Shown piece after piece: positions 1 through 64,000 of a DNA stretch of 64,000 nucleotides (positions within the stretch are counted from its first letter, which is position 1; the number at the start of each line of letters is the position of its first letter). Below the pieces are notes generated by a model that ran no database searches, had not been told where the DNA came from, and saw only the letters and a program-made list of their open reading frames with translations. The DNA is from Synechococcus sp. NB0720_010 (GTDB lineage Bacteria; Cyanobacteriota; Cyanobacteriia; PCC-6307; Cyanobiaceae). The stretch spans positions 1,366,045 through 1,430,044 of the forward strand of contig NZ_CP090898.1 of the NCBI RefSeq assembly GCF_023078835.1. The letters are read 5' to 3'. The position numbers and the translations under genes were made by a program.

Positions 1-177
1 TCCTAGACGGTACGAGGAATCGAGATCAAAAGCGGTCGAATAACAGCTACGTGGACAAATGGAGGAATGGTTGAAAGGGGTAAAGTGTACGAGTTTAGAG
101 GAAGAGATTTCTATGTTATGGCGCCAATAGAGATCCTCATCGCCAGATTTGTCGTAGGAATAAAGAACTCGCAGCAT
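1..177 (-). CDS. Partial glycosyltransferase-like protein (N-terminus only)
   Basis: An open frame of 59 codons runs off the left edge. Its ATG at 177 lies immediately downstream of the TAG (180-178) of the preceding methyltransferase gene, so it is the next gene of the same minus-strand operon. The start reads MLRVLYSYDKSGDEDLYWRH, and a 'FTPFNH' segment follows about 15 residues later. From memory this pattern resembles the first residues of CgeB-like glycosyltransferases in polysaccharide loci, where a Rossmann beta-strand is followed by an FxPFNH segment. Function therefore rests on a weak N-terminal resemblance plus context; most of the protein is outside the window. Confidence 0.5.
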   Translation of the reverse strand, partial: MLRVLYSYDKSGDEDLYWRHNIEISSSKLVHFTPFNHSSICPRSCYSTAFDLDSSYRLG

Positions 178-813
178 CTAGAGTCGCTTGAGAACGAAGT
201 TGTAACTTGGAATCCAATCGAGATTTCGGTATTCTTTGAGAATCCGATGAGACTTAGAAATTTGTCTTCTAAGCTTGCGTAATGGGATGCAGAACGGTCC
301 AATTTCCCAAAAGTGCTGACCATCGCAAAAACGCGGTGTCGTGTCGCTTGGATAGCGAAAGGGATTGGAAATATCAACAACAAGATCAAGACTAAAGAAT
401 GGGCGCTCGGAATGGATGCGGAAGGAATAGTGCTTGCCTGCGACAGGTAGATATAGGATTGTGTACTTTGACAAGGATGAAAGGTCTGCCAATAATGTAG
501 GAAACGCAGAATACTCAATATGTTCTGCGACGTGAGAGAGGATAGAGATGTCGTATTGTTCGCCTGAAATGAGACTGAGCTTTCTGATATCAAGAAGTAT
601 GTCAGGGTTGTTAGACGGTACAACATCTACTGTGGTCAGATTATAGCCACAGTTACGAAGAATGAGTGGCTCAAGTCCTGTCGAGATGCCAATATTTAGA
701 ACAGAAGGCGAATGAGAGTCATGATGCTGCCACAAGAATCTAAGATCATCTAATATATACGATACATTAGTAAAGTTAGCCGTCGTGGCATCATGAAGTC
801 GAGTGATGTTCAT
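178..813 (-). CDS. SAM-dependent methyltransferase-like protein
   Basis: A 211-residue protein with a degenerate class I SAM-methyltransferase fold. A motif I-like segment 'VLNIGISTGLEPLIL' lies near residues 38-52 (the usual D/E-x-G-x-G-x-G is altered to NIGIST). A motif II-like acidic 'TVDVVPSNN' follows, and 'LSHVAEHIEY' near residue 93 matches the 'xxxLEH' motif of type 11 methyltransferases. The ATG at 813 overlaps the stop of the upstream FkbM gene (ATGA), which indicates translational coupling. It probably modifies a sugar, or is a methyltransferase-fold protein recruited to the polysaccharide pathway. The altered glycine motif makes catalytic activity uncertain. Confidence 0.6.
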   Translation of the reverse strand: MNITRLHDATTANFTNVSYILDDLRFLWQHHDSHSPSVLNIGISTGLEPLILRNCGYNLTTVDVVPSNNPDILLDIRKLSLISGEQYDISILSHVAEHIEYSAFPTLLADLSSLSKYTILYLPVAGKHYSFRIHSERPFFSLDLVVDISNPFRYPSDTTPRFCDGQHFWEIGPFCIPLRKLRRQISKSHRILKEYRNLDWIPSYNFVLKRL

Positions 814-1643
814 AGTTTAGTATCCTTGTGGACACAAACGATATTAAATGACTCCTCGGGATAGAGTTCGGGACCCCAATGAGTTGGCGGAAATTGAAAG
901 GTTAGAGGTCTAAGAGACGTGTCGTAGAAGTAATAGCCGAGATCTTCAAGGAGCGTAAAGATATGCTCAGTACCCTGACTAATGGTTTTGCTCCACGCTT
1001 CGGCAACTACAATGGGCTTAAATTGTTGAAGGAGGGTCAAGCCGCTAGATAGAGCCTCTAACTCATAACCATCAACATCAATCTTAATTAAATCTACTTT
1101 TCGCATAGGTGGATCGAGATACCTCAAGACTTCATCAAGGGGTAACAGAAAGGCTCCATCGGTGGTGCTCTGATTGGTGGAGGATGGATGGTTAGAAGAG
1201 GAAGGCCAAATACTCTGCACAGAAGGTGGCAAAAGGCTATTTGCACGAGCGACAAAAGCCTTAATAGGATGGATTTTAAGTGAGGGGTTTTTGGAAATGT
1301 TTCGGGTAAGACGCTCAAAAGCCACAGAAGTTGGTTCTATTGCAATGACGCACCCAGAAGTACCAACGAGGGAAGCCATTGAAAGGGTGTGTGCTCCGAT
1401 ATTTGCACCAATATCAATGGCAACGTCGGAGGGCTTAAGAAGCTTGGCCAGGGCTTGCCGCGTGTCAGGCTCATATCTATCGAGAAATATTAATAGTTCA
1501 ATAAGAGAGGAAAGATCCAGGCAATAGGTTAGGCCATTACGTGAGATAGTAATTTGCTTAAAGGGTCGCAGAGATAAAGCCACCAGCTTGAAGGCAACTC
1601 TGCGCAGGCTTGCGGGCAACGAGTAATACAGAGAATTGATCAT
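810..1643 (-). CDS. FkbM family methyltransferase
   Basis: A 277-residue protein with the FkbM signature: 'DVAIDIGANIGAHTLSMASL' (SAM-binding loop, about residues 73-92), 'IAIEPTSVAFERL' (acidic residue binding the ribose) and the late 'VDLIKIDVDGYELEALSG'-like segment near residue 190 that is diagnostic of the family. FkbM enzymes O-methylate sugars or polyketides. In this context the target is probably a hydroxyl of a repeat-unit sugar. The start is the ATG at 1643. The gene is first in what remains of its operon, because an IS630 relic begins directly upstream at 1686. Confidence 0.85.
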   Translation of the reverse strand: MINSLYYSLPASLRRVAFKLVALSLRPFKQITISRNGLTYCLDLSSLIELLIFLDRYEPDTRQALAKLLKPSDVAIDIGANIGAHTLSMASLVGTSGCVIAIEPTSVAFERLTRNISKNPSLKIHPIKAFVARANSLLPPSVQSIWPSSSNHPSSTNQSTTDGAFLLPLDEVLRYLDPPMRKVDLIKIDVDGYELEALSSGLTLLQQFKPIVVAEAWSKTISQGTEHIFTLLEDLGYYFYDTSLRPLTFQFPPTHWGPELYPEESFNIVCVHKDTKL

Positions 1644-1685
1644 GGGGATAAGTGATTTCAGGTTCTAGAGTGCCGACCAGGAGTA

Positions 1686-2696
1686 TTACGAGCAAAGTCG
1701 CTGACGCATCTCCAGGATTGAGTCCGCCATAGCCGTCGAGTTGAAAGGGGTCATGCTGTTGGGGTAGACGGCTACGACCTGTTCGATTGTGGAAATCAGA
1801 TCTTTGGCGCTGGCACTTGCAGGGCGTATCGCTCGCTGCGAGATGATCCAGTACCGGCGTTCAACCAGGTTGAACCAGGAAGCAAACGTGGACGTGAAAT
1901 GCACGGGGGAACGGGGGGGCAGCGCCAGCCAGCCAAGGGCTTTGGCGTGCTTGTTGGTGAAGGAACTGACCGCCAGAAGATGGATGTCAGGGTCCTTGGG
2001 GATGGGCGTGTGTATTTGCATAAGAATGGTACTACTGGGGACCGTAGCAGTACTTGCAATGGGTGATCACCTCGCCAGTCGCTACATCCAAGGTGGGGGA
2101 CAAGGTGATATGGCAGTGGCGGATGTAGTCCTCGGTAACGCCCTCCGCAAGACCAAGGCGTATGGGCGTGAGCGAGTGGATGCACTCCATCGTGTTGTGC
2201 TGCTGGTTGAGGTATGCGCCAGCGATGTGGCGGGCCAACTCCACAAACAACGGGTGAGTGCAGAGCTTGAAATACTTCTGACAATTGGACTGCTGCAAGA
2301 AGGTCTGCAGGCAGCGATAAAAGATGGATTTAAAGCTGCTGCTAGCACCTGCCAGGGGAGGGGCGTTCCAATGGCTGGCATCAGTGGTATTGCTCTGCAG
2401 AGCCTGGTAGATGGGCTGAGAGATATTGACATCCTCAAAGATACGGGGCCGAACGGTCCTGGGGTCGTCTTGCAGTCCGTGGATGGGCGGAACGATGTAG
2501 CGCTGGCGCAACTTGCCACGGTTGAACTCGTGACGCGAGAGCGATTTGCTACGACAGCATTGCTCTCACAAGCCCTGCAGGGAAGGGTCCGAGCGCCATT
2601 AACGATCGATTGCAGCAAGGTCAGCGATACAGCGAGGCTATGGAGCTGACTGACTGCGTCTGGCGACAGTTCCAGTGGAGCCATGGGTTGAACCAA
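1686..2696 (-). mobile_element. IS630-family transposase relic
   Basis: A degraded DDE transposase whose pieces lie in three frames on the minus strand. The N-terminal helix-turn-helix part ('MAPLELSPDAVSQLHSLA', then 'SNAVVANRSRVTS') reads from about 2681 to 2520. The middle ('HPLFVELARHIAGAYLNQQ', then 'TLDVATGEVITHC') reads from 2511 to 2032. The C-terminal part ('NKHAKALGWLALPP', 'VHFTSTFASWFNLVERRYW') reads from 2021 to 1686. These segments follow the order of IS630-family transposases, and SWxNLVER is the conserved final catalytic block. At least two frameshifts make it inactive. Terminal repeats were not identified. It separates the minus-strand FkbM operon from the plus-strand GT4 at 2804. 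Confidence 0.85.
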
Positions 2697-2803
2697 AGAC
2701 GTGGAGGTCTACAAGAAACCACGAATTCCACTAGCAATCTCCGGGAAGCCGCACTAGCATAAAGGAGAGATCTAAGGAAAAGTCTCACAGGAGGCGCTGC
2801 AAT

Positions 2804-3904
2804 ATGAATAGAAGGCATAAGATTGTAGTGATGTTGACCAGGCTCTCGAACGGTGGGGCTGAGTTGCAGGCAAAACACCAGATTAACGCTCTAGCTGAGC
2901 TTGGGCATCAGGTAACTGTAATAACGCTTGACAAAAGCGATGAGGTGGTCAAGGCCAAGATCCGTGTCTTGTCAGTAGCGTCATTTAAGAATCCGTTATA
3001 CATAGTAGAGTCACTATACTGGATATGGAAGTCAAGGTGCGACTATGTATATACGTTCTTTCGACAGTCGGATGTAGCTGGATTTTTAAGCAAATATATT
3101 TTGTTTAAGAAATGGATAATGGCAGAGAGGAGCTCAAGGCAATGCTATAAGGACTCCAAGCTTGATAAGCTAAGGAGCTGGATTGGATTGAGTGCAGACA
3201 TAATAATCTGCAACTCCAATGCAGGTCATGAGTATTGGGTTGAAAATGGCAAGGACTCGGGGAAGGTAAAGATACTAAGTAACTGCTACCCAAACGAGAT
3301 CGAGCCGAGGAGAGGCGTGGACGGTGATGATAAAGGTAGGAAACAGATTTCACGGCAGAGATTACTGTACATAGGCAGGTGTGAAAATGAGAAGAATATT
3401 TGGCTGCTGCTTTTATGCATGATGGAAAGCTTCCTTAGAAATGTTGATCTGGTGATAATTGGAACGGGCAGTGAGCTAAGGAAGCTGAAAGACTATGTGC
3501 AGGAAAAGGGCGTCGCGAACGTAAAAATACTTGGGCACATGAGTAGTGAGGAAATCAGGCAAGAGCTGGGCGCAGGAGATGTGCTGGTTAGCCTTAGCAG
3601 GTACGAAGGGATGTCGAATTCGGTGGCAGAGGCAATCATCAGACGAATGCCACTGATACTATCGGATATAGAAGGGCACCGAGAAATTACAGGTAATAAG
3701 CTGCAATACGTAGATTGTGCGGCTTCAATACAAGAATGCAGCTGGCAGATTAGAAAGATATATGACGGTGCAAAAGATGGCTCTCAGTACAGAATGGGGC
3801 TCAACGAGATTAGATCGGGCCTGCTAAGTAGAGGAAGCTTGAATAATCACAAAGAGAGCTTGGGTAGAATCCTACAAGACGTACAAGCATGGGATAGTCA
3901 GTAG
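2804..3904 (+). CDS. Glycosyltransferase family 4 (GT-B fold)
   Basis: A 366-residue retaining GT4 enzyme. The N-terminal domain opens with 'IVVMLTRLSNGGAELQAKHQ', the glycine-rich acceptor-side loop. The C-terminal Rossmann domain has 'LLYIGRCENEKNIW' (about residue 188) and 'SLSRYEGMSNSVAEAIIRRMP' (residues 262-282), the sugar-nucleotide E-x7-E region. The ATG at 2804 is preceded by a strong Shine-Dalgarno AGGAGG (2790-2795). It is a plus-strand singleton between two IS relics (IS630 at 1.7-2.7 kb, IS3 at 4.5-5.6 kb), with AT-rich codon use unlike the GC-rich core, so it looks like an isolated remnant of a larger transferred cluster. Donor and acceptor cannot be inferred. Confidence 0.85.
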   Translation: MNRRHKIVVMLTRLSNGGAELQAKHQINALAELGHQVTVITLDKSDEVVKAKIRVLSVASFKNPLYIVESLYWIWKSRCDYVYTFFRQSDVAGFLSKYILFKKWIMAERSSRQCYKDSKLDKLRSWIGLSADIIICNSNAGHEYWVENGKDSGKVKILSNCYPNEIEPRRGVDGDDKGRKQISRQRLLYIGRCENEKNIWLLLLCMMESFLRNVDLVIIGTGSELRKLKDYVQEKGVANVKILGHMSSEEIRQELGAGDVLVSLSRYEGMSNSVAEAIIRRMPLILSDIEGHREITGNKLQYVDCAASIQECSWQIRKIYDGAKDGSQYRMGLNEIRSGLLSRGSLNNHKESLGRILQDVQAWDSQ

Positions 3905-4525
3905 ACACCTAGCAAGAAGCGCTATCAATAATGATAACGCGTCGCTCATTTACAATTAACGAATATTACCTAGGAAAGCAAAAGCCTGAAAATGAGAGTT
4001 GGCAAAAGACTCATACGGCTAAGAAGAAGAGAAAACCTGATTGTACGAGTTCAAATTATCTGAGTCTTGGTCTGATGATGCAGGTCAGCACTTGGGGAAT
4101 CGCATCAGGGATAAATGGATTAAGAGTTTAGAAGCGGAGGTCAACAAGTAGTAGAAAGAGTTCTGCAAGTATCCGGCCCACAGAGAAATCAAACCTGAAG
4201 ATTAACTAGTATAGCGACTCATAACAGACAGGGCGATCAAATGGATATATCGCTAGCCATCGGTTCTCGAGACAGTGGTTGTAGTTGGATGTGAGACTGA
4301 GTTGGGTTAGATCCTATTGCGCACATTGATATCAGCCTTTTCTAAAAGAAACAAGGTGATCAGGAAAGGTCAAAGAGAACGATTGATTATGCCACCGAAC
4401 AAAAGCGACTGAGAGCGAAAGGGATGGGTAGAAGGCAGTGTGGAGATATAGGGGGGCTAGCATTTCTGCACAGGCCCCGTCGGTAACCTCAGAGGAAGCT
4501 AACGCTGCTAGTGGGGGCTCGTCCC
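3905..4525. other. Intergenic stretch, no gene recognised
   Basis: About 620 bases between the GT4 stop and the IS3 relic. A 66-codon frame at 3931-4131 (+) has unremarkable composition and no recognisable motif. No promoter, repeat or RNA structure could be supported. Confidence 0.5.
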
Positions 4526-5565
4526 ATGAGGAAGCGTCGTGCCAACAGTAAAGAATGCAGGGCCGAGTGGCCATGCAACCGATCACCGGACACAAGACGG
4601 TGCCAGATTTCGCCAGTGATCACGCGATGCACTCCAACCGTGTCGGAGAGTGGGAATAGCAGCTGCTGGACGGAGCCAGCGAGCTGCATAGAATGGGCAA
4701 ATAAAACAAGAACAAGGAGGAGACTCAGGCAAAGAAAGCTGAGCTTTTCCAGCAGGTGGGTAGCTCTAGATAGAGCTGGAGTGCCACAGAAGATATCTCA
4801 GGTGCTCTACGCCTATGAGCCGCGCAAAGGAGTCAATCAAGACCGCGCTGAGATCAGCGTTGGTCGACAGTGCGCTCTGCTGGTCTTGCTGCGAACGACG
4901 ATCTACTACCGGAAGGTGCCGGTGTGTCAATCCACGCTGCGATCATGGCAAGGATTGATGGACTCTACCTGGATGATCCCTGCAGTGGCAGCAATGGATT
5001 GCGCGAATAGATGGCAAGAGATGGAATCTCAATGAGCACTGACCATTTTTTCCTACACGTTGTGCAGCGGAAGGGTATACGGGCGATATTGCAGAAAACC
5101 CGAACAACGGATCAAGACACTACATCCTGAGATTCCCCTACCCAGTGGATCTAAGGGAGGTCACAACGGTGAATCAGGAGTCAGCGGCATCATACATCTA
5201 CATCCGACTGCACGAAAAGGCTCCTGGACCTGGTGGCGATCATGGTTCTCCATTCCAGGCATGTTCTTAGACCGAAGCTTCCCGACAGCCTTGAATCGAA
5301 GCTATGCCTGAAGCGTCTGGGAATAGCCCTCAGCAGTTGAAGGAGACGACAGATCGCCAATAAAACCGGGGGACAAAGTCACCTCAATTGATTTCATGGG
5401 ACGATTGGAAGCCGGAAAGATAGGGAACAACGGGTAAGGAAGAAAGTGCTGCTACGACGTCATGATTGAAAAGCTTTGGCGCACCGTCGATTACAAGGAA
5501 GTGTCGATCCATGCCTCAAGCGATGGTTGGGGTGGCTGAGATCAACTTGCAACACTTACCAGGGT
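4526..5565 (+). mobile_element. IS3-family transposase relic (orfA and orfB pieces)
   Basis: Heavily decayed IS3-family coding sequence. The orfA part starts at the ATG 4526 (MRKRRANSKE) and shifts frame to 'ITGHKTVPDFASDHAMHSN', 'QLLDGASELHRMGK' and 'AKKAELFQQVG'. The orfB part follows with 'YEPRKGVNQDRAEISVGRQC' (about 4814-4872), then 'LRTTIYYRKVPVCQSTLRSW', a damaged D/E-bearing stretch, and finally 'IEKLWRTVDYKEVSIHASSD' near 5465-5530, which corresponds to the conserved ERLWRTVKYEEVYL block of IS3 integrase cores. Numerous stops and frameshifts show long inactivity. Terminal inverted repeats are not discernible. It lies on the same side of the GT4 gene as the minus-strand AsnB operon. 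Confidence 0.85.
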
Positions 5566-6149
5566 ATTACTGCCTTATGAGACCAGTCTGGTCGCTGAAA
5601 GGAAAGATGCAGCATAAAATGTTGCCGTAAACCTTTGTTCCCACCTGAAGTCAACGATCTGAGGGGCGAGAAATGTCAAATCAAAGGGACCAGGCTCAGA
5701 AAGGGCAGCCTGCCAGGGCACTAGTGCGTACTATTCATCTCCCCAAAAGAATAGCATATGGAATGATTGGATAGAAAGGCTCAGTGCAAAGAAGAGTAGA
5801 TACGCAAGACAGAAACAGCATAGTGTCCGCGCCACACGTGAACTTGAAGAGCAATCTGCTTTAAAACTAGAGCTTGAGACTAGTAACTGGTAGGAAACCG
5901 TGGAGAAAAAGCGGTAGAGGCTTAAGCCCCAGAATGCTACTGCGCGGCGGGGTAGAGCACTCTATGTACTCTCGCGAAAACTAGGAGGACAGCTTCCAGG
6001 TGAGCCAGGTTAGATCGATTACTCTTAAATAAGTCGCTCAGTAGCGAGAGGACTCCTGATGCAGGCATCGAGGTATATCCGGAGCAAGAACAACTTTGAG
6101 GCATAAGAGTTCGGGAAAAGAATGCCGCAGCATTTAAAAATACAGATAT
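5566..6149. other. Degenerate stretch without a recognisable gene
   Basis: About 580 bases beyond the IS3 relic. A short lysine/glutamate-rich reading frame on the plus strand near 5762-5890 ('NDWIERLSAKKSRYARQ', then 'TRELEEQSALKLELE') looks like a coding remnant with coiled-coil character, but it is closed by stops within about 45 codons and could not be assigned to a family. Confidence 0.3.
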
Positions 6150-7106
6150 TCAAGAAGAAAGGTCTACATAGGAGGTGGAAGGCTTGACTTGTTCAGACAA
6201 GACATAGCGACGCTGAAGGAGAAAACGGGAAATACTTAAGACGCTAGATGGAAGACGGAGAAACGCTACAAGGATTAAGATAAACCTACAAAGTGCTGGG
6301 TTTCGGGTCAAGGCAAAATAGGCAAGCGAGTTAACAGACGAGTTGAAATAGAAAACAAAGCTCATGGGTACTAGGGCGCCTGAAACAGTCTTGTTGAGAG
6401 AGTCTGGAGTATGATAATTGCGACCTCTGGGGATGTAGGTACCAAGGAACTCTGCATATTCAATAACACTGGGCTTCCATTTGGACTTTTCGACAAAGTG
6501 GTCATAGGAAAAGACTGGTGATGAATACTCAGCGAATAGAAATGGCATGAGATTGGCAGCTTGGGACAACTTTGCTTCGAAAGCCCAGGGAGATAACGGG
6601 ATGGAAGCGAGATACGCCAAAGTAGATGACTTCCAAAGGGATACCTGAGTATTGACTCTGTATGGTAAAAATCGGGGGGTTAAACGAATGCGTGGGGAAC
6701 GTGGGTGCTCTAGAGGGCTTGGGAGCGAAGGGCACGGCAAGCGACAAAGACGAAGCACGTCGATATTGAGAGCCAAGAAGTCATCAATAGCTAGACTCAG
6801 TTGAGAGTCATTAACGTGAGCGAGAAGAAAGAAGTCATCAAGAAAGAAGATGAGGTTATCGAAAGGTATCTGCGAGATGTAACAGCAAATGCACTCGGTC
6901 CAGGATAGAGATGGATCTGCAAGAATGAAATCAAAGAGGGGAAATTCACTCTTGTCAATATGGGAAGGGAAGGTGTCCGTTCCCAGGAAGACCTTAAATG
7001 GCAAGAATGGCCAATAGTACTGGAAAGATCGATGTATAAGCGGCCAGGTATCAGAATAAGAAATGCAGCTAGATATAAGAATAGCGGCACGACTGTCATA
7101 TTTCAC
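6150..7106 (-). CDS. Hypothetical protein, possible glycosyltransferase-like
   Basis: I do not recognise this 318-residue protein with confidence. It starts at GTG 7106 with no clear Shine-Dalgarno and is the last gene of the minus-strand operon beginning near 15.6 kb. The N-terminus 'AAILISSCISYSDTWPLIHRSF' resembles the first strand of a nucleotide-sugar-binding domain. 'DNLIFFLDDFFLLAHVND' (about residues 83-100) carries an LDDFF motif like the metal-binding acidic pair of GT-A folds, comparable with 'LLLLEDYFL' segments of uncharacterised proteins in polysaccharide loci. The C-terminus from about residue 245 has hydrophobic stretches ('FILILVAFLRLPSSVLS') that may associate with the membrane. 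A role in repeat-unit assembly is inferred from context only. Confidence 0.55.
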   Translation of the reverse strand: MKYDSRAAILISSCISYSDTWPLIHRSFQYYWPFLPFKVFLGTDTFPSHIDKSEFPLFDFILADPSLSWTECICCYISQIPFDNLIFFLDDFFLLAHVNDSQLSLAIDDFLALNIDVLRLCRLPCPSLPSPLEHPRSPRIRLTPRFLPYRVNTQVSLWKSSTLAYLASIPLSPWAFEAKLSQAANLMPFLFAEYSSPVFSYDHFVEKSKWKPSVIEYAEFLGTYIPRGRNYHTPDSLNKTVSGALVPMSFVFYFNSSVNSLAYFALTRNPALCRFILILVAFLRLPSSVLSISRFLLQRRYVLSEQVKPSTSYVDLSS

Positions 7107-7120
7107 AGGAATAAGAGCGA

Positions 7121-7855
7121 CTAAGAAGGCTTCGAGATCGTAACAAAGTAGCCGTTTGTTGACTCACCTAGCGCAGAAGACGGAATATATTTAAGAATAA
7201 CGATAACAAGATAAGTCACAGCAATCAAGAAATATCTTAATAGGCCAAAGACTTGCTTGCATTGAAGGTACACGATTAGACGACGAAGATCTTGAGCGAT
7301 ATTATCGGCGTATGTTCCGTTGGGCTGAATAGACAAGGACTCGAGCGGAAAAGAGTTCTTCTCAATAAAGGTACTGAAGAAGCATGAACTAAATCCTGAA
7401 TAGTAATAGTGAGGATACATATGATAAAGAGATCTAAACGGTACTGTAATTATAAGCAGACCGCCTGGCTTTAATAAGCGAAGCATCTCAGTGATCGCTT
7501 CAATGGGAGCGAATACGTGCTCAAGGACTTCCGTACAGAGGATAGCATCAAAACTCTGATCACGACAGGGAATAGAGGTGATATCAGAAATGATATCAAT
7601 AGAAGAACCGTAGTCCCAGCTCTCAGACTGGTCGCCAAATGACGCCAAGGGTGAGTATTGACAGAAGTCTTGTGTAACGTATTTAAGGTGAGAAGTATAT
7701 GGCCGGTATGGCTGACAGCCTGCGCCAACATCAAGCAAGGATGAGCCTTGACGAAGACTTTGCAATTGACCAATAACCCAGTCGTGCTGGTTCAAAGAGG
7801 GCTCGCGCCCTGGGAGGGTATTCAGGAAGGCTTTGAGAGAAATAGAGGAGATCAT
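7121..7855 (-). CDS. Class I SAM-dependent methyltransferase (type 11)
   Basis: About 244 residues. SAM motif I is 'SSLLDVGAGCQPYRPY' (about residues 38-53). 'SFDAILCTEVLEHVFAPIEA' (near residues 104-123) is the type 11 motif, and 'LLKPGGLLIITVPF' is the following strand. The C-terminal 50 residues include a hydrophobic helix ('YFLIAVTYLVIVILKYI'), so the protein may be membrane-associated. The ATG at 7855 overlaps the FkbM stop (TGATG); an in-frame GTG one codon upstream at 7858 is an alternative start. It resembles the methyltransferase/FkbM pair at 178-1643 in order and coupling. The likely substrate is a lipid-linked sugar or sugar nucleotide. Confidence 0.8.
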   Translation of the reverse strand: MISSISLKAFLNTLPGREPSLNQHDWVIGQLQSLRQGSSLLDVGAGCQPYRPYTSHLKYVTQDFCQYSPLASFGDQSESWDYGSSIDIISDITSIPCRDQSFDAILCTEVLEHVFAPIEAITEMLRLLKPGGLLIITVPFRSLYHMYPHYYYSGFSSCFFSTFIEKNSFPLESLSIQPNGTYADNIAQDLRRLIVYLQCKQVFGLLRYFLIAVTYLVIVILKYIPSSALGESTNGYFVTISKPS

Positions 7856-8670
7856 CACAGAGCGCGTTTTGTAAAAAAGAAGTTGAAGAGGCCAGTTTTC
7901 TCATAAGATGGATTTTGGCAAAGCATCTCATAATGGAGAATTGGATCTACCGCCGACAAGGTCTCGCCTACAAGGAAAGCACTAAAACCATTAGAGATAA
8001 ACAGATCAAAAGTGGCAAGATAGTTAGGGTTGGGATAGTCTTTGGGATAGTTTTCAAAGAGAGTTATCTCAACGATAAAGTCAATATCGCTGCGCTGAAG
8101 GCTATGTGATGCACCGCGAAGAGCTTCGTACTCGAAACCCTCGATATCGATTTTTAAAAGTGCTGGAAAGAGTTCTAGATTTAGCAGAATCTCGTCAATA
8201 GTAGTAGTTCTTACAGATGCCGAAATGGAGTCTGAAGAACCAGACCAATTAGTGCAAAAAGATGCCGAGGTAGATGCACCATACAGTGAGCGGATCCCGG
8301 AGGTTGAATCTACACCTAGGTTAAGAGTTCGTATATTGTTAAAGCTGTTATAGCGGATGTTTGATGCAAGCATTTTATATGTATATTGGTTTGGCTCAAC
8401 AGAGACAACATCACATCCAAATGATGCAGCCATGAGCGAATAAAATCCAACATTGGCTCCAACATCTAAGAAGGTGGCGTATTGGGGCAGAATTCTCGAA
8501 AGAAGTTCGTATTCACCCTGTTCTTGATGACCTGTTACAAGCACTCGAGGCCCATATACGCGGAAGCCCAGAGGATGCTTGTAGGATGTATAGGAACGCA
8601 GTTGAACCCAGAAGTAACGTAGCCTGTCGATCTGCAGCTTAGGCAGCTTGAAGAAGGTTGCAATAGTCAT
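7855..8670 (-). CDS. FkbM family methyltransferase
   Basis: 271 residues. Motif I is '[20 protein letters not shown]' (about residues 66-85), followed by '[19 protein letters not shown]', and the family-specific '[20 protein letters not shown]' near residues 172-191. These are the classical FkbM blocks (DVGANxG, EP, KIDxEGxE). The start is ATG 8670, which overlaps the upstream SDR stop (8667) as ATGA. It probably O-methylates a sugar of the repeat unit. The differing N-terminal half and low resemblance to the FkbM protein at 810-1643 suggest two separate acquisitions or different substrates. Confidence 0.88.
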
Positions 8671-9641
8671 AGATTCTTATACCATGCAGCGGTGTCGTGT
8701 ATAGCCTTATGATATGGTACCGGCAAGACTGGGACGTACTTATCTAGTAGTAGCTCTGTGAATTTGTATGGTGTAGAGATGTTTCTGAGGCGACGCATGG
8801 TCATGAGTGGGGGACGCCGAGTGAGAGGAAGAAGGGCAAATACTGAAGAAAACAAGGCGACTAACCAGAGAATGGGTACAGGCATAGGAATGGGCTTTTT
8901 AACGCCAAGTGATGACGAGAGATCTACTGCCCATTGATTTATGTCTATAGGCTTATAGTCACAGAGATAGAAGACATTCTGGTTAAGCTCAAGTCTTGAA
9001 AGAAGAAGGGCAACTTGTGATGTCTGGTAAACAAGGTTATCAATATATGAAAAGCTTTTGGGGATAAGTTGCTTCCCATACAAAGGATACAGGCGACGAG
9101 AAAGGAGTCCTAAAAAGGATCTATAATGCTGGGAACAGCCGGGCCCCCATACAGTGGTTGGGCGTAGAATGACATAGTCCATCGACTTACACAGAGAGTG
9201 TACAATATGCTCTCCGATGACTTTTGATGAACCATATATAGTATCTGGACAGTAGTCGCTAGAGGAGACAGGAATATACCCTAGTTTACAAACAAGTTGT
9301 GAGGAAAAGAATAGGCATGCTGCTTGGGGATGAAGGGAAGAAATGGCAGTACAAACATTACGGACGCCTATTGTGTTCGAAAGGTAGTCTTGAAGGGAAG
9401 AACCCTGGAGAATCCGAGTTTCGGCAGCGCAATGAATAAGTAAGTTGATCGAAATTTTCTGAATGGCTGAGTGCAATAGACTGTAGTCTGTAATATCTAG
9501 CTGAAAATGGTGTACGGTGTGCTGAGAAGGAGCTGGCTTTAAGTCAATGGTAAACACATTGCATCCTGAAGAAAGATAGTGACTTCGCAGGGCGTTACCT
9601 AGAAAGCCTTCGCTACCAGTGATAAGGACGTTGTAAGTCAT
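8667..9641 (-). CDS. NAD-dependent epimerase/dehydratase (extended SDR)
   Basis: 324 residues. The N-terminal Rossmann motif is '[16 protein letters not shown]' (GxxGxxG). The catalytic Y-x3-K is in '[14 protein letters not shown]' near residue 135, followed by '[13 protein letters not shown]', the usual strand after the active site. The C-terminal substrate domain contains 'SYIDNLVYQ'. The family includes nucleotide-sugar 4-epimerases, dehydratases and reductases; the exact reaction cannot be read from the motifs. A hydrophobic segment near residue 250 ('[17 protein letters not shown]') is unusual for a soluble SDR and suggests membrane association, as in some lipid-linked-sugar epimerases. 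It overlaps both neighbours by ATGA. Confidence 0.82.
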
Positions 9642-10837
9642 GCAAGAGATTGAGTGTAGATTGATATCAGGCTAGAAACAACTTGAGAGGGATGGTAGTT
9701 CTCCTCAGAATACTGCCTAGCTAGGGCTTTTTGAGATTCTAGGAGTCCGCTTGGAATATTAATGGCATCAGCAATCGTAGATGCTATAGAATGAGGGTTA
9801 AGCGAGAAGTACTTGACGAAGTCAAGAGAAGCGGTATTGAGATTGTCAAGCTTACACATGTCGGATAGAAGAAGAAGGTTCCCGGAGACAAGTGCTTCAA
9901 GCATACTCATTGACAATCCTTCCGACCAAGAGGGTAAGATAAATGCATCGCTATTTAAGCAGAGATCCCATTTAGCGTCTGACTCAAGGTGACCAACGTA
10001 CTTAATATTGTCTCTAATTAGCATAGGATACTTATTGAACAGGTTAGGGATCAGGCATTGTTCATCTGGACCAGCAATCGTCACTGACAGACTTGATAGA
10101 AGAGGGTCCGGTAAAAGTGATAATGCTTCAAAGAGCAATGGGGTGCCCTTAAGGGTGTGAATACGACCTAGATAAAAAAGCTTTAGAGTATGGTCGGTTC
10201 GGAGATCTGCGTCTTTAGTGGGATAAGAAAGCTGTGAAGGAAGGCAAACTGGGTTAGGAAGGATGCGAACCTTTGAGTTAAAGCTGCGATCGATCCTTAA
10301 ATAGTCGATTACTTCTTTGTCCGTCAGGGCAATTAAAGCCTTGCTGGATGCCATAATAGATTTCTCAAAGAAAGCGATATATAGATGTTTCTTTAGCTTC
10401 TTATAAGAGAGTCTGACGGGATCAAGTTGACCGCGCTGATGATAGATGAGAGGCTTATTATGAAGGCGCGAGAATAGTGCGCCGATAAGACTTGGATAGA
10501 TAAATGGTACGTGGATGTGGTAGATGTCGAACTTGTGGCCGTTAGCCATCAAGAATTTAATGATGCCTTTGCAAAGCATGAATCCCAGTGATCCATTTGG
10601 CTTAAATGCAAGAGGAAACCGATAGACAGTTACACCATTGCAGGAGTTAGTGGTAATGGCGGAGGATGAACCATAGATCTGATCAAGATTGCTGTTAGTG
10701 CACAAAACCGTAACGGTGTGTCCCATTTGGACGAGAGTATCCGCCAGTAGGCGAACGCTCTCTATTGGACCGCCAAGGCGGGTACAAGGATAATATCCAT
10801 GTGTGATGAAAAGAATATTCTTATTTGGTTTAGCCAT
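9638..10837 (-). CDS. Glycosyltransferase family 4
   Basis: 399-residue GT-B enzyme. The N-terminal 'RLGGPIESVRLLADTLVQMG' is the glycine loop after the first strand. 'LIYHQRGQLDPVRLSYKKLK' and 'VRILPNPV' lead to the C-terminal domain, with 'LFYLGRIHTLKGTPLLFEAL' (about residues 222-241) and 'FILPSWSEGLSMSMLEALV' (residues 300-318), the conserved E-x7-E donor site. This domain layout is typical of retaining GT4 enzymes in O-antigen clusters. It overlaps asnB upstream by 8 bp and the SDR downstream by 4 bp (ATGA). Sugar specificity is unknown. Confidence 0.9.
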   Translation of the reverse strand: MAKPNKNILFITHGYYPCTRLGGPIESVRLLADTLVQMGHTVTVLCTNSNLDQIYGSSSAITTNSCNGVTVYRFPLAFKPNGSLGFMLCKGIIKFLMANGHKFDIYHIHVPFIYPSLIGALFSRLHNKPLIYHQRGQLDPVRLSYKKLKKHLYIAFFEKSIMASSKALIALTDKEVIDYLRIDRSFNSKVRILPNPVCLPSQLSYPTKDADLRTDHTLKLFYLGRIHTLKGTPLLFEALSLLPDPLLSSLSVTIAGPDEQCLIPNLFNKYPMLIRDNIKYVGHLESDAKWDLCLNSDAFILPSWSEGLSMSMLEALVSGNLLLLSDMCKLDNLNTASLDFVKYFSLNPHSIASTIADAINIPSGLLESQKALARQYSEENYHPSQVVSSLISIYTQSLA

Positions 10838-12704
10838 AGCTGACTTGTTCCCGCTCCAAGAAGCGTGCTATGGATAATAATAGAAACACTTTACCATATA
10901 ACCTGGGAAATTTTTCGGCGTTCAGAAGGAGTGTCTCTATATAGGGTTTCGAGAATACACTTGGATCCAAGGAAGATAGATACTCTTTCACAATACTGTT
11001 GAGGCCATGCTTTAGCCATTGGTCAATTGGTGCTCCAAATCCACGCTTTGGAGCACCGGTGACTGATGAGGGCAAGTATTTGGTTGCAATCTTACGCAGA
11101 ATGGGTTTTGAAGTGGAGGCTGATGGCAAAAGGCTCAAGGCGCGACTAGTATATGCTGAAGCAATGACATCCTTGGCAAGAAACGGAGATCTTAGTTCGA
11201 GAGAGTTGTACATAGATGCGCGGTCAGTTTTTGCTAGGATATCACAAGGCAAGTATGTCTGAAAGTCTGCCAACATCGCTGCTGTCATGACACCATAATG
11301 TGAATATTGCTCGAAAGGTTTTGACTTTTTAGCCAAGGATGCATTTGGACTAATCTGTATCTCGCTGAGAAAGTCTGGGGTTAGCAGTCGAAATATCTCG
11401 TGTGGTTCAAAGTATTGATTCACAACAGAATAGACCGTGGAGGGGGATTGGCCAAGACTTGCTAGGAAACGGCGGCCTCTGACGTGACCTGGGATAACTC
11501 TGGAGCAGGCAGAAATAAGCTTAGATGAACGCCTATGTTGGGAGGAAATGTGATTGATGCGGCGCAACCATGAGTAGTGTGTGTAACCTCCAAACAACTC
11601 GTCGCCTCCGTCGCCACTGAGAGCAACTTTTAGCTCTCTGGATATAGTCTGTGATACGAGTGTTGTGGGTATAAGTGAAGAGTCGGCGAGAGGTTCGTGA
11701 TAGTAGTCAAGAATGCTGATTAGATGTTCAGCGGTGGGAGGAGAGGCTTGGATAACTGTGTGGTTAATCCCAAGGTGCTGAGCTATAGCGGATGCATGCT
11801 CAGACTCATCTAATGTCTTTTCTTGAAAAGATACAGTGAAAGATCGGATATCAGGCCGAGCCTGGCTAGCGTAAGCTGCCACTAAGCCAGAGTCAATGCC
11901 ACCGCTGAGAAGTAGGCCAACTTCTACATCACTCTCTAGTCTTGAGTGAACACTGCTTTTTAGGGTAGAGTCAAGCGACGTGACAATATCACAGTTGGGA
12001 TCGCTAAAAGGTTTGCTGGATGATGAGATAACTGGCTCCCAGTATGTTCGGATATCAGTATCATTGGTTTCCAGATCCAGGACAAGCGACCTCCCTGGTT
12101 CAAGTTCTTTAATTTCTTGATAAATAGATTCTCCCGGCATTGAATATCCATACATTAGGATAGAGGTGAAGGCTTCGGGATCAAGACGAAGACTCTGAGC
12201 ACCGCAAAGAGAGGTTAAAGCTGAAAGCTCGGATGCAAAATAGAAGCAAGAATCTGTATGTAGATAGTAAAGAGGTTTTTCTCCAGCGATATCACGGGCG
12301 AGAGTAAGGCGGCGCTGGTTAGGGTCGTAGATTGCAAATGCATACATACCATCAAGATAGGAGAACATATCCATTCCATACACCGAGTAGGCTGACAAGA
12401 GGACTTCCGTATCGGATGATGTCGTGAAGTCCTGATGGGAAGACATCCGGTGCCTAAGCTCTTTGTAGTTATATATTTCTCCGTTAAAGACTATTGCATT
12501 ATCTCTTTTTAAGAATGGTTGATTAGCATGCGACGAGAGATCAATAATTGATAGACGGGTGTGACCAAGCAATAAGTGAGAGGACATGAAGGCTTGATAA
12601 CTGGAGTTATCGGGGCCCCTTCGCTCAAGTTTAGTTAATGCTCGCGCAAAGGAAGCATGGCTAATACTGGAGGTGGATGAAAAGGCGCCAATGATTCCAC
12701 ACAT
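10830..12704 (-). CDS. asnB: AsnB-type glutamine-dependent amidotransferase
   Basis: 624 residues, full length for the family. The N-terminal class II glutaminase starts with the nucleophilic Cys2 (MCGIIGAF) and contains 'RRGPDNSSY', 'LGHTRLSIIDLS' and 'FNGEIYNYKELR'. The C-terminal ATP-pyrophosphatase synthase domain has the PP-loop 'LLLSGGIDSGLVAAYAS' (about residues 265-281), 'VALSGDGGDELFGGY' and 'DILAKTDRASMYNSLELRSP'. Classical AsnB makes asparagine from aspartate. Homologues inside O-antigen loci are known to amidate uronic acids, and this window also encodes uronic-acid-forming dehydrogenases, so a glycan amidotransferase role is a reasonable inference. The N-terminus is intact, so the ammonia channel should be functional. 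Confidence 0.9.
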   Translation of the reverse strand: MCGIIGAFSSTSSISHASFARALTKLERRGPDNSSYQAFMSSHLLLGHTRLSIIDLSSHANQPFLKRDNAIVFNGEIYNYKELRHRMSSHQDFTTSSDTEVLLSAYSVYGMDMFSYLDGMYAFAIYDPNQRRLTLARDIAGEKPLYYLHTDSCFYFASELSALTSLCGAQSLRLDPEAFTSILMYGYSMPGESIYQEIKELEPGRSLVLDLETNDTDIRTYWEPVISSSSKPFSDPNCDIVTSLDSTLKSSVHSRLESDVEVGLLLSGGIDSGLVAAYASQARPDIRSFTVSFQEKTLDESEHASAIAQHLGINHTVIQASPPTAEHLISILDYYHEPLADSSLIPTTLVSQTISRELKVALSGDGGDELFGGYTHYSWLRRINHISSQHRRSSKLISACSRVIPGHVRGRRFLASLGQSPSTVYSVVNQYFEPHEIFRLLTPDFLSEIQISPNASLAKKSKPFEQYSHYGVMTAAMLADFQTYLPCDILAKTDRASMYNSLELRSPFLAKDVIASAYTSRALSLLPSASTSKPILRKIATKYLPSSVTGAPKRGFGAPIDQWLKHGLNSIVKEYLSSLDPSVFSKPYIETLLLNAEKFPRLYGKVFLLLSIARFLEREQVSYG

Positions 12705-12757
12705 TTGATTTTAGGAAGCTTTAGTAGGTTGAGCAGATTTTAAGGCTAGGGCTTTGT

Positions 12758-13708
12758 CTAGACTCTTTGCGCAAGGATGTAAGAGGACGCAATACTTAGT
12801 GAAGACTTATCAATGTCGGGATATATCTCGGCGAGAGCCTCTATGTCAGATCTAGTGATATCTTCATAGTTAGTAGATTCAACGCATGCTGGTTTAAGCC
12901 CATATTTTGACATTAGCCGAAGATGTTCAGAAAGATGAACTCTATTAATATAATAAGGCCTTCTCCCTCTACAAATAGACCAGGTGAAGTCATCTATCAA
13001 GAAGTGGCCCCATGGTTTCTTCGTGATTCCATGCGACCGAAAATCAATCGTGACAGAGAGTAATCCATTGTGTGTAAGGCTTCTGGATACAAAGTTGTAC
13101 ATCTTATCAAGATCATCGACATGCTCAAAGGCCGCTTGCGAAAAAAGGATATCGAACTGATTGTGAGTTTCTACTGACTCGAATGGCGCATAATATTTAA
13201 TCTTATTATTCAGATCTATTGGTTCGGATGACTGCAGATGTTTGCCTAGATAATGGAGAAGTTGAGTCCTTCGGTAATTGGGTATGTGTTTATTGTATGG
13301 GAAAAAGTCAATATCAGAGTCAGCTAGAAAGTCCTCTGTGGAAATGTAGTCGAGAAATGCTAATCGCCATTTCTCAAGATCAGGATCGACGGTCGCGAAC
13401 TCTTTTGTATCAAATGCTGAATATGAACTGAAGCCGGTCAACAACCCCAAGTAACCGACACCTAGTGTATCGCCTGGTCCAATCTCACCAAAGGAATGAA
13501 ATGACAAGTCAGGCTTATATTCTAAGGCTCGCGATAAATGCTTACAGTAGACGTTGATGCAATATTCAGGATCAGAGGTGCCTAGAGTATAGCGATTTAG
13601 CAGTCGGCGAAACAGAGGGACCAAGGAGATTAGACCCTTGACGATTTCGCGTTTTCTTAAAGTGGGTTTCTTTTTTAGATTAGGAACAGGCAGATAGATC
13701 TTGGGCAT
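12758..13708 (-). CDS. SAM-dependent methyltransferase-like protein
   Basis: The open frame extends to a TTG at 13780, but ATG 13708 (MPKIYLPVPN) is preceded by AAAGGAG eleven bases upstream and is preferred, giving 316 residues. 'SFHSFGEIGPGDTLGVGYLG' (about residues 68-87) is the SAM-binding strand-loop (ExGPGxxxG). 'FDILFSQAAFEHVDDLDKMY' is the LEH-type motif, and 'HNGLLSVTIDFRSHG' the following strand. The extra segment between motifs ('DLEKWRLAFLDYISTED') matches a group of uncharacterised methyltransferases in polysaccharide clusters. It lies 53 bp upstream of asnB and may be co-transcribed. The target is unknown. Confidence 0.72.
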   Translation of the reverse strand: MPKIYLPVPNLKKKPTLRKREIVKGLISLVPLFRRLLNRYTLGTSDPEYCINVYCKHLSRALEYKPDLSFHSFGEIGPGDTLGVGYLGLLTGFSSYSAFDTKEFATVDPDLEKWRLAFLDYISTEDFLADSDIDFFPYNKHIPNYRRTQLLHYLGKHLQSSEPIDLNNKIKYYAPFESVETHNQFDILFSQAAFEHVDDLDKMYNFVSRSLTHNGLLSVTIDFRSHGITKKPWGHFLIDDFTWSICRGRRPYYINRVHLSEHLRLMSKYGLKPACVESTNYEDITRSDIEALAEIYPDIDKSSLSIASSYILAQRV

Positions 13709-13809
13709 TGAATCAGTAACTCCTTTCGCGTAGAAGGCAGGAATGAAGGCAATGATAGTACTTATAAGGACTAATATCAATAGAACTTATTAGGCGTCTG
13801 GCGAGTTGA

Positions 13810-14745
13810 TCACATGAGTAGTCTTTCTGAATAGATATGATATCTTAATATCGCCAGAACCGCAGACTTTGATGCCCATATCTTAGCTGACAGAGAAGCC
13901 GAACACTTACTGGGCTTCCATATATAGTGAACAAGAAACAGGAGGTCGTTAAGAGAAGGACACCGTCTTAATAGCCGATGTCTGGGATTGCAAAGTGATA
14001 ACCACAATAAGGAGAATCTTTCAGCGTGACATTGACTAAAGCCATTCAAGCGAGACGCTTCGGACAGTGTTCTGCGGACACTGCTCATGTCATGAATACT
14101 ATACGACTTTGACAGTTGTGTTCCGTGTATTCTATGTTTTACAAGTAGATTGTTGAGAAGAGATATTCTTTTATTATTCTGAAGAGCCCTGACTAATAGC
14201 TCATGATCCTGAGCAATACGGCAATTGACGTTATAACCTCCTATCTCCAATACGGAGCTCCGTCGATATGCAAATGAAGAATGAGTAAAGAGGGTATTGA
14301 ATTGAAGCATATAGCCTATATCGCTTTCTTTATATGTAAGAGGAGGGGTAGTCCCAATAGTGTCGCCTTCTTCATTGATTAGAAGAGATCTGGTTCCACA
14401 AATGTCAATATCAGGATTTACTTGCATATAGTTAATCACCATTTGTATCCTGCCGCTACATTGTATGTCATCCGCATCTAGCCTTAAGACAATGTCTGAG
14501 GTGCATGCCTGCAGGCCAGTATTAAGTGAACGAGTCAAACCCATATTGTGATCATTTGTAATGACTCTTAGAGCAGGGTTCTGACGATAAGATGCAAGAA
14601 TATTGGGTGTATTATCTGTGGAGCAGTCATTAACAACAATAACTTCAACATCGCTGAGTGGTGAGTTGAAGACAGAGTCAAGCGATTCCTTGAGATATAG
14701 TTCCCCATTGAAGACACATATAAGAAAAGAACAGCGGGGCTTCAT
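13810..14745 (-). CDS. Glycosyltransferase family 2
   Basis: 311 residues, GT-A fold. The opening 'CSFLICVFNGELYLKESLDS' and 'VEVIVVNDCSTDNTPNILAS' are the nucleotide-binding strands. 'NTGLQACTSDIVLRLDADD' (about residues 81-99) contains the metal-binding D-x-D. 'RIAQDHELLVRAL' near residue 185 is the GT2 catalytic-base region (EDxxL-like, here QDHELL). It overlaps the upstream GT2 by ATGA. It probably transfers one sugar to the growing lipid-linked repeat unit. Base composition is AT-rich, like its neighbours. Confidence 0.88.
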   Translation of the reverse strand: MKPRCSFLICVFNGELYLKESLDSVFNSPLSDVEVIVVNDCSTDNTPNILASYRQNPALRVITNDHNMGLTRSLNTGLQACTSDIVLRLDADDIQCSGRIQMVINYMQVNPDIDICGTRSLLINEEGDTIGTTPPLTYKESDIGYMLQFNTLFTHSSFAYRRSSVLEIGGYNVNCRIAQDHELLVRALQNNKRISLLNNLLVKHRIHGTQLSKSYSIHDMSSVRRTLSEASRLNGFSQCHAERFSLLWLSLCNPRHRLLRRCPSLNDLLFLVHYIWKPSKCSASLSAKIWASKSAVLAILRYHIYSERLLM

Positions 14746-15584
14746 TTTATTGAGGTGAACTCGGTAACGATGGAGTGATAGTAAAACAATACAATTGCGG
14801 GGGCAGAGAGTAGCAAAGCAAAGAAAGACAAAATCGTGCCTTGTGATGCAAGCATCCTTATAACCTTTTTAACATACGGAGCCCTTGACAACCTCTTACC
14901 TGTCGTCTTTACAATTCGTTTGTAACCAATAGTGCCGATAGCAAAGTCGATGGAGGGCAAAATGGCAATCCCGCCTTTTATTTCCTGATTCAAGACGAAG
15001 GCGCAGTCACTATAGTCATAAGTGAATGTAACGTCATTGATGTAGTCTAGGGAAGCTCTCCTGTGCAAGCCATAGATAATCGAAGGATTCATTAGATAGA
15101 GACGATATACTCCTCGTAAAAGGTCGTGGCTTGAAGGGCTATTAAAGATTGGAGGATGAGGACTTTCAAAGACCGTTTGGTCTACGTAATTAACATTCTT
15201 AGCCTGAGAGAAGACTGTTAGGTATTTGCTATTGTTATCGAGCACTCTCACCCACGACTCTAAGACAGTGTTGTTTGTCCAATAATCATCGCAAGCAAGC
15301 CAGCAGAAATATGTAGATGTTGACAGCGATAGTACATATCGGAAGTTCTCCTCCGCTGTAAGAGGCTTAGACGGAGAAGTAGTAATGATCCTGGTGTCGC
15401 GACGTGCATAGTCTTGGATGATCTGTGTTGTACGATCTGATGAGTAGTTATCCGATATAATTAGCTTCCAGCTTTGGTATGTTTGGTTGATTACATTCTC
15501 TATTGTGTACCGTATCGTTTTCTCGCCGTTACAGACAGGCATTCCAATAGTTACTTTAGAGGTGTGCCCATTAGAATAAGCCAT
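14742..15584 (-). CDS. Glycosyltransferase family 2 with C-terminal membrane helix
   Basis: 280 residues. The GT-A domain begins 'VTIGMPVCNGEKTIRYTIEN', then 'WKLIISDNYSSDRTTQIIQD' and 'YFCWLACDDYW' (about residues 92-102), where ACDD is the metal-binding equivalent of DxD. The C-terminal 'ILSFFALLLSAPAIVLFYYH' is a single membrane helix that would anchor it at the inner face of the plasma membrane next to its lipid-linked acceptor. The start is ATG 15584; the stop overlaps the next GT2 start. It appears to be the first gene of the 15.6-6.15 kb run, with a 430 bp gap before wzx. Confidence 0.86.
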   Translation of the reverse strand: MAYSNGHTSKVTIGMPVCNGEKTIRYTIENVINQTYQSWKLIISDNYSSDRTTQIIQDYARRDTRIITTSPSKPLTAEENFRYVLSLSTSTYFCWLACDDYWTNNTVLESWVRVLDNNSKYLTVFSQAKNVNYVDQTVFESPHPPIFNSPSSHDLLRGVYRLYLMNPSIIYGLHRRASLDYINDVTFTYDYSDCAFVLNQEIKGGIAILPSIDFAIGTIGYKRIVKTTGKRLSRAPYVKKVIRMLASQGTILSFFALLLSAPAIVLFYYHSIVTEFTSIK

Positions 15585-16014
15585 CTAGGAAGAGCATCGA
15601 AGATGTTGGAGTAAGCAGAATATCAGGAAACTGTAGGTTTTTTCGGAAGAGTCACTTAACGATGCCACGTAACCATTGCACATGTCTGGCCGATGTCACC
15701 CGGTCTATATACTCAGCTTGCGAACATATGGGAGCCGATAGTCAAGAGCTGATACAGATGCATAGGCTCTCTGAGCCAAGGGTCGTGTTGCCCCATAATG
15801 CATTCTAAGTAAAACGAGTATCGTTCGTTGATCTAATCCAAGCAACTAGAGTGGATTTCCCGTGGTTCGTAAACGGCAACCCACTAGCAAAGCCGTCTTC
15901 GAGCTTATTAAGGCGGCATGAAATGTAGTCACGATGGTTAACCTTGACATTGTAGGCACTGCAAGTTGATGCAGCCTGAATAATGCAGATGTTGCATGAA
16001 AGCAGCAAGGCTAA
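15585..16014. other. Intergenic stretch, no gene recognised
   Basis: 430 bases between the Wzx stop and the first GT2. A 67-codon frame at 15805-16008 (-) has no recognisable motif. A promoter for the downstream operon may lie here, but no convincing -35/-10 pair was found. Confidence 0.4.
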
Positions 16015-17508
16015 TCACAGGAGAGTATGAAAAGTATTCTGAAAATGCCGCCTCAGACGACTTGACGAAAGCAAGGAACAGGTTGTAGTCAGCAAAAGAC
16101 CAACACTTAGCAACAGAAGCTGGTTAAGCATTGCGTGCTCAGGAGGCCATATGAGCCTGAGAAGGAGAGCTATCAATAGGCTAGATCCCAGAGGGAATAG
16201 AAGATCGTGAACATACCAGTTCCACCTTTCACCTCGAAGTATGCGTCTGTACATAAACTGAACAGCAATTAGTACATAGAAAAGATTGAGAATGGCCCAA
16301 GATAGTGCTGCCCCAAGAGCTCCGTAACGAGGAGTTAGAAATAGTATCGTTGGAACAAATATTGCAACGGCCACGAAGTTTACCTTGACAGTGAGACTAG
16401 TCCAGCCGTGTGCCAATTGTGTCTGATAAGGTATCCACATGATCCCGTTAAGCAGGTTTCCAATCATTAGCACGCTCAACAGGGGTGCTGTTCGTTGCGC
16501 CAGATCTGGATCTTGGGTCCAGAGGCGCAGGAAGACATCTGCAAAAACAATGATTAAGATGGCAGGACTACCAGCAAGCACACTAACTAATTGAGCGGAT
16601 TTGTGATATGTGTCAGCAAGCACTGGCTGGTCGCCACATGCTTGGAGCTCACACAGACGTGGATAGACGGCCTGACTTATGGGCGTGATCATCATGTAAA
16701 GCACAGCGGCAACTGAAGCAGCCAGGGTGTAATAGCCAAAGTCAGTGAGACTAAGAAGTTTGGAGAGCAGAAGCTTGTCAACCTGAGTCAGCAGCAAAGC
16801 GAGAAAAGTGATACCGAGCAAGCCACCCGCAAAACGCCAGACGCGCCGCAATTCCTGCAACGAGAAACGGGCTCGTTTCCTGATTGGCGGCAGGCTGGCA
16901 TAAGTGAGTGCGGCAAAGATGACGAGAGTCAGAACAGAGAGCAATCCCTGCCAAACGAAAAAGGCTTGGATGGAGGGCGAAAGCCAAGCGAGTACACACA
17001 CAGCACCCAAGCCGCGCACAGTGGACAGACAGCTGTTGACAATGTTGAAAAGCACCTGCCGCTGCAGCCCCACGATGCTGCTGCGGTAGATACTCTCGGC
17101 AAAGCGCAGAGCTGTAACCAAGCCCATAATAGCGAAAGCCTGGCCGACAACCTCGATTGATAGCTCATCAGACCTGAGCCAGTAGGTAGCAATCCAGTTG
17201 GCTCCAAGTGAAACCCCAACGGCGATCACCAAGGCGATGCTGATGATGATCACTTCGATGGTACGAAGAAGATCGCGAATCGACTGGCCGCTACTGCTTC
17301 CACCGGTAAAGCGGGCCATCTCCCGGCTCAGAGTCGGCGTCATTCCCATATCAAGCAGACTGAGCCAGGCCGTAAGCACAGCAAATAAACCAATCAGGCC
17401 ATAGGATTCAATTCCGAGGTATTTAATGTAGATCGGCACAAAAGCCAAACCCATCAGTGCACTCCAGGCCTGCCCGATGTAATTAGCAATGAGATTTCGC
17501 TTTAGCAT
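16015..17508 (-). CDS. wzx: Wzx-type oligosaccharide flippase
   Basis: 497 residues, almost entirely hydrophobic, with about 12-14 predicted membrane segments in the pattern of the polysaccharide-specific transporter family (MOP superfamily). The N-terminus 'MLKRNLIANYIGQAWSALMG' followed by 'YLGIESYGLIGLFAVLTAWL' matches the typical Wzx opening, in which an amphipathic helix is followed by the GxExYGLxG loop. 'LLTQVDKLLLSKLLSLTDFG' near residue 260 is the second conserved loop. The protein flips undecaprenyl-diphosphate-linked repeat units across the plasma membrane. The 5' half looks more GC-rich than the 3' half and than the genes downstream. It sits directly next to the IS5 relic that marks the change to the GC-rich core. 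Confidence 0.9.
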   Translation of the reverse strand: MLKRNLIANYIGQAWSALMGLAFVPIYIKYLGIESYGLIGLFAVLTAWLSLLDMGMTPTLSREMARFTGGSSSGQSIRDLLRTIEVIIISIALVIAVGVSLGANWIATYWLRSDELSIEVVGQAFAIMGLVTALRFAESIYRSSIVGLQRQVLFNIVNSCLSTVRGLGAVCVLAWLSPSIQAFFVWQGLLSVLTLVIFAALTYASLPPIRKRARFSLQELRRVWRFAGGLLGITFLALLLTQVDKLLLSKLLSLTDFGYYTLAASVAAVLYMMITPISQAVYPRLCELQACGDQPVLADTYHKSAQLVSVLAGSPAILIIVFADVFLRLWTQDPDLAQRTAPLLSVLMIGNLLNGIMWIPYQTQLAHGWTSLTVKVNFVAVAIFVPTILFLTPRYGALGAALSWAILNLFYVLIAVQFMYRRILRGERWNWYVHDLLFPLGSSLLIALLLRLIWPPEHAMLNQLLLLSVGLLLTTTCSLLSSSRLRRHFQNTFHTLL

Positions 17509-17646
17509 CGAATGATCGTCCCCACTGACAGATTAAGATAGTACTTGGAGCAACAGCATAAGAACGATTATCTCATGAAATGAGTCCATGAGATTTCAGA
17601 ACCTCATGCCCATTTAGGGCTTCCTGAACATGAGAGATGCACTGCG

Positions 17647-18985
17647 GTGCAATGGATATCAGCTTTTTTGACGCTGGAATGTGCAAGAGAGAATCGATTG
17701 GAGCCGAAAAGCGGCAAGGAGAATCTATGTCTCCAGTTCTTCATCGGCCTGGAAGCATTACACTACTCGTTGCCCAATGATCCATCGTTGATCGTGTATT
17801 TCCGTTGGCGCCTACCCGAAGCTGTGGTGAATGACTGTATGAACGGATTGTGAGCTATGACCTGAAACTGATTCGCTCATCCGATCCCCAGGGCCCAGGC
17901 GAAGAAGAATGCGGCGGATCTACCAGTACCACCACACAGTTAAAATGGTCCTGTCAGAAGCAGACAAACCAGATTTCTTTCTTGATCGATGCTACCTCTT
18001 CACCGGTGGATATACGTCATCCCACCGATCTATCGCCGCTCAATGATGGCAAAGAGGTGACTGAAATCCTGATTGATACGATGCATGCTCAATGAAGGGA
18101 GTGCTTTGGCCACAAGACGCGTACACACCGCAAAAATGCGAAGCAGCAGTTTCTTGCTTTAGGCAAGAAGATGAGTCCCCGTATCAGCAAACTCCGCAAG
18201 AAGATGAAGAGCAGCTCGGCCACGTCAAGTGAAATCTCTCGCGCATTGACGGTCTGATCGCGTGCGGTGGGGTCCTTCTGGACGCCAGACGGCACATCTA
18301 TCAGAAATTTCTTGTTGTTAGTGAGCTGGTGAGTCTGTATACCATTCTCTATCTCGCATGGAGCAGAAGTATCCCTCCTCGCATCGTCCACATCTGCCAC
18401 GCACATGTCAGACTGATTGTCAGAGGAAAATGCCGTCTTAATGTTAGACTCTGAGCCAAGATCTCAATCTCTTTTACTTTTCAGGGATTCACCTTCCTAG
18501 ATCAGCTCAGCTACCACCCCTACAACTATGGAGAAGACCTCAAGTCGCAGGCGGTGACCTATCGTGGCGGCAAGGTCATTATCTAGCAGTGATTTGTGCC
18601 GAGCAGATCTACCGGACAAGATCGAACCACGCATTCTGGCGGCGCCACGGAATTCATTTAAGCGGTCCGCATTTGGGACTACCGAAGAATGATACTGAGT
18701 TGGTGGCCGCAGACAAGCAGCAGTTCATCGATGATCAGCACAAAAGATGCCGTTGAAGGTAAGATTGGACTAGGCAATTGGCGTTTTCGTCTGGGACTGA
18801 TTCGTGAGACGCTCCCTGCTACACAGGGTTCAACCATTGCAGTGAATGTTCTGGTGATGAACCTCGAGAAGCTGCTGAAGCTTCTTTTTGTGATTTTTGC
18901 ATCCTGGCTCGACCTTCTCCTCTCCAACCAACCAGATAAGAGGTCAAGATTTGCTCGCCCGGGCACGCAGTTCAGCCTCGCATGA
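17647..18985 (+). mobile_element. IS5-type transposase relic (boundary element)
   Basis: Pieces of one transposase appear in order on the plus strand: 'LQFFIGLEALHYSLPNDPSL' with 'WRLPEAVVNDCMNG' (17730-17850), 'LIDATSSPVDIRHPTDLSPL' (about 17980-18040), 'VHICHAHVRLIVRGKCR' (near 18380-18440), 'GFTFLDQLSYHPYNYGEDLK' (about 18485-18545), and 'GSTIAVNVLVMNLEKLLKL' (about 18828-18884). These match the conserved blocks of the IS5 group whose members carry DATxxPxDIRYPTDL. At least five stops or frameshifts show it is dead, and the N-terminus is missing. It lies exactly where the AT-rich 0-17.5 kb segment gives way to the GC-rich core. Confidence 0.85.
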
Positions 18986-19578
18986 ATGGTCAGGTACCGG
19001 CTAGATAAAGCTCGTCTTTTTGGCGTATTGGGCTCGAACTCGCTTTTTCGGCAAGCTCCACTTAACGCGACCCACCGTACATCAGGCCTCTTCGTCCCTA
19101 GGCGTTCTATCGCGGCTGATGGAGACCCAATGTTTGACTCATCCAAAATCCTCAGAAGAGCTTTTGGCGTGAGCTTGACGGCATCTCGGCTAACAGCTTC
19201 TCCAGGTTGAAGTAACTCAGAAGCAAGCCTAAGCTCCAATCAAATTCTCAAAGAAGATTCATGAATTGGGATCGACAGAAATTGATCATCCACAACTGCT
19301 TAACAATTGAACAACATGCTCATCAATTGAGCTACACTCTCAAAATCTCTTAAGGGTGGCTTGCGCAATGCAAGATCCGACCGATACGCATTAGCGCTTG
19401 TGAGTGAGAGGCGAAGGCCAACGACAATACCAACCGTTTCTCCACTTAAGACGCCAGCATCAATCGCTGCCAGGAGAACTTTGAGCTCCAACTCTCATTT
19501 ACTCTGGTTCCCGAAAGGAGATTCAAGTAAGATCTGATAACACCTACGTCCAAACTGCACGAAAGATTCAGGCATTGA
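18986..19578. other. Intergenic stretch, no gene recognised
   Basis: About 590 bases between the IS5 relic and the CmcI-like gene. Short frames on both strands (for example 19300-19491, minus) show no family motif, and no repeat or RNA was found. Confidence 0.45.
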
Positions 19579-20289
19579 TCACTTCACCCTCTTCAAATAC
19601 CCATCCGGCGCCACACTAATCAATAGCTTGTTGTCAATATCCTTATCGATCTCAAATTCAGGATGGCTCATCAGCCATTCATGCACAGCGGTTTTGGGGT
19701 TGTTGCCTACATCCCAGGGGCGATCAGGGAAGGATCCAGCCGGCAGGTCTTCCACAACCGTGTCGAACACGATGCAGTAGCTGCCCACGGAAACCAGATC
19801 GGCGTAGGCATTCAGCTCAGCCAACACATGTTCATGGGTGTGGTTGGAATCCAACGACACCAGCACGCGTTCAACGCCATCGGCATCGCTACGCACTTGC
19901 TTGATGATGCCGGGATCGATCGAGGAACCCTCAATCAGCTCCATTTTGAAGCGCAGGGGATGCTCATCGAGAGCTTTCCGATTGTGGGGGCGGATATCGA
20001 TATCAACGCCGACGACTTTGCGGGGAGATTGGCGAGGATCCCGGCCTTCCATTACATCGAGCAGACACAACAGCGAAGCCGACAGAACCAGTGATCCGCC
20101 GTGTGCAATGCCGGTTTCAAGAATGAGATCAGGCTTTGCCTGTGAAACGATTTCCTGGAACGCAGCGATATCTTGTGGATATTGGATGATTGGCCGGGTC
20201 AGCCACGAAAAGTTGTATGAATAGCGATCGTTAATAGATTGCAGCAGAAAGTCTGACGCCGTCTTGAACTTGGGTTCGTTACTTGTCAT
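19579..20289 (-). CDS. CmcI-family (cephalosporin hydroxylase-like) methyltransferase
   Basis: 236 residues. The family blocks are visible: 'PQDIAAFQEIVSQAKPDLIL' then 'ETGIAHGGSLVLSASLL' (SAM-binding loop, about residues 57-73), 'VVGVDIDIRPHNRKALDEHP' and 'LVSLDSNHTHEHVLAELNAY' (metal/substrate region). Despite the historical name, members of this family (for example rhamnosyl O-methyltransferases) are Mg-dependent sugar O-methyltransferases. ATG 20289 overlaps the upstream stop (TAATG). It is the last gene of the CDP-deoxyhexose operon, so a likely job is O-methylation of that deoxysugar, before or after transfer. Confidence 0.85.
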   Translation of the reverse strand: MTSNEPKFKTASDFLLQSINDRYSYNFSWLTRPIIQYPQDIAAFQEIVSQAKPDLILETGIAHGGSLVLSASLLCLLDVMEGRDPRQSPRKVVGVDIDIRPHNRKALDEHPLRFKMELIEGSSIDPGIIKQVRSDADGVERVLVSLDSNHTHEHVLAELNAYADLVSVGSYCIVFDTVVEDLPAGSFPDRPWDVGNNPKTAVHEWLMSHPEFEIDKDIDNKLLISVAPDGYLKRVK

Positions 20290-21374
20290 TAGTGAAGCAC
20301 CAGGCAGGGTTGGTCATGAGGAAGAGACCTTCGAATCTCCTGCTCATAGTTAGGGTTCATAATCACTATAAGGCTAGATGGACCAAGCTTTAATACACCC
20401 GCGGCTGGATCCACGACTTCAACACCAGAGATGGGCATGAAATGGCCTTGCTTGCGGGGGTTAATATCAATTGCGTAGGCAATTTTGTTTTTGATTGCTG
20501 GAGGAGCTTTGGCTGCGAACACGACACCTTTGGCTGCCGCCCCCCATATCACAATCTCGTGGTAATCGGTCAGCGAGGCGTAACGCTCATCTTCGTATTT
20601 CGAAAGCTTGGCAAAGGCTGTCTGGAGTCCAGCATCGCTTTCGCATGGTAATGAGTTCTCAGCACAAGCGCGCACGCATTCTAAGTTGATGACTACTGAC
20701 AGATATTGCCCGCCGAAACTCCTTGACTGAAAGACAACGCCCTCGCCAAAGCGACGAGAGAAATCATCAGCACGGAAATAGTTGACATGCTCGTGGAACA
20801 AGTCAAAGTATGCTCGACTCTCAAGAATCCATTCAAGATCAGGCACCTCAATATACAAAAGACCCTGGGAACCATTGGCCGCTGCGATACCATCAAGGAA
20901 CTGCCACGGAGAGGATATGTGTTCAAGAACGTGCCGGAGAGTTAGCAGATCACCTTTTTCATGGGAATCAATATTAAAGAAAGATTTTCGAATATAAGGA
21001 CTACTTCCCTGATAGGCATTATCGTATCCAACTGCTTCGACTCCTTTTCTCCTCAGCAGCTCTACGAAACCACCCTTGCCACAGCCGACATCAACAACCA
21101 GATTGTCTTTACTGGCTAGGTATTTGCAACAAAGATCAGAGACCTCATCCAGGTGTTCTTGAAACTGCAAAGAATAGCCTTGATCATTTTGATAGCTGTC
21201 GTCATAAATTGCCAAAGCGGGATCAAAGCAGCGGTTGAACACTAAGCCTGTTTCATCCTGAATTAGTTCCAGCGAAGCCGAAGGGGCTGCTAACGCCTCA
21301 GCTCTGCTCGAGAAGAGCTTGTTTTGCATTGCAGGAATCCCTGCAGCTTGATAGAGAGACTGCGAGATATTCAT
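20289..21374 (-). CDS. C-methyltransferase-like SAM protein (second copy)
   Basis: 361 residues. SAM motif 'NLVVDVGCGKGGFVELLRRK' is near residues 93-112, 'LLTLRHVLEHISSPWQFLDG' is the LEH motif, and the C-terminal 'EIVIWGAAAKGVVFAAKAP' with 'YAIDINPRKQGHFMPISGV' is the Methyltransf_14 domain that follows the methyltransferase domain in NovU/TylCIII-type sugar C-methyltransferases. The N-terminal region keeps the 'GLVFNRCFDPALAIYDDSYQ' block but lacks the paired Cys-x2-Cys zinc ligands seen in its neighbour at 22190. It may therefore have a different substrate or be a structural variant. ATGA coupling to the reductase at 21371. Confidence 0.8.
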   Translation of the reverse strand: MNISQSLYQAAGIPAMQNKLFSSRAEALAAPSASLELIQDETGLVFNRCFDPALAIYDDSYQNDQGYSLQFQEHLDEVSDLCCKYLASKDNLVVDVGCGKGGFVELLRRKGVEAVGYDNAYQGSSPYIRKSFFNIDSHEKGDLLTLRHVLEHISSPWQFLDGIAAANGSQGLLYIEVPDLEWILESRAYFDLFHEHVNYFRADDFSRRFGEGVVFQSRSFGGQYLSVVINLECVRACAENSLPCESDAGLQTAFAKLSKYEDERYASLTDYHEIVIWGAAAKGVVFAAKAPPAIKNKIAYAIDINPRKQGHFMPISGVEVVDPAAGVLKLGPSSLIVIMNPNYEQEIRRSLPHDQPCLVLH

Positions 21375-22180
21375 GGGCTTAGTAGATTGGTCTTGCTCGT
21401 GTCTGCCCAGAAAGCCAGAGGTTCATCCTCCCTATCGGGATACACTCCAAGTTCAAGATTCGTCGAAGAGAGAGATTTAGCAACGCGTTCTTCGGCCAAC
21501 TCCCTCAATGAGACTGGACGACCAGATCCGCAATTGTATATCCCATAAGCCTGTGCATGAGTGGCTAATGCTAGTAAGAGTTTGGCAACTTGGTCAACAG
21601 GCACAAAATCACGCACTTGGCGCCCAGAGCTCATGGCGAATGCTGGATCACCTTGATCAATGGCGCGCTGCAAAGAGGGAAGCAACGAATTGGGATTTTG
21701 GCCGCGGCCAAAAGGATAGAAAATACGAGCCCAGCACCACTGCAAAGCTTGTTGGCTATAGCGACTGGCGATTACGCGGCGCAAGCTGTCTTTGGCAATC
21801 GCGTAGCAGTTCACGGGATCTGTCAACTGATCCTCTCTTAATGAGCCGTTCTGCAAGCCGTACTCGTAGCAGGTACCAGCAACGACAAGGCGCTGGAGAC
21901 CGGCCTGCACCAGCTGCTCGATCAACTCGACACAAGCCGGCAAATTACGGGTGACATGAAAAGACTCTTGATAGTTGGGCAGCCCTGGCCAGCTCAACAA
22001 AATGACCTTTTTTGGCTGGCACTTGAGCAATGCCTGCCAACTTGCGAGATCGAGCAGGTCAAAATTCTGGTTCGGGTCTGAATGTCGGTGGCTCCAGCAG
22101 TGCAAGGAAAGATCGCCGGCCTCGCGTTGGAGAGCACGACCGATGAAACCCTCGCTGCCGAGCAAGTGAATCGTGGTCAT
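21371..22180 (-). CDS. NAD-dependent sugar epimerase/reductase (SDR)
   Basis: 269 residues. 'IHLLGSEGFIGRALQREAG' is the GxxGxxG dinucleotide site, 'LQRLVVAGTCYEYG' the strand before the active site, and 'NCYAIAKDSLRRVIASRYSQ' carries the Y-x3-K pair (about residues 131-150). 'WARIFYPFGRGQNPNSLLP' and 'RDFVPVDQVAKLLLAL' are the usual C-terminal blocks. The family includes 4-keto-6-deoxyhexose reductases and abequose/paratose/tyvelose-type enzymes. Placed between two C-methyltransferase-like genes and downstream of rfbFG, it probably reduces the 4-keto group to complete the CDP-sugar. Confidence 0.8.
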   Translation of the reverse strand: MTTIHLLGSEGFIGRALQREAGDLSLHCWSHRHSDPNQNFDLLDLASWQALLKCQPKKVILLSWPGLPNYQESFHVTRNLPACVELIEQLVQAGLQRLVVAGTCYEYGLQNGSLREDQLTDPVNCYAIAKDSLRRVIASRYSQQALQWCWARIFYPFGRGQNPNSLLPSLQRAIDQGDPAFAMSSGRQVRDFVPVDQVAKLLLALATHAQAYGIYNCGSGRPVSLRELAEERVAKSLSSTNLELGVYPDREDEPLAFWADTSKTNLLSP

Positions 22181-22189
22181 AGATCCAGC

Positions 22190-23389
22190 TCAGTCATTCC
22201 GGAGCTCAGGTATTGCCGTCACCAGCTCATACCCCGGCAGCTGCTGCCGCAGCTCCTCGATCAGGTTCCAGGGCAGCACCAGCAGGGCCTCGGGGGCCTG
22301 TTCCGCTAGTTCTTCCGGTCTGATCACCGGAATGTGGCTACCGGGCAGGTGCTTGCCCTGCTTGCTAGCGGCGCGGTCGGCCACAGCGGGCAGCAAGTCG
22401 GCCCGGATGCCGGCGTAGTTGAGCAGGGTGTTGCCCTTGGCAGCGGCGCCGTAACCCAGCACCCGTTTGCCCTCGCGTCTGGCCTGCAACAGAAACTCCA
22501 GCAGACTGTATTTAGCAGCCTCAGCCCGGCGCTGGAAGTCGTCATAGGCCTCCAAGGATTCCAAGCCTGCCGCTTCTTCATTCGCCAAAACGGCCGCCAC
22601 CGCTTCTGTGGGCTGTGCTGCATCCTGGTGAGCCAACCAAACCCGCAGGCTGCCGCCATGGGTGGACAGCTCCTCCACATCCACCACCTCAAGGCCGAAG
22701 GCAGCAGCGATGCGCTGCACAGCCTTCAAACTCAGATAACTGTAGTGCTCGTGATAAATCGTGTCGAACTGATTCCCCGTCAACAGTCGCAGCAGGTGCG
22801 GAAACTCTATCGAGGCGCGGCCCTGGGGCTTGAGCACGCGGGCGATGCCGGCCACAAAGTCGTTGATGTCTGGCACGTGGGCCAGCACATTGTTGGCCAC
22901 CACCAGATCAGCCGGCTCCAGCTCCTGGGCAAGTGCCAGACCAAAGAAGCGCTCCAGCGTTTCAATGCCCTTGGCCCGTGCCACCTCAGCCGTAGCCCGA
23001 GTGGGCTCAATGCCCAAGCAGGGAATTCCCCGCTGCTGCACGTACTGCAGTAAGTAGCCGTCGTTTGATGCCAGCTCCAGCACCCGGCTGTCTGCCCCTA
23101 GCCCCAGCCGCTCCACCGCTTCCCCCACAAAACGCTCGGCGTGGGCGCACCAGCTGTTGGAGGTGCTGGAGAAGTAGGCGTAATCCGCAGTGAACAGCTC
23201 ATCTGCAGCCGCATGGGCTGGCAGTTGCACCAGCCAGCAGCTCGTACACACATACACCTGCAGCGGATAGGTGACCTCAGGCCCCAGCAGCTGGTCGGCT
23301 GTGAGATAAGCGTTGCTGGGCGGCTGATGCCCTAAATCGATCACCGTGTGTTCCAGCGGCGATTTGCAGTGGCGGCAGGCGTGGGTCAT
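22190..23389 (-). CDS. NovU/TylCIII-type sugar C-methyltransferase
   Basis: 399 residues with the full three-domain layout. The N-terminal zinc-binding domain has 'CRHCKSPLEHTVIDLGHQPP' and 'VYVCTSCWLVQL' (two Cys-x2-Cys pairs). The central methyltransferase domain has 'SRVLELASNDGYLLQYVQQR' (about residues 98-117) and 'DLVVANNVLAHVPDINDF'. The C-terminal Methyltransf_14 domain has 'RVLGYGAAAKGNTLLNYAGI' and 'AVADRAASKQGKHLPGSHIP'. Enzymes of this family add a methyl group to C3 of NDP-4-keto-6-deoxyhexoses after 3,5-enolisation. Downstream of a CDP-glucose 4,6-dehydratase, this predicts a branched 3-C-methyl sugar. It overlaps the epimerase-like gene by ATGA. Confidence 0.9.
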   Translation of the reverse strand: MTHACRHCKSPLEHTVIDLGHQPPSNAYLTADQLLGPEVTYPLQVYVCTSCWLVQLPAHAAADELFTADYAYFSSTSNSWCAHAERFVGEAVERLGLGADSRVLELASNDGYLLQYVQQRGIPCLGIEPTRATAEVARAKGIETLERFFGLALAQELEPADLVVANNVLAHVPDINDFVAGIARVLKPQGRASIEFPHLLRLLTGNQFDTIYHEHYSYLSLKAVQRIAAAFGLEVVDVEELSTHGGSLRVWLAHQDAAQPTEAVAAVLANEEAAGLESLEAYDDFQRRAEAAKYSLLEFLLQARREGKRVLGYGAAAKGNTLLNYAGIRADLLPAVADRAASKQGKHLPGSHIPVIRPEELAEQAPEALLVLPWNLIEELRQQLPGYELVTAIPELRND

Positions 23390-23958
23390 GGGCAGGGAGC
23401 GTCAGGGATGGGGCGAACGTCAGACAACAAAGGCAGGCTGCGGTCGCGCTCGCTCAGCTCCGTCGGCGGGAGCGGCCAGGCAATCGCTACCTGGGGATCG
23501 TCCCAGCGCACGCCCGTTTCGGCCTCTGGCACCCATGCGCCGGAGTGGAGATAAAGTAGTTCACTACTGGGTTCCAGCACTTGGAACCCATGGGCGCAGC
23601 CCTCGGGGATCAGAAGAGCGTTGCCGCCCTCGGGGCTGAGATCCGCTGCATGCCACTGGCCGAAGGTGGTGGAATCTCGCCGAAGGTCTACGGCCACATC
23701 CCACACCCTGCCCTTCAGGCAGCGCACCAGCTTGGCCTCGCTGTGAGGCTCGGCCTGCAGATGCAAGCCGCGGATCGTGCCCACGGCCTCACTGCGGCTG
23801 AAGTTAACCTGGGCGATATCCCGATCACCCCAAGAGCACATAAAAGCCTCTTCCTGGGCCCGAAAGACATTGAGAAACGCGCCCCGTGCATCCACGAAGG
23901 GCTGGCTCACCAGCTCAAACATTCCACGGATCGGAGTGCGGCGCAGCTCAGCCTGCAT
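23386..23958 (-). CDS. dTDP-4-dehydrorhamnose 3,5-epimerase-like (RfbC family)
   Basis: 190 residues, a cupin-fold sugar epimerase. 'FVDARGAFLNVF' is the substrate-binding start, 'SEAVGTIRGLHLQ' (about residues 55-67) carries the catalytic His of the RGLHxQ motif, 'VWDVAVDLRRDSTTFGQW' is the following beta-sheet, and 'LLIPEGCAHGFQVLEPSSEL' the second conserved block. It is normally specific for dTDP-4-keto-6-deoxyglucose. Here it sits between rfbG (11 bp overlap) and a C-methyltransferase, so it probably acts at C3 and/or C5 of the CDP-4-keto-6-deoxyhexose. No rfbA, rfbB or rfbD lies nearby. Confidence 0.87.
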   Translation of the reverse strand: MQAELRRTPIRGMFELVSQPFVDARGAFLNVFRAQEEAFMCSWGDRDIAQVNFSRSEAVGTIRGLHLQAEPHSEAKLVRCLKGRVWDVAVDLRRDSTTFGQWHAADLSPEGGNALLIPEGCAHGFQVLEPSSELLYLHSGAWVPEAETGVRWDDPQVAIAWPLPPTELSERDRSLPLLSDVRPIPDAPCP

Positions 23959-25045
23959 ACGTTAGTTCCTGCCGATAGGCCTCCAGATCTGCCAGGCAGC
24001 AATCCAGAGCACTGGCACCCTCATGAACCGCTCGATACCAGGCCACGGTGCGGCCCACGGTGGTGGCGAAATCCCAGCGGGGCCGCCAGCCCAGCTGGTT
24101 ATGAGCTTTATCGATCTGCAAGTGAAGCCGACCAGCCTCATGCGGAGCTGCGGGATCGGACAGGTCTTGCCACTCGCCCGGCCAGTGCTTCAAGGCCGCT
24201 TCCACCAGCTCCCGCACTGGCCTGTTGGCCTCCAGCACAGGGCCAAAGTTGAAGGCATCGGCATAAGGGTGCCCAGGGCCACCGCCTGCTGCGGCGAGTC
24301 GTTCGGCAAGCAGGAGATAGCCACCCAGCGGTTCGAGCACGTGCTGCCAGGGGCGGGTGGCCTGTGGGCTGCGTACCGGTATGGCTTCGCCGCCGGCCAG
24401 AGAGCGCATGGCGTCGGGCACGATGCGATCTTCCGCCCAGTCACCGCCACCTAGCACGTTGCCGGCCCGCGCTGTGGCAATCACCAAATGCGGGGTCTGG
24501 TACCCGCCAGGCCCGCAGAAACTGGCCCGCCAGCTGGCGATCGCCAACTCAGCTGCTGCCTTGCTAGCGCTGTAAGGGTCATGGCCGCCAAGGCGGTCGT
24601 CTTCTCGATAGCCGTAATCCCATTCCCGATTGGCGTACACCTTGTCGGTGGTCACAATCACCACGGCGCAGGGGTGCTGCAAGGGCTTGAGCGCTTCCAG
24701 CAGATGCAGGCTGCCCTGCACGTTGGTGGCCCAGGTGCCCAAGGGGTCGCGGTAGCTGCGCCGAACCAGTGGCTGGGCCGCTAGGTGCAGTACTACTTCG
24801 GGCTGGGCTTCTTGCACCGCCTGCTGGAGAGCCTCCAAATCGCGCAGATCACCAAGGCGGTGGTGCAGCTGGCCCTGATCCAGCCCCAATTCGCTGAAGA
24901 GTGAACGACCGGGCTCAGGTTGCAACGCATAACCCCACACCTCAGCACCCAGCTGCAGCAGCCAGAGGCTTAGCCAACTCCCTTTGAAGCCTGTGTGGCC
25001 AGTGAGCAACACACGCCGCCCTGCCCAGAATTCCGGCTGCGGCAT
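23948..25045 (-). CDS. rfbG: CDP-glucose 4,6-dehydratase
   Basis: 365 residues from ATG 25045 (MPQPEFWAGR), which overlaps the rfbF stop as TGATG. The open frame extends 51 codons upstream, but that stretch lies inside rfbF and lacks family similarity. The NAD site is 'RVLLTGHTGFKGSWLSLWLL' (the GHTGFKGSWL motif is diagnostic for this family), 'LHLAAQPLVRRSYRDPLGTW' follows, and the catalytic Y-x3-K is in 'GHDPYSASKAAAELAIASW'. It converts CDP-glucose to CDP-4-keto-6-deoxyglucose, the branch point for CDP-deoxyhexoses. GC-rich composition matches the core. Confidence 0.95.
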   Translation of the reverse strand: MPQPEFWAGRRVLLTGHTGFKGSWLSLWLLQLGAEVWGYALQPEPGRSLFSELGLDQGQLHHRLGDLRDLEALQQAVQEAQPEVVLHLAAQPLVRRSYRDPLGTWATNVQGSLHLLEALKPLQHPCAVVIVTTDKVYANREWDYGYREDDRLGGHDPYSASKAAAELAIASWRASFCGPGGYQTPHLVIATARAGNVLGGGDWAEDRIVPDAMRSLAGGEAIPVRSPQATRPWQHVLEPLGGYLLLAERLAAAGGGPGHPYADAFNFGPVLEANRPVRELVEAALKHWPGEWQDLSDPAAPHEAGRLHLQIDKAHNQLGWRPRWDFATTVGRTVAWYRAVHEGASALDCCLADLEAYRQELTYAG

Positions 25046-25815
25046 CACCACACCTTCCAGGGGGCCTGGCCGCTGGCCCACAGCTCCTCCAGCCTGGTGC
25101 GATCCCTCAGTGTATCCATCGGCTGCCAAAATCCGGGATGCCGGTAGGCGCTCAACTGGCCGTCGGCCGCCAGCTGGGGCAGCACATCCGCCTCCCAACT
25201 GGTCTGATCCCCCGTGATCCGATCCAGCACGCTGGGCTCCAGCACAAAGAATCCCCCATTGATCCAGGCGTTATCGCCATCGGGCTTCTCCTGGAACTGA
25301 TTCACCGCATCTCCATCCAAGTGCAGCGCGCCGTAGCGACCAGGCGGTTGAACTGCCGTAAGCGTGGCTTGGCGGCCTTCTCGCTGGTGATGGGCAATCA
25401 GGCAGCCGATATCGACATCTGCCACTCCATCCCCATAGGTGAAACAAAAACTGCTGCCATCGAGGTAATCCCGGATGCGTCCCAATCGACCTCCTGTCTG
25501 GCTCATATCACCGGTATCCACCAAGGTCACCTTCCAGGGCTCACTCTTGCGATGATGCACTTCCATATGATTATCGATATCCATATGAAAGGTGACGTCA
25601 CTCGTATGGAGGAAATAGTTAGCAAAATATTCTTTGATCAGATAGCCCTTATATCCGCAGCAAATGATGAACTCATTGATGCCGAAGTGGCTGTAAATCT
25701 TGAGGATGTGCCACAAAATGGGCTTACCACCCACATCCACCATGGGCTTAGGCTTGAGGTGGGTTTCTTCTGAGAGGCGAGTACCAAGCCCCCCGGCCAG
25801 AATGACAGCTTTCAT
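25045..25815 (-). CDS. rfbF: Glucose-1-phosphate cytidylyltransferase
   Basis: 256 residues from ATG 25815. The open frame runs 28 codons further, but the family start MKAVILAGGLGTRLSEET is unmistakable. The nucleotide-binding G-rich loop is at residues 7-14, 'LKPKPMVDVGGKPILWH' follows (Lys contacts the phosphate), and 'CFTYGDGVADVDI' holds the metal-binding Asp. It makes CDP-glucose from CTP and glucose-1-phosphate and begins the CDP-deoxyhexose operon 25.8-19.6 kb. Its 3' end is translationally coupled to rfbG. No clear Shine-Dalgarno is visible before the start. Confidence 0.95.
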   Translation of the reverse strand: MKAVILAGGLGTRLSEETHLKPKPMVDVGGKPILWHILKIYSHFGINEFIICCGYKGYLIKEYFANYFLHTSDVTFHMDIDNHMEVHHRKSEPWKVTLVDTGDMSQTGGRLGRIRDYLDGSSFCFTYGDGVADVDIGCLIAHHQREGRQATLTAVQPPGRYGALHLDGDAVNQFQEKPDGDNAWINGGFFVLEPSVLDRITGDQTSWEADVLPQLAADGQLSAYRHPGFWQPMDTLRDRTRLEELWASGQAPWKVW

Positions 25816-26353
25816 TGTCAAATCATAAAAACAATTGTTGGGCACGGAAGAAAGCAGATCGGATGTCTCTTGAAATTGGATGTACGAGGTCAGAATCAAG
25901 AGTCAAGAGTCAAGAGTCAAGACGCATAAACAACGCTCCAAGGGGGTCAGCCCATGTATAACCCTAGCAGCAGTGAGATCTCAGCCAACGCATTCGAGAG
26001 TGTTTAGAACACTGCGCCAGCAACATCATACAGGCAGAACTACAGCACATACCTGCTTGCGAAGCGCGCGGTCAATGCCGATGCGCTTGCGATAGCATTC
26101 AGCGAAGAGAATACCTCGCCCCCTAATAAGTTTATAAACAAACTGGGGTCTAGCCCTGTATGAGACCCTCCATCTGAGCCGGATCCGCCTGGAATGCCCG
26201 CTCCTAATCGCACTGTTCCATGGGAATGCCGAACCCAATCTTTCTAGGGATCCAGTACTGATTCTTTTTTGGTCTTCTTGCTTCTTGCAAATTGAAAAGA
26301 AGAGTGAGGGAAACTCTGGAAAATTGAAGCGATTCACGGGACAATGAACTTGT
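25816..26353. other. Intergenic stretch upstream of rfbF
   Basis: About 540 bases between rfbF and the IS5 relic. It contains a short tandem repeat (annotated separately) and presumably the rfbF promoter, although no convincing -35/-10 pair was identified. No coding remnant was recognised. Confidence 0.4.
25894..25922 (+). repeat. Heptamer tandem repeat (AGTCAAG)
   Basis: Three perfect copies of AGTCAAG in a row, preceded by one imperfect copy (AATCAAG), about 80 bases upstream of the rfbF start. Such heptamers change length by slippage. Confidence 0.8.
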
Positions 26354-27363
26354 GATCGCTGCCCAGGACTGGAGTAATTGGTAGCGAGCAGCTCGACTTC
26401 TCGGATTGCGAGCTAACCACGGCAAAGAAGCAGACCAAGCGGGAGAAGTTTCTCGCTGAGATGGAGGCGGTGGTGCCATATGAGGCGTTAATCGCACTGA
26501 TCGAGCCTCGCTACCCCAAAACGAATAAGAAAGGCGGACGACCTCCCTATCCGCTGGCCACGATGCTGCGATTCTATTTCTATATGCTGCAGCAGTGGCA
26601 TTCCCTCAGCGCCCCGGCGATGGAGGAGGCCCTTATTAAGGTGTTTACCATGCGCCGATTTGCCGGCATCGAGCTGATCAGCGTCCGGATCCCCGATTAC
26701 ACCACGATCCTCACTTTCAGCCAGCTGCTGGAGAAGCACAAGCTGGGCAAGCAGATCTTTGAGACTAGGAAAGCCTGTCTCAGCAAGCGGGGTATGACGA
26801 TGCGGCAGGGAACGATTGTGGATGCCACCTTGATCGCGGCTCCCAGTTCGACCAACAACAGGGAAGGGAAGCGGGATCCGGCGATGCACCATCCCAAGAA
26901 GGGCAACCAGTGGTATTTCGGAATGAAGGTCCACGGCGGTGTGGACAAAGACTCGGGCCTAATTCATTCAGTGGACGTGACCGACGCCAACATGCATGAC
27001 CTCCTCCCCGCTGCTGAGCTGTTGCATGGGGAAGAAGTGATTTACTGCGAAGCCGGATACCAGGGCATCGCCAAAAGGCCTGAGATGGCAGGCAAGACAA
27101 TACATTCGTTTTAGCGATTCGGCCCGGCAAACGCAGGGCCCTAGCAGACACACCTGAGGGAAGGCTGCAGGATCGCATCGAAACAGCCAAAGCTCACATC
27201 CGCTCCCAAAAAGGTGAGCACCCCTTCCCAGTAATCAAGCCGCAGTTCGGCTTTCAAAAGACCAAGCTGCGTGGCCTGGCCAAGAACCGCTACAAGATCA
27301 ACTTGCTGGCAGAGTTGTAGAATCTGTACCAGGTCCGACGGCAGTTACTCATGGCAGCCTGAC
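26354..27363 (+). mobile_element. IS5-family transposase pseudogene (one frameshift, one stop)
   Basis: A nearly complete IS5-family transposase. The first reading frame carries 'QLDFSDCELTTAKKQTKREK' (upstream of the first ATG at 26461), 'MEAVVPYEALIALIEPRYPK', 'LRFYFYMLQQWHSLSAPAME', 'RQGTIVDATLIAAPSSTNN' (first catalytic Asp) and 'WYFGMKVHGGVDKDSG' with 'VDVTDANMHD' (second Asp region). A frameshift near 27100-27115 (after 'AGKT') moves the rest, 'PGKRRALADTPEGRL' to 'LRGLAKNRYKINLLAEL', into another frame, where one TAG interrupts it before the terminal 'NLYQVRRQLLMAA' and TGA at 27361-27363. The few lesions suggest more recent inactivation than the other relics. It separates the CDP-sugar and UDP-uronate modules. 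Confidence 0.9.
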
Positions 27364-27608
27364 TACAAGCTCGGTGTATCTGTACACCTTGATTCAGCTT
27401 CGAAAAGCAGCCCAGACTGGCTGAACAGGAGACCCGAAGTCCTCAGAAGACGGCCTCAGAGTCAAAGGCACTGTTTCCTGTTCGCTGTTGCCGCTTATAT
27501 ACCCGTTCGTCCAGAGTTTCCTTAGCGGCTAACGGTGCAGCGGTAATAAGACGTCTTTACAGGGATGGGAGAGCAGCCGGATGACGAGGCTGACAAAAAC
27601 AACACTTC

Positions 27609-28982
27609 TTAAAGGCGAAGAGGCGCGAGCGCCCTGGGTATGACACCTTTAATGTCAAGCAATACCCCACCCGGCTCCAGCAACTCCTGCCACTGATCCT
27701 CGTTCAGCTGGCAGAACTGATGATGGGGCACCAAGGCCAACACGGCAGCAAATCGACGAGCTAAAGGGAGCTGTTGCTCTGCCTCCAACCCGTACTCCCT
27801 GTGGGCTTGTTGAGGATCCACCCAGGGATCGATCACCAGCGGCTCCATTCCGTAGTCACGCAGGGCCGCCAGCACATCCACCACCTTGGTGTTGCGGAGA
27901 TCCGGACAGTTCTCTTTGAAAGTGAGGCCCAGCACGAGCACTTGGGCCCCCACAATTTCATGCCGCCGTCGGGCCATCTCCAGCACCAGCTGCTCAACCA
28001 CCCAGCGACCCATGCCATCGTTGATGCGACGGCCAGCAAGCACCACCTGCGGGTGGTACCCCACTTCCTCTGCTTTATGCGTGAGGTAGTAGGGATCCAC
28101 GCCAATGCAATGGCCCCCCACCAGACCCGGCCGAAACGGCAGGAAGTTCCACTTGCTACCAGCAGCCTCCAGCACATCAACGGTGTCAATACTCAGCTTG
28201 CGGAAAATCATCGCCAGCTCGTTCACAAGGGCGATGTTGAGGTCGCGCTGTGTGTTTTCAATCACCTTGGCAGCCTCCGCCACCTTCAGGCTGGCCGCCT
28301 GATGCGTACCAGCTCTGATGATCGATCCGTAGAAGCTGTCCACCCAGGTGGCTGCCTCTGTTGTACTGCCGCTGGTCACCTTGGTGATCGCGGTGAGCTT
28401 GTGCTCGGTGTCGCCGGGGTTGATGCGCTCGGGGCTGTAGCCGCAGTAAAAGCCCTCGTTGAAACCCAAGCCGGATTCCTTCTCCAAAATCGGGACGCAC
28501 ACCTCTTCTGTCGCACCTGGATACACCGTGCTCTCGTAAATCACCAAAGGCAGGGTGGTCGCACCCTGAGCCGCACGGGCCTGAAGTGCTCGGCCCACCG
28601 CAGCACTGGACTTCTCCAGCGGCGTGAGGTCGGGTCGTTTGGCGCTGTCGATCGGCGTGGGAACCGTCACCACAAACACATCAGCTTGAGCCAGATCAGC
28701 GTCATCCGAGGTGAATTCCAGCAGCTCAGCCGCCTGCAGCTCTTCGGCGCTGGTTTCGTTGGTGCGGTCGTTGCCGGCGCGTAACTCCTCCAGCCGCTGG
28801 CTGTTGATATCAAAGCCGATCACACGGCGACGCAACTGGGCACCAGTTCGTGCGCAAGCCTGGATCTTCGCAAATTCTACAGCAAGGGGAAGCCCCACAT
28901 AGCCCAGGCCGATCACGGCCGCGGTGCAGGTCTCAAGGGGAGGAAAGTTCACGAATGAATGATCAATTGTTTTCGTGCTCAT
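27609..28982 (-). CDS. tviB: UDP-N-acetylhexosamine 6-dehydrogenase (TviB/WbpA type)
   Basis: 457 residues from ATG 28982 (MSTKTIDHSF); the longer open frame lies inside the upstream gene. The NAD domain has 'AAVIGLGYVGLPLAVEFAK'. 'VYPGATEEVCVPILEKESG' and 'YSPERINPGDTEHKL' are the central blocks, and the active-site Cys lies in 'PGLVGGHCIGVDPYYLTHKA' (about residues 268-287). The C-terminal 'VLGLTFKENCPDLRNTKV' completes the UDP-binding domain. The TviB/WbpA subgroup oxidises UDP-GlcNAc or UDP-GalNAc to the uronic acid, unlike the Ugd-type enzyme at 35135. Start and upstream stop overlap as ATGA. Product UDP-HexNAcA could feed the amidotransferase and glycosyltransferases. Confidence 0.9.
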   Translation of the reverse strand: MSTKTIDHSFVNFPPLETCTAAVIGLGYVGLPLAVEFAKIQACARTGAQLRRRVIGFDINSQRLEELRAGNDRTNETSAEELQAAELLEFTSDDADLAQADVFVVTVPTPIDSAKRPDLTPLEKSSAAVGRALQARAAQGATTLPLVIYESTVYPGATEEVCVPILEKESGLGFNEGFYCGYSPERINPGDTEHKLTAITKVTSGSTTEAATWVDSFYGSIIRAGTHQAASLKVAEAAKVIENTQRDLNIALVNELAMIFRKLSIDTVDVLEAAGSKWNFLPFRPGLVGGHCIGVDPYYLTHKAEEVGYHPQVVLAGRRINDGMGRWVVEQLVLEMARRRHEIVGAQVLVLGLTFKENCPDLRNTKVVDVLAALRDYGMEPLVIDPWVDPQQAHREYGLEAEQQLPLARRFAAVLALVPHHQFCQLNEDQWQELLEPGGVLLDIKGVIPRALAPLRL

Positions 28983-30001
28983 ACCTCGTAAAACTGCCGA
29001 TACCAAGCCACAAACCGCGCCACTCCCTCCCGCACGGGCGTGTTGGGCTTGAAATTTACCCAAGCTTCCAATGCCGAGGTATCCGCGGCCGTTGCCGATA
29101 CATCGCCGGGCTGCATCGGCAGCAGCTCCTTCTCGGCTTTGATGCCCAGGGAGCTCTCCACCGCTTCGATGTAATCCATCAGCGGTGTGGGATTCGAATT
29201 ACCGATATTGAACACGCGATGCGGTGCCCAGCTCGTGGCTGAATCGGGGTTGGCCGCATCAAAGGTTGGATCCGGCGCTGCCGGCTTATCGAGCAGCCGC
29301 ACCAGGCTTTCAATGATGTCGTCGATGTAGGTGAAATCGCGCACCATCTGGCCGTTGTTGAACACCTGAATGGGTTCACCAGCCAGAATCGCCTTGGTGA
29401 ACAAAAATAGTGCCATATCAGGCCGTCCCCATGGCCCATAAACCGTGAAAAAGCGCAGACCGGTAGCAGGCAGGCCGTAGAGATGACTGTAGGTGTGCGC
29501 CATAAGCTCATTGGCCTTTTTGCTGGCCGCATACAGGCTCACCGGGTGATTCACGGAGTGCTTCTCCGAGAAGGGCATCCGCGTGTTGCCGCCATACACC
29601 GAACTGCTGCTGGCATACACCAGATGCTCAACGCCGTGGTGGCGGCAGCCCTCGAGGATGTGGCCAAAGCCCACCAAATTGCTCTGAATATAGGCTGCGG
29701 GGTTTTTGATCGAGTAGCGCACCCCGGCTTGGGCCGCTAGGTTCACCAACTTCTGGGGCTTGTGTTGTTGGAAGGCAGCCTCCACAGCCTCCCGATCTTC
29801 CAGATCAGCCTCGATCAGCTGGAAAGGGGTGCCTGCTGCTGAGGCTGCAGCCTCCAATTCAGCGATGCGCGCTCGCTTCAGGGATGGGTCGTAGTAGGGG
29901 TTGACGTTGTCAAACCCCACCACTGGTGTTCCCTGCTCCAGCAGCCGGCGGCTGAGGTGATAACCAATAAAACCGGCGGCACCGGTTACCAGAACAGTCA
30001 T
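28979..30001 (-). CDS. UDP-glucuronate epimerase (CapI/TviC-like SDR)
   Basis: 340 residues from ATG 30001 (MTVLVTGAAG). 'TGAAGFIGYHLSRRLLEQG' is the NAD site, 'DNVNPYYDPSLKRARIAELE' is the characteristic CapI-type extension, and the catalytic Y-x3-K is in 'SLYAASKKANELMAHTYSHL'. 'FTVYGPWGRPDMALFLFTKA' is the family-specific substrate loop. These enzymes 4-epimerise UDP-GlcA to UDP-GalA, or UDP-GlcNAcA to UDP-GalNAcA in the Vi-antigen pathway. Coupled directly to a TviB-like dehydrogenase, it probably acts on that product. The leader just upstream on the minus strand is pyrimidine-rich. Confidence 0.88.
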   Translation of the reverse strand: MTVLVTGAAGFIGYHLSRRLLEQGTPVVGFDNVNPYYDPSLKRARIAELEAAASAAGTPFQLIEADLEDREAVEAAFQQHKPQKLVNLAAQAGVRYSIKNPAAYIQSNLVGFGHILEGCRHHGVEHLVYASSSSVYGGNTRMPFSEKHSVNHPVSLYAASKKANELMAHTYSHLYGLPATGLRFFTVYGPWGRPDMALFLFTKAILAGEPIQVFNNGQMVRDFTYIDDIIESLVRLLDKPAAPDPTFDAANPDSATSWAPHRVFNIGNSNPTPLMDYIEAVESSLGIKAEKELLPMQPGDVSATAADTSALEAWVNFKPNTPVREGVARFVAWYRQFYEV

Positions 30002-30088
30002 GCAGAGCAGGGAGAACGAAAAACGAAAAGGAAATAGAAAAGAAAAGCAGGCGGCGTCCTGAGGTTGCCCCGGCACGGCACCAGAATC

Positions 30089-31988
<1,900 letters not shown>

Positions 31989-32230
31989 GGGGGCTCAGAG
32001 GGGTGGCAATGACGAAAAGCCTGACGCGGCATGCGTTTTAAGCCATCAAAGGACCTTGGGTCAGGCTGCAGGTCGTGGGGCACCCATGGCCGCGGAGTGT
32101 TACCGACCATCAGCGGTCCAGGACATTGTTCCGACTGCAGCGCTCAGCAGGACCAAGGTTGAGCCCTCCTGAACGGGCTCGCTCATGGGCGCGAATCTGA
32201 ATTTGCAGCAGGCGCTTGATGACGGACCCC
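31989..32230. other. Intergenic stretch upstream of glmS relic
   Basis: About 240 bases with no recognisable gene. It probably once held the glmS promoter. Confidence 0.35.
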
Positions 32231-32506
32231 TTAGACCCGACAACAACCATCATCTGGTGGGAGGCAAATGTTCTCTACACGGTCAAGTGAGCGCCAAGGC
32301 AAGCCTGAAACGCTTAGGTCTTCATCAAGCTCGGGCCAGTAAATGCCGTATCCAACGCCGGTGATTCCCAGTGTCACGCTGTTTCGGCGTTGCCTGCAGC
32401 AGGCGGGGATACCAGGCCAGGGACAATCAGGCTTCAGCTCGTGAAGGAACGCCTGGATTCGAGCGGTTGCCGACCCAATGGGGCTCAAACGATGGTTCCG
32501 GCTCAA
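32231..32506 (-). pseudogene. DUF2442-like gene relic
   Basis: A short remnant in two minus-strand frames. One frame gives 'SLAWYPRLLQATPKQR' (about 32365-32415); a shifted frame continues 'NSVTLGITGVGYGIYWPELD' then 'EDLSVSGL' (about 32300-32370). The motif order (LxWYPRLLxATPxxR, then GxGIxWPxLDEDxSVxGLL) is that of the DUF2442 subfamily often found beside DUF4160 genes in toxin-antitoxin-like pairs. The frameshift at the junction and the loss of the canonical C-terminal end indicate a dead gene. No partner gene was found next to it. Confidence 0.65.
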
Positions 32507-32894
32507 GTCCTTGTCGGTGATCAGTGGCCAAGTCCCTTCCGCCCTACCGGTCAGCGAATCGGGGCGCCATGAGGTGGCTCAAGGCACACGATTCGCTCGG
32601 ACAGACACCTCTGGGCAGGAGCGCTGCTCAACTGCCTCAAACGCACATCATCAAACGATCGCACGCCAGGGAGAGATAGAGAGTATGCAGATATTGCATA
32701 GAAAACCCGGGAGCTCAGTTGCCGTCCGATAGGGGCGAAGCATGTACAACAAGATCTGCGTCCACCTGCTGCGCGGAGCTGGTTCTCGCGGACGTACTGT
32801 GTGATGAATGCATAGCATTGGTGTATAAAATCTGAAGCAAGTCGTTGGTGCCCTTATAGCTATAGTTATTAGCTTTACCGCTGCCAGCAGTTCG
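32507..32894. other. Intergenic stretch, no gene recognised
   Basis: About 390 bases between the DUF2442 relic and the wza relic. Composition becomes AT-richer near 32790-32880. No promoter or RNA was supported. Confidence 0.35.
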
Positions 32895-33607
32895 GGGTGA
32901 GCAGCCGGGACGTCACTGTCTCGCCCTGCTACTGCTGCCCCCAGCGCTCCTCAGCGGTCCAAGGTCTCCTACGACGCATACGTCCTTGGGCCAGGGGACT
33001 CCTTGCAAGTCGAGCTGCTGGGCATCCCTGACCTTAGCGGCACCTTCTCGATCGGACCCGGCGGCACCATGTACCTGCCGCGGCTGCGCGCCCTCTACGT
33101 CGAGGGGCTCACCGTTGAGGAGCTGCGCTACTTCCTCACCGAGCAGTTCAAGACCTACGTCAAGAACCCCCAGGTCTTCCTGACCCCCGTTGGCTACAGA
33201 GCTGTCGGGTCTATGTGGGCGGCGAGAGCTCACGTCCCGGCTATTACATGCTGTCGGGCGGGCAGGTCATCCAAGACCAGCTCAACATTCAAGAATCGTC
33301 CAACCCCAACTCCTTCAGAGCTCAGAACAGTTCCCTGAAAGATTTCCAAGCAGCCAAGCTGCGCCTGCAGCGAACAACAACAGACGATGTGAGCGTGCTG
33401 CAGGGCATCAGCTCAACGCCCAACCGCTGGCCCACCCTGTTTGACGCCCTGCGGGCAGCCCAAGGGGTGACTCCTTACTCGGATCTGACCCAAGTGAATA
33501 TCCGCCTCTTCGATGACGCGAAGATGAACGTTCGCCGCTCCGAGCAGGTGGTCCCAGATCAACTCCTGGCGGCAAGCATCACAACCCAGTTAGCCCTTAA
33601 TACATAA
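32895..33607 (+). pseudogene. wza: Polysaccharide export outer-membrane protein (Wza/OPX) pseudogene
   Basis: A Wza-type gene broken by frameshifts and deletion. A signal-peptide-like run (LALLLLPPALLSG) lies in one frame at about 32920-32960. The N-terminal export domain then reads 'KVSYDAYVLGPGDSLQVELL', 'TFSIGPGGTMYLPRLRALYV' and 'TVEELRYFLTEQFKTYVKNP'. After 'VFLTPVGYR' (about 33200) the frame shifts to 'VYVGGESSRPGYYMLSGGQ' and 'LFDALRAAQGVTPYSDLTQV'. From there an internal deletion joins 'DLTQV' to 'NIRLFDDAKMNVRRSEQVV', and the sequence ends at 33607, lacking the distal soluble/SLBB and membrane-spanning parts. It is on the strand opposite wzz, 450 bp away. The locus therefore has no functional outer-membrane exporter in this window. 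Confidence 0.85.
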
Positions 33608-34055
33608 CCGTCCAAAACCAATAAGCAAATGCATTAGAGCTGGGCACATGAACCGAGAAAAGACCTACTGGTCTGTAGACACGAATTACGGAAAAGTGAT
33701 GAAAAAGAATGTGCGGGATTCTGCTCTCCAGCTACTTCTTCAACTGATCTGGATGATCTGAGACGAGCGGCAACAAATCCGGTCTTCCCGATGGGAGAGT
33801 CCGCGATCGCCTCCCTGACGGACGCCCATCGTTGCCGAGAAGTCCCGCAGGACCGAGGGTGCGCTTTCCCTCTGGCTTGTCGCCACTGCTGGCGGTAAGG
33901 CCGTAATCTTAGTTGTGGACCTATTCTTCTATGGCGCCTAAACCGGCGTGGGTTCCGCCTGATCGAGAGATTGTCCTCCGACATGCAAAAGCTCCACCAA
34001 TAAACGGAGGGGCTTTACATGGCTGCTGTAGCTTTGAGTTCAATGTGAGTGACAT
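33608..34055. other. Intergenic stretch between wza relic and wzz
   Basis: About 450 bases with no recognisable gene. It holds one HIP1 octamer at 33803-33810 and a possible terminator (annotated separately). Confidence 0.4.
33986..34016 (-). terminator. Possible rho-independent terminator after wzz
   Basis: On the minus strand, AAGCCCCTCC and GGTGGAGCTT can pair across a 7-base loop with two mismatches, followed by TTTT. It lies 40-70 bases beyond the wzz stop, a sensible end for the 11-gene operon. The stem is imperfect. Confidence 0.35.
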
Positions 34056-35138
34056 TCAGGACTTCGTCTCAGGCAACTGGCCGTCTTTAATCATCACCAA
34101 AGCGACCCGCTCAAGGCCTGGCAACTGCAACAGCAATCGACGCGCTTCTTCAAGTGCCAGCCGAGAGTTAAAGCCAGCTTCAACCACGAGCAGCACCCCG
34201 CCAGGATGCGTCGACGGAAAAGCCGGAAGGACATGCTCGAGCAGTGGGGGCGCAGCTTCTAGCTCGATTGCCTCCGCAATTGGCTCAACGCAGGGATGGT
34301 CGGCAGCAATGCTCATCACCTTCCAGTGCGTCTCTGGGTCGAGCAGCTCCCGTAGCTGCCCTAATGCAGCCTGAGCGGCCAGACCCTGCCAAGGCAGAGG
34401 GCTGAGAACAGCCAGCAGCGGAAAACCAAGCTGCTGCTCAATCAGAGCACAAGAAAAAACGCGATTCGACCGACGATCCGTGAGCAATGCAGCTGCAGCA
34501 CCGAAAACACAGCCAGCCAAACCCCAAAAAACAATGGGCTTTGCAGGGGAGGGAGGAACAACCTGTTCAGGCCAAATTGCGACAAAGGATTTTTTCGCTG
34601 GGGTTGCAGCTGCATCCAAATCATTGGATGCAGCTGCAAGAGTTTTGAGCTTTAGGTCATCGAATAGTGCGCGGTAACTAACAACTTCTGAAGAAGGAAC
34701 TGTTGCGCTGACCCAAAGGAGTTGATCTGATTTGAGACCTTTGGTCTTTGATGTGCCGATCTCGAAAAGATTGCGTTGCTGTTTAGTAGCAGGAATACTC
34801 TCAAAAGCTTGCCGTACCATGAGATTGGCCGATGCAGGCTTATAACGGGGCTCAAAAGTCGTGACAAGCAAAGGACCCATCGAATCGGACTTGTCCATGG
34901 AAGCTTGCGATGGAACCTTAGGCCCAGCAGACAAATCAAGGACCATTCCAAGCTCAACTCGAGATGGCTGAGTAAATGCAACCGCCCCACCCAAGAGCAA
35001 ACCAGTAATTGAAAACCCTGCCATCCAGCGCCAACGGCGCCTCAGGGCTGCGGCAAGCTCGCGCAGATCAATCTCATCATCCATCGGGGGGTTTGAAATC
35101 TCATTTATCACGGTGTTGTGCTGCTTTTGGTTGATCAT
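34056..35138 (-). CDS. wzz: Wzz-like chain-length determinant protein
   Basis: 360 residues. The N-terminal 'DDEIDLRELAAALRRRWRWM' with 'AGFSITGLLLGGAVAF' is the cytoplasmic tail plus first membrane helix of the Wzz family. 'PAKPIVFWGLAGCVFGAAAA' (about residues 199-218) is the second helix, preceded by the proline-rich 'PEQVVPPSP'. About 140 residues after it form a cytoplasmic extension resembling the Rossmann part of BY-kinases ('VLLVVEAGFNSRLALEEARR') but without a visible Walker A motif or tyrosine cluster. The periplasmic part is shorter than in classical Wzz. ATG 35138 overlaps the ugd stop (ATGA). Probably regulates polymer length. Confidence 0.78.
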   Translation of the reverse strand: MINQKQHNTVINEISNPPMDDEIDLRELAAALRRRWRWMAGFSITGLLLGGAVAFTQPSRVELGMVLDLSAGPKVPSQASMDKSDSMGPLLVTTFEPRYKPASANLMVRQAFESIPATKQQRNLFEIGTSKTKGLKSDQLLWVSATVPSSEVVSYRALFDDLKLKTLAAASNDLDAAATPAKKSFVAIWPEQVVPPSPAKPIVFWGLAGCVFGAAAALLTDRRSNRVFSCALIEQQLGFPLLAVLSPLPWQGLAAQAALGQLRELLDPETHWKVMSIAADHPCVEPIAEAIELEAAPPLLEHVLPAFPSTHPGGVLLVVEAGFNSRLALEEARRLLLQLPGLERVALVMIKDGQLPETKS

Positions 35139-36535
35139 TTGACTCCAGAACCCACCCGCCAGACCTGCAGGCCAGCAGCCCGCGCTGCAGCCAAGTTTGC
35201 AATGGAGCGAGCATCAAAGAGCCAAGCAGGCTTTCGCATCAGCGGCGCCAACTCTTGCCAATTGAGCTCAGCAAAGCTCGTCCACTCCGTCAAGATCAGC
35301 ACTGCATCGGCATCAGCCACCGCCTCAGCCGGACTGGAGGCGCTGTGCCATGAGCCTTCCGCACTGGAACTGCTGGTGCAGCCGAGATCTGCAGCGATCT
35401 GGGCTTCAGGCACCTTGGGGTCGTAGATCGCAAGACGTGCATCCTCCTCCAGCAAGTCCTGGCAGATGCGGATCGCGGGGGCCTCACGGGTGTCGTTGGT
35501 GTCGGCCTTAAAGGCAAAGCCCAGGATCGCCAGACGCTTACCGGTGACGGTACCAAACAGTCGCTGCACCACCAGCCTGGCGATACGGTGCTGCTGCCAG
35601 CTATTGAGCTCGACGACGCTCTGCCAGTAGGCAGCCACATCGTGGAGGCCGTAGTGCCCGCAGAGGTAGACGAGGTTGAGGATGTCCTTCTGGAAGCAGC
35701 TGCCGCCAAAGCCAGGGCCTGCCTTGAGGAACTTGGAGCCGATGCGACTGTCGGTGCCAATGGCATGGGCCACCTCGTTGACATCCGCTCCGGTGGCCTC
35801 GCAGAGAGCGGCGATCGAGTTGATCGAGCTAATCCGCTGGGCCAAGAAGGCATTGGCGGTCAACTTGGAGAGCTCTGAGCTCCAAAGGTTGGTGCGCAGG
35901 ATCCGCTCCTGAGGCACCCACTGGCCATAGACACTCGCTAAGGCCTCTATCGCGGCGGGATCCTCACCACCGATCAAGACCCGATCTGGGGCTTCCAAAT
36001 CAGGAATCGCCGTGCCCTCAGCGAGGAACTCCGGATTCGAGAGCACGGAGAAGGTTTTCGGAGCACCCGCACCAGCAATGTCGCCTTGGGCGGCCGAAAG
36101 GATCGCCTTCACCGTGTCGGCCGTCCGCACCGGCAGGGTGCTCTTTTCCACCACGATCGTGTGGCCTTGGGCGCAGGCCGCCACCTGACGGGCCGAAGCC
36201 TCGATCCAGCGCAGATCGCTGGCCTGCCCGGCTCCCACACCTTTGGTCTTGGTGGGAGTGTTGACGGACAAAAACACCATGTCGGCCGCCGCAATCGCCA
36301 GCTCAACCGCCGTTGAGAAATGCAGATTGCGTCCCCGGCAGCGACCCACCACGGCATCGAGCCCGGGCTCATAGACCGGCAGTTTGGTGAGGTCAGGATC
36401 GTTCCAAGCTGCGACCCGGGCCTCATTGAGGTCAACAACAGTGACCTGGATGTGAGGGCAGCGATCGGCGATGACGGCCATGGTCGGTCCGCCCACATAG
36501 CCAGCACCGATGCAGCAAATGGTGCGGATACTCAC
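35135..36535 (-). CDS. ugd: UDP-glucose 6-dehydrogenase (eukaryote-like)
   Basis: 466 residues. The NAD domain has '[20 protein letters not shown]', and the insertion '[19 protein letters not shown]' is typical of the longer, animal/plant-like Ugd group. '[20 protein letters not shown]' and '[17 protein letters not shown]' follow. The active-site Cys is in '[20 protein letters not shown]' (about residues 272-291). '[18 protein letters not shown]' completes the C-terminal UDP-binding domain. It oxidises UDP-glucose to UDP-glucuronate, the direct substrate of the next gene's decarboxylase. Overlaps both neighbours by ATGA. Confidence 0.95.
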
Positions 36536-37473
36536 GCCAATGCCTCCTTGAAGTAGGTGATCGTCCCATCAAGTCCCTGATCCAGCGCGATGCTGGGCTG
36601 CCACCCCAACTCCTGCTGCGCCAAGTTGATCACCGGTTGGCGCTGCAGCGGATCGTCCTGGGGCAGGGGCTTGCAGATCAGTTCCAGAGAAGGGTTGATC
36701 TTGGCGCGCACCAGTTCAGCCAACTGGCGAATGGTGAACTCCCCAGGGTTGCCGATGTTGATCGGCCCGGAGTGGGCTCCATTCATCAGACGGATGATGC
36801 CCTCCACCAAATCGTCGACGTAGCAGAAGGAACGGGTCTGGGAGCCATCGCCATAGAGCGTGAGCGGGTCACCACGCAACGCCTGAACGATGAAATTGCT
36901 GACCACCCGGCCGTCGTCGGGCAACATGCGCGGCCCATAGGTATTGAAGATGCGCACCACGCGAATCTCCACCCCATGCATGCGCTGGTAGTCGAAGCAG
37001 AGGGTTTCGGCAATGCGTTTGCCCTCGTCGTAGCAACTACGGATGCCGATGGTGTTCACGCAACCCCGGTAGCTCTCCGGCTGGGGATGCACCTCCGGAT
37101 CGCCATACACTTCAGACGTGCTGGCCAGTAGTAGACGAGCACCGACACGGCGGGCCAGACCCAGCATGTTGTAGGTGCCCAGGAAGCTGGTCTTGGCCGT
37201 TTTGATCGGGTTGTGCTGGTAGTGCACCGGCGAGGCGGGACACGCCAGATGCCAGATCCGGTCCACTTCCAAGCGAATCGGGTCGGTGACGTCGTGGCGA
37301 ATCAGCTCAAAGCGGGGATGCCCCAGCCACGGCTCGATGTTCTGCTTGCGGCCCGTGAAGTAGTTATCGAGGCAGATCACCTCTTCTCCGGCCTGCATCA
37401 AGCGGTCCACCAAGTGGGAGCCGACAAAACCGGCTCCGCCGGTCACCAGATTGCGCGTGATGGAAGCGGGCAT
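36532..37473 (-). CDS. UDP-glucuronate decarboxylase (UDP-xylose synthase)
   Basis: 313 residues. '[20 protein letters not shown]' is the NAD site. '[20 protein letters not shown]' and '[20 protein letters not shown]' are diagnostic of UXS. The catalytic Y-x3-K lies in '[19 protein letters not shown]', with the arginine-rich '[20 protein letters not shown]' after it. It converts UDP-GlcA, made by the coupled ugd gene, to UDP-xylose. The stop overlaps the next start by ATGA, and its own ATG overlaps the fcl stop (TAATG). Predicts xylose (or a derivative) in the glycan. Confidence 0.95.
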
Positions 37474-38471
37474 TAGAGACGCACCAGATTGTCCTGAAGC
37501 TGCTGGCGGAACAAGGCCACTGTGCTGCTGAGCCCTTCAGCCAGGGGGATCCGCGCCCGCCAACCCAACGACGCAAGCCGACTCACCTCCAGCTGTTTTT
37601 TCGGAGTGCCATCGGGTTTGGAGCTGTCCCAGACGATCTCGCCATGAAAACCCGTCGCCTGCGCCACGGCTTCGGCCAACTCACGAATCGTGAGGTCGAC
37701 GCCGGTGCCGACATTGAGAAGCGGCAAGGGCTCGCCAGCCTCATCCTTCGGGGCCTGAGGAGCAGCAGGGTCCCAGTGCTCTAGGGCAAAGATGCAGGCC
37801 TCACCCAGATCATCCACATGCAAAAACTCTCGCAACGGTGAGCCACTGCCCCAACACGTCACGCTGGCATCGCCCCGCTCTGCCGCCTCATGGAAGCGGC
37901 GGATCAGCGCCGGCAACACATGGCTGTTGGTGGGATGATAGTTGTCGCCAGGCCCATACAAATTGGTGGGCATCAGGCTGATGGCATCAAAGCCGTGCTG
38001 CTTGCGCAGGGCATGACCCAACTTGATCCCGGTGATCTTCGCGATCGCATACCACTCGTTGGTGGGCTCCAGAGCGCCGGTGAGGAGGGCTTCTTCCCGG
38101 ATCGGCTGCTCGGCGAACTTCGGGTAGATGCAGCTGCTACCCAGAAAGAGCAGGCGCCGCACCCCCGACCTCCAGGCGCTCTCGATCACATTGTTCTGGA
38201 TCTTGAGATTGGCAAGCAAAAAGTCCGCTGGGTAGCTGTTGTTGGCATGGATGCCACCCACCTTCGCCGCGGCCAGCACCACCACCGTGGGGCGCTGCGC
38301 GCTGAACCAAGCCTCAACGGACGCCGCGTCCTCGAGATCAAGACTGGCGCGATCGGCCGTCAGCACGTTGCCGTAACCCGCCTTTTGCAGAGCCCTGCAG
38401 ATGGCGCTGCCCGCCATGCCGCGGTGGCCGGCCACAAAGATGCGATCGTCCGGCGTGATCAGGGCACTCAT
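37473..38471 (-). CDS. fcl: GDP-L-fucose synthase
   Basis: 332 residues. '[20 protein letters not shown]' is the family-specific NADP site (GHRGMxGSA). '[20 protein letters not shown]' follows, the active-site Y-x3-K is in '[19 protein letters not shown]', and '[20 protein letters not shown]' is the GDP-sugar loop. The enzyme 3,5-epimerises and reduces GDP-4-keto-6-deoxymannose to GDP-L-fucose. It is coupled to gmd (ATGA at 38468-38471), completing the fucose pathway. The GT11-type gene at 59370 is a likely consumer. Confidence 0.96.
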
Positions 38472-39622
38472 GGCTTGATCGCAGCCGGATTGGTGGGCGG
38501 ATTTTCCATGGAACCGACCACCGCAAAACCCTGCTTGCGCAGCAGCGCTTCCTTGGCCGCTTCTTCTTTGTCGGCTGCGACCATTTCAGCCACCAACTCC
38601 TCCAGGGTCGTGGTCGGTGTCCAGCCCAGCTTCTCTTTGGCCTTGGCGGGATCGCCCAGCAGCGTCTCCACCTCCGCAGGACGGAAGTAACGGGGGTCGA
38701 TGCGCACGACCACGGCACCGGTATCGCCGCGTCGGCCGACCTCAGCGATGCCGCTGCCTTCCCACTGGATGGCACCCCAGCCCAATTGCTGGGCCGTCAG
38801 TTCGATAAAGCGGCGCACGCTCTCCTGGCGCCCCGTCGCAATCACGAAATCTTCGGGCGACTCCTGCTGGAGCATCCGCCACTGCATCTCGACGTAATCG
38901 CGGGCGTGACCCCAATCCCGCAGGGAATCGAGATTGCCCATGTACAGGCACTGATCCAGATCCGCATCAATGCGCGCCAAACCACGGGTGATCTTGCGGG
39001 TCACGAACGTCTCACCACGCCGCGGCGACTCGTGGTTAAACAGCACGCCATTGCAGGCATACATGCCATAGGCCTCGCGATAGTTCACCGTGATCCAGTA
39101 GCCATACAACTTGGCCACCGCGTAAGGACTGCGGGGATAGAACGGGGTGGTCTCTTTCTGGGGGATTTCCTGCACCAGGCCGTAGAGCTCACTGGTGCTG
39201 GCCTGGTAGATGCGGGTCTTCTGGGTCAGCCCCAGCATCCGCACAGCCTCCAGGATCCGGAGGGTGCCGAGGGCATCGCTATTGGCGGTGTATTCCGGCG
39301 CCTCGAAGCTCACCGCCACATGGCTCTGGGCACCCAGGTTGTAGATCTCATCGGGCTGCACCTGCTCGATGATCCGAATCAGGTTGGTGCTGTCCGTCAG
39401 GTCCCCGTAGTGCAGCACCAGCCGCGGGTCGGCCTCATGGGGATCTTGATAAAGGTGATCGATGCGGCTGGTGTTGAAGCTGCTCGCGCGGCGCTTAATG
39501 CCGTGCACCACATAGCCCTTCTCCAGCAGGAGCTCCGCCAGGTAACTGCCGTCTTGGCCGGTGATTCCGGTGATCAGCGCTACCCGCCCGCGGGAATCAA
39601 CGGCTTCTGGACGGAAACTCAT
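38468..39622 (-). CDS. gmd: GDP-mannose 4,6-dehydratase
   Basis: 384 residues. '[20 protein letters not shown]' is the diagnostic NADP site, '[20 protein letters not shown]' is the NADP-2'-phosphate-binding segment, and '[20 protein letters not shown]' carries Tyr and Lys. '[19 protein letters not shown]' is the GDP-mannose binding block. The C-terminal extension of about 30 residues ('[15 protein letters not shown]') is longer than in most bacterial Gmd. Product GDP-4-keto-6-deoxymannose goes to fcl. GDP-mannose synthesis genes are not in the window. Confidence 0.96.
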
Positions 39623-40800
39623 GGCTCATCACCCTTCAAAGACGGCTCTCCCGCGAGAGTGCCAATGACCAGGAAGCCTACGTAGAAGAGCAAGCCATCC
39701 CCATAGAGCAGAGGCTGGAACAACCACTGCACACTCAGGCAAAGCAAGAAGCCGGCTGCGATACAGCCATCGAGCTGCAGCTTCTCCTGGCGGAGCACCC
39801 GCACCAGAGACGCAAGAGCGCGCAGCACCAGGGGCACCAATGCCAGCAGCAACAGCAGCAGCGGCAACCAGCCCACCCGGACGTAGAGATCCAGAAAGAC
39901 GTTGTGCATCAACTCCCCCTGGCTGGCATCGAAGGCCATGGCGCTGGACTGAAAGCTCAACCTGTTGCCACCCCAAGGGAACTGAGGCGCTACGGGGAAA
40001 AACCCTGCGAAGCGATCGAAACGCTCGTCCGTCAGGCGAAGGCCGAGCCGGGGAAAACGCCACACCGCCAGGGCCAAGGCCGTAGCCCCTGTCAACAGCG
40101 CCAAGCCCAAGGCCTGCTGGCGCCGCCGAGATCGCATCCAGCCCACGGCGACGGGCAAAGCGCCCAGGGCGAGCACTAACCAGCCCAGCCGACCGCTGAA
40201 ACACAGCGTGGCGGCCCAACCGAGCACGCCAGCCAGAGCGATGAACTTCGCCATGGCGGATCGGCTCAGTAACCACAGCCCAGGAAGCAGCCAGGCGCAG
40301 GCCAAGGCTGCGTTCTGCTCGACCGAACGCACGTTGACGAGCGGGTCTGGACCCCAAGGAGCGGCGATGGTGCTGTCTCGGCGGAGCAGCCACAACGCAA
40401 GCCAGCCCCCATCGGGGCTAAAGACCCGGCCGTGCAGCAACACGATCCAGACGTAGGCCAGGGCACCGAGGCCATAGGCCAGCCAGAGCCAGCTCCTCTG
40501 CCTCCAGGAGAGCACCGCCGCGGCGCGGGCACCAATCCAGACACAGCCGGCGGGGAGCAGCAACATCGAGACCAGATCCAACCGATCCCGCCCCCCCAGC
40601 TGCCAGAAGCCGTAGTGCACGGAGATCGCGCTGTAGCTGATGGAGAACAGCACCAGAGCGCCGAGGCACCAGCGCAGTTGGGGCGCCAGGGGAGGGGCCT
40701 TACGGGTGCGCCAGGCCAGTAGGGCCAAGGCCGCGTAGAGGAGCGTGAAGGCCTTGGGCAGATGCAGGCCGATCAGGCCAAAGAGAAGGGCTTCCATCAA
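39619..40800 (-). CDS. O-antigen ligase/polymerase family membrane protein
   Basis: 393 residues with about 10-11 hydrophobic segments. A long periplasmic-type loop around residues 250-300 includes '[20 protein letters not shown]' and ends in '[20 protein letters not shown]', the H-N-x3-L...G motif of the Wzy_C (O-antigen ligase) family in which the His is functionally required. It either polymerises repeat units or ligates finished polymer to lipid A core; sequence alone does not decide. A second family member is at 58108. Overlaps GT61 upstream and gmd downstream by ATGA. Confidence 0.8.
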
Positions 40801-41903
40801 CTCAGGGCCTGCTCCAGGGCCTGCAGATCAACCCGCAGCTGGCGTTGATAAGGATGCAGCAGCCGATCGAGTCGGGCGGACTCCACCGCCGGTGGGCAAG
40901 GGAACGGCCGCTGCAATCCCCGTTGGAACCCGTTGTAGAGGCCACCCCCCAGCACCGCCTGAGCCGGGTCATAGCCAGCGGCGCAGCGGGGATCCAGCTC
41001 CAGCAGGTGATAAGGCTCGCTGCGGCAGAGCAAGGAGTTCAACGCCATCGAACCGTGCTCACACCAAAGCTCGCCGGCCTGGCGCAGGCGCCGCAGCAAG
41101 GCCAGGGGCGCCATCTCCAGGGGATTGAGCACCGTGACGTGATGGCGCTCAAAGCAACGGAGCACCTCCGGCAGGTTGACGATGCGCTCCTCCCGCAGCG
41201 AACAAAGAAACAATCGCTCCCCCCGGATGGAACTCTCACCAACGGCGACAGCCGGGGCCAACAAGTCCCTGGCCAGGCTGAGGTTCTGCCAGGGACTCAG
41301 GCGCGGCAACAGCAACGCATCGGTGAGTTGCCAGTTCACCTCTAAAAGCTGCTCAGGAGTGAACAACTCCACGCTCCCCGTTGGACAGAGCTGCTCCAGC
41401 AAGGCCGCCCACTCAGGGGAGGGTGCTGTGACGAGCAGGCGGCGGCCGCCGGCGCTGACGCGCGGGTCACGAGCAAACCAGAGGATCGCCCCAAGGCAAT
41501 CCCCTACCCAATGGCCGAAATGGCTCGTGCTGTGGGGGAAGACCGCGTAGGGCCCCTCCAAAGGGCGCTTCGTTTTGCCCAGCTGCTTGCGGATCGTGTG
41601 GAACTGGATCGTGCGGGGCGCCGCGGCCTGAGCTCGGCTACTGCCGCCGCGCAGGGTCCAGGTCTCGATGCTCGGGTAGTGGGGAACCGCAGAGCTGCGA
41701 TAGGGATGGCTGACCAAGAGCGCCGGGGCGGGTGCCGCCAGGGTCAAGCGATCGAGATCCAGCACGGTCTGCCCAACCCGGGCCGCCGGTAACGGCGCAA
41801 AACCCAAGGGCGAAAGGGGATGGTGGTAACCCAGCAAGCTTGTATCCGCCGCCTTCAGCCAGAGCCAGCGGGCCCAGTCGCCAAGCCGCTTCACCAGTAA
41901 CAC
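40797..41903 (-). CDS. Glycosyltransferase family 61 (DUF563) protein
   Basis: 368 residues. The DUF563 signature is seen in 'YAVFPHSTSHFGHWVGDCLG' (about residues 120-139, with the conserved His-Trp in FGHW), 'LFTPEQLLEVNWQLTDALLL', 'NLPEVLRCFERHHVTVLNPL' and 'AGELWCEHGSMALNSLLC' (H-G-x-A-L/M-x-N-x-L donor block). GT61 enzymes in plants add xylose or GlcNAc; bacterial members occur in capsule loci. With UDP-xylose synthase in the same operon, xylose transfer is a plausible inference. It overlaps the downstream ligase by ATGA, and its 5' end overlaps the upstream gene by 13 bp. Confidence 0.85.
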   Translation of the reverse strand: MLLVKRLGDWARWLWLKAADTSLLGYHHPLSPLGFAPLPAARVGQTVLDLDRLTLAAPAPALLVSHPYRSSAVPHYPSIETWTLRGGSSRAQAAAPRTIQFHTIRKQLGKTKRPLEGPYAVFPHSTSHFGHWVGDCLGAILWFARDPRVSAGGRRLLVTAPSPEWAALLEQLCPTGSVELFTPEQLLEVNWQLTDALLLPRLSPWQNLSLARDLLAPAVAVGESSIRGERLFLCSLREERIVNLPEVLRCFERHHVTVLNPLEMAPLALLRRLRQAGELWCEHGSMALNSLLCRSEPYHLLELDPRCAAGYDPAQAVLGGGLYNGFQRGLQRPFPCPPAVESARLDRLLHPYQRQLRVDLQALEQALS

Positions 41904-42808
41904 CTCCCATCAACCTGATCGGCACCAGCAGGGGTTTCCGCCAAGGAAGGGCGCACCCAGCTGGCGTTCATCAGCTGCTGAAAACGCGGGCTGGCCTCCC
42001 AGCGGCGGCCTCGGATGCCAAACAGCAGCTGCAGGGCTCCGCCCACATGAACAGCCACGCGGCCGGAGTCAGCGATGGCGGCGGCCAGGGGCAGGCCATA
42101 GGCCCCGCAACCCAGTAACGCCACATCAAAGGTCAACGCTGTCACCTGCCCTTGCAGCTGATCGAGCGCTTGCTCCCAGCTGGCATAGCCCTGGGTGGCT
42201 CCAGCCAGGGTCTGAGGGGGCACCAGGGTGATCAACTCAAAAGCCGGCAGCACAGCCGGGTTAGCGAACAGCTGCTCGCGCCGCTGCCATTGCTGCTCGA
42301 TGCTGCGGGCAAAGGGGTGCACCACCAGCACCCGCTTGCCTGCCAGGGCCGCACTCCAGGGCTGAGCGCACCACCAGGGCTCCAGGGCCGCCAGGCTGCA
42401 GCGCTGGGGCAGCGGCTCCAGGCCAGCCACCAACGCCGCTTGGTGGGGGCTGTCCCATAGGGCCATCAGATCCACCCGCTCCAGGGCGCTCTGCAACCGC
42501 GCCGCCACCGCACGCAAGGCCGCAGGCTCCACCGGGAAAATCCCGGCGTTGCGGTGGGCTTCCCGCAGGCTGACCCGGCTGAACGGCGCTACTCCAGGGC
42601 GCTGCGCCTCCGCCAGCAAACGCGCTTCCACCGAGCCCAGCCGGCCCACCAGCACAGGCCGCTGCTCGCGGATGGCCTCGGCGATCCAAAGACCGGCCTG
42701 CTCCTCACAGAGCTGCCCTGCAAACACCTGCGGATAGCGCCAACGCTCAAGTCGGTGGGCGACACGGCGCCCCTGCTGCTTGATGCTGTGGCGCCATTGC
42801 CAATTCAT
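41891..42808 (-). CDS. GT-D-fold-like putative glycosyltransferase (copy 1)
   Basis: 305 residues from ATG 42808 (MNWQWRHSIK), which overlaps the GT4 stop as ATGA. 'VLVGRLGSVEARLLAEAQR' (about residues 51-69) resembles the R-F/L-G-x-G/V-E motif of GT-D enzymes (DUF1792/GlyD-like). 'LAGKRVLVVHPFARSIEQQW' (about 157-176), 'FDVALLGCGAYGLPLAAAIA' and 'VHVGGALQLLFGIRGRRWE' are shared with the protein at 62239, and both end in Cys-Tyr-Trp. The family is recognised mostly as uncharacterised proteins of polysaccharide loci; the GT-D assignment is from motif resemblance. GC-rich codon use contrasts with its AT-rich paralogue. Confidence 0.72.
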   Translation of the reverse strand: MNWQWRHSIKQQGRRVAHRLERWRYPQVFAGQLCEEQAGLWIAEAIREQRPVLVGRLGSVEARLLAEAQRPGVAPFSRVSLREAHRNAGIFPVEPAALRAVAARLQSALERVDLMALWDSPHQAALVAGLEPLPQRCSLAALEPWWCAQPWSAALAGKRVLVVHPFARSIEQQWQRREQLFANPAVLPAFELITLVPPQTLAGATQGYASWEQALDQLQGQVTALTFDVALLGCGAYGLPLAAAIADSGRVAVHVGGALQLLFGIRGRRWEASPRFQQLMNASWVRPSLAETPAGADQVDGRCYW

Positions 42809-44049
42809 CGCTGCAGCACCTCGGCGTAGAGATCCCGGTGGACCCGCGCCACCGCCTCTGGCCGCCAGGACTGGCAGATCTCCAGGGGCAGCGACCCCTC
42901 GGGCTGCGCCAAGGCCCACTGCAGGCCCAGGGCCAGATCGCGGGCTTCCTCTGGCGCCGCCAGCCAGCCATTGCGGCGGTGCTGCACCAGATCCGGCAGG
43001 CCCCCCTGACGGAAGGCCACGACGGGGGTGCCGCAGGCCAGCGGCTCGCTGGCGGACTGGGGCAGGTTGTCGAGGCGTGACGGCACCACCACCGCATCGG
43101 CCGCCGCGTAGGCCAGGGCCAAGCTCAAGTCATCGTCCAAGCGACCGGCGTAGTGCACCGGCAAAGGCAGAGACGGAGGCACGGCAGGCGTGCTCTGGCC
43201 CAGCACGACCGCATGGCAGTCCTCGGACAGCGCGGGATCCAGCTGCTTGAGCTGCTCGAGAGCCTCCACGAGCAAGTCGAAGCCCTTGCGCGGATCAGCC
43301 ACACCATCCATGGCGCCAAAAAGCACCAGGCGCTTGTGCTGGGGCCAACCCAGCCAACGCCGCACCTGGGCACGGGGATAAGGACGAAAAACCTCCGGCA
43401 AGGCGTTGGGAATTACCCGGCAGGGCACACCCGCCAGCAGCGCTGAGGCCGCCGCCTGCTGGGCCATCCAGTGGCTGGGGGCAATCAGCTGGAGCTGCGG
43501 CAGCAGGGAGCGCCAAGCTCGGCGTTTGCGCTGCCAGGTCCAGCGATCGAGATCCAGGCCGCGGTGATCCCTGGGCCTGGTCGCCGGCCCATATCCCTCG
43601 GCGAAACGCTGATCCCCGAGGCCATGGGGGTAGTGCTCCGCGCCGCAAAAGGGCCAGCAGTCATGGAGCGTCCAGAGCAGCGGTCCCCGCAGCCGGCCGA
43701 TGGCCTCCACCGAGAGGAATTCATCCTGCAGCCAATGGAGATGCAGCAGCTCCTGGGGCCGGCGGTTGAGTTCCAGGTCCAACCGCGATGGCAAGGCTGC
43801 GACCGAGTGGGTGATCGGATTGGCGGAACGCTGGGGCTTGCTCAACCACCAGCTGGCCGTGCTGCGGAAAAGCGCCAGGGCCTGACGGGGCTTGGAGCGG
43901 GGCGCATCCACCCAGCTGTCGCCGCGGCTGGCGCGGGCCACGCGCATGCGGCTCTCGATGCCCGAGGCCCGCAGGGACTGGTGCAGGCGATGGGTGGCGC
44001 GGGCTGCCCCCTGGCCGCCGTCGTAAGTGGAGAGGTGCAGCACCCGCAT
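42805..44049 (-). CDS. Glycosyltransferase family 4
   Basis: 414 residues from ATG 44049 (MRVLHLSTYDGGQGAARATH); the stop of the upstream gene lies 1 bp before it. 'LWTLHDCWPFCGAEHYPHGL' (about residues 114-133), 'LIAPSHWMAQQAAASALLAG' and 'VIPNALPEVFRPY' lead into the C-terminal domain with 'LVLFGAMDGVADPRKGFDLL' and 'VVPSRLDNLPQSASEPLACG', the donor E-x7-E-type region (here DNLPxxxxEP). The same HDCW...GG/CGAEHY block occurs in the GT4 at 56925, so the two are paralogues. Substrate unknown. Downstream stop overlaps the GT-D-like start. Confidence 0.9.
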   Translation of the reverse strand: MRVLHLSTYDGGQGAARATHRLHQSLRASGIESRMRVARASRGDSWVDAPRSKPRQALALFRSTASWWLSKPQRSANPITHSVAALPSRLDLELNRRPQELLHLHWLQDEFLSVEAIGRLRGPLLWTLHDCWPFCGAEHYPHGLGDQRFAEGYGPATRPRDHRGLDLDRWTWQRKRRAWRSLLPQLQLIAPSHWMAQQAAASALLAGVPCRVIPNALPEVFRPYPRAQVRRWLGWPQHKRLVLFGAMDGVADPRKGFDLLVEALEQLKQLDPALSEDCHAVVLGQSTPAVPPSLPLPVHYAGRLDDDLSLALAYAAADAVVVPSRLDNLPQSASEPLACGTPVVAFRQGGLPDLVQHRRNGWLAAPEEARDLALGLQWALAQPEGSLPLEICQSWRPEAVARVHRDLYAEVLQR

Positions 44050-44050
44050 C

Positions 44051-44980
44051 TCAGCGCACCCCGAGCAGACGCAGGGCTTTGCGTCCCTTGCGCAGCAGCT
44101 CGGCGCTGCGACTGCGCCGGTACAGGCGCGCAAAGGTGTCGGCGTCCCGCAGCCGGTCCGCCTGGATCACCGTTGGATGGCGCAGCGGAACAGACACCGT
44201 CCCCCGGGGCCCCAAGGGGGAGCGCTCATCGAGGGTGTGGGTGGCATCGGCGTCAAAGCCGATGTTCTCGGCCAGCTCGGCCGACGGGATCACCGTCAAA
44301 AACCCCTGCTGCCAGCAGCTGAGCTGCCAGATCATGTCCCAGGTGTCGATCTGACCTTGGGCGAGGGCTTCGAGCCAGCCGCCCCAGGTGCGGGCGAAGC
44401 CGCGCCCCCCCAACTGCTCGAGCCAGAGGCCCTCCCGAAACGCCGGCCAGCCCTTGAGATCGCGGTCGTAGCACTGCCAGGCCCGGCGCCAGCTGGCCCA
44501 GCCCCAGCAGTGGCTGTAGATCGAAAAGCGATAGCTGCTGCCATCGGCCGGGGGCCGGCGCTGATGGTTGTTAGCTGCGATGGCCCCGACGCGGCTGTCA
44601 TCGCGGTAGCGCTCCAGAAGCTCCTGGCAGTAGAGGAAAAAACTGGGATCAACCAGGATGTCGTCCTCGAGAACAATCCCCTCGCTCTCGCACTCAAAAA
44701 ACCAATCCAGCGCAGCGGTGACGCCGGCGCGGCAGCCCAGATTGCTCGGTTGAAACAGGCGCTCCAGCTGGCAGGGCCAATCGATCAACCCCTCAGGCGC
44801 CGGCGCTAACAAAGCGCGCACCGCAGCACAGCGCTTGTCTTCGCCGGCACGCGTCGCGCGGGGGCCATCACAGGCCACATAGAGCCTCTCGGGCTGGAGT
44901 TCTCGCAGCACCTCAAGCACCCGAGCCGTGGGCCCCGGGCGGTTGAAAGCGATCAGCAACACCGGAACCGCAAAGCTCAT
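44051..44980 (-). CDS. GT-A-fold glycosyltransferase ('GWASW' family, copy 1)
   Basis: 309 residues from ATG 44980 (MSFAVPVLLI), overlapping the upstream stop as ATGA. Conserved blocks are 'LLIAFNRPGPTARVLEVL' (nucleotide-binding strand), 'LYVACDGPRATRAGEDKRC', 'NLGCRAGVTAALDWFFECES', 'EGIVLEDDILVDPSFFLYCQ' (metal-binding EDD, about residues 111-130), 'CWGWASWRRAWQCYDRDL' and 'ENIGFDADATHT'. The same blocks in the same order occur in the proteins at 54090 and 55990, which defines a three-member family in the window. The fold is a nucleotide-diphospho-sugar transferase; the acceptor is unknown. Confidence 0.85.
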   Translation of the reverse strand: MSFAVPVLLIAFNRPGPTARVLEVLRELQPERLYVACDGPRATRAGEDKRCAAVRALLAPAPEGLIDWPCQLERLFQPSNLGCRAGVTAALDWFFECESEGIVLEDDILVDPSFFLYCQELLERYRDDSRVGAIAANNHQRRPPADGSSYRFSIYSHCWGWASWRRAWQCYDRDLKGWPAFREGLWLEQLGGRGFARTWGGWLEALAQGQIDTWDMIWQLSCWQQGFLTVIPSAELAENIGFDADATHTLDERSPLGPRGTVSVPLRHPTVIQADRLRDADTFARLYRRSRSAELLRKGRKALRLLGVR

Positions 44981-47385
44981 GGCGCCAGCAGCAGATAACC
45001 CATCCCGTACCCCGCCGACATCAAAGCGGAGAAGGCCAGCCAGGGCTTGAGCAGCCAACTGCGCGAGGCAAGCAAGGCCAGCAGCGCCAGGCTGGACAGA
45101 TCAATCCAGACCCGGGTGTAATCGGGGAAGCGCGCCAGGATCTGGGTCGAGGTGCAGAGCGCCGGCAGCAAATAAAGGACCGAGGCCAGGCGCAACCAAC
45201 GGCCGCCCCAGCCGCGCCAGGCCGCGAGTACCAGCACCCCAAGGGTGAGCAACCAAAGGCCAAAGCAACCGGCGTCAAACAGCCGCTCCAAACCGCTGGG
45301 TTGGAGATCGGCCAACTGCCTCAGTCCCAGGAGCTGCAGACCTTTCTGAAGGGCACCCCCTAACGGGAAGCCGAAATGAACGCGGGCCAGGGCCCCGTCG
45401 GGCACGGCAGCAAACCGTCTCGTCAAGGTGCCAGACCAGAGCAGCAGCGGGAGCGGCACCGCCGCCAGCGGCAATAGCCAACGCCAGCGCCGCTCCCGCA
45501 ACGCGCTCAGACCACTCGCAGCCCAGGCGATCAGACCGGTCTCCCGGGTCAGGCTGGCAGCGATCAAACTGAGCCAGTGGGGCAGTAGACGCGCCTGACG
45601 GGCTGTCAGGGCAGCAGCGAGCAGCAGCGTGGTCGCCAGCAAATCAGCAGTGCTCAAGCTGAGGGTGATCCAGTACCCCGGCAGGGCCAAAACCGCCAAC
45701 CCCCACCCCGCTGAACGCTGCTGCAGCTGGGCCCAGGCCGCCACCAAGGCCGCCGCGCAACCCATACAGACCACGTTAAGCAGGCCCAGGGTCCAGACGA
45801 TCAGCTGGGGTTGCCCCAGTCCGCTCAAATAGGCCAACAGCGGATAGAGCAGGCGTTTACCCCGATAGATCGGATTGTCCAAGGCCTGACTGCTGCCTAC
45901 ATCCAGTTGCCATGGATCCAGAGCGAGGCTGAGAAATTGCTGGCCGTCGTTGCCGCGCTTTCCCGCCAGGCGCACCACGGGTTGATCCGCCAACCGGGGC
46001 GAAATCGGCAGCTGATCACCAACGCGAGCCAGGCCGGTGGGATTGCCTCCGTACTTGCCGAACACCAACAGCGCCCAGACCAACAGGGCCATCAGGCCCG
46101 CCAACACGCCCACGGCCTTGGGGCCCAGGGGTGCCTGCCCCCCTTTCAGCCAGCTCTTCAGAGTGGGCCAACTGGGCCAGCCGGGGATGCTCAAGCCCTG
46201 ACCCCAGACCTGACGCAACAGGCGTTGCTCATGGGCCCAAGACGTGGAGGGTTCCGGAGGAGCGGGGTCCTCACCAAAAGCGAGTTGCTGCACCAAGTCC
46301 TGCCAAACGGCAGCGACGGTTTGGACAGCAAAGCGCTCCTGGCAGCTGTGCTGTCCGCCCTGCCCAAGCTCCCAAGCCCAACTGGACTGCTGCAACAACT
46401 CAATGCAGTAATGCGCCAACTGCTGATCGCTGCTGGCAAGCAAGCCGCTTCGGCCCTCCAGAACTGTTTGCACCAGGGCGTGGCGGCGCGGTGCCACCAC
46501 GGGGATGCCGCAGGCGTTGAACTCAGCGGCACTCAGGCAGAAGGTTTCATCGCGGCCACTGGGGTTGACCACCCCAACGGCTACCTGGGCAAAAGCGTCG
46601 TAGCGCTCCAGGCCGCTGCGGCCTTCAAAGGAGACCCGATCGCTATAGCCGCCCCGCTCCAGCAGGGCCAAGCAGTGCCGTTCGTAGGCACTCAGGCTGG
46701 TGGAGCGGGCACCGCCGTAGAGATCTGCTCCACCAAAGACCCTCAGCTGGGCATCCGGGCAGGCGCGGGCGATGCGCGGCCACTGTTGTGCCAGCCGATC
46801 AAAGGCCTTGAAGGGCGTGATCGCTCCCACATAGGCCAGGTCCTTAGCCGCCGCGGCCTGCTCCAAGGTCCGGGGTTGGCGCCAGGCCGGCGGCACCGCC
46901 ACGGGGTTCGGGATCACGACCGCCCTTTGGGCAAGCCGGCTGTGGCGGAAAAAATCCAATTGGGCGCCGCTGACGAGTACCCAACACCACAGGGCCGGCA
47001 GAGCCTCGTAGCGGGCCTGGTCATGGCAGCCCAGGTTGTGCAACCAGGCGATCAGGGGCAAAGGACTGGTTTCAAGCGCCTGCCAATCGGACCGATCGGC
47101 AAAACCAGGGCGGAACACCAGCGCCTGGGAGCCGCCGTCCCCTGCGGCCTGAACTGCAGTCGCCAAGGAATCGACCACTGCCATGCAGGCAGTCGGAATG
47201 CCGTCAATCGACTGCGGAGCCGTGAGCAACAACAACGGCTGCAGCGGACCCTCTGCTGCGAGCTGAGCGACGACGGCCAGGAAGGCAAACTCGGTACCCC
47301 CGATGCCGGGATTACCCAGCCGTGGGTCGCTGAGGCCACCCCGCTCGGCGATGCCCCGGTTGTCGAGGAAAAAGGCAAGCCGCAT
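44977..47385 (-). CDS. GT4 glycosyltransferase fused to a polytopic membrane domain
   Basis: 802 residues from ATG 47385 (MRLAFFLDNRG). Residues 1-400 form a GT4 module: 'GNPGIGGTEFAFLAVVAQLA' (glycine loop), 'VVIPNPVAVPPAW', 'LAYVGAITPFKAFDRLAQQW', 'VGVVNPSGRDETFCLSAAEF' (E-x7-E equivalent). Residues about 440-802 form a membrane domain of 9-10 helices with a large loop 'RGNDGQQFLSLALDPWQLDV' and 'YRGKRLLYPLLAYLSGLGQP', which resembles GT-C/DUF2029-type integral membrane transferases. Such a soluble GT-B plus GT-C-like fusion is unusual. It heads the 11-gene minus-strand operon. The first in-frame start at 47556 would lie inside the divergent gene and is rejected. Confidence 0.85.
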   Translation of the reverse strand: MRLAFFLDNRGIAERGGLSDPRLGNPGIGGTEFAFLAVVAQLAAEGPLQPLLLLTAPQSIDGIPTACMAVVDSLATAVQAAGDGGSQALVFRPGFADRSDWQALETSPLPLIAWLHNLGCHDQARYEALPALWCWVLVSGAQLDFFRHSRLAQRAVVIPNPVAVPPAWRQPRTLEQAAAAKDLAYVGAITPFKAFDRLAQQWPRIARACPDAQLRVFGGADLYGGARSTSLSAYERHCLALLERGGYSDRVSFEGRSGLERYDAFAQVAVGVVNPSGRDETFCLSAAEFNACGIPVVAPRRHALVQTVLEGRSGLLASSDQQLAHYCIELLQQSSWAWELGQGGQHSCQERFAVQTVAAVWQDLVQQLAFGEDPAPPEPSTSWAHEQRLLRQVWGQGLSIPGWPSWPTLKSWLKGGQAPLGPKAVGVLAGLMALLVWALLVFGKYGGNPTGLARVGDQLPISPRLADQPVVRLAGKRGNDGQQFLSLALDPWQLDVGSSQALDNPIYRGKRLLYPLLAYLSGLGQPQLIVWTLGLLNVVCMGCAAALVAAWAQLQQRSAGWGLAVLALPGYWITLSLSTADLLATTLLLAAALTARQARLLPHWLSLIAASLTRETGLIAWAASGLSALRERRWRWLLPLAAVPLPLLLWSGTLTRRFAAVPDGALARVHFGFPLGGALQKGLQLLGLRQLADLQPSGLERLFDAGCFGLWLLTLGVLVLAAWRGWGGRWLRLASVLYLLPALCTSTQILARFPDYTRVWIDLSSLALLALLASRSWLLKPWLAFSALMSAGYGMGYLLLAP

Positions 47386-47418
47386 GGGCCCCACAATGGC
47401 AGGGTCTGCCGAAAGCAC
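47386..47418. promoter_or_regulatory. 33-bp divergent intergenic region
   Basis: Two long operons diverge from this gap of 33 bases. That is too short for two complete promoters, so at least one promoter must lie within the 5' end of the opposing gene. No -35/-10 pair was assigned. Confidence 0.5.
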
Positions 47419-49086
47419 ATGCGCTGCAGGAGCCTGATGGGGGCAGCGGTGGCACTGGCCCTGCTGATCTGGCTGCCGCTGGGGCTGGCCGGCGTGCCTC
47501 TGGACACCCCAGACGGTTTTTTGCACCTGGGTTGGGCGGTGGGCTGGGTCAAGCAACTGCAGCAGGGCTGGCTCTGGCCCACCTGGAGTGATCTGCCATG
47601 GGCCGGTGCGGGGAGCAGTGCCCTACTGATCTACCCACCCCTATTTCGCTGGTTGGTCGGGGTGCCGCTGCTGCTAGGCCTTCCCTCCGATCACGCCCTG
47701 GCCGCAGGTCTGCTGCTGCTGCTGCTGCTGCACAACGGCGGGGTCGCTGCGCTCGCCATCCGCTGGCTCCCGAAACCGCGATGGCGCTGGGCACTGCTGA
47801 TCGCTGCCAGCCTGAATCCCTACCTCCTGGTCAACATTTATGTGCGCGGGGCCTGGCCGGAAGCCCTGGCTCAAGCCCTGCTCTGGTGGCTGGCCTTGGG
47901 GTTCTTGGGACTGCAGCACCGGCGGCCCTGGGGGTGGCCGCTGGCAGGTCTTGCGCTGGCCGGCATCACCCTGAGCAACTGGAATGCAGCTCTGTTGACC
48001 GGGGTGGCTTGGGGCCTAGCGGGCCTGCTGCTAAGGCGCAAAGCTTGGCTCTGGAGCGGCGCCCTGGGGGCCGGACTGGCGATGCCCTTTTGGTTGCCAG
48101 CACTTCAGGCGCTGCCATCCGTTCGCCCCCCAATCCCTGCGGGCCTATTGCCAGGGGAATTTTTTGCGGACATCGATGTGGGCTACCGCAGCTTTGCAGC
48201 GCTGCTCTGGATCCAAGCGGTGGCGATTGCCCTGCTGCTGCTCTGGCGCTGGATTGGCTGGCGTGGGGCCTCCCCCCTAGCCCGCTGGGGTGCCCTGTTG
48301 GCTGTCCTCTCTCTGCTGATGGGCCTCTCGATCAGCGGGCCGATCTATCAGTGGCTGCCAGCGCTGCAGCGCATTCAATTCCCCTGGCGCTGGCTCAGCC
48401 TGGGCTGGTTTGGTGCCCTGCTCTGGCTCGCCTCAGCCGCCGAGCAAGCCCCGGGCACCAACCGAACCCGACCTGCTGCTCTCAGCCTGATCGGTCTGGC
48501 TGCCGCCGGCTGCTGGTTCGACGGGCTCTGGCGCTTCCGCAGCAATCTCTGGGGCCATGCCCCGAGCGCCAGCGAGCGGATGGCCCTGCGCAGCCTGCTG
48601 CGCTGTGATCCCCTGACACCCTGCCCAGCAGGCGTGGCTGCGCTGCCTAAGGAGGGGGAACTGGCCAAGCGCTTTGTGGCCCTGCCCGATGGCCGCGTTG
48701 CCCTGAGCGGCGTACCGGACTACAGCCCCGCCGGGGTCCCTGAGTCGTCTTGGAACAAGCGGCTGGCCATTTTTTGGCTGCCGACCTGGCCGCAAACCCA
48801 CTGGGCCGAATGGTCTGGGCAAGGCAGGCTCACACTGCTGGAACGCACGCCGCGCAGCCGGGTGCTGGAGGTGAACGCCACCAGCTCCGGCCGGCTGCGA
48901 ATCATGCAGTGGGCCCATCCCAGCTGGCGGGTTCAGGTCAACGGCGGTCAAGGCTGGAGCGATCCGCTGCCGGCGGGAGCGAGGGATTCCGAGGGCTGGA
49001 TCAGCGTCGAACTGCCGGCCGGCCGCTCCCACGTGGCCTTGAGCTACGGCCAGCTGCGATCAGGGCCCGTACGATCCCGGCCATGA
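47419..49086 (+). CDS. Polytopic membrane protein, PTPS-related/GT-C-like
   Basis: 555 residues from ATG 47419; the in-frame upstream region is open only because it is antisense to the GC-rich fusion gene. An alternative ATG is at 47437. About 10-11 membrane helices in the first 380 residues; 'VPLDTPDGFLHLGWAVGWV' at residues 26-44 carries the Asp-...-His loop after helix 1 that is characteristic of GT-C glycosyltransferases and of the '6-pyruvoyl-tetrahydropterin synthase-related membrane protein' family. The last about 175 residues ('LTLLERTPRSRVLEVNATSS', then 'GWISVELPAGRSHVALSYG') form a periplasmic beta-rich domain as in YfhO-like proteins. Probably transfers a sugar from a lipid-phosphate donor. 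Overlaps the GtrB-like gene by ATGA. Confidence 0.78.
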   Translation: MRCRSLMGAAVALALLIWLPLGLAGVPLDTPDGFLHLGWAVGWVKQLQQGWLWPTWSDLPWAGAGSSALLIYPPLFRWLVGVPLLLGLPSDHALAAGLLLLLLLHNGGVAALAIRWLPKPRWRWALLIAASLNPYLLVNIYVRGAWPEALAQALLWWLALGFLGLQHRRPWGWPLAGLALAGITLSNWNAALLTGVAWGLAGLLLRRKAWLWSGALGAGLAMPFWLPALQALPSVRPPIPAGLLPGEFFADIDVGYRSFAALLWIQAVAIALLLLWRWIGWRGASPLARWGALLAVLSLLMGLSISGPIYQWLPALQRIQFPWRWLSLGWFGALLWLASAAEQAPGTNRTRPAALSLIGLAAAGCWFDGLWRFRSNLWGHAPSASERMALRSLLRCDPLTPCPAGVAALPKEGELAKRFVALPDGRVALSGVPDYSPAGVPESSWNKRLAIFWLPTWPQTHWAEWSGQGRLTLLERTPRSRVLEVNATSSGRLRIMQWAHPSWRVQVNGGQGWSDPLPAGARDSEGWISVELPAGRSHVALSYGQLRSGPVRSRP

Positions 49087-50039
49087 ACACCGCAGCCCGC
49101 CCACCTCGGCCGCTGATCAGCGCGGTGGTTCCCTTTTTGAACGAGGCCGCGACCCTGCCGGTCCTATTTGCGGAACTCGAGCAGCAACTTGGCGCCCTGG
49201 GGCTTCCCTGGGAGCTGGTGTTGGTGGATGACGGCAGCAGCGATGGATCGTTAGAGGTGGTGCGCGCCCAGCTGGAGCAACGGCCTCAACTGAAAGCGAC
49301 GGTGCTCAGCCTCTCGCGCAATTTCGGCAAGGAGGCGGCCCTGACTGCTGGCCTACAGGCGAGCCGCGGCGATGTGGTGGTACCCCTGGATGCAGACCTG
49401 CAGGACCCCCCCGAGCTGATCGGCGCCATGCTCAAGCAATGGCGGCAAGGCTTTGACGTGGTCTACGCCGTGCGACGCCGGCGGGCGGGCGAGAGCAGCA
49501 CGAAGCGCTTCACGGCCTTTGGCTTTTATCGGCTAATGGGACGGTTAAGCAGCACGGCCATCCCCGCAGACACCGGCGACTTCCGGCTGATGGATCGCTG
49601 CGTGGTCGAGGCCTTGCTGCAGCTGCCCGAGCGCAGCCGCTTCATGAAGGGCCTGTTCGCCTGGGTGGGGTTCCGCCAAAGCGCCATCCACTACGACCGT
49701 GATGCCCGACAAGGTGGTAAGAGCAACTGGAATTACTGGAAGCTCTGGAACTTCGCCCTCGATGGCATCACCTCCTTCAGCCGGGTACCCCTGCAGGTCT
49801 TGAGTGGCAGTGGAGTAGCGATCGCCTGCGTGGCGCTGCTCTATGGCAGCTGGATGGTGCTGCGCACGTTGGTCTTTGGCATCGATCTACCCGGCTATGC
49901 CTCGTTGATGACCGCCGTGCTGTTTCTCGGGGGCGTTCAACTCATTGGCCTGGGGGTGCTGGGTGAATACCTCGGCCGGGTCTTCGAAGAGGTGAAAGCC
50001 AGGCCGCTCTATTTGGTTCGAGAGCGCTGGGAACAGTGA
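49083..50039 (+). CDS. GtrB/DPM1-like GT2, polyprenyl-phosphate glycosyltransferase
   Basis: 318 residues from ATG 49083. The GT2 domain has 'ISAVVPFLNEAATLPVLFAE', 'ELVLVDDGSSDGSLEVV', 'GDVVVPLDADLQDPPELIGA' (D-x-D, about residues 98-117) and 'DTGDFRLMDRCVVEALLQLP'. Two C-terminal helices ('VLSGSGVAIACVALLYGSWM' and 'SLMTAVLFLGGVQLIGLGVL') anchor it in the membrane. This layout is that of GtrB/DPM1 enzymes that make undecaprenyl-phosphate-sugar donors, used by GT-C enzymes on the other face of the membrane. The coupled membrane protein at 47419 is a candidate acceptor-side partner. Confidence 0.92.
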   Translation: MNTAARPPRPLISAVVPFLNEAATLPVLFAELEQQLGALGLPWELVLVDDGSSDGSLEVVRAQLEQRPQLKATVLSLSRNFGKEAALTAGLQASRGDVVVPLDADLQDPPELIGAMLKQWRQGFDVVYAVRRRRAGESSTKRFTAFGFYRLMGRLSSTAIPADTGDFRLMDRCVVEALLQLPERSRFMKGLFAWVGFRQSAIHYDRDARQGGKSNWNYWKLWNFALDGITSFSRVPLQVLSGSGVAIACVALLYGSWMVLRTLVFGIDLPGYASLMTAVLFLGGVQLIGLGVLGEYLGRVFEEVKARPLYLVRERWEQ

Positions 50040-51082
50040 TGGCCAAAGGACTGCCCCTACTCCTCATTGCCGACACCAGCGTCCCGGAGGCGCTGGGCAG
50101 CAAGTTTCTGCGGGGAGCCCAGCAGGCCGGCCTGGATCCGGAGCGCGACCTGTTGGTGGCCTACACGTCCCCCGCGCCGGCCTTCTCGCCGAGCATGGGC
50201 CGGCTGCGCGGGAAGGTCTTTTACCGGCTAGCCGATCGGCGCAGCTGGGAATGGTGGGGCTTCCAAAGGCAGCTGATCGCACTGATCGAGCAGCACAAAC
50301 CCAGGCTGGTGCTGGTCACGGGCATCTTGCCCCTAGCGCCGCAGGTGTTCCAAGCCATTCGCGCATCCGGGGGACGGATCGTGAATTACCTCACGGACGA
50401 TCCGTGGAATCCGATTCACCGGCGCCGCTGCTTTCTGCGCAACCTGAAGGACTACGACCACCTCTTCAGCACCAAAGAAGCGCTGCGGCAGCGACTGGAA
50501 GCGGCAGGCACCCCAAGCACCAGTTGGCTCCCCTTTGCCTACGACCCTGAACTGCATCACCCGATCGACGTAACCGATCCCGAAGCAGCTGATGTGCTGT
50601 TTGTGGGTACAGGCGCTGCAGAACGACTGCCCTGGCTCGAGGTCTTGGCTGATCTGCCTGGAGTGCGCCGCCGCATCCACGGCAACAGCTGGGAAGGCTT
50701 GAGCACACCGGGCTGGGAGAAGGGGCCAGCTGTGGTGGGTGGGGACTACTGCCGGGCAATCAGTTCAGCCCGGATTGTGTTGGGGTTGCTCAGGCAGGCC
50801 AATGGCGACCTCTCGACGGATCGCTCCTACGAGATCGGCGCCATCGGTGGCTGCGGGCTCTACCAGGACACAAACGAACATCGGACTCTGCTCGAGAACT
50901 ACCCGGACGCAGGCTTCTTCAAGGACCCCACCGAATTGAGAGCACGGGTTCAAACTCTGCTCAGCAATATGGAGCTGCAACAACAGTTGCGGCAAGCCGG
51001 TGCTGTGGCCTTGCGCAAAGCAGAGGAGACCTACGGCGCCAGGCTGCGCACGATCCTGGATTGGAGCCAGGCAAACCCATGA
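50039..51082 (+). CDS. CgeB-like glycosyltransferase
   Basis: 347 residues. ATG 50039 overlaps the upstream TGA (TGATG); a GTG one codon earlier is a possible alternative. Conserved elements are 'RIVNYLTDDPWNPIHRRRCF' (about residues 112-131), 'LKDYDHLFSTKEALRQRLEA', 'SWLPFAYDPELHHPIDVTDP', 'DVLFVGTGAAERLPWLEVL' and 'SYEIGAIGGCGLYQDTNEHR' with 'FFKDPTELRARVQTLLSN', which together fit the CgeB/PF13524-type GT-B proteins (Y-D-P-x-x-H plus E-x-x-A-x-G-G). Donor is unknown. Confidence 0.82.
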   Translation: MAKGLPLLLIADTSVPEALGSKFLRGAQQAGLDPERDLLVAYTSPAPAFSPSMGRLRGKVFYRLADRRSWEWWGFQRQLIALIEQHKPRLVLVTGILPLAPQVFQAIRASGGRIVNYLTDDPWNPIHRRRCFLRNLKDYDHLFSTKEALRQRLEAAGTPSTSWLPFAYDPELHHPIDVTDPEAADVLFVGTGAAERLPWLEVLADLPGVRRRIHGNSWEGLSTPGWEKGPAVVGGDYCRAISSARIVLGLLRQANGDLSTDRSYEIGAIGGCGLYQDTNEHRTLLENYPDAGFFKDPTELRARVQTLLSNMELQQQLRQAGAVALRKAEETYGARLRTILDWSQANP

Positions 51083-52284
51083 AGATCACCATCGTCGTGG
51101 GGGGGCGCTGGCATGCCTTTGACCTGGCCCGGGAGCTGCAGCAAGCCGGTCACCTGCACCGCCTCATCACCAATTACCCGCGCTGGTTTGTCCAGCGCTG
51201 GGGAATCCCCAAAGACAACGTCGTCAGCCTGCCGCTCACCTTCTGGGTGGTGAAAGCGATCTACAAGCTGGGCGGCGAAGCCTTAATGATGCGCTGCCAG
51301 TGGCATGTGCATCGCTGGTTTGCCCGAAGGGCGCTCAAGCACCTGAAAGGCAGCGAGTTAATCCACGGCTGGTCGCAGTGGAGCGAACCAAGCCTCGCCT
51401 GGGCGAAGCAACGTGGGATCCCAACAGTGCTGGAGCGCTCCTCCGCCCACATCCTTGAGCAGAGCCGGCTGCTGAACGAAGAGCATCGCCGCCTCGGCTT
51501 GCAGTGGGCAGCAACGCACCCGCGGATCGAGGCGATGGAACTGCGGGAGTACGAGCTCTGCGCGCAGGTGGCTGTTCCCAGCCTGTTCGTGGAGCGCAGC
51601 TTTCTGGAGCGGGGCTGGTCCGCAAAGCGCCTCTTTCGCAACGCCCTGGGGGTCGACCTGAGCCGTTTCAAGGCTCCGGAGCAAGCCCCCCGCCCACCCG
51701 AAGTGAGTGGCTTGAGGGTGATCTACGCGGGTTCACTGTCCGTGCGTAAGGGAATCCCCGATCTGCTTGAGGGGTTTAAGCAAGCGAACATTGCTGACGC
51801 CACCTTGACCCTGGTGGGCGGCGAGACCCCCGAACTGGAGGGTCTGCTGAAGCAGCAAAACCATCAGGTGCGATGCCTCGGTCACCTTCCCCAGGCCGCA
51901 CTGGTGGAGCACTACGCCGCAGCGCACTGCTTTGTGATGGCCTCCATCGAGGAAGGGATGGCGATGGTGCAGATGCAGGCCCTGGCCTGCGGCCTGCCGC
52001 TGATTTGCACGACGAACACCGGTGGCGAGGACCTGCTCAGGCTGCAGGGCAGCGGCTCAGTGCAACGTGACCATGACGTTGAAGAATTCCCCGCCGGTTA
52101 TCTGGTCCCCATCCACCGTCCCGATGCCATTTCCTGGTGCCTGCAGGCACTCGCCCAAACCAGCAGCCTCTGGGAGCAGAAGCGTAAAGCCGCGCTGGAC
52201 CTGGCACGAAGCGAGCTGAGCTGGAGTGCCTATGGCAACCGCGCGATCGCCAACTACCAGGCCCTGCTCGAGGACAAGGGCTGA
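51079..52284 (+). CDS. Glycosyltransferase family 4
   Basis: 401 residues from ATG 51079 (MKITIVVGGRWHAFDLAREL), overlapping the upstream stop by ATGA. 'ELIHGWSQWSEPSLAWAKQR', 'PTVLERSSAHILEQSRLLNE' and 'VAVPSLFVERSFLERGW' belong to the N-terminal domain; 'VIYAGSLSVRKGIPDLLEGF' (about residues 221-240) and 'CFVMASIEEGMAMVQMQAL' (about 291-309) form the donor site (E-x7-E: EEGMAMVQMQA). Retaining GT4. It is the fourth gene of the seven-kilobase plus-strand chain. Confidence 0.9.
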   Translation: MKITIVVGGRWHAFDLARELQQAGHLHRLITNYPRWFVQRWGIPKDNVVSLPLTFWVVKAIYKLGGEALMMRCQWHVHRWFARRALKHLKGSELIHGWSQWSEPSLAWAKQRGIPTVLERSSAHILEQSRLLNEEHRRLGLQWAATHPRIEAMELREYELCAQVAVPSLFVERSFLERGWSAKRLFRNALGVDLSRFKAPEQAPRPPEVSGLRVIYAGSLSVRKGIPDLLEGFKQANIADATLTLVGGETPELEGLLKQQNHQVRCLGHLPQAALVEHYAAAHCFVMASIEEGMAMVQMQALACGLPLICTTNTGGEDLLRLQGSGSVQRDHDVEEFPAGYLVPIHRPDAISWCLQALAQTSSLWEQKRKAALDLARSELSWSAYGNRAIANYQALLEDKG

Positions 52285-53249
52285 TGGAAATCACGATCAT
52301 CCTGCCGGTCTATGGCCGCTCGGAGCTGCTAGGCCCGGCACTGGAGAGCGTGCTGCAGCTGCAAGATCCAGGCTGGCAGCTGTTGATCGCCGATGACGGC
52401 TCTGACGCGGACACGCAAGCTTTTATCAAAGGCTGGATCGACTCTCAGAACCACGACACGCGGGTGCAGTGGGTAAGGCGCCCCCAAAACCTGGGACTGT
52501 TCGGGAACTTGAACCGCGCGATCGAAGAGAGCCAAAGCGAATGGGTGCTGCTGCTCTGCAGTGACGACCTGCTGTTACCCCATGCCATAGAGCGGATTAA
52601 TGAGATGTGTGAACGCTGGTCCGATGCAGGACTGATCCTCTCGACCTATGAATCCATCAATGAGGACGGGAGTCCACGGCCGGCAGACAGCGCCTGGCAC
52701 CACGCGCAGGTGAGCCAGGAAACATCGTTGGTGCAGCCTGAGCGGTTCGTGCCTGCACTGCTGCGGCTTGGGAGCTTGAACGGGAACCTCAGCGGAATGG
52801 CCTTCAGCCGCAGCCACTGGCGCGCAGCGGGCCCCTTTCGCGAGGATTGGCGCCATGCGGCGGATTGGGAATGGCTGCTGCGGGCGACCGAACGCCAGCC
52901 CGTAGTGCTGAACCGGGTGCCGATCGCTCAGGTGAGGACCCATGAGCGGCAGCTCTCAAACAGCAACCGGCGCAGCGGCCATGAATTGCAAGAGGTGGCG
53001 TCGGTGGTGCAGCAGTTACGCGAGCACCCCCTGTTAAGCGATGAACCACGTCGCCACCGCTGGGCCGCCCACGTGATGCAGTTTCAGCTCTGGAACGTGC
53101 TGAAGCAATTCAGGCAAACAAGACCCAAAGAGCTGAAGCAAAGCCTTAAGGACATCCACCAGTCCGCCGGCCTCCGGCAGACTGTCTGGACATTGGTTCG
53201 ATGGCTGCCCGCACGATGGCGACGACTGCCGCGCACAAGCGCACCTTGA
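52284..53249 (+). CDS. Glycosyltransferase family 2
   Basis: 321 residues from ATG 52284 (TGATG overlap). 'ITIILPVYGRSELLGPALES', 'WQLLIADDGSDADTQAFIKG' and 'EWVLLLCSDDLLLPHAIERI' (SDD metal site, about residues 90-100), then 'GNLSGMAFSRSHWRAAGPF' and 'DWRHAADWEWLLRATERQP' (D-W-E-W-L catalytic base region). Inverting GT-A fold. Composition matches the GC-rich core. Probable role: addition of one repeat-unit sugar. Confidence 0.88.
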   Translation: MEITIILPVYGRSELLGPALESVLQLQDPGWQLLIADDGSDADTQAFIKGWIDSQNHDTRVQWVRRPQNLGLFGNLNRAIEESQSEWVLLLCSDDLLLPHAIERINEMCERWSDAGLILSTYESINEDGSPRPADSAWHHAQVSQETSLVQPERFVPALLRLGSLNGNLSGMAFSRSHWRAAGPFREDWRHAADWEWLLRATERQPVVLNRVPIAQVRTHERQLSNSNRRSGHELQEVASVVQQLREHPLLSDEPRRHRWAAHVMQFQLWNVLKQFRQTRPKELKQSLKDIHQSAGLRQTVWTLVRWLPARWRRLPRTSAP

Positions 53250-53908
53250 TGGCCCAGCGCTCCGATGCGCGCCTCGCAGAGCTGATCGCCACTCGGATTC
53301 TGCCGAACTACACCAGCAAAACACTCCTGGATATCGGCTGCGGCGACGGGATCGTTAGCAGGTATCTTCCAAGCCAATGTGAGTACACAGGCCTGGATAT
53401 CACTGATGCCTGCATCTACGAACAACGCCACGACAATCCCAAGGTTCGCTATGTGCAAACCGATCAGATTCCTGATCTGATGCGTAGCGAAGGTCCTTGG
53501 GACACAGTGCTCTTACTGGATGTCATTGAACACACACGGCGATTCACGCCACTCTTTGAGTTAGCCCTGACGCGCGCCAATCAACAGGTGGTCGTCAGCC
53601 TGCCGAATGAGCTCTTCGTTCTGGACCGAATCAGAATGCTGCGAGGACACGAACTCAATGCCCACAGCCTGGACTTACTGAATCAGCCCGAGGGCTTCAA
53701 ACATCAGTTCATCGTCAATATCGCTAAAGCCCGCAGACTTCTCAGCGAGAAAGCCGAAGCCGCCGGCTTTGCACTCACGGAGGAGGTCCTTCGCCCCCTA
53801 GTCAGCAAGCGCAGCATCCATCAACCCATCCTTTGGGGCATCCGCCAGCTCAGCTCTGACCAGCTCTGGAGTATGGGCAGCGTCTTTGTGTTTCAGCGCC
53901 AGGGCTGA
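53249..53908 (+). CDS. Class I SAM-dependent methyltransferase
   Basis: 219 residues from ATG 53249, which overlaps the GT2 stop (TGATG); the 16-codon extension upstream lies inside the GT2 gene. Motif I is 'KTLLDIGCGDGIVSRYL' (about residues 23-39), then 'YTGLDITDACIYEQRH', 'WDTVLLLDVIEHTRRFTPLF' (LEH-type motif) and 'QQVVVSLPNELFVLDRI'. Type 11 methyltransferase, last gene of the GC-rich plus-strand chain. It probably methylates a sugar or carries out a capping reaction. Confidence 0.85.
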   Translation: MAQRSDARLAELIATRILPNYTSKTLLDIGCGDGIVSRYLPSQCEYTGLDITDACIYEQRHDNPKVRYVQTDQIPDLMRSEGPWDTVLLLDVIEHTRRFTPLFELALTRANQQVVVSLPNELFVLDRIRMLRGHELNAHSLDLLNQPEGFKHQFIVNIAKARRLLSEKAEAAGFALTEEVLRPLVSKRSIHQPILWGIRQLSSDQLWSMGSVFVFQRQG

Positions 53909-54089
53909 GCCAAAAACATGCAAACCAACGCAAGACAAGTCCGTGCAACGCGCGATCGACTGGATGCTGTATTGGGCCACTTACGCGCGGCGCTCGCGGA
54001 CTGAGCCACAATCAATGCAGGCATACAGAGCTAGTCAATCACTAAGGACTGGAGCACAGCTATAGTGCTCATACGCAAGGAAGCGAGAC

Positions 54090-55106
54090 GTGGATAGCCA
54101 GGCGCAAGAAGTCTCAGGAGCCGAATGGCCCAAGACTTCACAAAGCAAAGAGTGCGCCATACTTCTCCTCGGATTCAACAGGCCCGATCTACTACAGGAG
54201 GCGATCAAGAGATTAAAAGACTTCGGATATTCAAACCTTTGGATATCCATTGATGGGCCGCGTCCAGGGAACGTAAAAGACAGAGCAGGATATGGATATT
54301 GCGGAGAGATTGCAATCCGAGAACAAGAAGACCCACTAAAGAGGCATATATCACCAGTAAATAAGGGATGCCGAGACGGAGTTATAGAGGGAATTAGCTG
54401 GTTCTTCAAGAACAATAGGGAAGGTATAATATTGGAGGACGATGTAGAGATTGGATCAGAGTATATGGAGATCATGGCTGGAATGCTGAAATACTACAGG
54501 AGCAATAAAAGAATATGGAGCATCTCTAGTCATTGCGACCCGGTGGATGCACAAGGGCAGGGAGAATACCTGAGGTTTTATCAATCAGATTTGTGTCGAG
54601 TTGGATACGGCTGGGCGTCGTGGGCTGACCGGTGGGAAGAGCATCGCACTTGGCTTGAAAGAAATAGTAAGGTGGGACGGATTAGGACATTTACAAGACT
54701 ACCCAGAGGGGTGAGGACAAAAGATTTTTGTTTAAAGATCTATGCCTGCCGTAAAGGGCACATGGACGCATGGGATTATGAGTGGAACCTGTCGCACCTG
54801 AGAAATAGGTCTAGATCAATAACGCCACTCGCAATCTGTGGAATTAATCATGGCTTCAGAAAGGACGGAACGCATACACATAGCTGTCCGCCACCATGGA
54901 CCAAAGTAAGCCGCTGGAAGCAAGAGAGTCGGTATCTCGTGTATGGAGATTGGTTCCATGTAGACAGAGAATTGCTTTATTCAAATTGTGGAATTGTAAC
55001 CAGCAGTAGCTGGTCGGTGGAGCTAATAAGCCTGATATGGTATCTTGTTTACAATAAGATAGCCGCTCCTGTTCGCAAAGCTAAATGGAGGCTCAAACGG
55101 GGATGA
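54090..55106 (+). CDS. GT-A-fold glycosyltransferase ('GWASW' family, copy 2)
   Basis: 338 residues starting with GTG 54090, preceded by AAGGAAG at good spacing. Shares with the genes at 44051 and 55990: 'ILLLGFNRPDLLQEAIKRL', 'LWISIDGPRPGNVKDRAGYG', 'NKGCRDGVIEGISWFFKNNR', 'EGIILEDDVEIGSEYMEIMA' (metal-binding EDD), 'GYGWASWADRWEEHRTWLE' and 'MDAWDYEWNLSHLRN'. It begins the AT-rich right-hand segment, 181 bp after the GC-rich chain ends, so a promoter probably lies in 53909-54089. Acceptor unknown. Confidence 0.82.
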   Translation: MDSQAQEVSGAEWPKTSQSKECAILLLGFNRPDLLQEAIKRLKDFGYSNLWISIDGPRPGNVKDRAGYGYCGEIAIREQEDPLKRHISPVNKGCRDGVIEGISWFFKNNREGIILEDDVEIGSEYMEIMAGMLKYYRSNKRIWSISSHCDPVDAQGQGEYLRFYQSDLCRVGYGWASWADRWEEHRTWLERNSKVGRIRTFTRLPRGVRTKDFCLKIYACRKGHMDAWDYEWNLSHLRNRSRSITPLAICGINHGFRKDGTHTHSCPPPWTKVSRWKQESRYLVYGDWFHVDRELLYSNCGIVTSSSWSVELISLIWYLVYNKIAAPVRKAKWRLKRG

Positions 55107-55993
55107 CATCGCAAGAAAATGATATGGAACAACTTTTCGGATTTTTCAGCGAATGCACATCGCACTGGAATTTCCTAAGAAACATGAAGCATGTAGACTG
55201 GCTAAAGATATCTAGACAATATTATACTTGGAAGGGCAGAGAGAAAGGAGGATCTGCAATTCCAAGATTAGTGCATCAGATTTGGCTGGGTGCGCCACCA
55301 CCAGCAGAGGTAAGACTTTTAATGGATAGGTGGCGCGACAACCCATATGGTTTTGAATATAAGTTGTGGCGAGATCAAGACATCGATAAAGAGGGTCTTG
55401 ATCTGAATGATTTATATATGAGGGCGAAAAATCCGGCAACAAGAAGCGACATAGCACGTTATGAGATTTTAAAGAGATATGGCGGAATCTACGTTGACGC
55501 AGATGTTGAACTTATTAAGAATATGGAAGATGTTCTGCGTGGCAGTTCCTTTGTAGCGGGATGCCACCCTTGTCCCGACAACGGTGACGTAGAGGTTGGG
55601 AATGCAGTGATAGCATCATCAAAAGACGGAAGAGTAGTAACGGAGATAGTTAAAGAGCTGAGCCTGCTGAAGGAGGTTGATGAAAAGGATGCGATGACAA
55701 TTATCAAGGCTTCTGGCCCACTAATGCTAACGCGGGTCTTACTAGGAAATGAAAATGATAGTTCAGTAGGGATACTCCCTTCAAATCACTTCTACCCGTT
55801 TCCTGGTTTTCTGAAGGACACACATGAAGATGCTAGATCTTTTGCAGTGAGTAGCACTTATACAATCCATCACTGGAACTGTTCGTGGATGAAATACTTA
55901 GGAACCAAGCGAAAGCGAACAAGGGTGCCGACTGTAGTTAGACATGTGATCGATAGATTGAAGCAGTCAATAACCAAAAAAGGGAAGACATGA
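55103..55993 (+). CDS. Glycosyltransferase family 32-like (DXD-containing)
   Basis: 296 residues from ATG 55103 (MTSQENDMEQ), overlapping the upstream stop as ATGA. 'AIPRLVHQIWLGAPPPAEVR' (about residues 51-70) is the GT32 opening (IPKxIHQIWxG), 'ATRSDIARYEILKRYGGIYV' followed by 'DADVELIKNMEDVLRG' gives the Y-G-G-x-Y-x-D-x-D catalytic block (about residues 127-150), and 'GNAVIASSKDGRVVTEIVKE' and 'ASGPLMLTRVLL' are the later conserved blocks (GP...LT). Related to OCH1-type and capsular mannosyl/galactosyltransferases. Lies between two 'GWASW' family genes. Confidence 0.9.
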   Translation: MTSQENDMEQLFGFFSECTSHWNFLRNMKHVDWLKISRQYYTWKGREKGGSAIPRLVHQIWLGAPPPAEVRLLMDRWRDNPYGFEYKLWRDQDIDKEGLDLNDLYMRAKNPATRSDIARYEILKRYGGIYVDADVELIKNMEDVLRGSSFVAGCHPCPDNGDVEVGNAVIASSKDGRVVTEIVKELSLLKEVDEKDAMTIIKASGPLMLTRVLLGNENDSSVGILPSNHFYPFPGFLKDTHEDARSFAVSSTYTIHHWNCSWMKYLGTKRKRTRVPTVVRHVIDRLKQSITKKGKT

Positions 55994-56928
55994 AGGCTGC
56001 GATCTTAGTGATAGGATTCAATCGTCCTGCATTACTAGCAAGAGTACTTGGGTCCTTGACTCATTACGGGCAGGACAGAAGAATATATATCGCCATTGAT
56101 GGCCCACGAGAAGGCTACAGATCGGACGTGGATAAAGTATTAGAATGTCAAAAGGCAGCAAAATATTTTGCATCGGGAAGAACAAGTACTCGCCTGCAGT
56201 TTTGGACAAGCAATAAGGGCTGCAAAGATGGGCCGATTGATGGAATTACATGGTTTTTTGATAACGAGGAGGAAGGAGTTATACTTGAAGACGACTGCTT
56301 GCCTTCATCTGATTTCTTACCTTATTGCGATGAACTGTTAGATAGATATAGAAACGACCAGCAGGTATGGATCGTTGCTGGAGACAACTCAGCCGACCTC
56401 AGATTCAACCATGAATACAGCTATACATTTGCTCCGGAACCTCTGATATGGGGATGGGCTAGCTGGAGAGACCGCTGGGCTCGCTATGACGCCGAAATGA
56501 AAGATTGGATGAGTGTAAGGAAGACATCTGTGGCAGAAAGAATATTTAGAGACCGGGAACAGTACGAGACCCGTTCAGAAGTATTTGATCGTGTAGCAGA
56601 TGGTAAGCTCACCACATGCTGGGACTATCAGCTATCAGCAACTATAAGAATACATCGAGGTTTATGCATTGTGCCCCGTCACAACCTTGTGAGTAATATT
56701 GGTTTTGGGAAAGAAGCAACCCATACCACCGAAGCGTCCAGTGCCAGAAATGGATATCCTACAAAAGAAATCATGCCACTATTCCATCCACCCTGTATAT
56801 TTCTCGATAGAGAGGTTGAAGCACAGATACTCAATAAGATACAAGGTGTAAGGTATGTGAGAGCCTGGAGAAAGGCAGCAAGGCGAATGCGTGGATTTTT
56901 GGTTGAGTTGTTAAAGAGCGTGAAATGA
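55990..56928 (+). CDS. GT-A-fold glycosyltransferase ('GWASW' family, copy 3)
   Basis: 312 residues, ATGA overlap with GT32. 'ILVIGFNRPALLARVLGSL', 'IYIAIDGPREGYRSDVDKV', 'NKGCKDGPIDGITWFFDNEE', 'EGVILEDDCLPSSDFLPYCD' (metal-binding EDD), 'IWGWASWRDRWARYDAEMKD', 'TCWDYQLSATIRIHRGLCIV' and 'SNIGFGKEATHTTEASS'. The last two blocks align closely with the protein at 44051, more than with its neighbour at 54090, so it is probably the AT-rich counterpart of the core enzyme. Followed directly by a GT4, as the core copy is. Confidence 0.85.
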   Translation: MKAAILVIGFNRPALLARVLGSLTHYGQDRRIYIAIDGPREGYRSDVDKVLECQKAAKYFASGRTSTRLQFWTSNKGCKDGPIDGITWFFDNEEEGVILEDDCLPSSDFLPYCDELLDRYRNDQQVWIVAGDNSADLRFNHEYSYTFAPEPLIWGWASWRDRWARYDAEMKDWMSVRKTSVAERIFRDREQYETRSEVFDRVADGKLTTCWDYQLSATIRIHRGLCIVPRHNLVSNIGFGKEATHTTEASSARNGYPTKEIMPLFHPPCIFLDREVEAQILNKIQGVRYVRAWRKAARRMRGFLVELLKSVK

Positions 56929-58160
56929 AAGTACGTCACATCAGCCATAGCGACTCACTCGGAGGTGCAGATAAAGCCGCCATGAGACTGCATCAGGCTC
57001 TGAAGAACGAAGGTGTGGACTCAAGGATGAGAGTGCGTATTAAAACAACGGAGGATGACTGCATTATGGGTGGAACAGCGATGTTTCACCGTCAGTGGTC
57101 TGAACGAATTGCTCAGAAGCTTTGCCACTGGCGCAGGCAGAATACGAGATGTCCCGACGGAAGTGAGCTCGATATTGCCTGGCCATCATCTGGCTTAGGG
57201 GCCGAGATTAATCGTACGGATGTTGACCTCGTACACATACACTGGCCAGGTAGAAACTGGCTTTCAATTGAGGAGATAGGCGCGATAGAAGTTCCAATAG
57301 TCTGGACATTGCACGATTGCTGGTTGCTCCGGGGGGGAGAACACTACGCGCCATTCAATGGGTCAATGACCTGGTTAGAGAAGGCGGCCAGGAAAGATCA
57401 GTGGGTAAGAGATAGGAAGATGAGGAAACTGCCTAAGCAAGTCCACCTGATATGCCCATCACAATGGATGCTAGAACAAGCGAAAGCATGCCAATGGACA
57501 GGAAGCTGGACACACTCGGTAATCCCTAACCCGATAGACACGACATTCTGGAAGCCTTTAAAGCAAGAGGACTCACGTCGAAGACTAGGGTTGGAACGCG
57601 ACAAGTTTCTAATCTTGTTTTGCGCCAATAATGCTGAGGTTGATGAAAGAAAAGGCTATCGAAGACTAGTGGAGACACTGGATAAGATGAAATCTACACA
57701 GGAAAGCCAACGTGAGGTTGCCTTGGTAATTGCCGGAAGCAAAGAGCCAAGGCTTAAACCAAATGCCGTGCAAGTTATCGCACTAGGAGCAATAGATGAA
57801 GAGAACAGAATGAGACTTATTTATGATAGTTGTGATGTCGCAGTAATTCCTTCTTATATCGACAACCTACCCAACGTGGGCTTAGAAGCTCAGGCGTGTG
57901 GATTGCCGTGTTTATGTTTTAACAACGGTGGAACAGCAGAAATCGTTGATCACGGAAGATCGGGTTTCGTCGCCAGAGATGACAACACGGAGGAAATGGC
58001 ACGATTCCTGGATAGTCTCGTAGATCGGGTGAATTCAGAAATGCTAATGCAGATGAGAACGATGTCCAGGCAGAGGGCGATTGAACTATGGGATGAGCGG
58101 GTTGTCGCTAGACAGATGATTCATGCATATCATAAGGCTCTGAAGGCAGAGCGGGTTTAA
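56925..58160 (+). CDS. Glycosyltransferase family 4 (paralogue of 42805 gene)
   Basis: 411 residues, ATGA overlap. 'VRHISHSDSLGGADKAAMRL' (glycine loop), 'VDLVHIHWPGRNWLSIEEIG', 'VWTLHDCWLLRGGEHYAPFN' (about residues 126-145), 'HLICPSQWMLEQAKACQWTG', 'VIPNPIDTTFWKPLKQEDSR' and 'IPSYIDNLPNVGLEAQACG' (donor site). Block order and HDCW...GEHY motif match the GT4 at 42805. Its last 53 bases overlap, in convergent orientation, the 3' end of the polymerase gene at 58108, so both genes end in shared DNA. Confidence 0.9.
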   Translation: MKVRHISHSDSLGGADKAAMRLHQALKNEGVDSRMRVRIKTTEDDCIMGGTAMFHRQWSERIAQKLCHWRRQNTRCPDGSELDIAWPSSGLGAEINRTDVDLVHIHWPGRNWLSIEEIGAIEVPIVWTLHDCWLLRGGEHYAPFNGSMTWLEKAARKDQWVRDRKMRKLPKQVHLICPSQWMLEQAKACQWTGSWTHSVIPNPIDTTFWKPLKQEDSRRRLGLERDKFLILFCANNAEVDERKGYRRLVETLDKMKSTQESQREVALVIAGSKEPRLKPNAVQVIALGAIDEENRMRLIYDSCDVAVIPSYIDNLPNVGLEAQACGLPCLCFNNGGTAEIVDHGRSGFVARDDNTEEMARFLDSLVDRVNSEMLMQMRTMSRQRAIELWDERVVARQMIHAYHKALKAERV

Positions 58161-59370
58161 GTCTGGTAGCTGTTTCAGCCACTAAAAAGTACGTGACTAA
58201 CTGGGGGACTAGTACGTCATACCATGTCTTGTACATTGTGGGCTCAACACTCATGATCAAGAGAACTCCAAGAGATGAAATTCGAATAATTGGGGTAGAC
58301 GATCTAGAAAGAAAGACAAAGAACAGACTGAGATACCAAAAAAGAATACATGCAAAGCCAAGGAAGCCGCCGATTCGCATTGCATCTAAGGGGGATGAAT
58401 GCCAGTGGGGATTAAGAGCACGTGTTTGCGGTGGGAGGTTAATAAGGAGATTGTGGCCTGTTAAAAGAGTGTCAAAGAGCCGAGAATAACCGAACCGGTA
58501 GTGATCAATGCGATCAAACTCTACAGAAGCAACACCCTCAGAAAGCACCCTGGAGAGTTTCAAACTCAGGCGTGTACGAGAAAGGGTGTTGAAGAGAATA
58601 GTCAGGGTTGCGAACAGACAGACAAGCGGAATAATCTTACGCATGACCTTATTTAGAGTGCCCGCAGAAGGAAGTCTCCAGAGGTGCTTGATCAGAAGAA
58701 TTGTAAAATAGGCAAGATAGAGAAGTACAGGAAACAGCGTGGAACGGCGATCAAGTGCGGCTATGGCCCAAACACCAGACATAGATAAACACAATCCGGC
58801 TAACGGGAAGGCCTGAAAAGTACTTCCGAAGACTGTCAAGAATATGGCGATCGAGCCAAAGATAGCAATTCCAGGTGGTGTTGGATTGGTTGGCAGTCCC
58901 CAGACACCGCCAAAGTGCATATCAAATGGCGAAAGAAGGGATACTCCATAAGCATAGGAAAGAATTACGGAGCCGAAACCATAACAACCGAATCCAAGGG
59001 AGACGCCAAAGAACAAAGGTTTCCTGATCTGATCAGAAACCAAAAGGCAACTACTCAAGCCGACTGCAAGGGCAAGAGATCGGATCCACTCTTGATTCGT
59101 GACCACTGGCGGGCCAAAGTCGGGATGAGACCAAACGACTTGTAAGGCGGAAAGGCAAACCATCGCCGCAATAACGGCGGTAATCCAAACGAATCTGACA
59201 GGATTGCAAGACCAGCGGGAAGGAAACGTATAATTAATCAGAACATTGACGAGGCAAAGCAGAAGCAATGAGAGTGTTGCTAGATTAGCCCAGCCGAACA
59301 CATCCCATAAAGTGCCAAAACCAATGGCAAAACCTAGAAGAGAATAGATGTAGACAGCTAGTCGTGGCAT
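58108..59370 (-). CDS. O-antigen polymerase/ligase family membrane protein (AT-rich copy)
   Basis: 420 residues from ATG 59370 (MPRLAVYIYS), overlapping the upstream stop as TAATG. About 10-11 hydrophobic helices. A loop near residues 295-335 contains 'FDTLLTGHNLLINLPPQTRA' and 'LNPHWHSSPLDAMRIGGFLG', with a His-Asn (GHNLL) and a later His-Ser...Gly arrangement like the Wzy_C motif. It is the second family member in the window (the other at 39619). Its 3' end overlaps the convergent GT4 by 53 bp. It is coupled to the GT11-like gene, which suggests a role in polymerising a fucose-containing repeat. Confidence 0.75.
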   Translation of the reverse strand: MPRLAVYIYSLLGFAIGFGTLWDVFGWANLATLSLLLLCLVNVLINYTFPSRWSCNPVRFVWITAVIAAMVCLSALQVVWSHPDFGPPVVTNQEWIRSLALAVGLSSCLLVSDQIRKPLFFGVSLGFGCYGFGSVILSYAYGVSLLSPFDMHFGGVWGLPTNPTPPGIAIFGSIAIFLTVFGSTFQAFPLAGLCLSMSGVWAIAALDRRSTLFPVLLYLAYFTILLIKHLWRLPSAGTLNKVMRKIIPLVCLFATLTILFNTLSRTRLSLKLSRVLSEGVASVEFDRIDHYRFGYSRLFDTLLTGHNLLINLPPQTRALNPHWHSSPLDAMRIGGFLGFACILFWYLSLFFVFLSRSSTPIIRISSLGVLLIMSVEPTMYKTWYDVLVPQLVTYFLVAETATRLKPALPSEPYDMHESSV

Positions 59371-60269
59371 TACGAAACAGATCGATACTGAAGAAACTGA
59401 AAATGGAAGGATTTGGGATTGAACTCTGTAGTGCCAAAGCCTAACCAATACTCAGGCGCCAAGAACAGGCGTTCTCGACCCTGTAGAAAAGAAAGGTAAG
59501 CTGCACACCATGAAAAGCTACTAGCAGAGAGCACTCCGGCCGAAGCGTGACTCATGATTGCAAGCGTTTGAGCAGGCGGCAAATCAATCACCGTCCAACT
59601 TAGATCCGTTAAGCAGTCAGATAGGAGATGCTTCGCAAGTGGTAAATCATCTGAAGCTAACAGGAAAAATGGTTGGCCAAGGGTTGACGTCAGATAATGT
59701 ATAGAATCAGAAAAATAGGATGCAGGCAAAACAGAACCACCCTGCTTCAATCCCACGGGTGTCCAATGAAGATAATCTTTTAGACGAAGGTGAACAAAGA
59801 CTGGCTTGTGGGAAGGGGAGGGTAAGTGCTGGATTATCCAGTCACGAGCGAACGAATCGGTGTTGTTAGAGAGAGGCGAAGCACCAGAGTCTCGATCTGG
59901 CTCAAGAAGTGATGCATGCTGAAAGTAACAGTCATGTATCCAGAGAATATTGCGGAACAAAGAGATTGAAGCCCTTTGGACCAAAGGTTCACCACCATTC
60001 GCTTCACTCACTGTGGAAAAGAAGAGAGCCCGTAGCGATTTTGGTAAGTGGTGAAAGAGAAGAGAAATGATCTTCGCTGCAACTCGCTCCCTGTATCGGT
60101 AACCATTACCAAAACCAAGCCAGGTAACACCTGGGATCTCTCCTACGAATTCTCGCGCGGCGTTAAAGTGTAAGGCGAAGATAGTCTCCGTAGACTTCCG
60201 CAACTTGGCAAGAGCAATGAGAAGGATTAGCTGATTGCCAAGCTGTCCATTTGCAAATACGATAATCAT
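59370..60269 (-). CDS. Glycosyltransferase family 11-like (alpha-1,2-fucosyltransferase type)
   Basis: 299 residues. It opens with 'MIIVFANGQLGNQLILLIAL' (the GxLGNQ motif I of GT11, residues 8-13). 'KPVFVHLRLKDYLHWTPVGL' (about residues 161-180) corresponds to the H-x-R-R-G-D-Y motif, here altered to HLRLKDY. 'AIMSHASAGVLSASSFSWCA' with 'AYLSF' matches the S-N-S-x-F-S-W-W-A-A-x-L block. GT11 enzymes transfer fucose from GDP-fucose, which gmd/fcl at 37-39 kb would supply. The loss of the second Arg in the HxRRGDY motif is a possible specificity change. ATG 60269 is divergent from the ABC transporter. Confidence 0.82.
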   Translation of the reverse strand: MIIVFANGQLGNQLILLIALAKLRKSTETIFALHFNAAREFVGEIPGVTWLGFGNGYRYRERVAAKIISLLFHHLPKSLRALFFSTVSEANGGEPLVQRASISLFRNILWIHDCYFQHASLLEPDRDSGASPLSNNTDSFARDWIIQHLPSPSHKPVFVHLRLKDYLHWTPVGLKQGGSVLPASYFSDSIHYLTSTLGQPFFLLASDDLPLAKHLLSDCLTDLSWTVIDLPPAQTLAIMSHASAGVLSASSFSWCAAYLSFLQGRERLFLAPEYWLGFGTTEFNPKSFHFQFLQYRSVS

Positions 60270-60392
60270 TTGCAGCCCCAGCGAAATTGAGGTCTAAAAG
60301 GAGTATGTAGACATAGTTGAGGCGGCGCGGAATCGGTAAAGACAAAGCAGAAGTCACAAAATAGCGTATGATTCATAGAGAGAGATGAGGCA
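60270..60392. promoter_or_regulatory. Divergent promoter region, GT11-like / ABC exporter
   Basis: 123 bases separate two divergent genes, so promoters for both presumably lie here. A -10-like TATGAT is at 60367-60372 for the plus strand, but without a good -35 element. Confidence 0.4.
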
Positions 60393-62213
60393 ATGAGGGG
60401 AGCAACTTCAAGGGGCTTGATCTGGAGCATTTTCAGAGCTATGCCACGAAGACGCCTGATCCAAGGATTGGCTCTCATCACTGTGATCACCGTGGCCTCG
60501 TTAAGCCAAGGGATGATGGTGTTGAGCGTCGGGCCATTGCTGCAAGCAGTGAGTCAGTTAGGGCATGGAAATCCGCTCGGGACAGGATTTGTCTCTGGTG
60601 AACCAAATGCAGTTAGTGCATTAGTTGACAATACAAACCTAACATTCACAGCAATAAGCTTCATAGTATTAGCCCTATTAAGCAATAGCCTACGGCTGCT
60701 GGCAGCATGGGGCAATGGCTTGCTGACGGCAATGATCTCGAGAGACCTCAATGAGATTGCTTTCCGCAACATATTGTATCAGCCCTATCTGCGGCAGCTG
60801 GAGAAGAGCTCAAGCGAAGTTATCGGTGAGATGAGGCAGATTGATGGTTTCACAACAGGAGTTATCGCGCCATCACTACAGCTGCTCGCGTCTGCAACAT
60901 CAATCATCGCGACACTCACCGCTTCTCTAATTGTAAGTTGGCAAGCCAGCCTCATTGCAATAGTCGCTTGCGTAGGGATTTACATCGTGGTCGCACTAGG
61001 GATCAAAAAGCCCCTAAAGGAATCGGGCTATGAGCTGGTTAATAGAGGCAAGCTAGAACTCAAGATCCAACAAGAATCACTCGGCGGGATCAGAGATATC
61101 TTATTAGATCAGAGCCAGGAGGTTCACCTCAGACGATATAGCCAGTCGATTAGAAGGAGCAAGCTATTGGGTGCCAGAGTTGGCTTCCTTCAAACAACAC
61201 CACGCTTCATCATTGAAGGTGCAGCATATGTTGCCCTTGGATTTCTGTGCCTAGCCATGATTAACGCAAAAGAGAGTTCGTATTTATCGATTCCTATTTT
61301 AGGTTCACTGGGCCTAGCTTTTCAAAATATGCTTCCCAATGCACAGCAAGCATTTAGCTGTTGGTCATCGTTCAGAGCGAGCCAGGCTTCTGCTTCAGTG
61401 GTCTCTGCGATGGTTCGAGAGAGAACGCCTAACAGACCAACACGAGTGAAATCACGGGAGCTAGATTCCAACAGTTTCGCTAATTGGAGCAGAACCATTG
61501 CTCTGAGAGATGGATATTTTCGATATCGGGAGAATTCAAGGGAAGGTCAAGAATACTGCCTCTCGAAGATCGAGTTAACGATCGAGAAAGGCAACATATT
61601 CGGAATCGCGGGCAAGACAGGAAGCGGCAAGAGCACTCTGGTTGATATTATTATGGGCCTTGTGCCTTTAACACATGGCCATATGGAAGTAGATAACATG
61701 ATTTTAAAGACAGAAGCACAGCGATTAGCATGGATGTCGCAGGTTGCACACGTACCCCAGACAATTTTCTTGAGTGACTCAAGTATTGCCGAGAACATTG
61801 CGTTTGGGGTTGATTATAATGAGATTGATAATGATCGGGTTCAATGGGCAGCATCCATGGCATGCGCGAGCGAATTTATTAACTTGCTCCCCGATGGCCT
61901 CAGCACAATGGTGGGAGAGCGCGGTAACAGGCTCTCAGGAGGCCAAAGACAAAGGCTTGGCATTGCAAGAGCCTTGTACAAGGACTCAAGCTTGTTGGTA
62001 CTAGATGAAGCGACCAGCGCCTTAGATTCAAAGACTGAGACTGATGTAATGGCAAACATTAGCGCCCTGGGGAAGACGCATACGGTGATCATGATTGCCC
62101 ATAGGCTCAGCACGTTGCGGCAATGCGACAAAGTTCTTCTGATCAAGAATGGTAGAATAGACTGCATATTCAACTCTGGGCTAGATCCAGGTATTGAACT
62201 TGGGTTGCATTAG
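60393..62213 (+). CDS. ABC exporter (MsbA/PglK-like half-transporter)
   Basis: 606 residues from ATG 60393, with a purine-rich ribosome-binding site (GAGATGAGG). Residues 1-320 hold six membrane helices. The C-terminal ATPase has Walker A 'GIAGKTGSGKSTLVDIIMGL' (about residues 405-424), the Q-loop in 'SQVAHVPQTIFLSDSS', the signature 'NRLSGGQRQRLGIARALYKD' (about 511-530), Walker B 'SSLLVLDEATSALDSKT' and switch His in 'VIMIAHRLSTLRQCDK'. All catalytic motifs are intact. Architecture is that of lipid-linked oligosaccharide flippases such as PglK, so it could translocate the repeat unit of the AT-rich module as an alternative to Wzx. Confidence 0.9.
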   Translation: MRGATSRGLIWSIFRAMPRRRLIQGLALITVITVASLSQGMMVLSVGPLLQAVSQLGHGNPLGTGFVSGEPNAVSALVDNTNLTFTAISFIVLALLSNSLRLLAAWGNGLLTAMISRDLNEIAFRNILYQPYLRQLEKSSSEVIGEMRQIDGFTTGVIAPSLQLLASATSIIATLTASLIVSWQASLIAIVACVGIYIVVALGIKKPLKESGYELVNRGKLELKIQQESLGGIRDILLDQSQEVHLRRYSQSIRRSKLLGARVGFLQTTPRFIIEGAAYVALGFLCLAMINAKESSYLSIPILGSLGLAFQNMLPNAQQAFSCWSSFRASQASASVVSAMVRERTPNRPTRVKSRELDSNSFANWSRTIALRDGYFRYRENSREGQEYCLSKIELTIEKGNIFGIAGKTGSGKSTLVDIIMGLVPLTHGHMEVDNMILKTEAQRLAWMSQVAHVPQTIFLSDSSIAENIAFGVDYNEIDNDRVQWAASMACASEFINLLPDGLSTMVGERGNRLSGGQRQRLGIARALYKDSSLLVLDEATSALDSKTETDVMANISALGKTHTVIMIAHRLSTLRQCDKVLLIKNGRIDCIFNSGLDPGIELGLH

Positions 62214-62238
62214 ATGCGGTGAACTGGAGGAATAGATC

Positions 62239-63216
62239 ATGAATCGGCTGATGAGTTCGATTCTAATGCGAACGAGAGCCATACTCCAGAAGCGACTGAG
62301 TCGAAAGGAACGCAGTTGCATCGGGCGGCAGTACTCATGCACCGGACAGTCAGCTAGCGATCTGATTTATCGATCTTTGCTTGAGCATCGCCCAGCATTA
62401 ATCGCCCGTTTCGGAAGTGGAGAGTTACACGCTGTAGCGACCTATCTACGCAAAGAGGAACCAAGGCGATTCATAGGCCAGAAATCACTCAGCTACGTCT
62501 TTGGGGAAATCGATACGTTTTGGTGGCATGATGGAATACGAATGAGCCTAAGCAATGGAGCGGGGATGTTTTCTAACGATGATGCTGGAATTGAATTATT
62601 TAGCAGGATCGTACTAAAAGACTGCCATGAGATCGATATTTTAGGTTCTTGGCGGGATGAAGAGTGTTTGGTCAATCCATTCATGGGTGACTACAAGGCG
62701 GTTCCGCTCCAAGATCTAGAGCCTTATTACAATGGACCTCCCTATTGGACCTCAGCACTAAGAGGAAAGAACGTTCTCGTTATACATCCATTTATTTCAT
62801 CCATCAGAAAGCAATACGAGAAACGCAGCCTGCTTTTTGCCAGTCAAGATCTTTTGCCAGACTTCAATCTAATAGGATATAAGCCTGTCCAAACACTGGC
62901 GGGGCTTAGAGACAGCCGGTTTACTGAATGGAGCGATGCTTTATCGTTCATGCAGTCTGAGATAAGCAATCTAGAATTCGATATCGCAATCATCGGAGCA
63001 GGCAGCTATGGACTGTCTCTCGGAGCATATATCCGGAGGTTAGGCAAGAAAGCTGTACATTTAGGTGGTGCGACCCAGATTTTATTTGGAGTACGTGGCA
63101 AACGATGGGACCAGTCTCCCTTCTTTCAGAACATTTTTAACGAAAACTGGGTCTATCCTGAAGAGTCAGAGAGGCCACCCAGAGCAGATTCTGTAGAGAG
63201 TGGGTGCTACTGGTGA
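62239..63216 (+). CDS. GT-D-fold-like putative glycosyltransferase (copy 2)
   Basis: 325 residues from ATG 62239 with GGAGG at good spacing. 'PALIARFGSGELHAVATYLR' (about residues 52-71) is close to the R-F-G-x-G-E motif of GT-D enzymes. 'RGKNVLVIHPFISSIRKQYE' (about 175-194), 'FDIAIIGAGSYGLSLGAYIR' and 'VHLGGATQILFGVRGKRWD' are shared with the gene at 41891, as is the C-terminal 'CYW'. The closer fit to the GT-D motif than in the core copy (RFGSGE versus RLGSVE) is notable. The family is largely uncharacterised; a glycosyltransferase role is inferred. Confidence 0.72.
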   Translation: MNRLMSSILMRTRAILQKRLSRKERSCIGRQYSCTGQSASDLIYRSLLEHRPALIARFGSGELHAVATYLRKEEPRRFIGQKSLSYVFGEIDTFWWHDGIRMSLSNGAGMFSNDDAGIELFSRIVLKDCHEIDILGSWRDEECLVNPFMGDYKAVPLQDLEPYYNGPPYWTSALRGKNVLVIHPFISSIRKQYEKRSLLFASQDLLPDFNLIGYKPVQTLAGLRDSRFTEWSDALSFMQSEISNLEFDIAIIGAGSYGLSLGAYIRRLGKKAVHLGGATQILFGVRGKRWDQSPFFQNIFNENWVYPEESERPPRADSVESGCYW

Positions 63217-64000
63217 AAAGAGAGTCTTGCCTTGTATTCATACCTTGCCATAATCGTAAAGCTCAGACCTTGCACACGATAGGCAGCGTTCGCAGTCTCT
63301 CAGAGGACCTACCAGGGCTAAAGATTCATGTTCTAGATGATGGATCCTGCGATGGCACCTCTGAGGAGATTCAAGCCAGCTTTGACGATGTTGATATTCA
63401 TCGATTATCTGGCAAGCACTTCTGGGGCGGTGCTCTCAATTACATTCTTAATTTCTTAAGTGCACTAGGTTTTGATCACAATGAAGCCATTTATATTCTA
63501 ATCATGAATGATGACTTACTGCTTGATCAACCGTCGCAGTTGCTCAAGGGCCTTACAGCCCTAAAGAATGGCGTGGCCGATATCGTGGCTCCAGTCTTGA
63601 TTGATGTCGATCTTCAGCAAACAGATCCTCACTCAACAGAGCAAGTGCTGGAGGTGAACTATGGACTGATGTATGAGCCGAGCACAGGAGCCATGAGAGG
63701 TCTTGATCAACCTGGCTATAGCAATCTGTGCGTAACCGCAGCGACATGGTTTTCTTACACCACGCTGATCAAGGCCAGCAAAATCCCGAGGGGGATTCCT
63801 CACTATCTCTCGGATTGCTGGTTAACCCACAGTCTTTCCCGACTGGGCTATGAAATTATCACTCTTGATGCTTATCGGCTCAAACGGTGGGCAAAACACA
63901 CCACCCAGTCAACCAGCCCAAACAAGACACTGAGCTACTGGCAGTCCTGCTGTAACCCAAAATCACCGAACTATTTACCAGCGGGGTCACGCTTCACGAG
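63213..64000 (+). CDS. Partial GT2-family glycosyltransferase (runs off right edge)
   Basis: Starts with GTG 63213, overlapping the upstream TGA (GTGA), and stays open to the window end (262 codons). 'SCLVFIPCHNRKAQTLHTIG' is the nucleotide-binding strand, 'IHVLDDGSCDGTSEEIQASF' the next, 'GKHFWGGALNYILNFLSALG' follows, and 'IYILIMNDDLLLDQPSQLLK' holds the metal-binding NDD (about residues 93-104). 'TAATWFSYTTLIKASKIPRG' and 'DCWLTHSLSRLGYEIITLDA' are rhamnosyl/GT2-like later blocks. Resembles GT2 proteins whose N-terminus is C-H-N-R. The product continues beyond the window. Confidence 0.85.
   Translation, partial: MKRESCLVFIPCHNRKAQTLHTIGSVRSLSEDLPGLKIHVLDDGSCDGTSEEIQASFDDVDIHRLSGKHFWGGALNYILNFLSALGFDHNEAIYILIMNDDLLLDQPSQLLKGLTALKNGVADIVAPVLIDVDLQQTDPHSTEQVLEVNYGLMYEPSTGAMRGLDQPGYSNLCVTAATWFSYTTLIKASKIPRGIPHYLSDCWLTHSLSRLGYEIITLDAYRLKRWAKHTTQSTSPNKTLSYWQSCCNPKSPNYLPAGSRFT

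Follow-up and report, generated by a model that had tools for sequence, protein, structure and literature searches.

The gene at positions 44977 to 47385 of the window, i.e., the whole stretch of 64,000 nucleotides from Synechococcus sp. NB0720_010 that was analysed, joins a cytosolic GT4 module to a GT-C-like membrane domain, and this fusion is genuine and retained by some related species. Both halves are of known kinds, and their joined form is unusual. The product is probably, at moderate confidence, a bifunctional membrane-anchored glycosyltransferase of a surface-polysaccharide locus (O-antigen or capsule type), which would add a sugar from a nucleotide donor inside and a sugar from a lipid-phosphate donor outside, a chemistry that we infer, and whose cytosolic module would be exchangeable. 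The gene and its parts are as follows:

44977 to 47385, minus strand: GT4/GT-C-like fusion gene of 802 amino acids (ATG at 47385, stop at 44977-44979; orthologs known)
46234 to 47385, minus strand: cytosolic GT4 module with a GT-B fold, residues 1-384, boundary set by hand (PF13692 and PF00534 matches; Foldseek)
46522 to 46548, minus strand: EX7E motif, residues 280-288 (E280, E288), identical in all eight aligned rows, window included
46123 to 46233, minus strand: linker, residues 385-421, with low model confidence in its second half
44980 to 46122, minus strand: GT-C-like membrane domain of about 11 helices, residues 422-802, NCBIfam NF046093 (profile match, structure model)
45850 to 46053, minus strand: large outer loop after helix 1, residues 445-512, with R454, D480, D490, D503, R508 and R511 invariant in 16 of 16 rows

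The 802-residue frame, read on the minus strand from 47385 to 44977, contains no internal stop, which confirms the claim of an earlier note on this DNA that a GT4 and a polytopic membrane domain lie in one chain; the note names no strand, and frame 1 of the plus strand over the same positions is interrupted by stops. The frame is also open further upstream (859 amino acids if counted from a TTG), but the ATG at 47385 is the likely start because the same Met, in the pattern MR.A.FLDNR, opens all eight aligned rows (window included, two rows being cut by contig ends). When the bases of the segment were shuffled 500 times, the longest open stretch reached 562 codons, with a mean of 195. Complete fusions without internal stops occur in six of 400 genomes of the family, spread over three genera and sharing 62-65% identity. 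These genomes rule out both an assembly artefact and the refutation that the earlier note had itself proposed, namely that two ordinary genes had been run together by a frameshift or an overlooked stop.

As the earlier note had claimed, a GT4 module makes up the N-terminal half; its catalytic motif is intact. Both PF13692 (52.1 bits, cut-off 27) and PF00534 (39 bits, cut-off 26.4) match within residues 180-334, and Foldseek aligns this half with MshA (E 5.2e-12) and the sucrose-phosphate synthase tll1590 (E 1.0e-11). The module thus combines a GT-B fold and a Glycos_transf_1-type domain with EX7E and a basic residue for the donor phosphate (K193), and G29, G30, T31, K193, E280 and E288 are identical in eight of eight rows. 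E280 and E288 form the EX7E motif of retaining GT4 enzymes. H116, at a position often conserved in GT4 enzymes, is replaced by Ser in two of the eight rows. The GT-B fold and EX7E are common to the fusion and to GT4 transferases such as MshA, BshA, PimB', HepE and tll1590, whose solved structures are not known to include a GT-C domain, whereas in the fusion a GT-C-like domain comes after the GT4.

The C-terminal half matches NF046093, the AZOBR_p60025 family, with 165.5 bits over residues 429-644 when the whole protein is searched (curated cut-off 150) and with 158.1 and 167.7 bits when two cuts of the membrane half are searched alone; all 16 membrane-domain rows match it at E 0.001 or better. 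The annotation of this family says no more than "cell surface glycopolymer formation", and our search for literature on its founding protein AZOBR_p60025 found no paper. The earlier note saw no standard family in the arrangement, but the membrane half already belongs to a named NCBIfam domain. The window protein matched none of the Pfam GT-C families (GT87, Glyco_transf_22, DIE2_ALG10) even at a threshold of E 10, and when PDB sequences were searched with a profile of the membrane half, nothing appeared up to E 1. Among the 16 rows, unfused relatives gave weak matches to GT87 (best E 3.3e-4, two rows), Glyco_transf_22 (2.4e-4, one row) and DIE2_ALG10 (4.7e-3, one row), in a list that also holds eight chance-like Pfam families.

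The predicted structure of the membrane half (pLDDT 90, pTM 0.91) has a GT-C fold. In VIA-align this predicted, unsolved structure reached a top Z of 19.2 with an rmsd of 3.9 over 288 residues. By entry title and family, the best 50 of the 57 chains with Z of at least 5 are GT-C enzymes, complexes that include such an enzyme, or GPI-transamidase subunits that are GT-C-like; their Z values span 10.6-19.2, and since unrelated helical models may reach Z 13, a range that includes the 10.6 of rank 50, only the top rows are clear. OST, PMT, ALG and ArnT are the best structural matches. For the membrane half no Foldseek match reached E 1e-3; the best, at E 2.9e-3 and with a probability of 1.00, was to ArnT with undecaprenyl phosphate. 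A membrane half lacking GT-C similarity, which the earlier note had named as grounds for refutation, is ruled out by this fold match over the whole domain; the sequence searches alone would be insufficient for that purpose.

The GT-C-type character and the loop foreseen for this domain were borne out, a large loop following helix 1, while the model has about 11 helices instead of the 9-10 suggested. Its loop pattern is consistent with a predicted topology in which the N-terminus is inside and the active site outside. Thirteen charged positions are invariant in all 16 rows (window included): besides the six in the loop after helix 1, these are R614, E615 and K681, which bring the outer loops to nine, K444 and D581 at outer helix ends, and R758 and D762 inside helix 10. 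Inner loops hold none, R632 being kept there in 15 of 16 rows. For GT-C enzymes PMC6801728 describes 11 helices and outer loops with conserved patterns, and it reports that every GT-C family it treats, all of them eukaryotic, has a DxD/DD (D/E) motif in loop 1. In the 16 rows the acidic residues conserved in loop 1 (D480, D490, D503) are isolated and form no conserved DxD/DD, and R758 is followed by no conserved Pro that would give the Rx4-14P of a late outer loop, so that the domain is GT-C-like by fold and not a member of the families described there. D480 is the best candidate for the catalytic acid. Compared with GT-C transferases using lipid-P-monosaccharides (ArnT, PMT, ALG9/ALG12, PimE), the fusion resembles them in its predicted fold, its approximately 11 helices, its loop-1 acids and its outer-loop charges, but differs by the absence of a Pfam GT-C match, of a PDB-sequence profile match and of DxD, and by an extra cytosolic GT-B module before helix 1.

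Three nearby genes bear on the function of the fusion:

47419 to 49086, plus strand: MEM2, a divergent neighbour encoding a 555-amino-acid membrane protein of no family, adjoining the fusion in most, not all, loci
49083 to 50039, plus strand: GT2 of the polyprenyl-phosphate-sugar synthase kind, a candidate maker of the lipid donor (NCBIfam matches below cut-off)
39619 to 40800: a separate, unassigned membrane protein that could be a polymerase

MEM2 is absent beside the fusion of locus L080, where another GT gene directly adjoins it, and its candidacy as a homologue of the membrane half is unsupported (hhalign probability 4%). The GT2 scores 266 bits with PgfS (cut-off 500) and 177.9 bits with PRK10714 (cut-off 529), both below cut-off. 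It adjoins MEM2 in four of the six loci where this is visible (the window, L067, L068 and L036), and L032 shows no GT2 match within 6.1 kb beyond MEM2. In combining a GT2 that resembles a donor synthase with a GT-C-like enzyme, this surface-glycan locus is similar to the three-component extracytoplasmic glycosylation systems of the Gtr kind (GtrB/GtrA/Gtr*), such as the GT136 system of Citrobacter (PMC11127046). Unlike these, the window lacks a GtrA-family flippase (PF04138; two matches lie elsewhere in the genome) and thus the full set, and a cytosolic GT4 module is attached to its GT-C enzyme.

With the N-terminus inside, the GT4 module would take one sugar from a nucleotide donor and add it, at the cytosolic face, to a unit linked to a lipid. 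On the outer face the GT-C half would add a sugar that a polyprenyl-phosphate donor supplies; its putative active site is placed in the loop that follows helix 1, and the GT2 is the likely donor synthase in this genome. We infer that one chain couples the two reactions, in that the fusion would hold both enzymes at one place and one copy number. As the active sites should lie on opposite faces, direct hand-over of the product would not occur without a flippase. The full-protein model (pTM 0.60, linker pLDDT about 50) leaves the relative placement of the halves uncertain.

Genome searches, which covered the window's class, show how the fusion is distributed. One contig scan returned six loci, all cyanobacterial by title, and searches for plasmid and phage matches (E 1e-5, E 0.01 and E 1e-3) gave none. 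Among 388 genomes sampled from the class, the GT4 profile picked up three further relatives at E 1e-20, the best scoring 148 bits. Ten NF046093 matches exceed the cut-off in a sample of 291 genomes of the class. The window's match is the only one of these in a long frame (881 codons): eight of the other nine occupy frames of 386-434, and the ninth (G043) appears in two pieces. Some matches below the cut-off sit in long frames (911, 926). Unfused copies of the membrane domain are present in other cyanobacteria and even at the same locus, in L035 and L036, where the membrane half stands alone and the GT4 slot is taken by a different, oppositely oriented gene. Neither the frame nor the alignment upstream of these two unfused genes shows a recognisable remnant of GT4 or linker. 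One of the two genomes is nested inside a fused clade, with flanks 88-91% identical, and the tree requires at least two switches between the fused and unfused states (two are forced by the starred branches, and parsimony gives three). The membrane half therefore needs no fusion, and coupling is not essential. In L035 the genome-search match reached back to query residue 368, through a stretch unlike the linker.

These unfused arrangements and repeated changes of state would also be expected if the fusion were neutral, that is, if an exchange at the slot had happened to join the frames of two independent enzymes of the same pathway with no gain from the link. The linker's NG86 dN/dS points the same way: over 40 codons in four pairs it lies between 0.02 and 0.57 and is not uniformly low. 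However, the frame is kept in the six complete genomes of three genera, the linker motif HExRxLRxxWG...PxWPSWP is kept in all six aligned rows that reach it, and a search of the 400 family genomes at E 1e-20 found no free-standing copy of the same GT4 half (two matches to GT4 alone stop at contig ends), so that we hold an incidental fusion to be rather unlikely. It is very improbable that the GT4 half is catalytically spent, or binds the acceptor, and serves to recruit the GT-C enzyme to the growing glycan: the loss of H116 in two rows and the existence of the membrane domain without a GT4 half would fit, but the GGT, K193, E280 and E288 are invariant, and purifying selection is similar in both halves (NG86 dN/dS 0.12-0.24 for each alike, four pairs).

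A further alternative concerns the membrane half, which might be a GT-C-fold ligase or polymerase of lipid-linked oligosaccharide instead of a single-sugar transferase. The broad annotation of NF046093 would accommodate this, and oligosaccharyltransferases, whose donors are lipid-PP-oligosaccharides, are among the entries with the highest Z. We consider it improbable, since the best Foldseek match and many VIA-align rows are users of lipid-P-monosaccharides (ArnT, PMT, ALG, PimE), a donor-synthase-like GT2 lies two genes away in this genome, and the protein at 39619-40800 could itself be the polymerase.

Under the preferred reading of a bifunctional transferase, the GT4 module may be an exchangeable specificity cassette placed before a GT-C enzyme able to work alone. 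More tentatively, and this we find doubtful though conceivable, one chain would transfer sugars twice, once at each face of the inner membrane, and the GT4 cassette would be swapped in and out before a constant GT-C enzyme through recombination where the two domains join, which would change the surface glycan and leave the outer enzyme untouched; if true, this would parallel serotype switching at the level of a single enzyme. No published GT4/GT-C fusion is evident in the titles and abstract openings of mostly freely accessible literature, nor did we find in such literature a paper on domain swapping in cyanobacterial O-antigen clusters. Surface-glycan enzymes are usually sorted by membrane face, and with a conserved chain uniting a cytosolic GT-B module and a putatively outside-acting GT-C domain one can ask whether the assembly of a surface polysaccharide has its two stages physically coordinated. 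NF046093 gains a concrete enzymatic hypothesis, that of a GT-C transferase, and the fused and unfused alleles of close relatives, with flanks about 90% identical, make the effect of the fusion testable.

The earlier note had described an 802-residue protein in which a GT4 enzyme is fused to a membrane domain, and our analysis confirms it: the GT4 half (residues 1-384), a linker (385-421) and the membrane half (422-802) lie in a single intact minus-strand frame, and the fusion is complete in 6 of the 400 sampled genomes of the family.

ATG at 47385, stop at 44977-44979, minus strand: fusion gene, 802 residues, internal stops absent

The predicted start is backed by all eight rows of the fusion alignment, each opening MR.A.FLDNR (window included; the rows of the homologous loci L034 and L080 are truncated by contig ends). 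Frame 1 of the plus strand contains stops over 44977-47385. Across four pairs, NG86 dN/dS was 0.12-0.24 in either half (synonymous changes were saturated in one pair) and ranged from 0.02 to 0.57 over 40 linker codons. One plus-strand frame, 45811-47385, is open antisense to fusion residues 1-525, so that a mechanical ORF listing assigns a false 1091-residue frame to MEM2, the divergent neighbour encoding a 555-residue membrane protein (47419-49086, plus strand). When the segment (66% G+C) was base-shuffled 500 times, no open stretch exceeded 562 codons.

That a GT4 enzyme is joined to a GT-C-like membrane domain, as had also been proposed, is supported by matches to PF13692 and PF00534, both above cut-off within residues 180-334, and by the fold predicted for the membrane half. 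The top structural matches of the full-length model are GT4 enzymes of GT-B fold (MshA, the sucrose-phosphate synthase tll1590, BshA, PimB' and HepE); each half of this model is confident, and their placement relative to each other is uncertain (pTM 0.60, linker pLDDT about 50). G29, G30, T31, K193, E280 and E288 are identical in 8/8 fusion rows, the two glutamates forming the EX7E motif of GT4 enzymes, and H116 is replaced by Ser in two rows. Comparison of the eight GT4 halves with 388 class genomes yielded three relatives beyond the fusions at E 1e-20 (best 148 bits), two of them free-standing proteins of 433 and 413 residues and the third reaching the edge of the examined stretch.

The fusion belongs to NCBIfam NF046093, which matches residues 429-644 at 165.5 bits (cut-off 150) and all 16 aligned membrane domains, window included. 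No Pfam GT-C family matched the window protein; weak matches across the 16 rows comprised GT87 in two, Glyco_transf_22 in one and DIE2_ALG10 in one, all three GT-C families, amid eight chance-like families. Modelled alone, the membrane half reached a mean pLDDT of 90.1 and a pTM of 0.91. Foldseek against the PDB gave nothing at E 1e-3; the best hits were ArnT with undecaprenyl phosphate (E 2.9e-3, probability 1.00) and apo ArnT, and rows at probability 0.16 or below, such as rank 3, were unrelated proteins. When the 1000 top Foldseek chains were aligned with VIA-align, 57 had Z of at least 5, and the best 50 of these (Z 10.6-19.2) were OST, PMT, ALG, ArnT, PimE, Emb, Aft, DPY19, GPI-mannosyltransferase and GPI-transamidase entries. 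By the baseline given for VIA-align, a predominantly helical model that lacks a clear match typically gives a best Z of 14 and a rank-50 Z of 6 (up to 13); the top values here clear that level and the tail does not. That one superfamily fills this list speaks for a GT-C fold, as far as the predicted model goes.

Thirteen charged positions are invariant in 16/16 membrane-domain rows, none of them in inner loops when the N-terminus is taken as inside and helix limits are drawn by hand from the full-length model:

R454, D480, D490, D503, R508, R511: loop after helix 1
R614, E615: outer loop 3
K681: outer loop 4
K444, D581: outer helix ends
R758, D762: within helix 10

The inner-loop R632 is kept in 15 of the 16 rows. 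PMC6801728 describes GT-C enzymes as mostly having 11 or 13 helices, with patterns conserved across outer loops 1, 2, 3 and 5 or 6; for the eukaryotic families it adds DxD or DD in loop 1 and, towards the end of the chain, Rx4-14P. Neither motif is conserved in the membrane half, and we therefore call it GT-C-like by fold and place it in no named GT-C family.

The fusion would act as a GT4 enzyme combined with a GT-C enzyme that depends on lipid phosphate. Its cytosolic GT4 module would use a nucleotide donor to add one sugar to a lipid-linked intermediate, and the GT-C half would add one sugar on the outer face, taken from a polyprenyl-phosphate donor, with D480 the leading candidate for catalytic acid in a loop that holds three invariant Asp. 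We consider this two-enzyme mechanism somewhat more likely than not. With the two active sites expected on opposite faces, the fusion could only co-localise the stages, with no direct hand-over of product. The three-component Gtr system described in PMC11127046 has GtrA, whereas no GtrA-family gene lies in the window (the genome's two are both outside it), and the fusion locus is therefore not a classical three-component Gtr cluster. The words 'fusion' and 'fused' are absent from that paper, as are 'fused' and 'GT4' from the main text of PMC10920833, which classifies GT-C enzymes; titles and abstract openings from literature searches, subscription journals being largely uncovered, named no GT4/GT-C fusion.

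Matches at E 1e-20 were found in 11 of the 400 family genomes, and, with 389 lacking one, the family seldom carries the gene. The complete fusion occurs in three genera (window, G023, G013, G422, G452 and G505), three of these six genomes being one-contig assemblies (window, G013, G023). The GT4 side is visible as far as the contig end in G018 and G583, the membrane side likewise in G012, and G007 and G491 have the membrane half only. Six of these genomes carry the loci from the genome-contig scan (G505, L031; G422, L032; G452, L033; G583, L034; G491, L035; G007, L036). The NF046093 cut-off was exceeded in 10 of 291 sampled class genomes, and among these ten only the window's copy sits in a long frame; some matches below the cut-off lie in long frames too. 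By eye, the frames around nine unfused copies (L071-L079) are mostly unlike glycan genes, the exceptions being a frame next to the L079 copy that resembles a GT2 and one in L078 that resembles a sugar-nucleotidyltransferase. Since it stands alone in other genomes, the membrane half can do without the GT4 half. It is likely the older partner.

In L036 (HJ21-Hayes) the gene order matches that of the window (GT2, GT4, another GT, a donor-synthase-like GT2, MEM2, membrane half, downstream genes); the membrane half is unfused, and a separate opposite-strand gene of 317 residues occupies the slot of the GT4 half. L035 is arranged alike, the two slot genes being 46% identical over 314 residues.

287-1291, minus strand, L035: slot gene, fills the GT4 slot in an unfused genome
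6909-7862, minus strand, L036: slot gene, fills the GT4 slot in an unfused genome

Between L035 and the fused L032, the MEM2 end is 88% identical over 218 bases and the membrane half 91% over 1046 bases, while the intervening 1.2 kb (L035) and 1.4 kb (L032) gave nothing in same-strand blastn at E 1e-10. Homology of the unfused membrane half sets in close to where helix 1 begins. Searched against nine loci at E 1e-3, the slot protein had matches in L035 and L036 alone, and the L036 gene matched nothing in Pfam or NCBIfam. At E 1e-10, relatives of the slot gene occur in 6 of the 400 family genomes, none among the six with a complete fusion. Four genomes belonging to a different genus of the family have such relatives. 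These comparisons show that the GT4 half is replaceable as one unit. In the membrane-half tree, where the deeper branching order of the eight close rows is not resolved and a long branch (L079) is flagged on the outgroup side, L035 clusters with L031 and L032, both of them fused (99/100). The starred branches require a minimum of two changes between fused and unfused states.

The window is a surface-glycan locus, also containing a UDP-sugar dehydrogenase, a nucleotide-sugar epimerase/dehydratase, several GTs and:

16015-17508: Wzx-like exporter
34056-35138: Wzz-like protein

For the GT2 at 49083-50039 the scores are 266 bits with PgfS (cut-off 500) and 177.9 with PRK10714, an undecaprenyl-phosphate sugar transferase (cut-off 529); both fall below cut-off, so that calling it a polyprenyl-phosphate-sugar synthase assigns it to a class. 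Where its place is visible (six loci), it adjoins MEM2 in the window, L067, L068 and L036; L032 has no match to it within 6.1 kb beyond MEM2, and in L080 a different GT gene directly adjoins the fusion with no MEM2 between. MEM2 is 58-66% identical to six others aligned from the same locus and matched nothing in Pfam or NCBIfam at the limits used except one chance-level Pfam row; a relationship to the membrane half was not detectable. A 309-residue protein (44051-44980, minus strand) matches no Pfam or NCBIfam family, and its opening, VPVxxIxFNRPxxT, recurs in an L084 protein adjoining a free-standing GT4 relative. A hydrophobic 393-residue protein (39619-40800, minus strand), without a family match, is by position and look a candidate polymerase or ligase. 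The product of 41891-42808 (minus strand) has a GT-D-like domain (PF22882, 32.8 bits, cut-off 27) and relatives at the same locus elsewhere. A 217-residue frame (26461-27114, plus strand) also lies inside the glycan locus, its opening resembling an IS5-type transposase.
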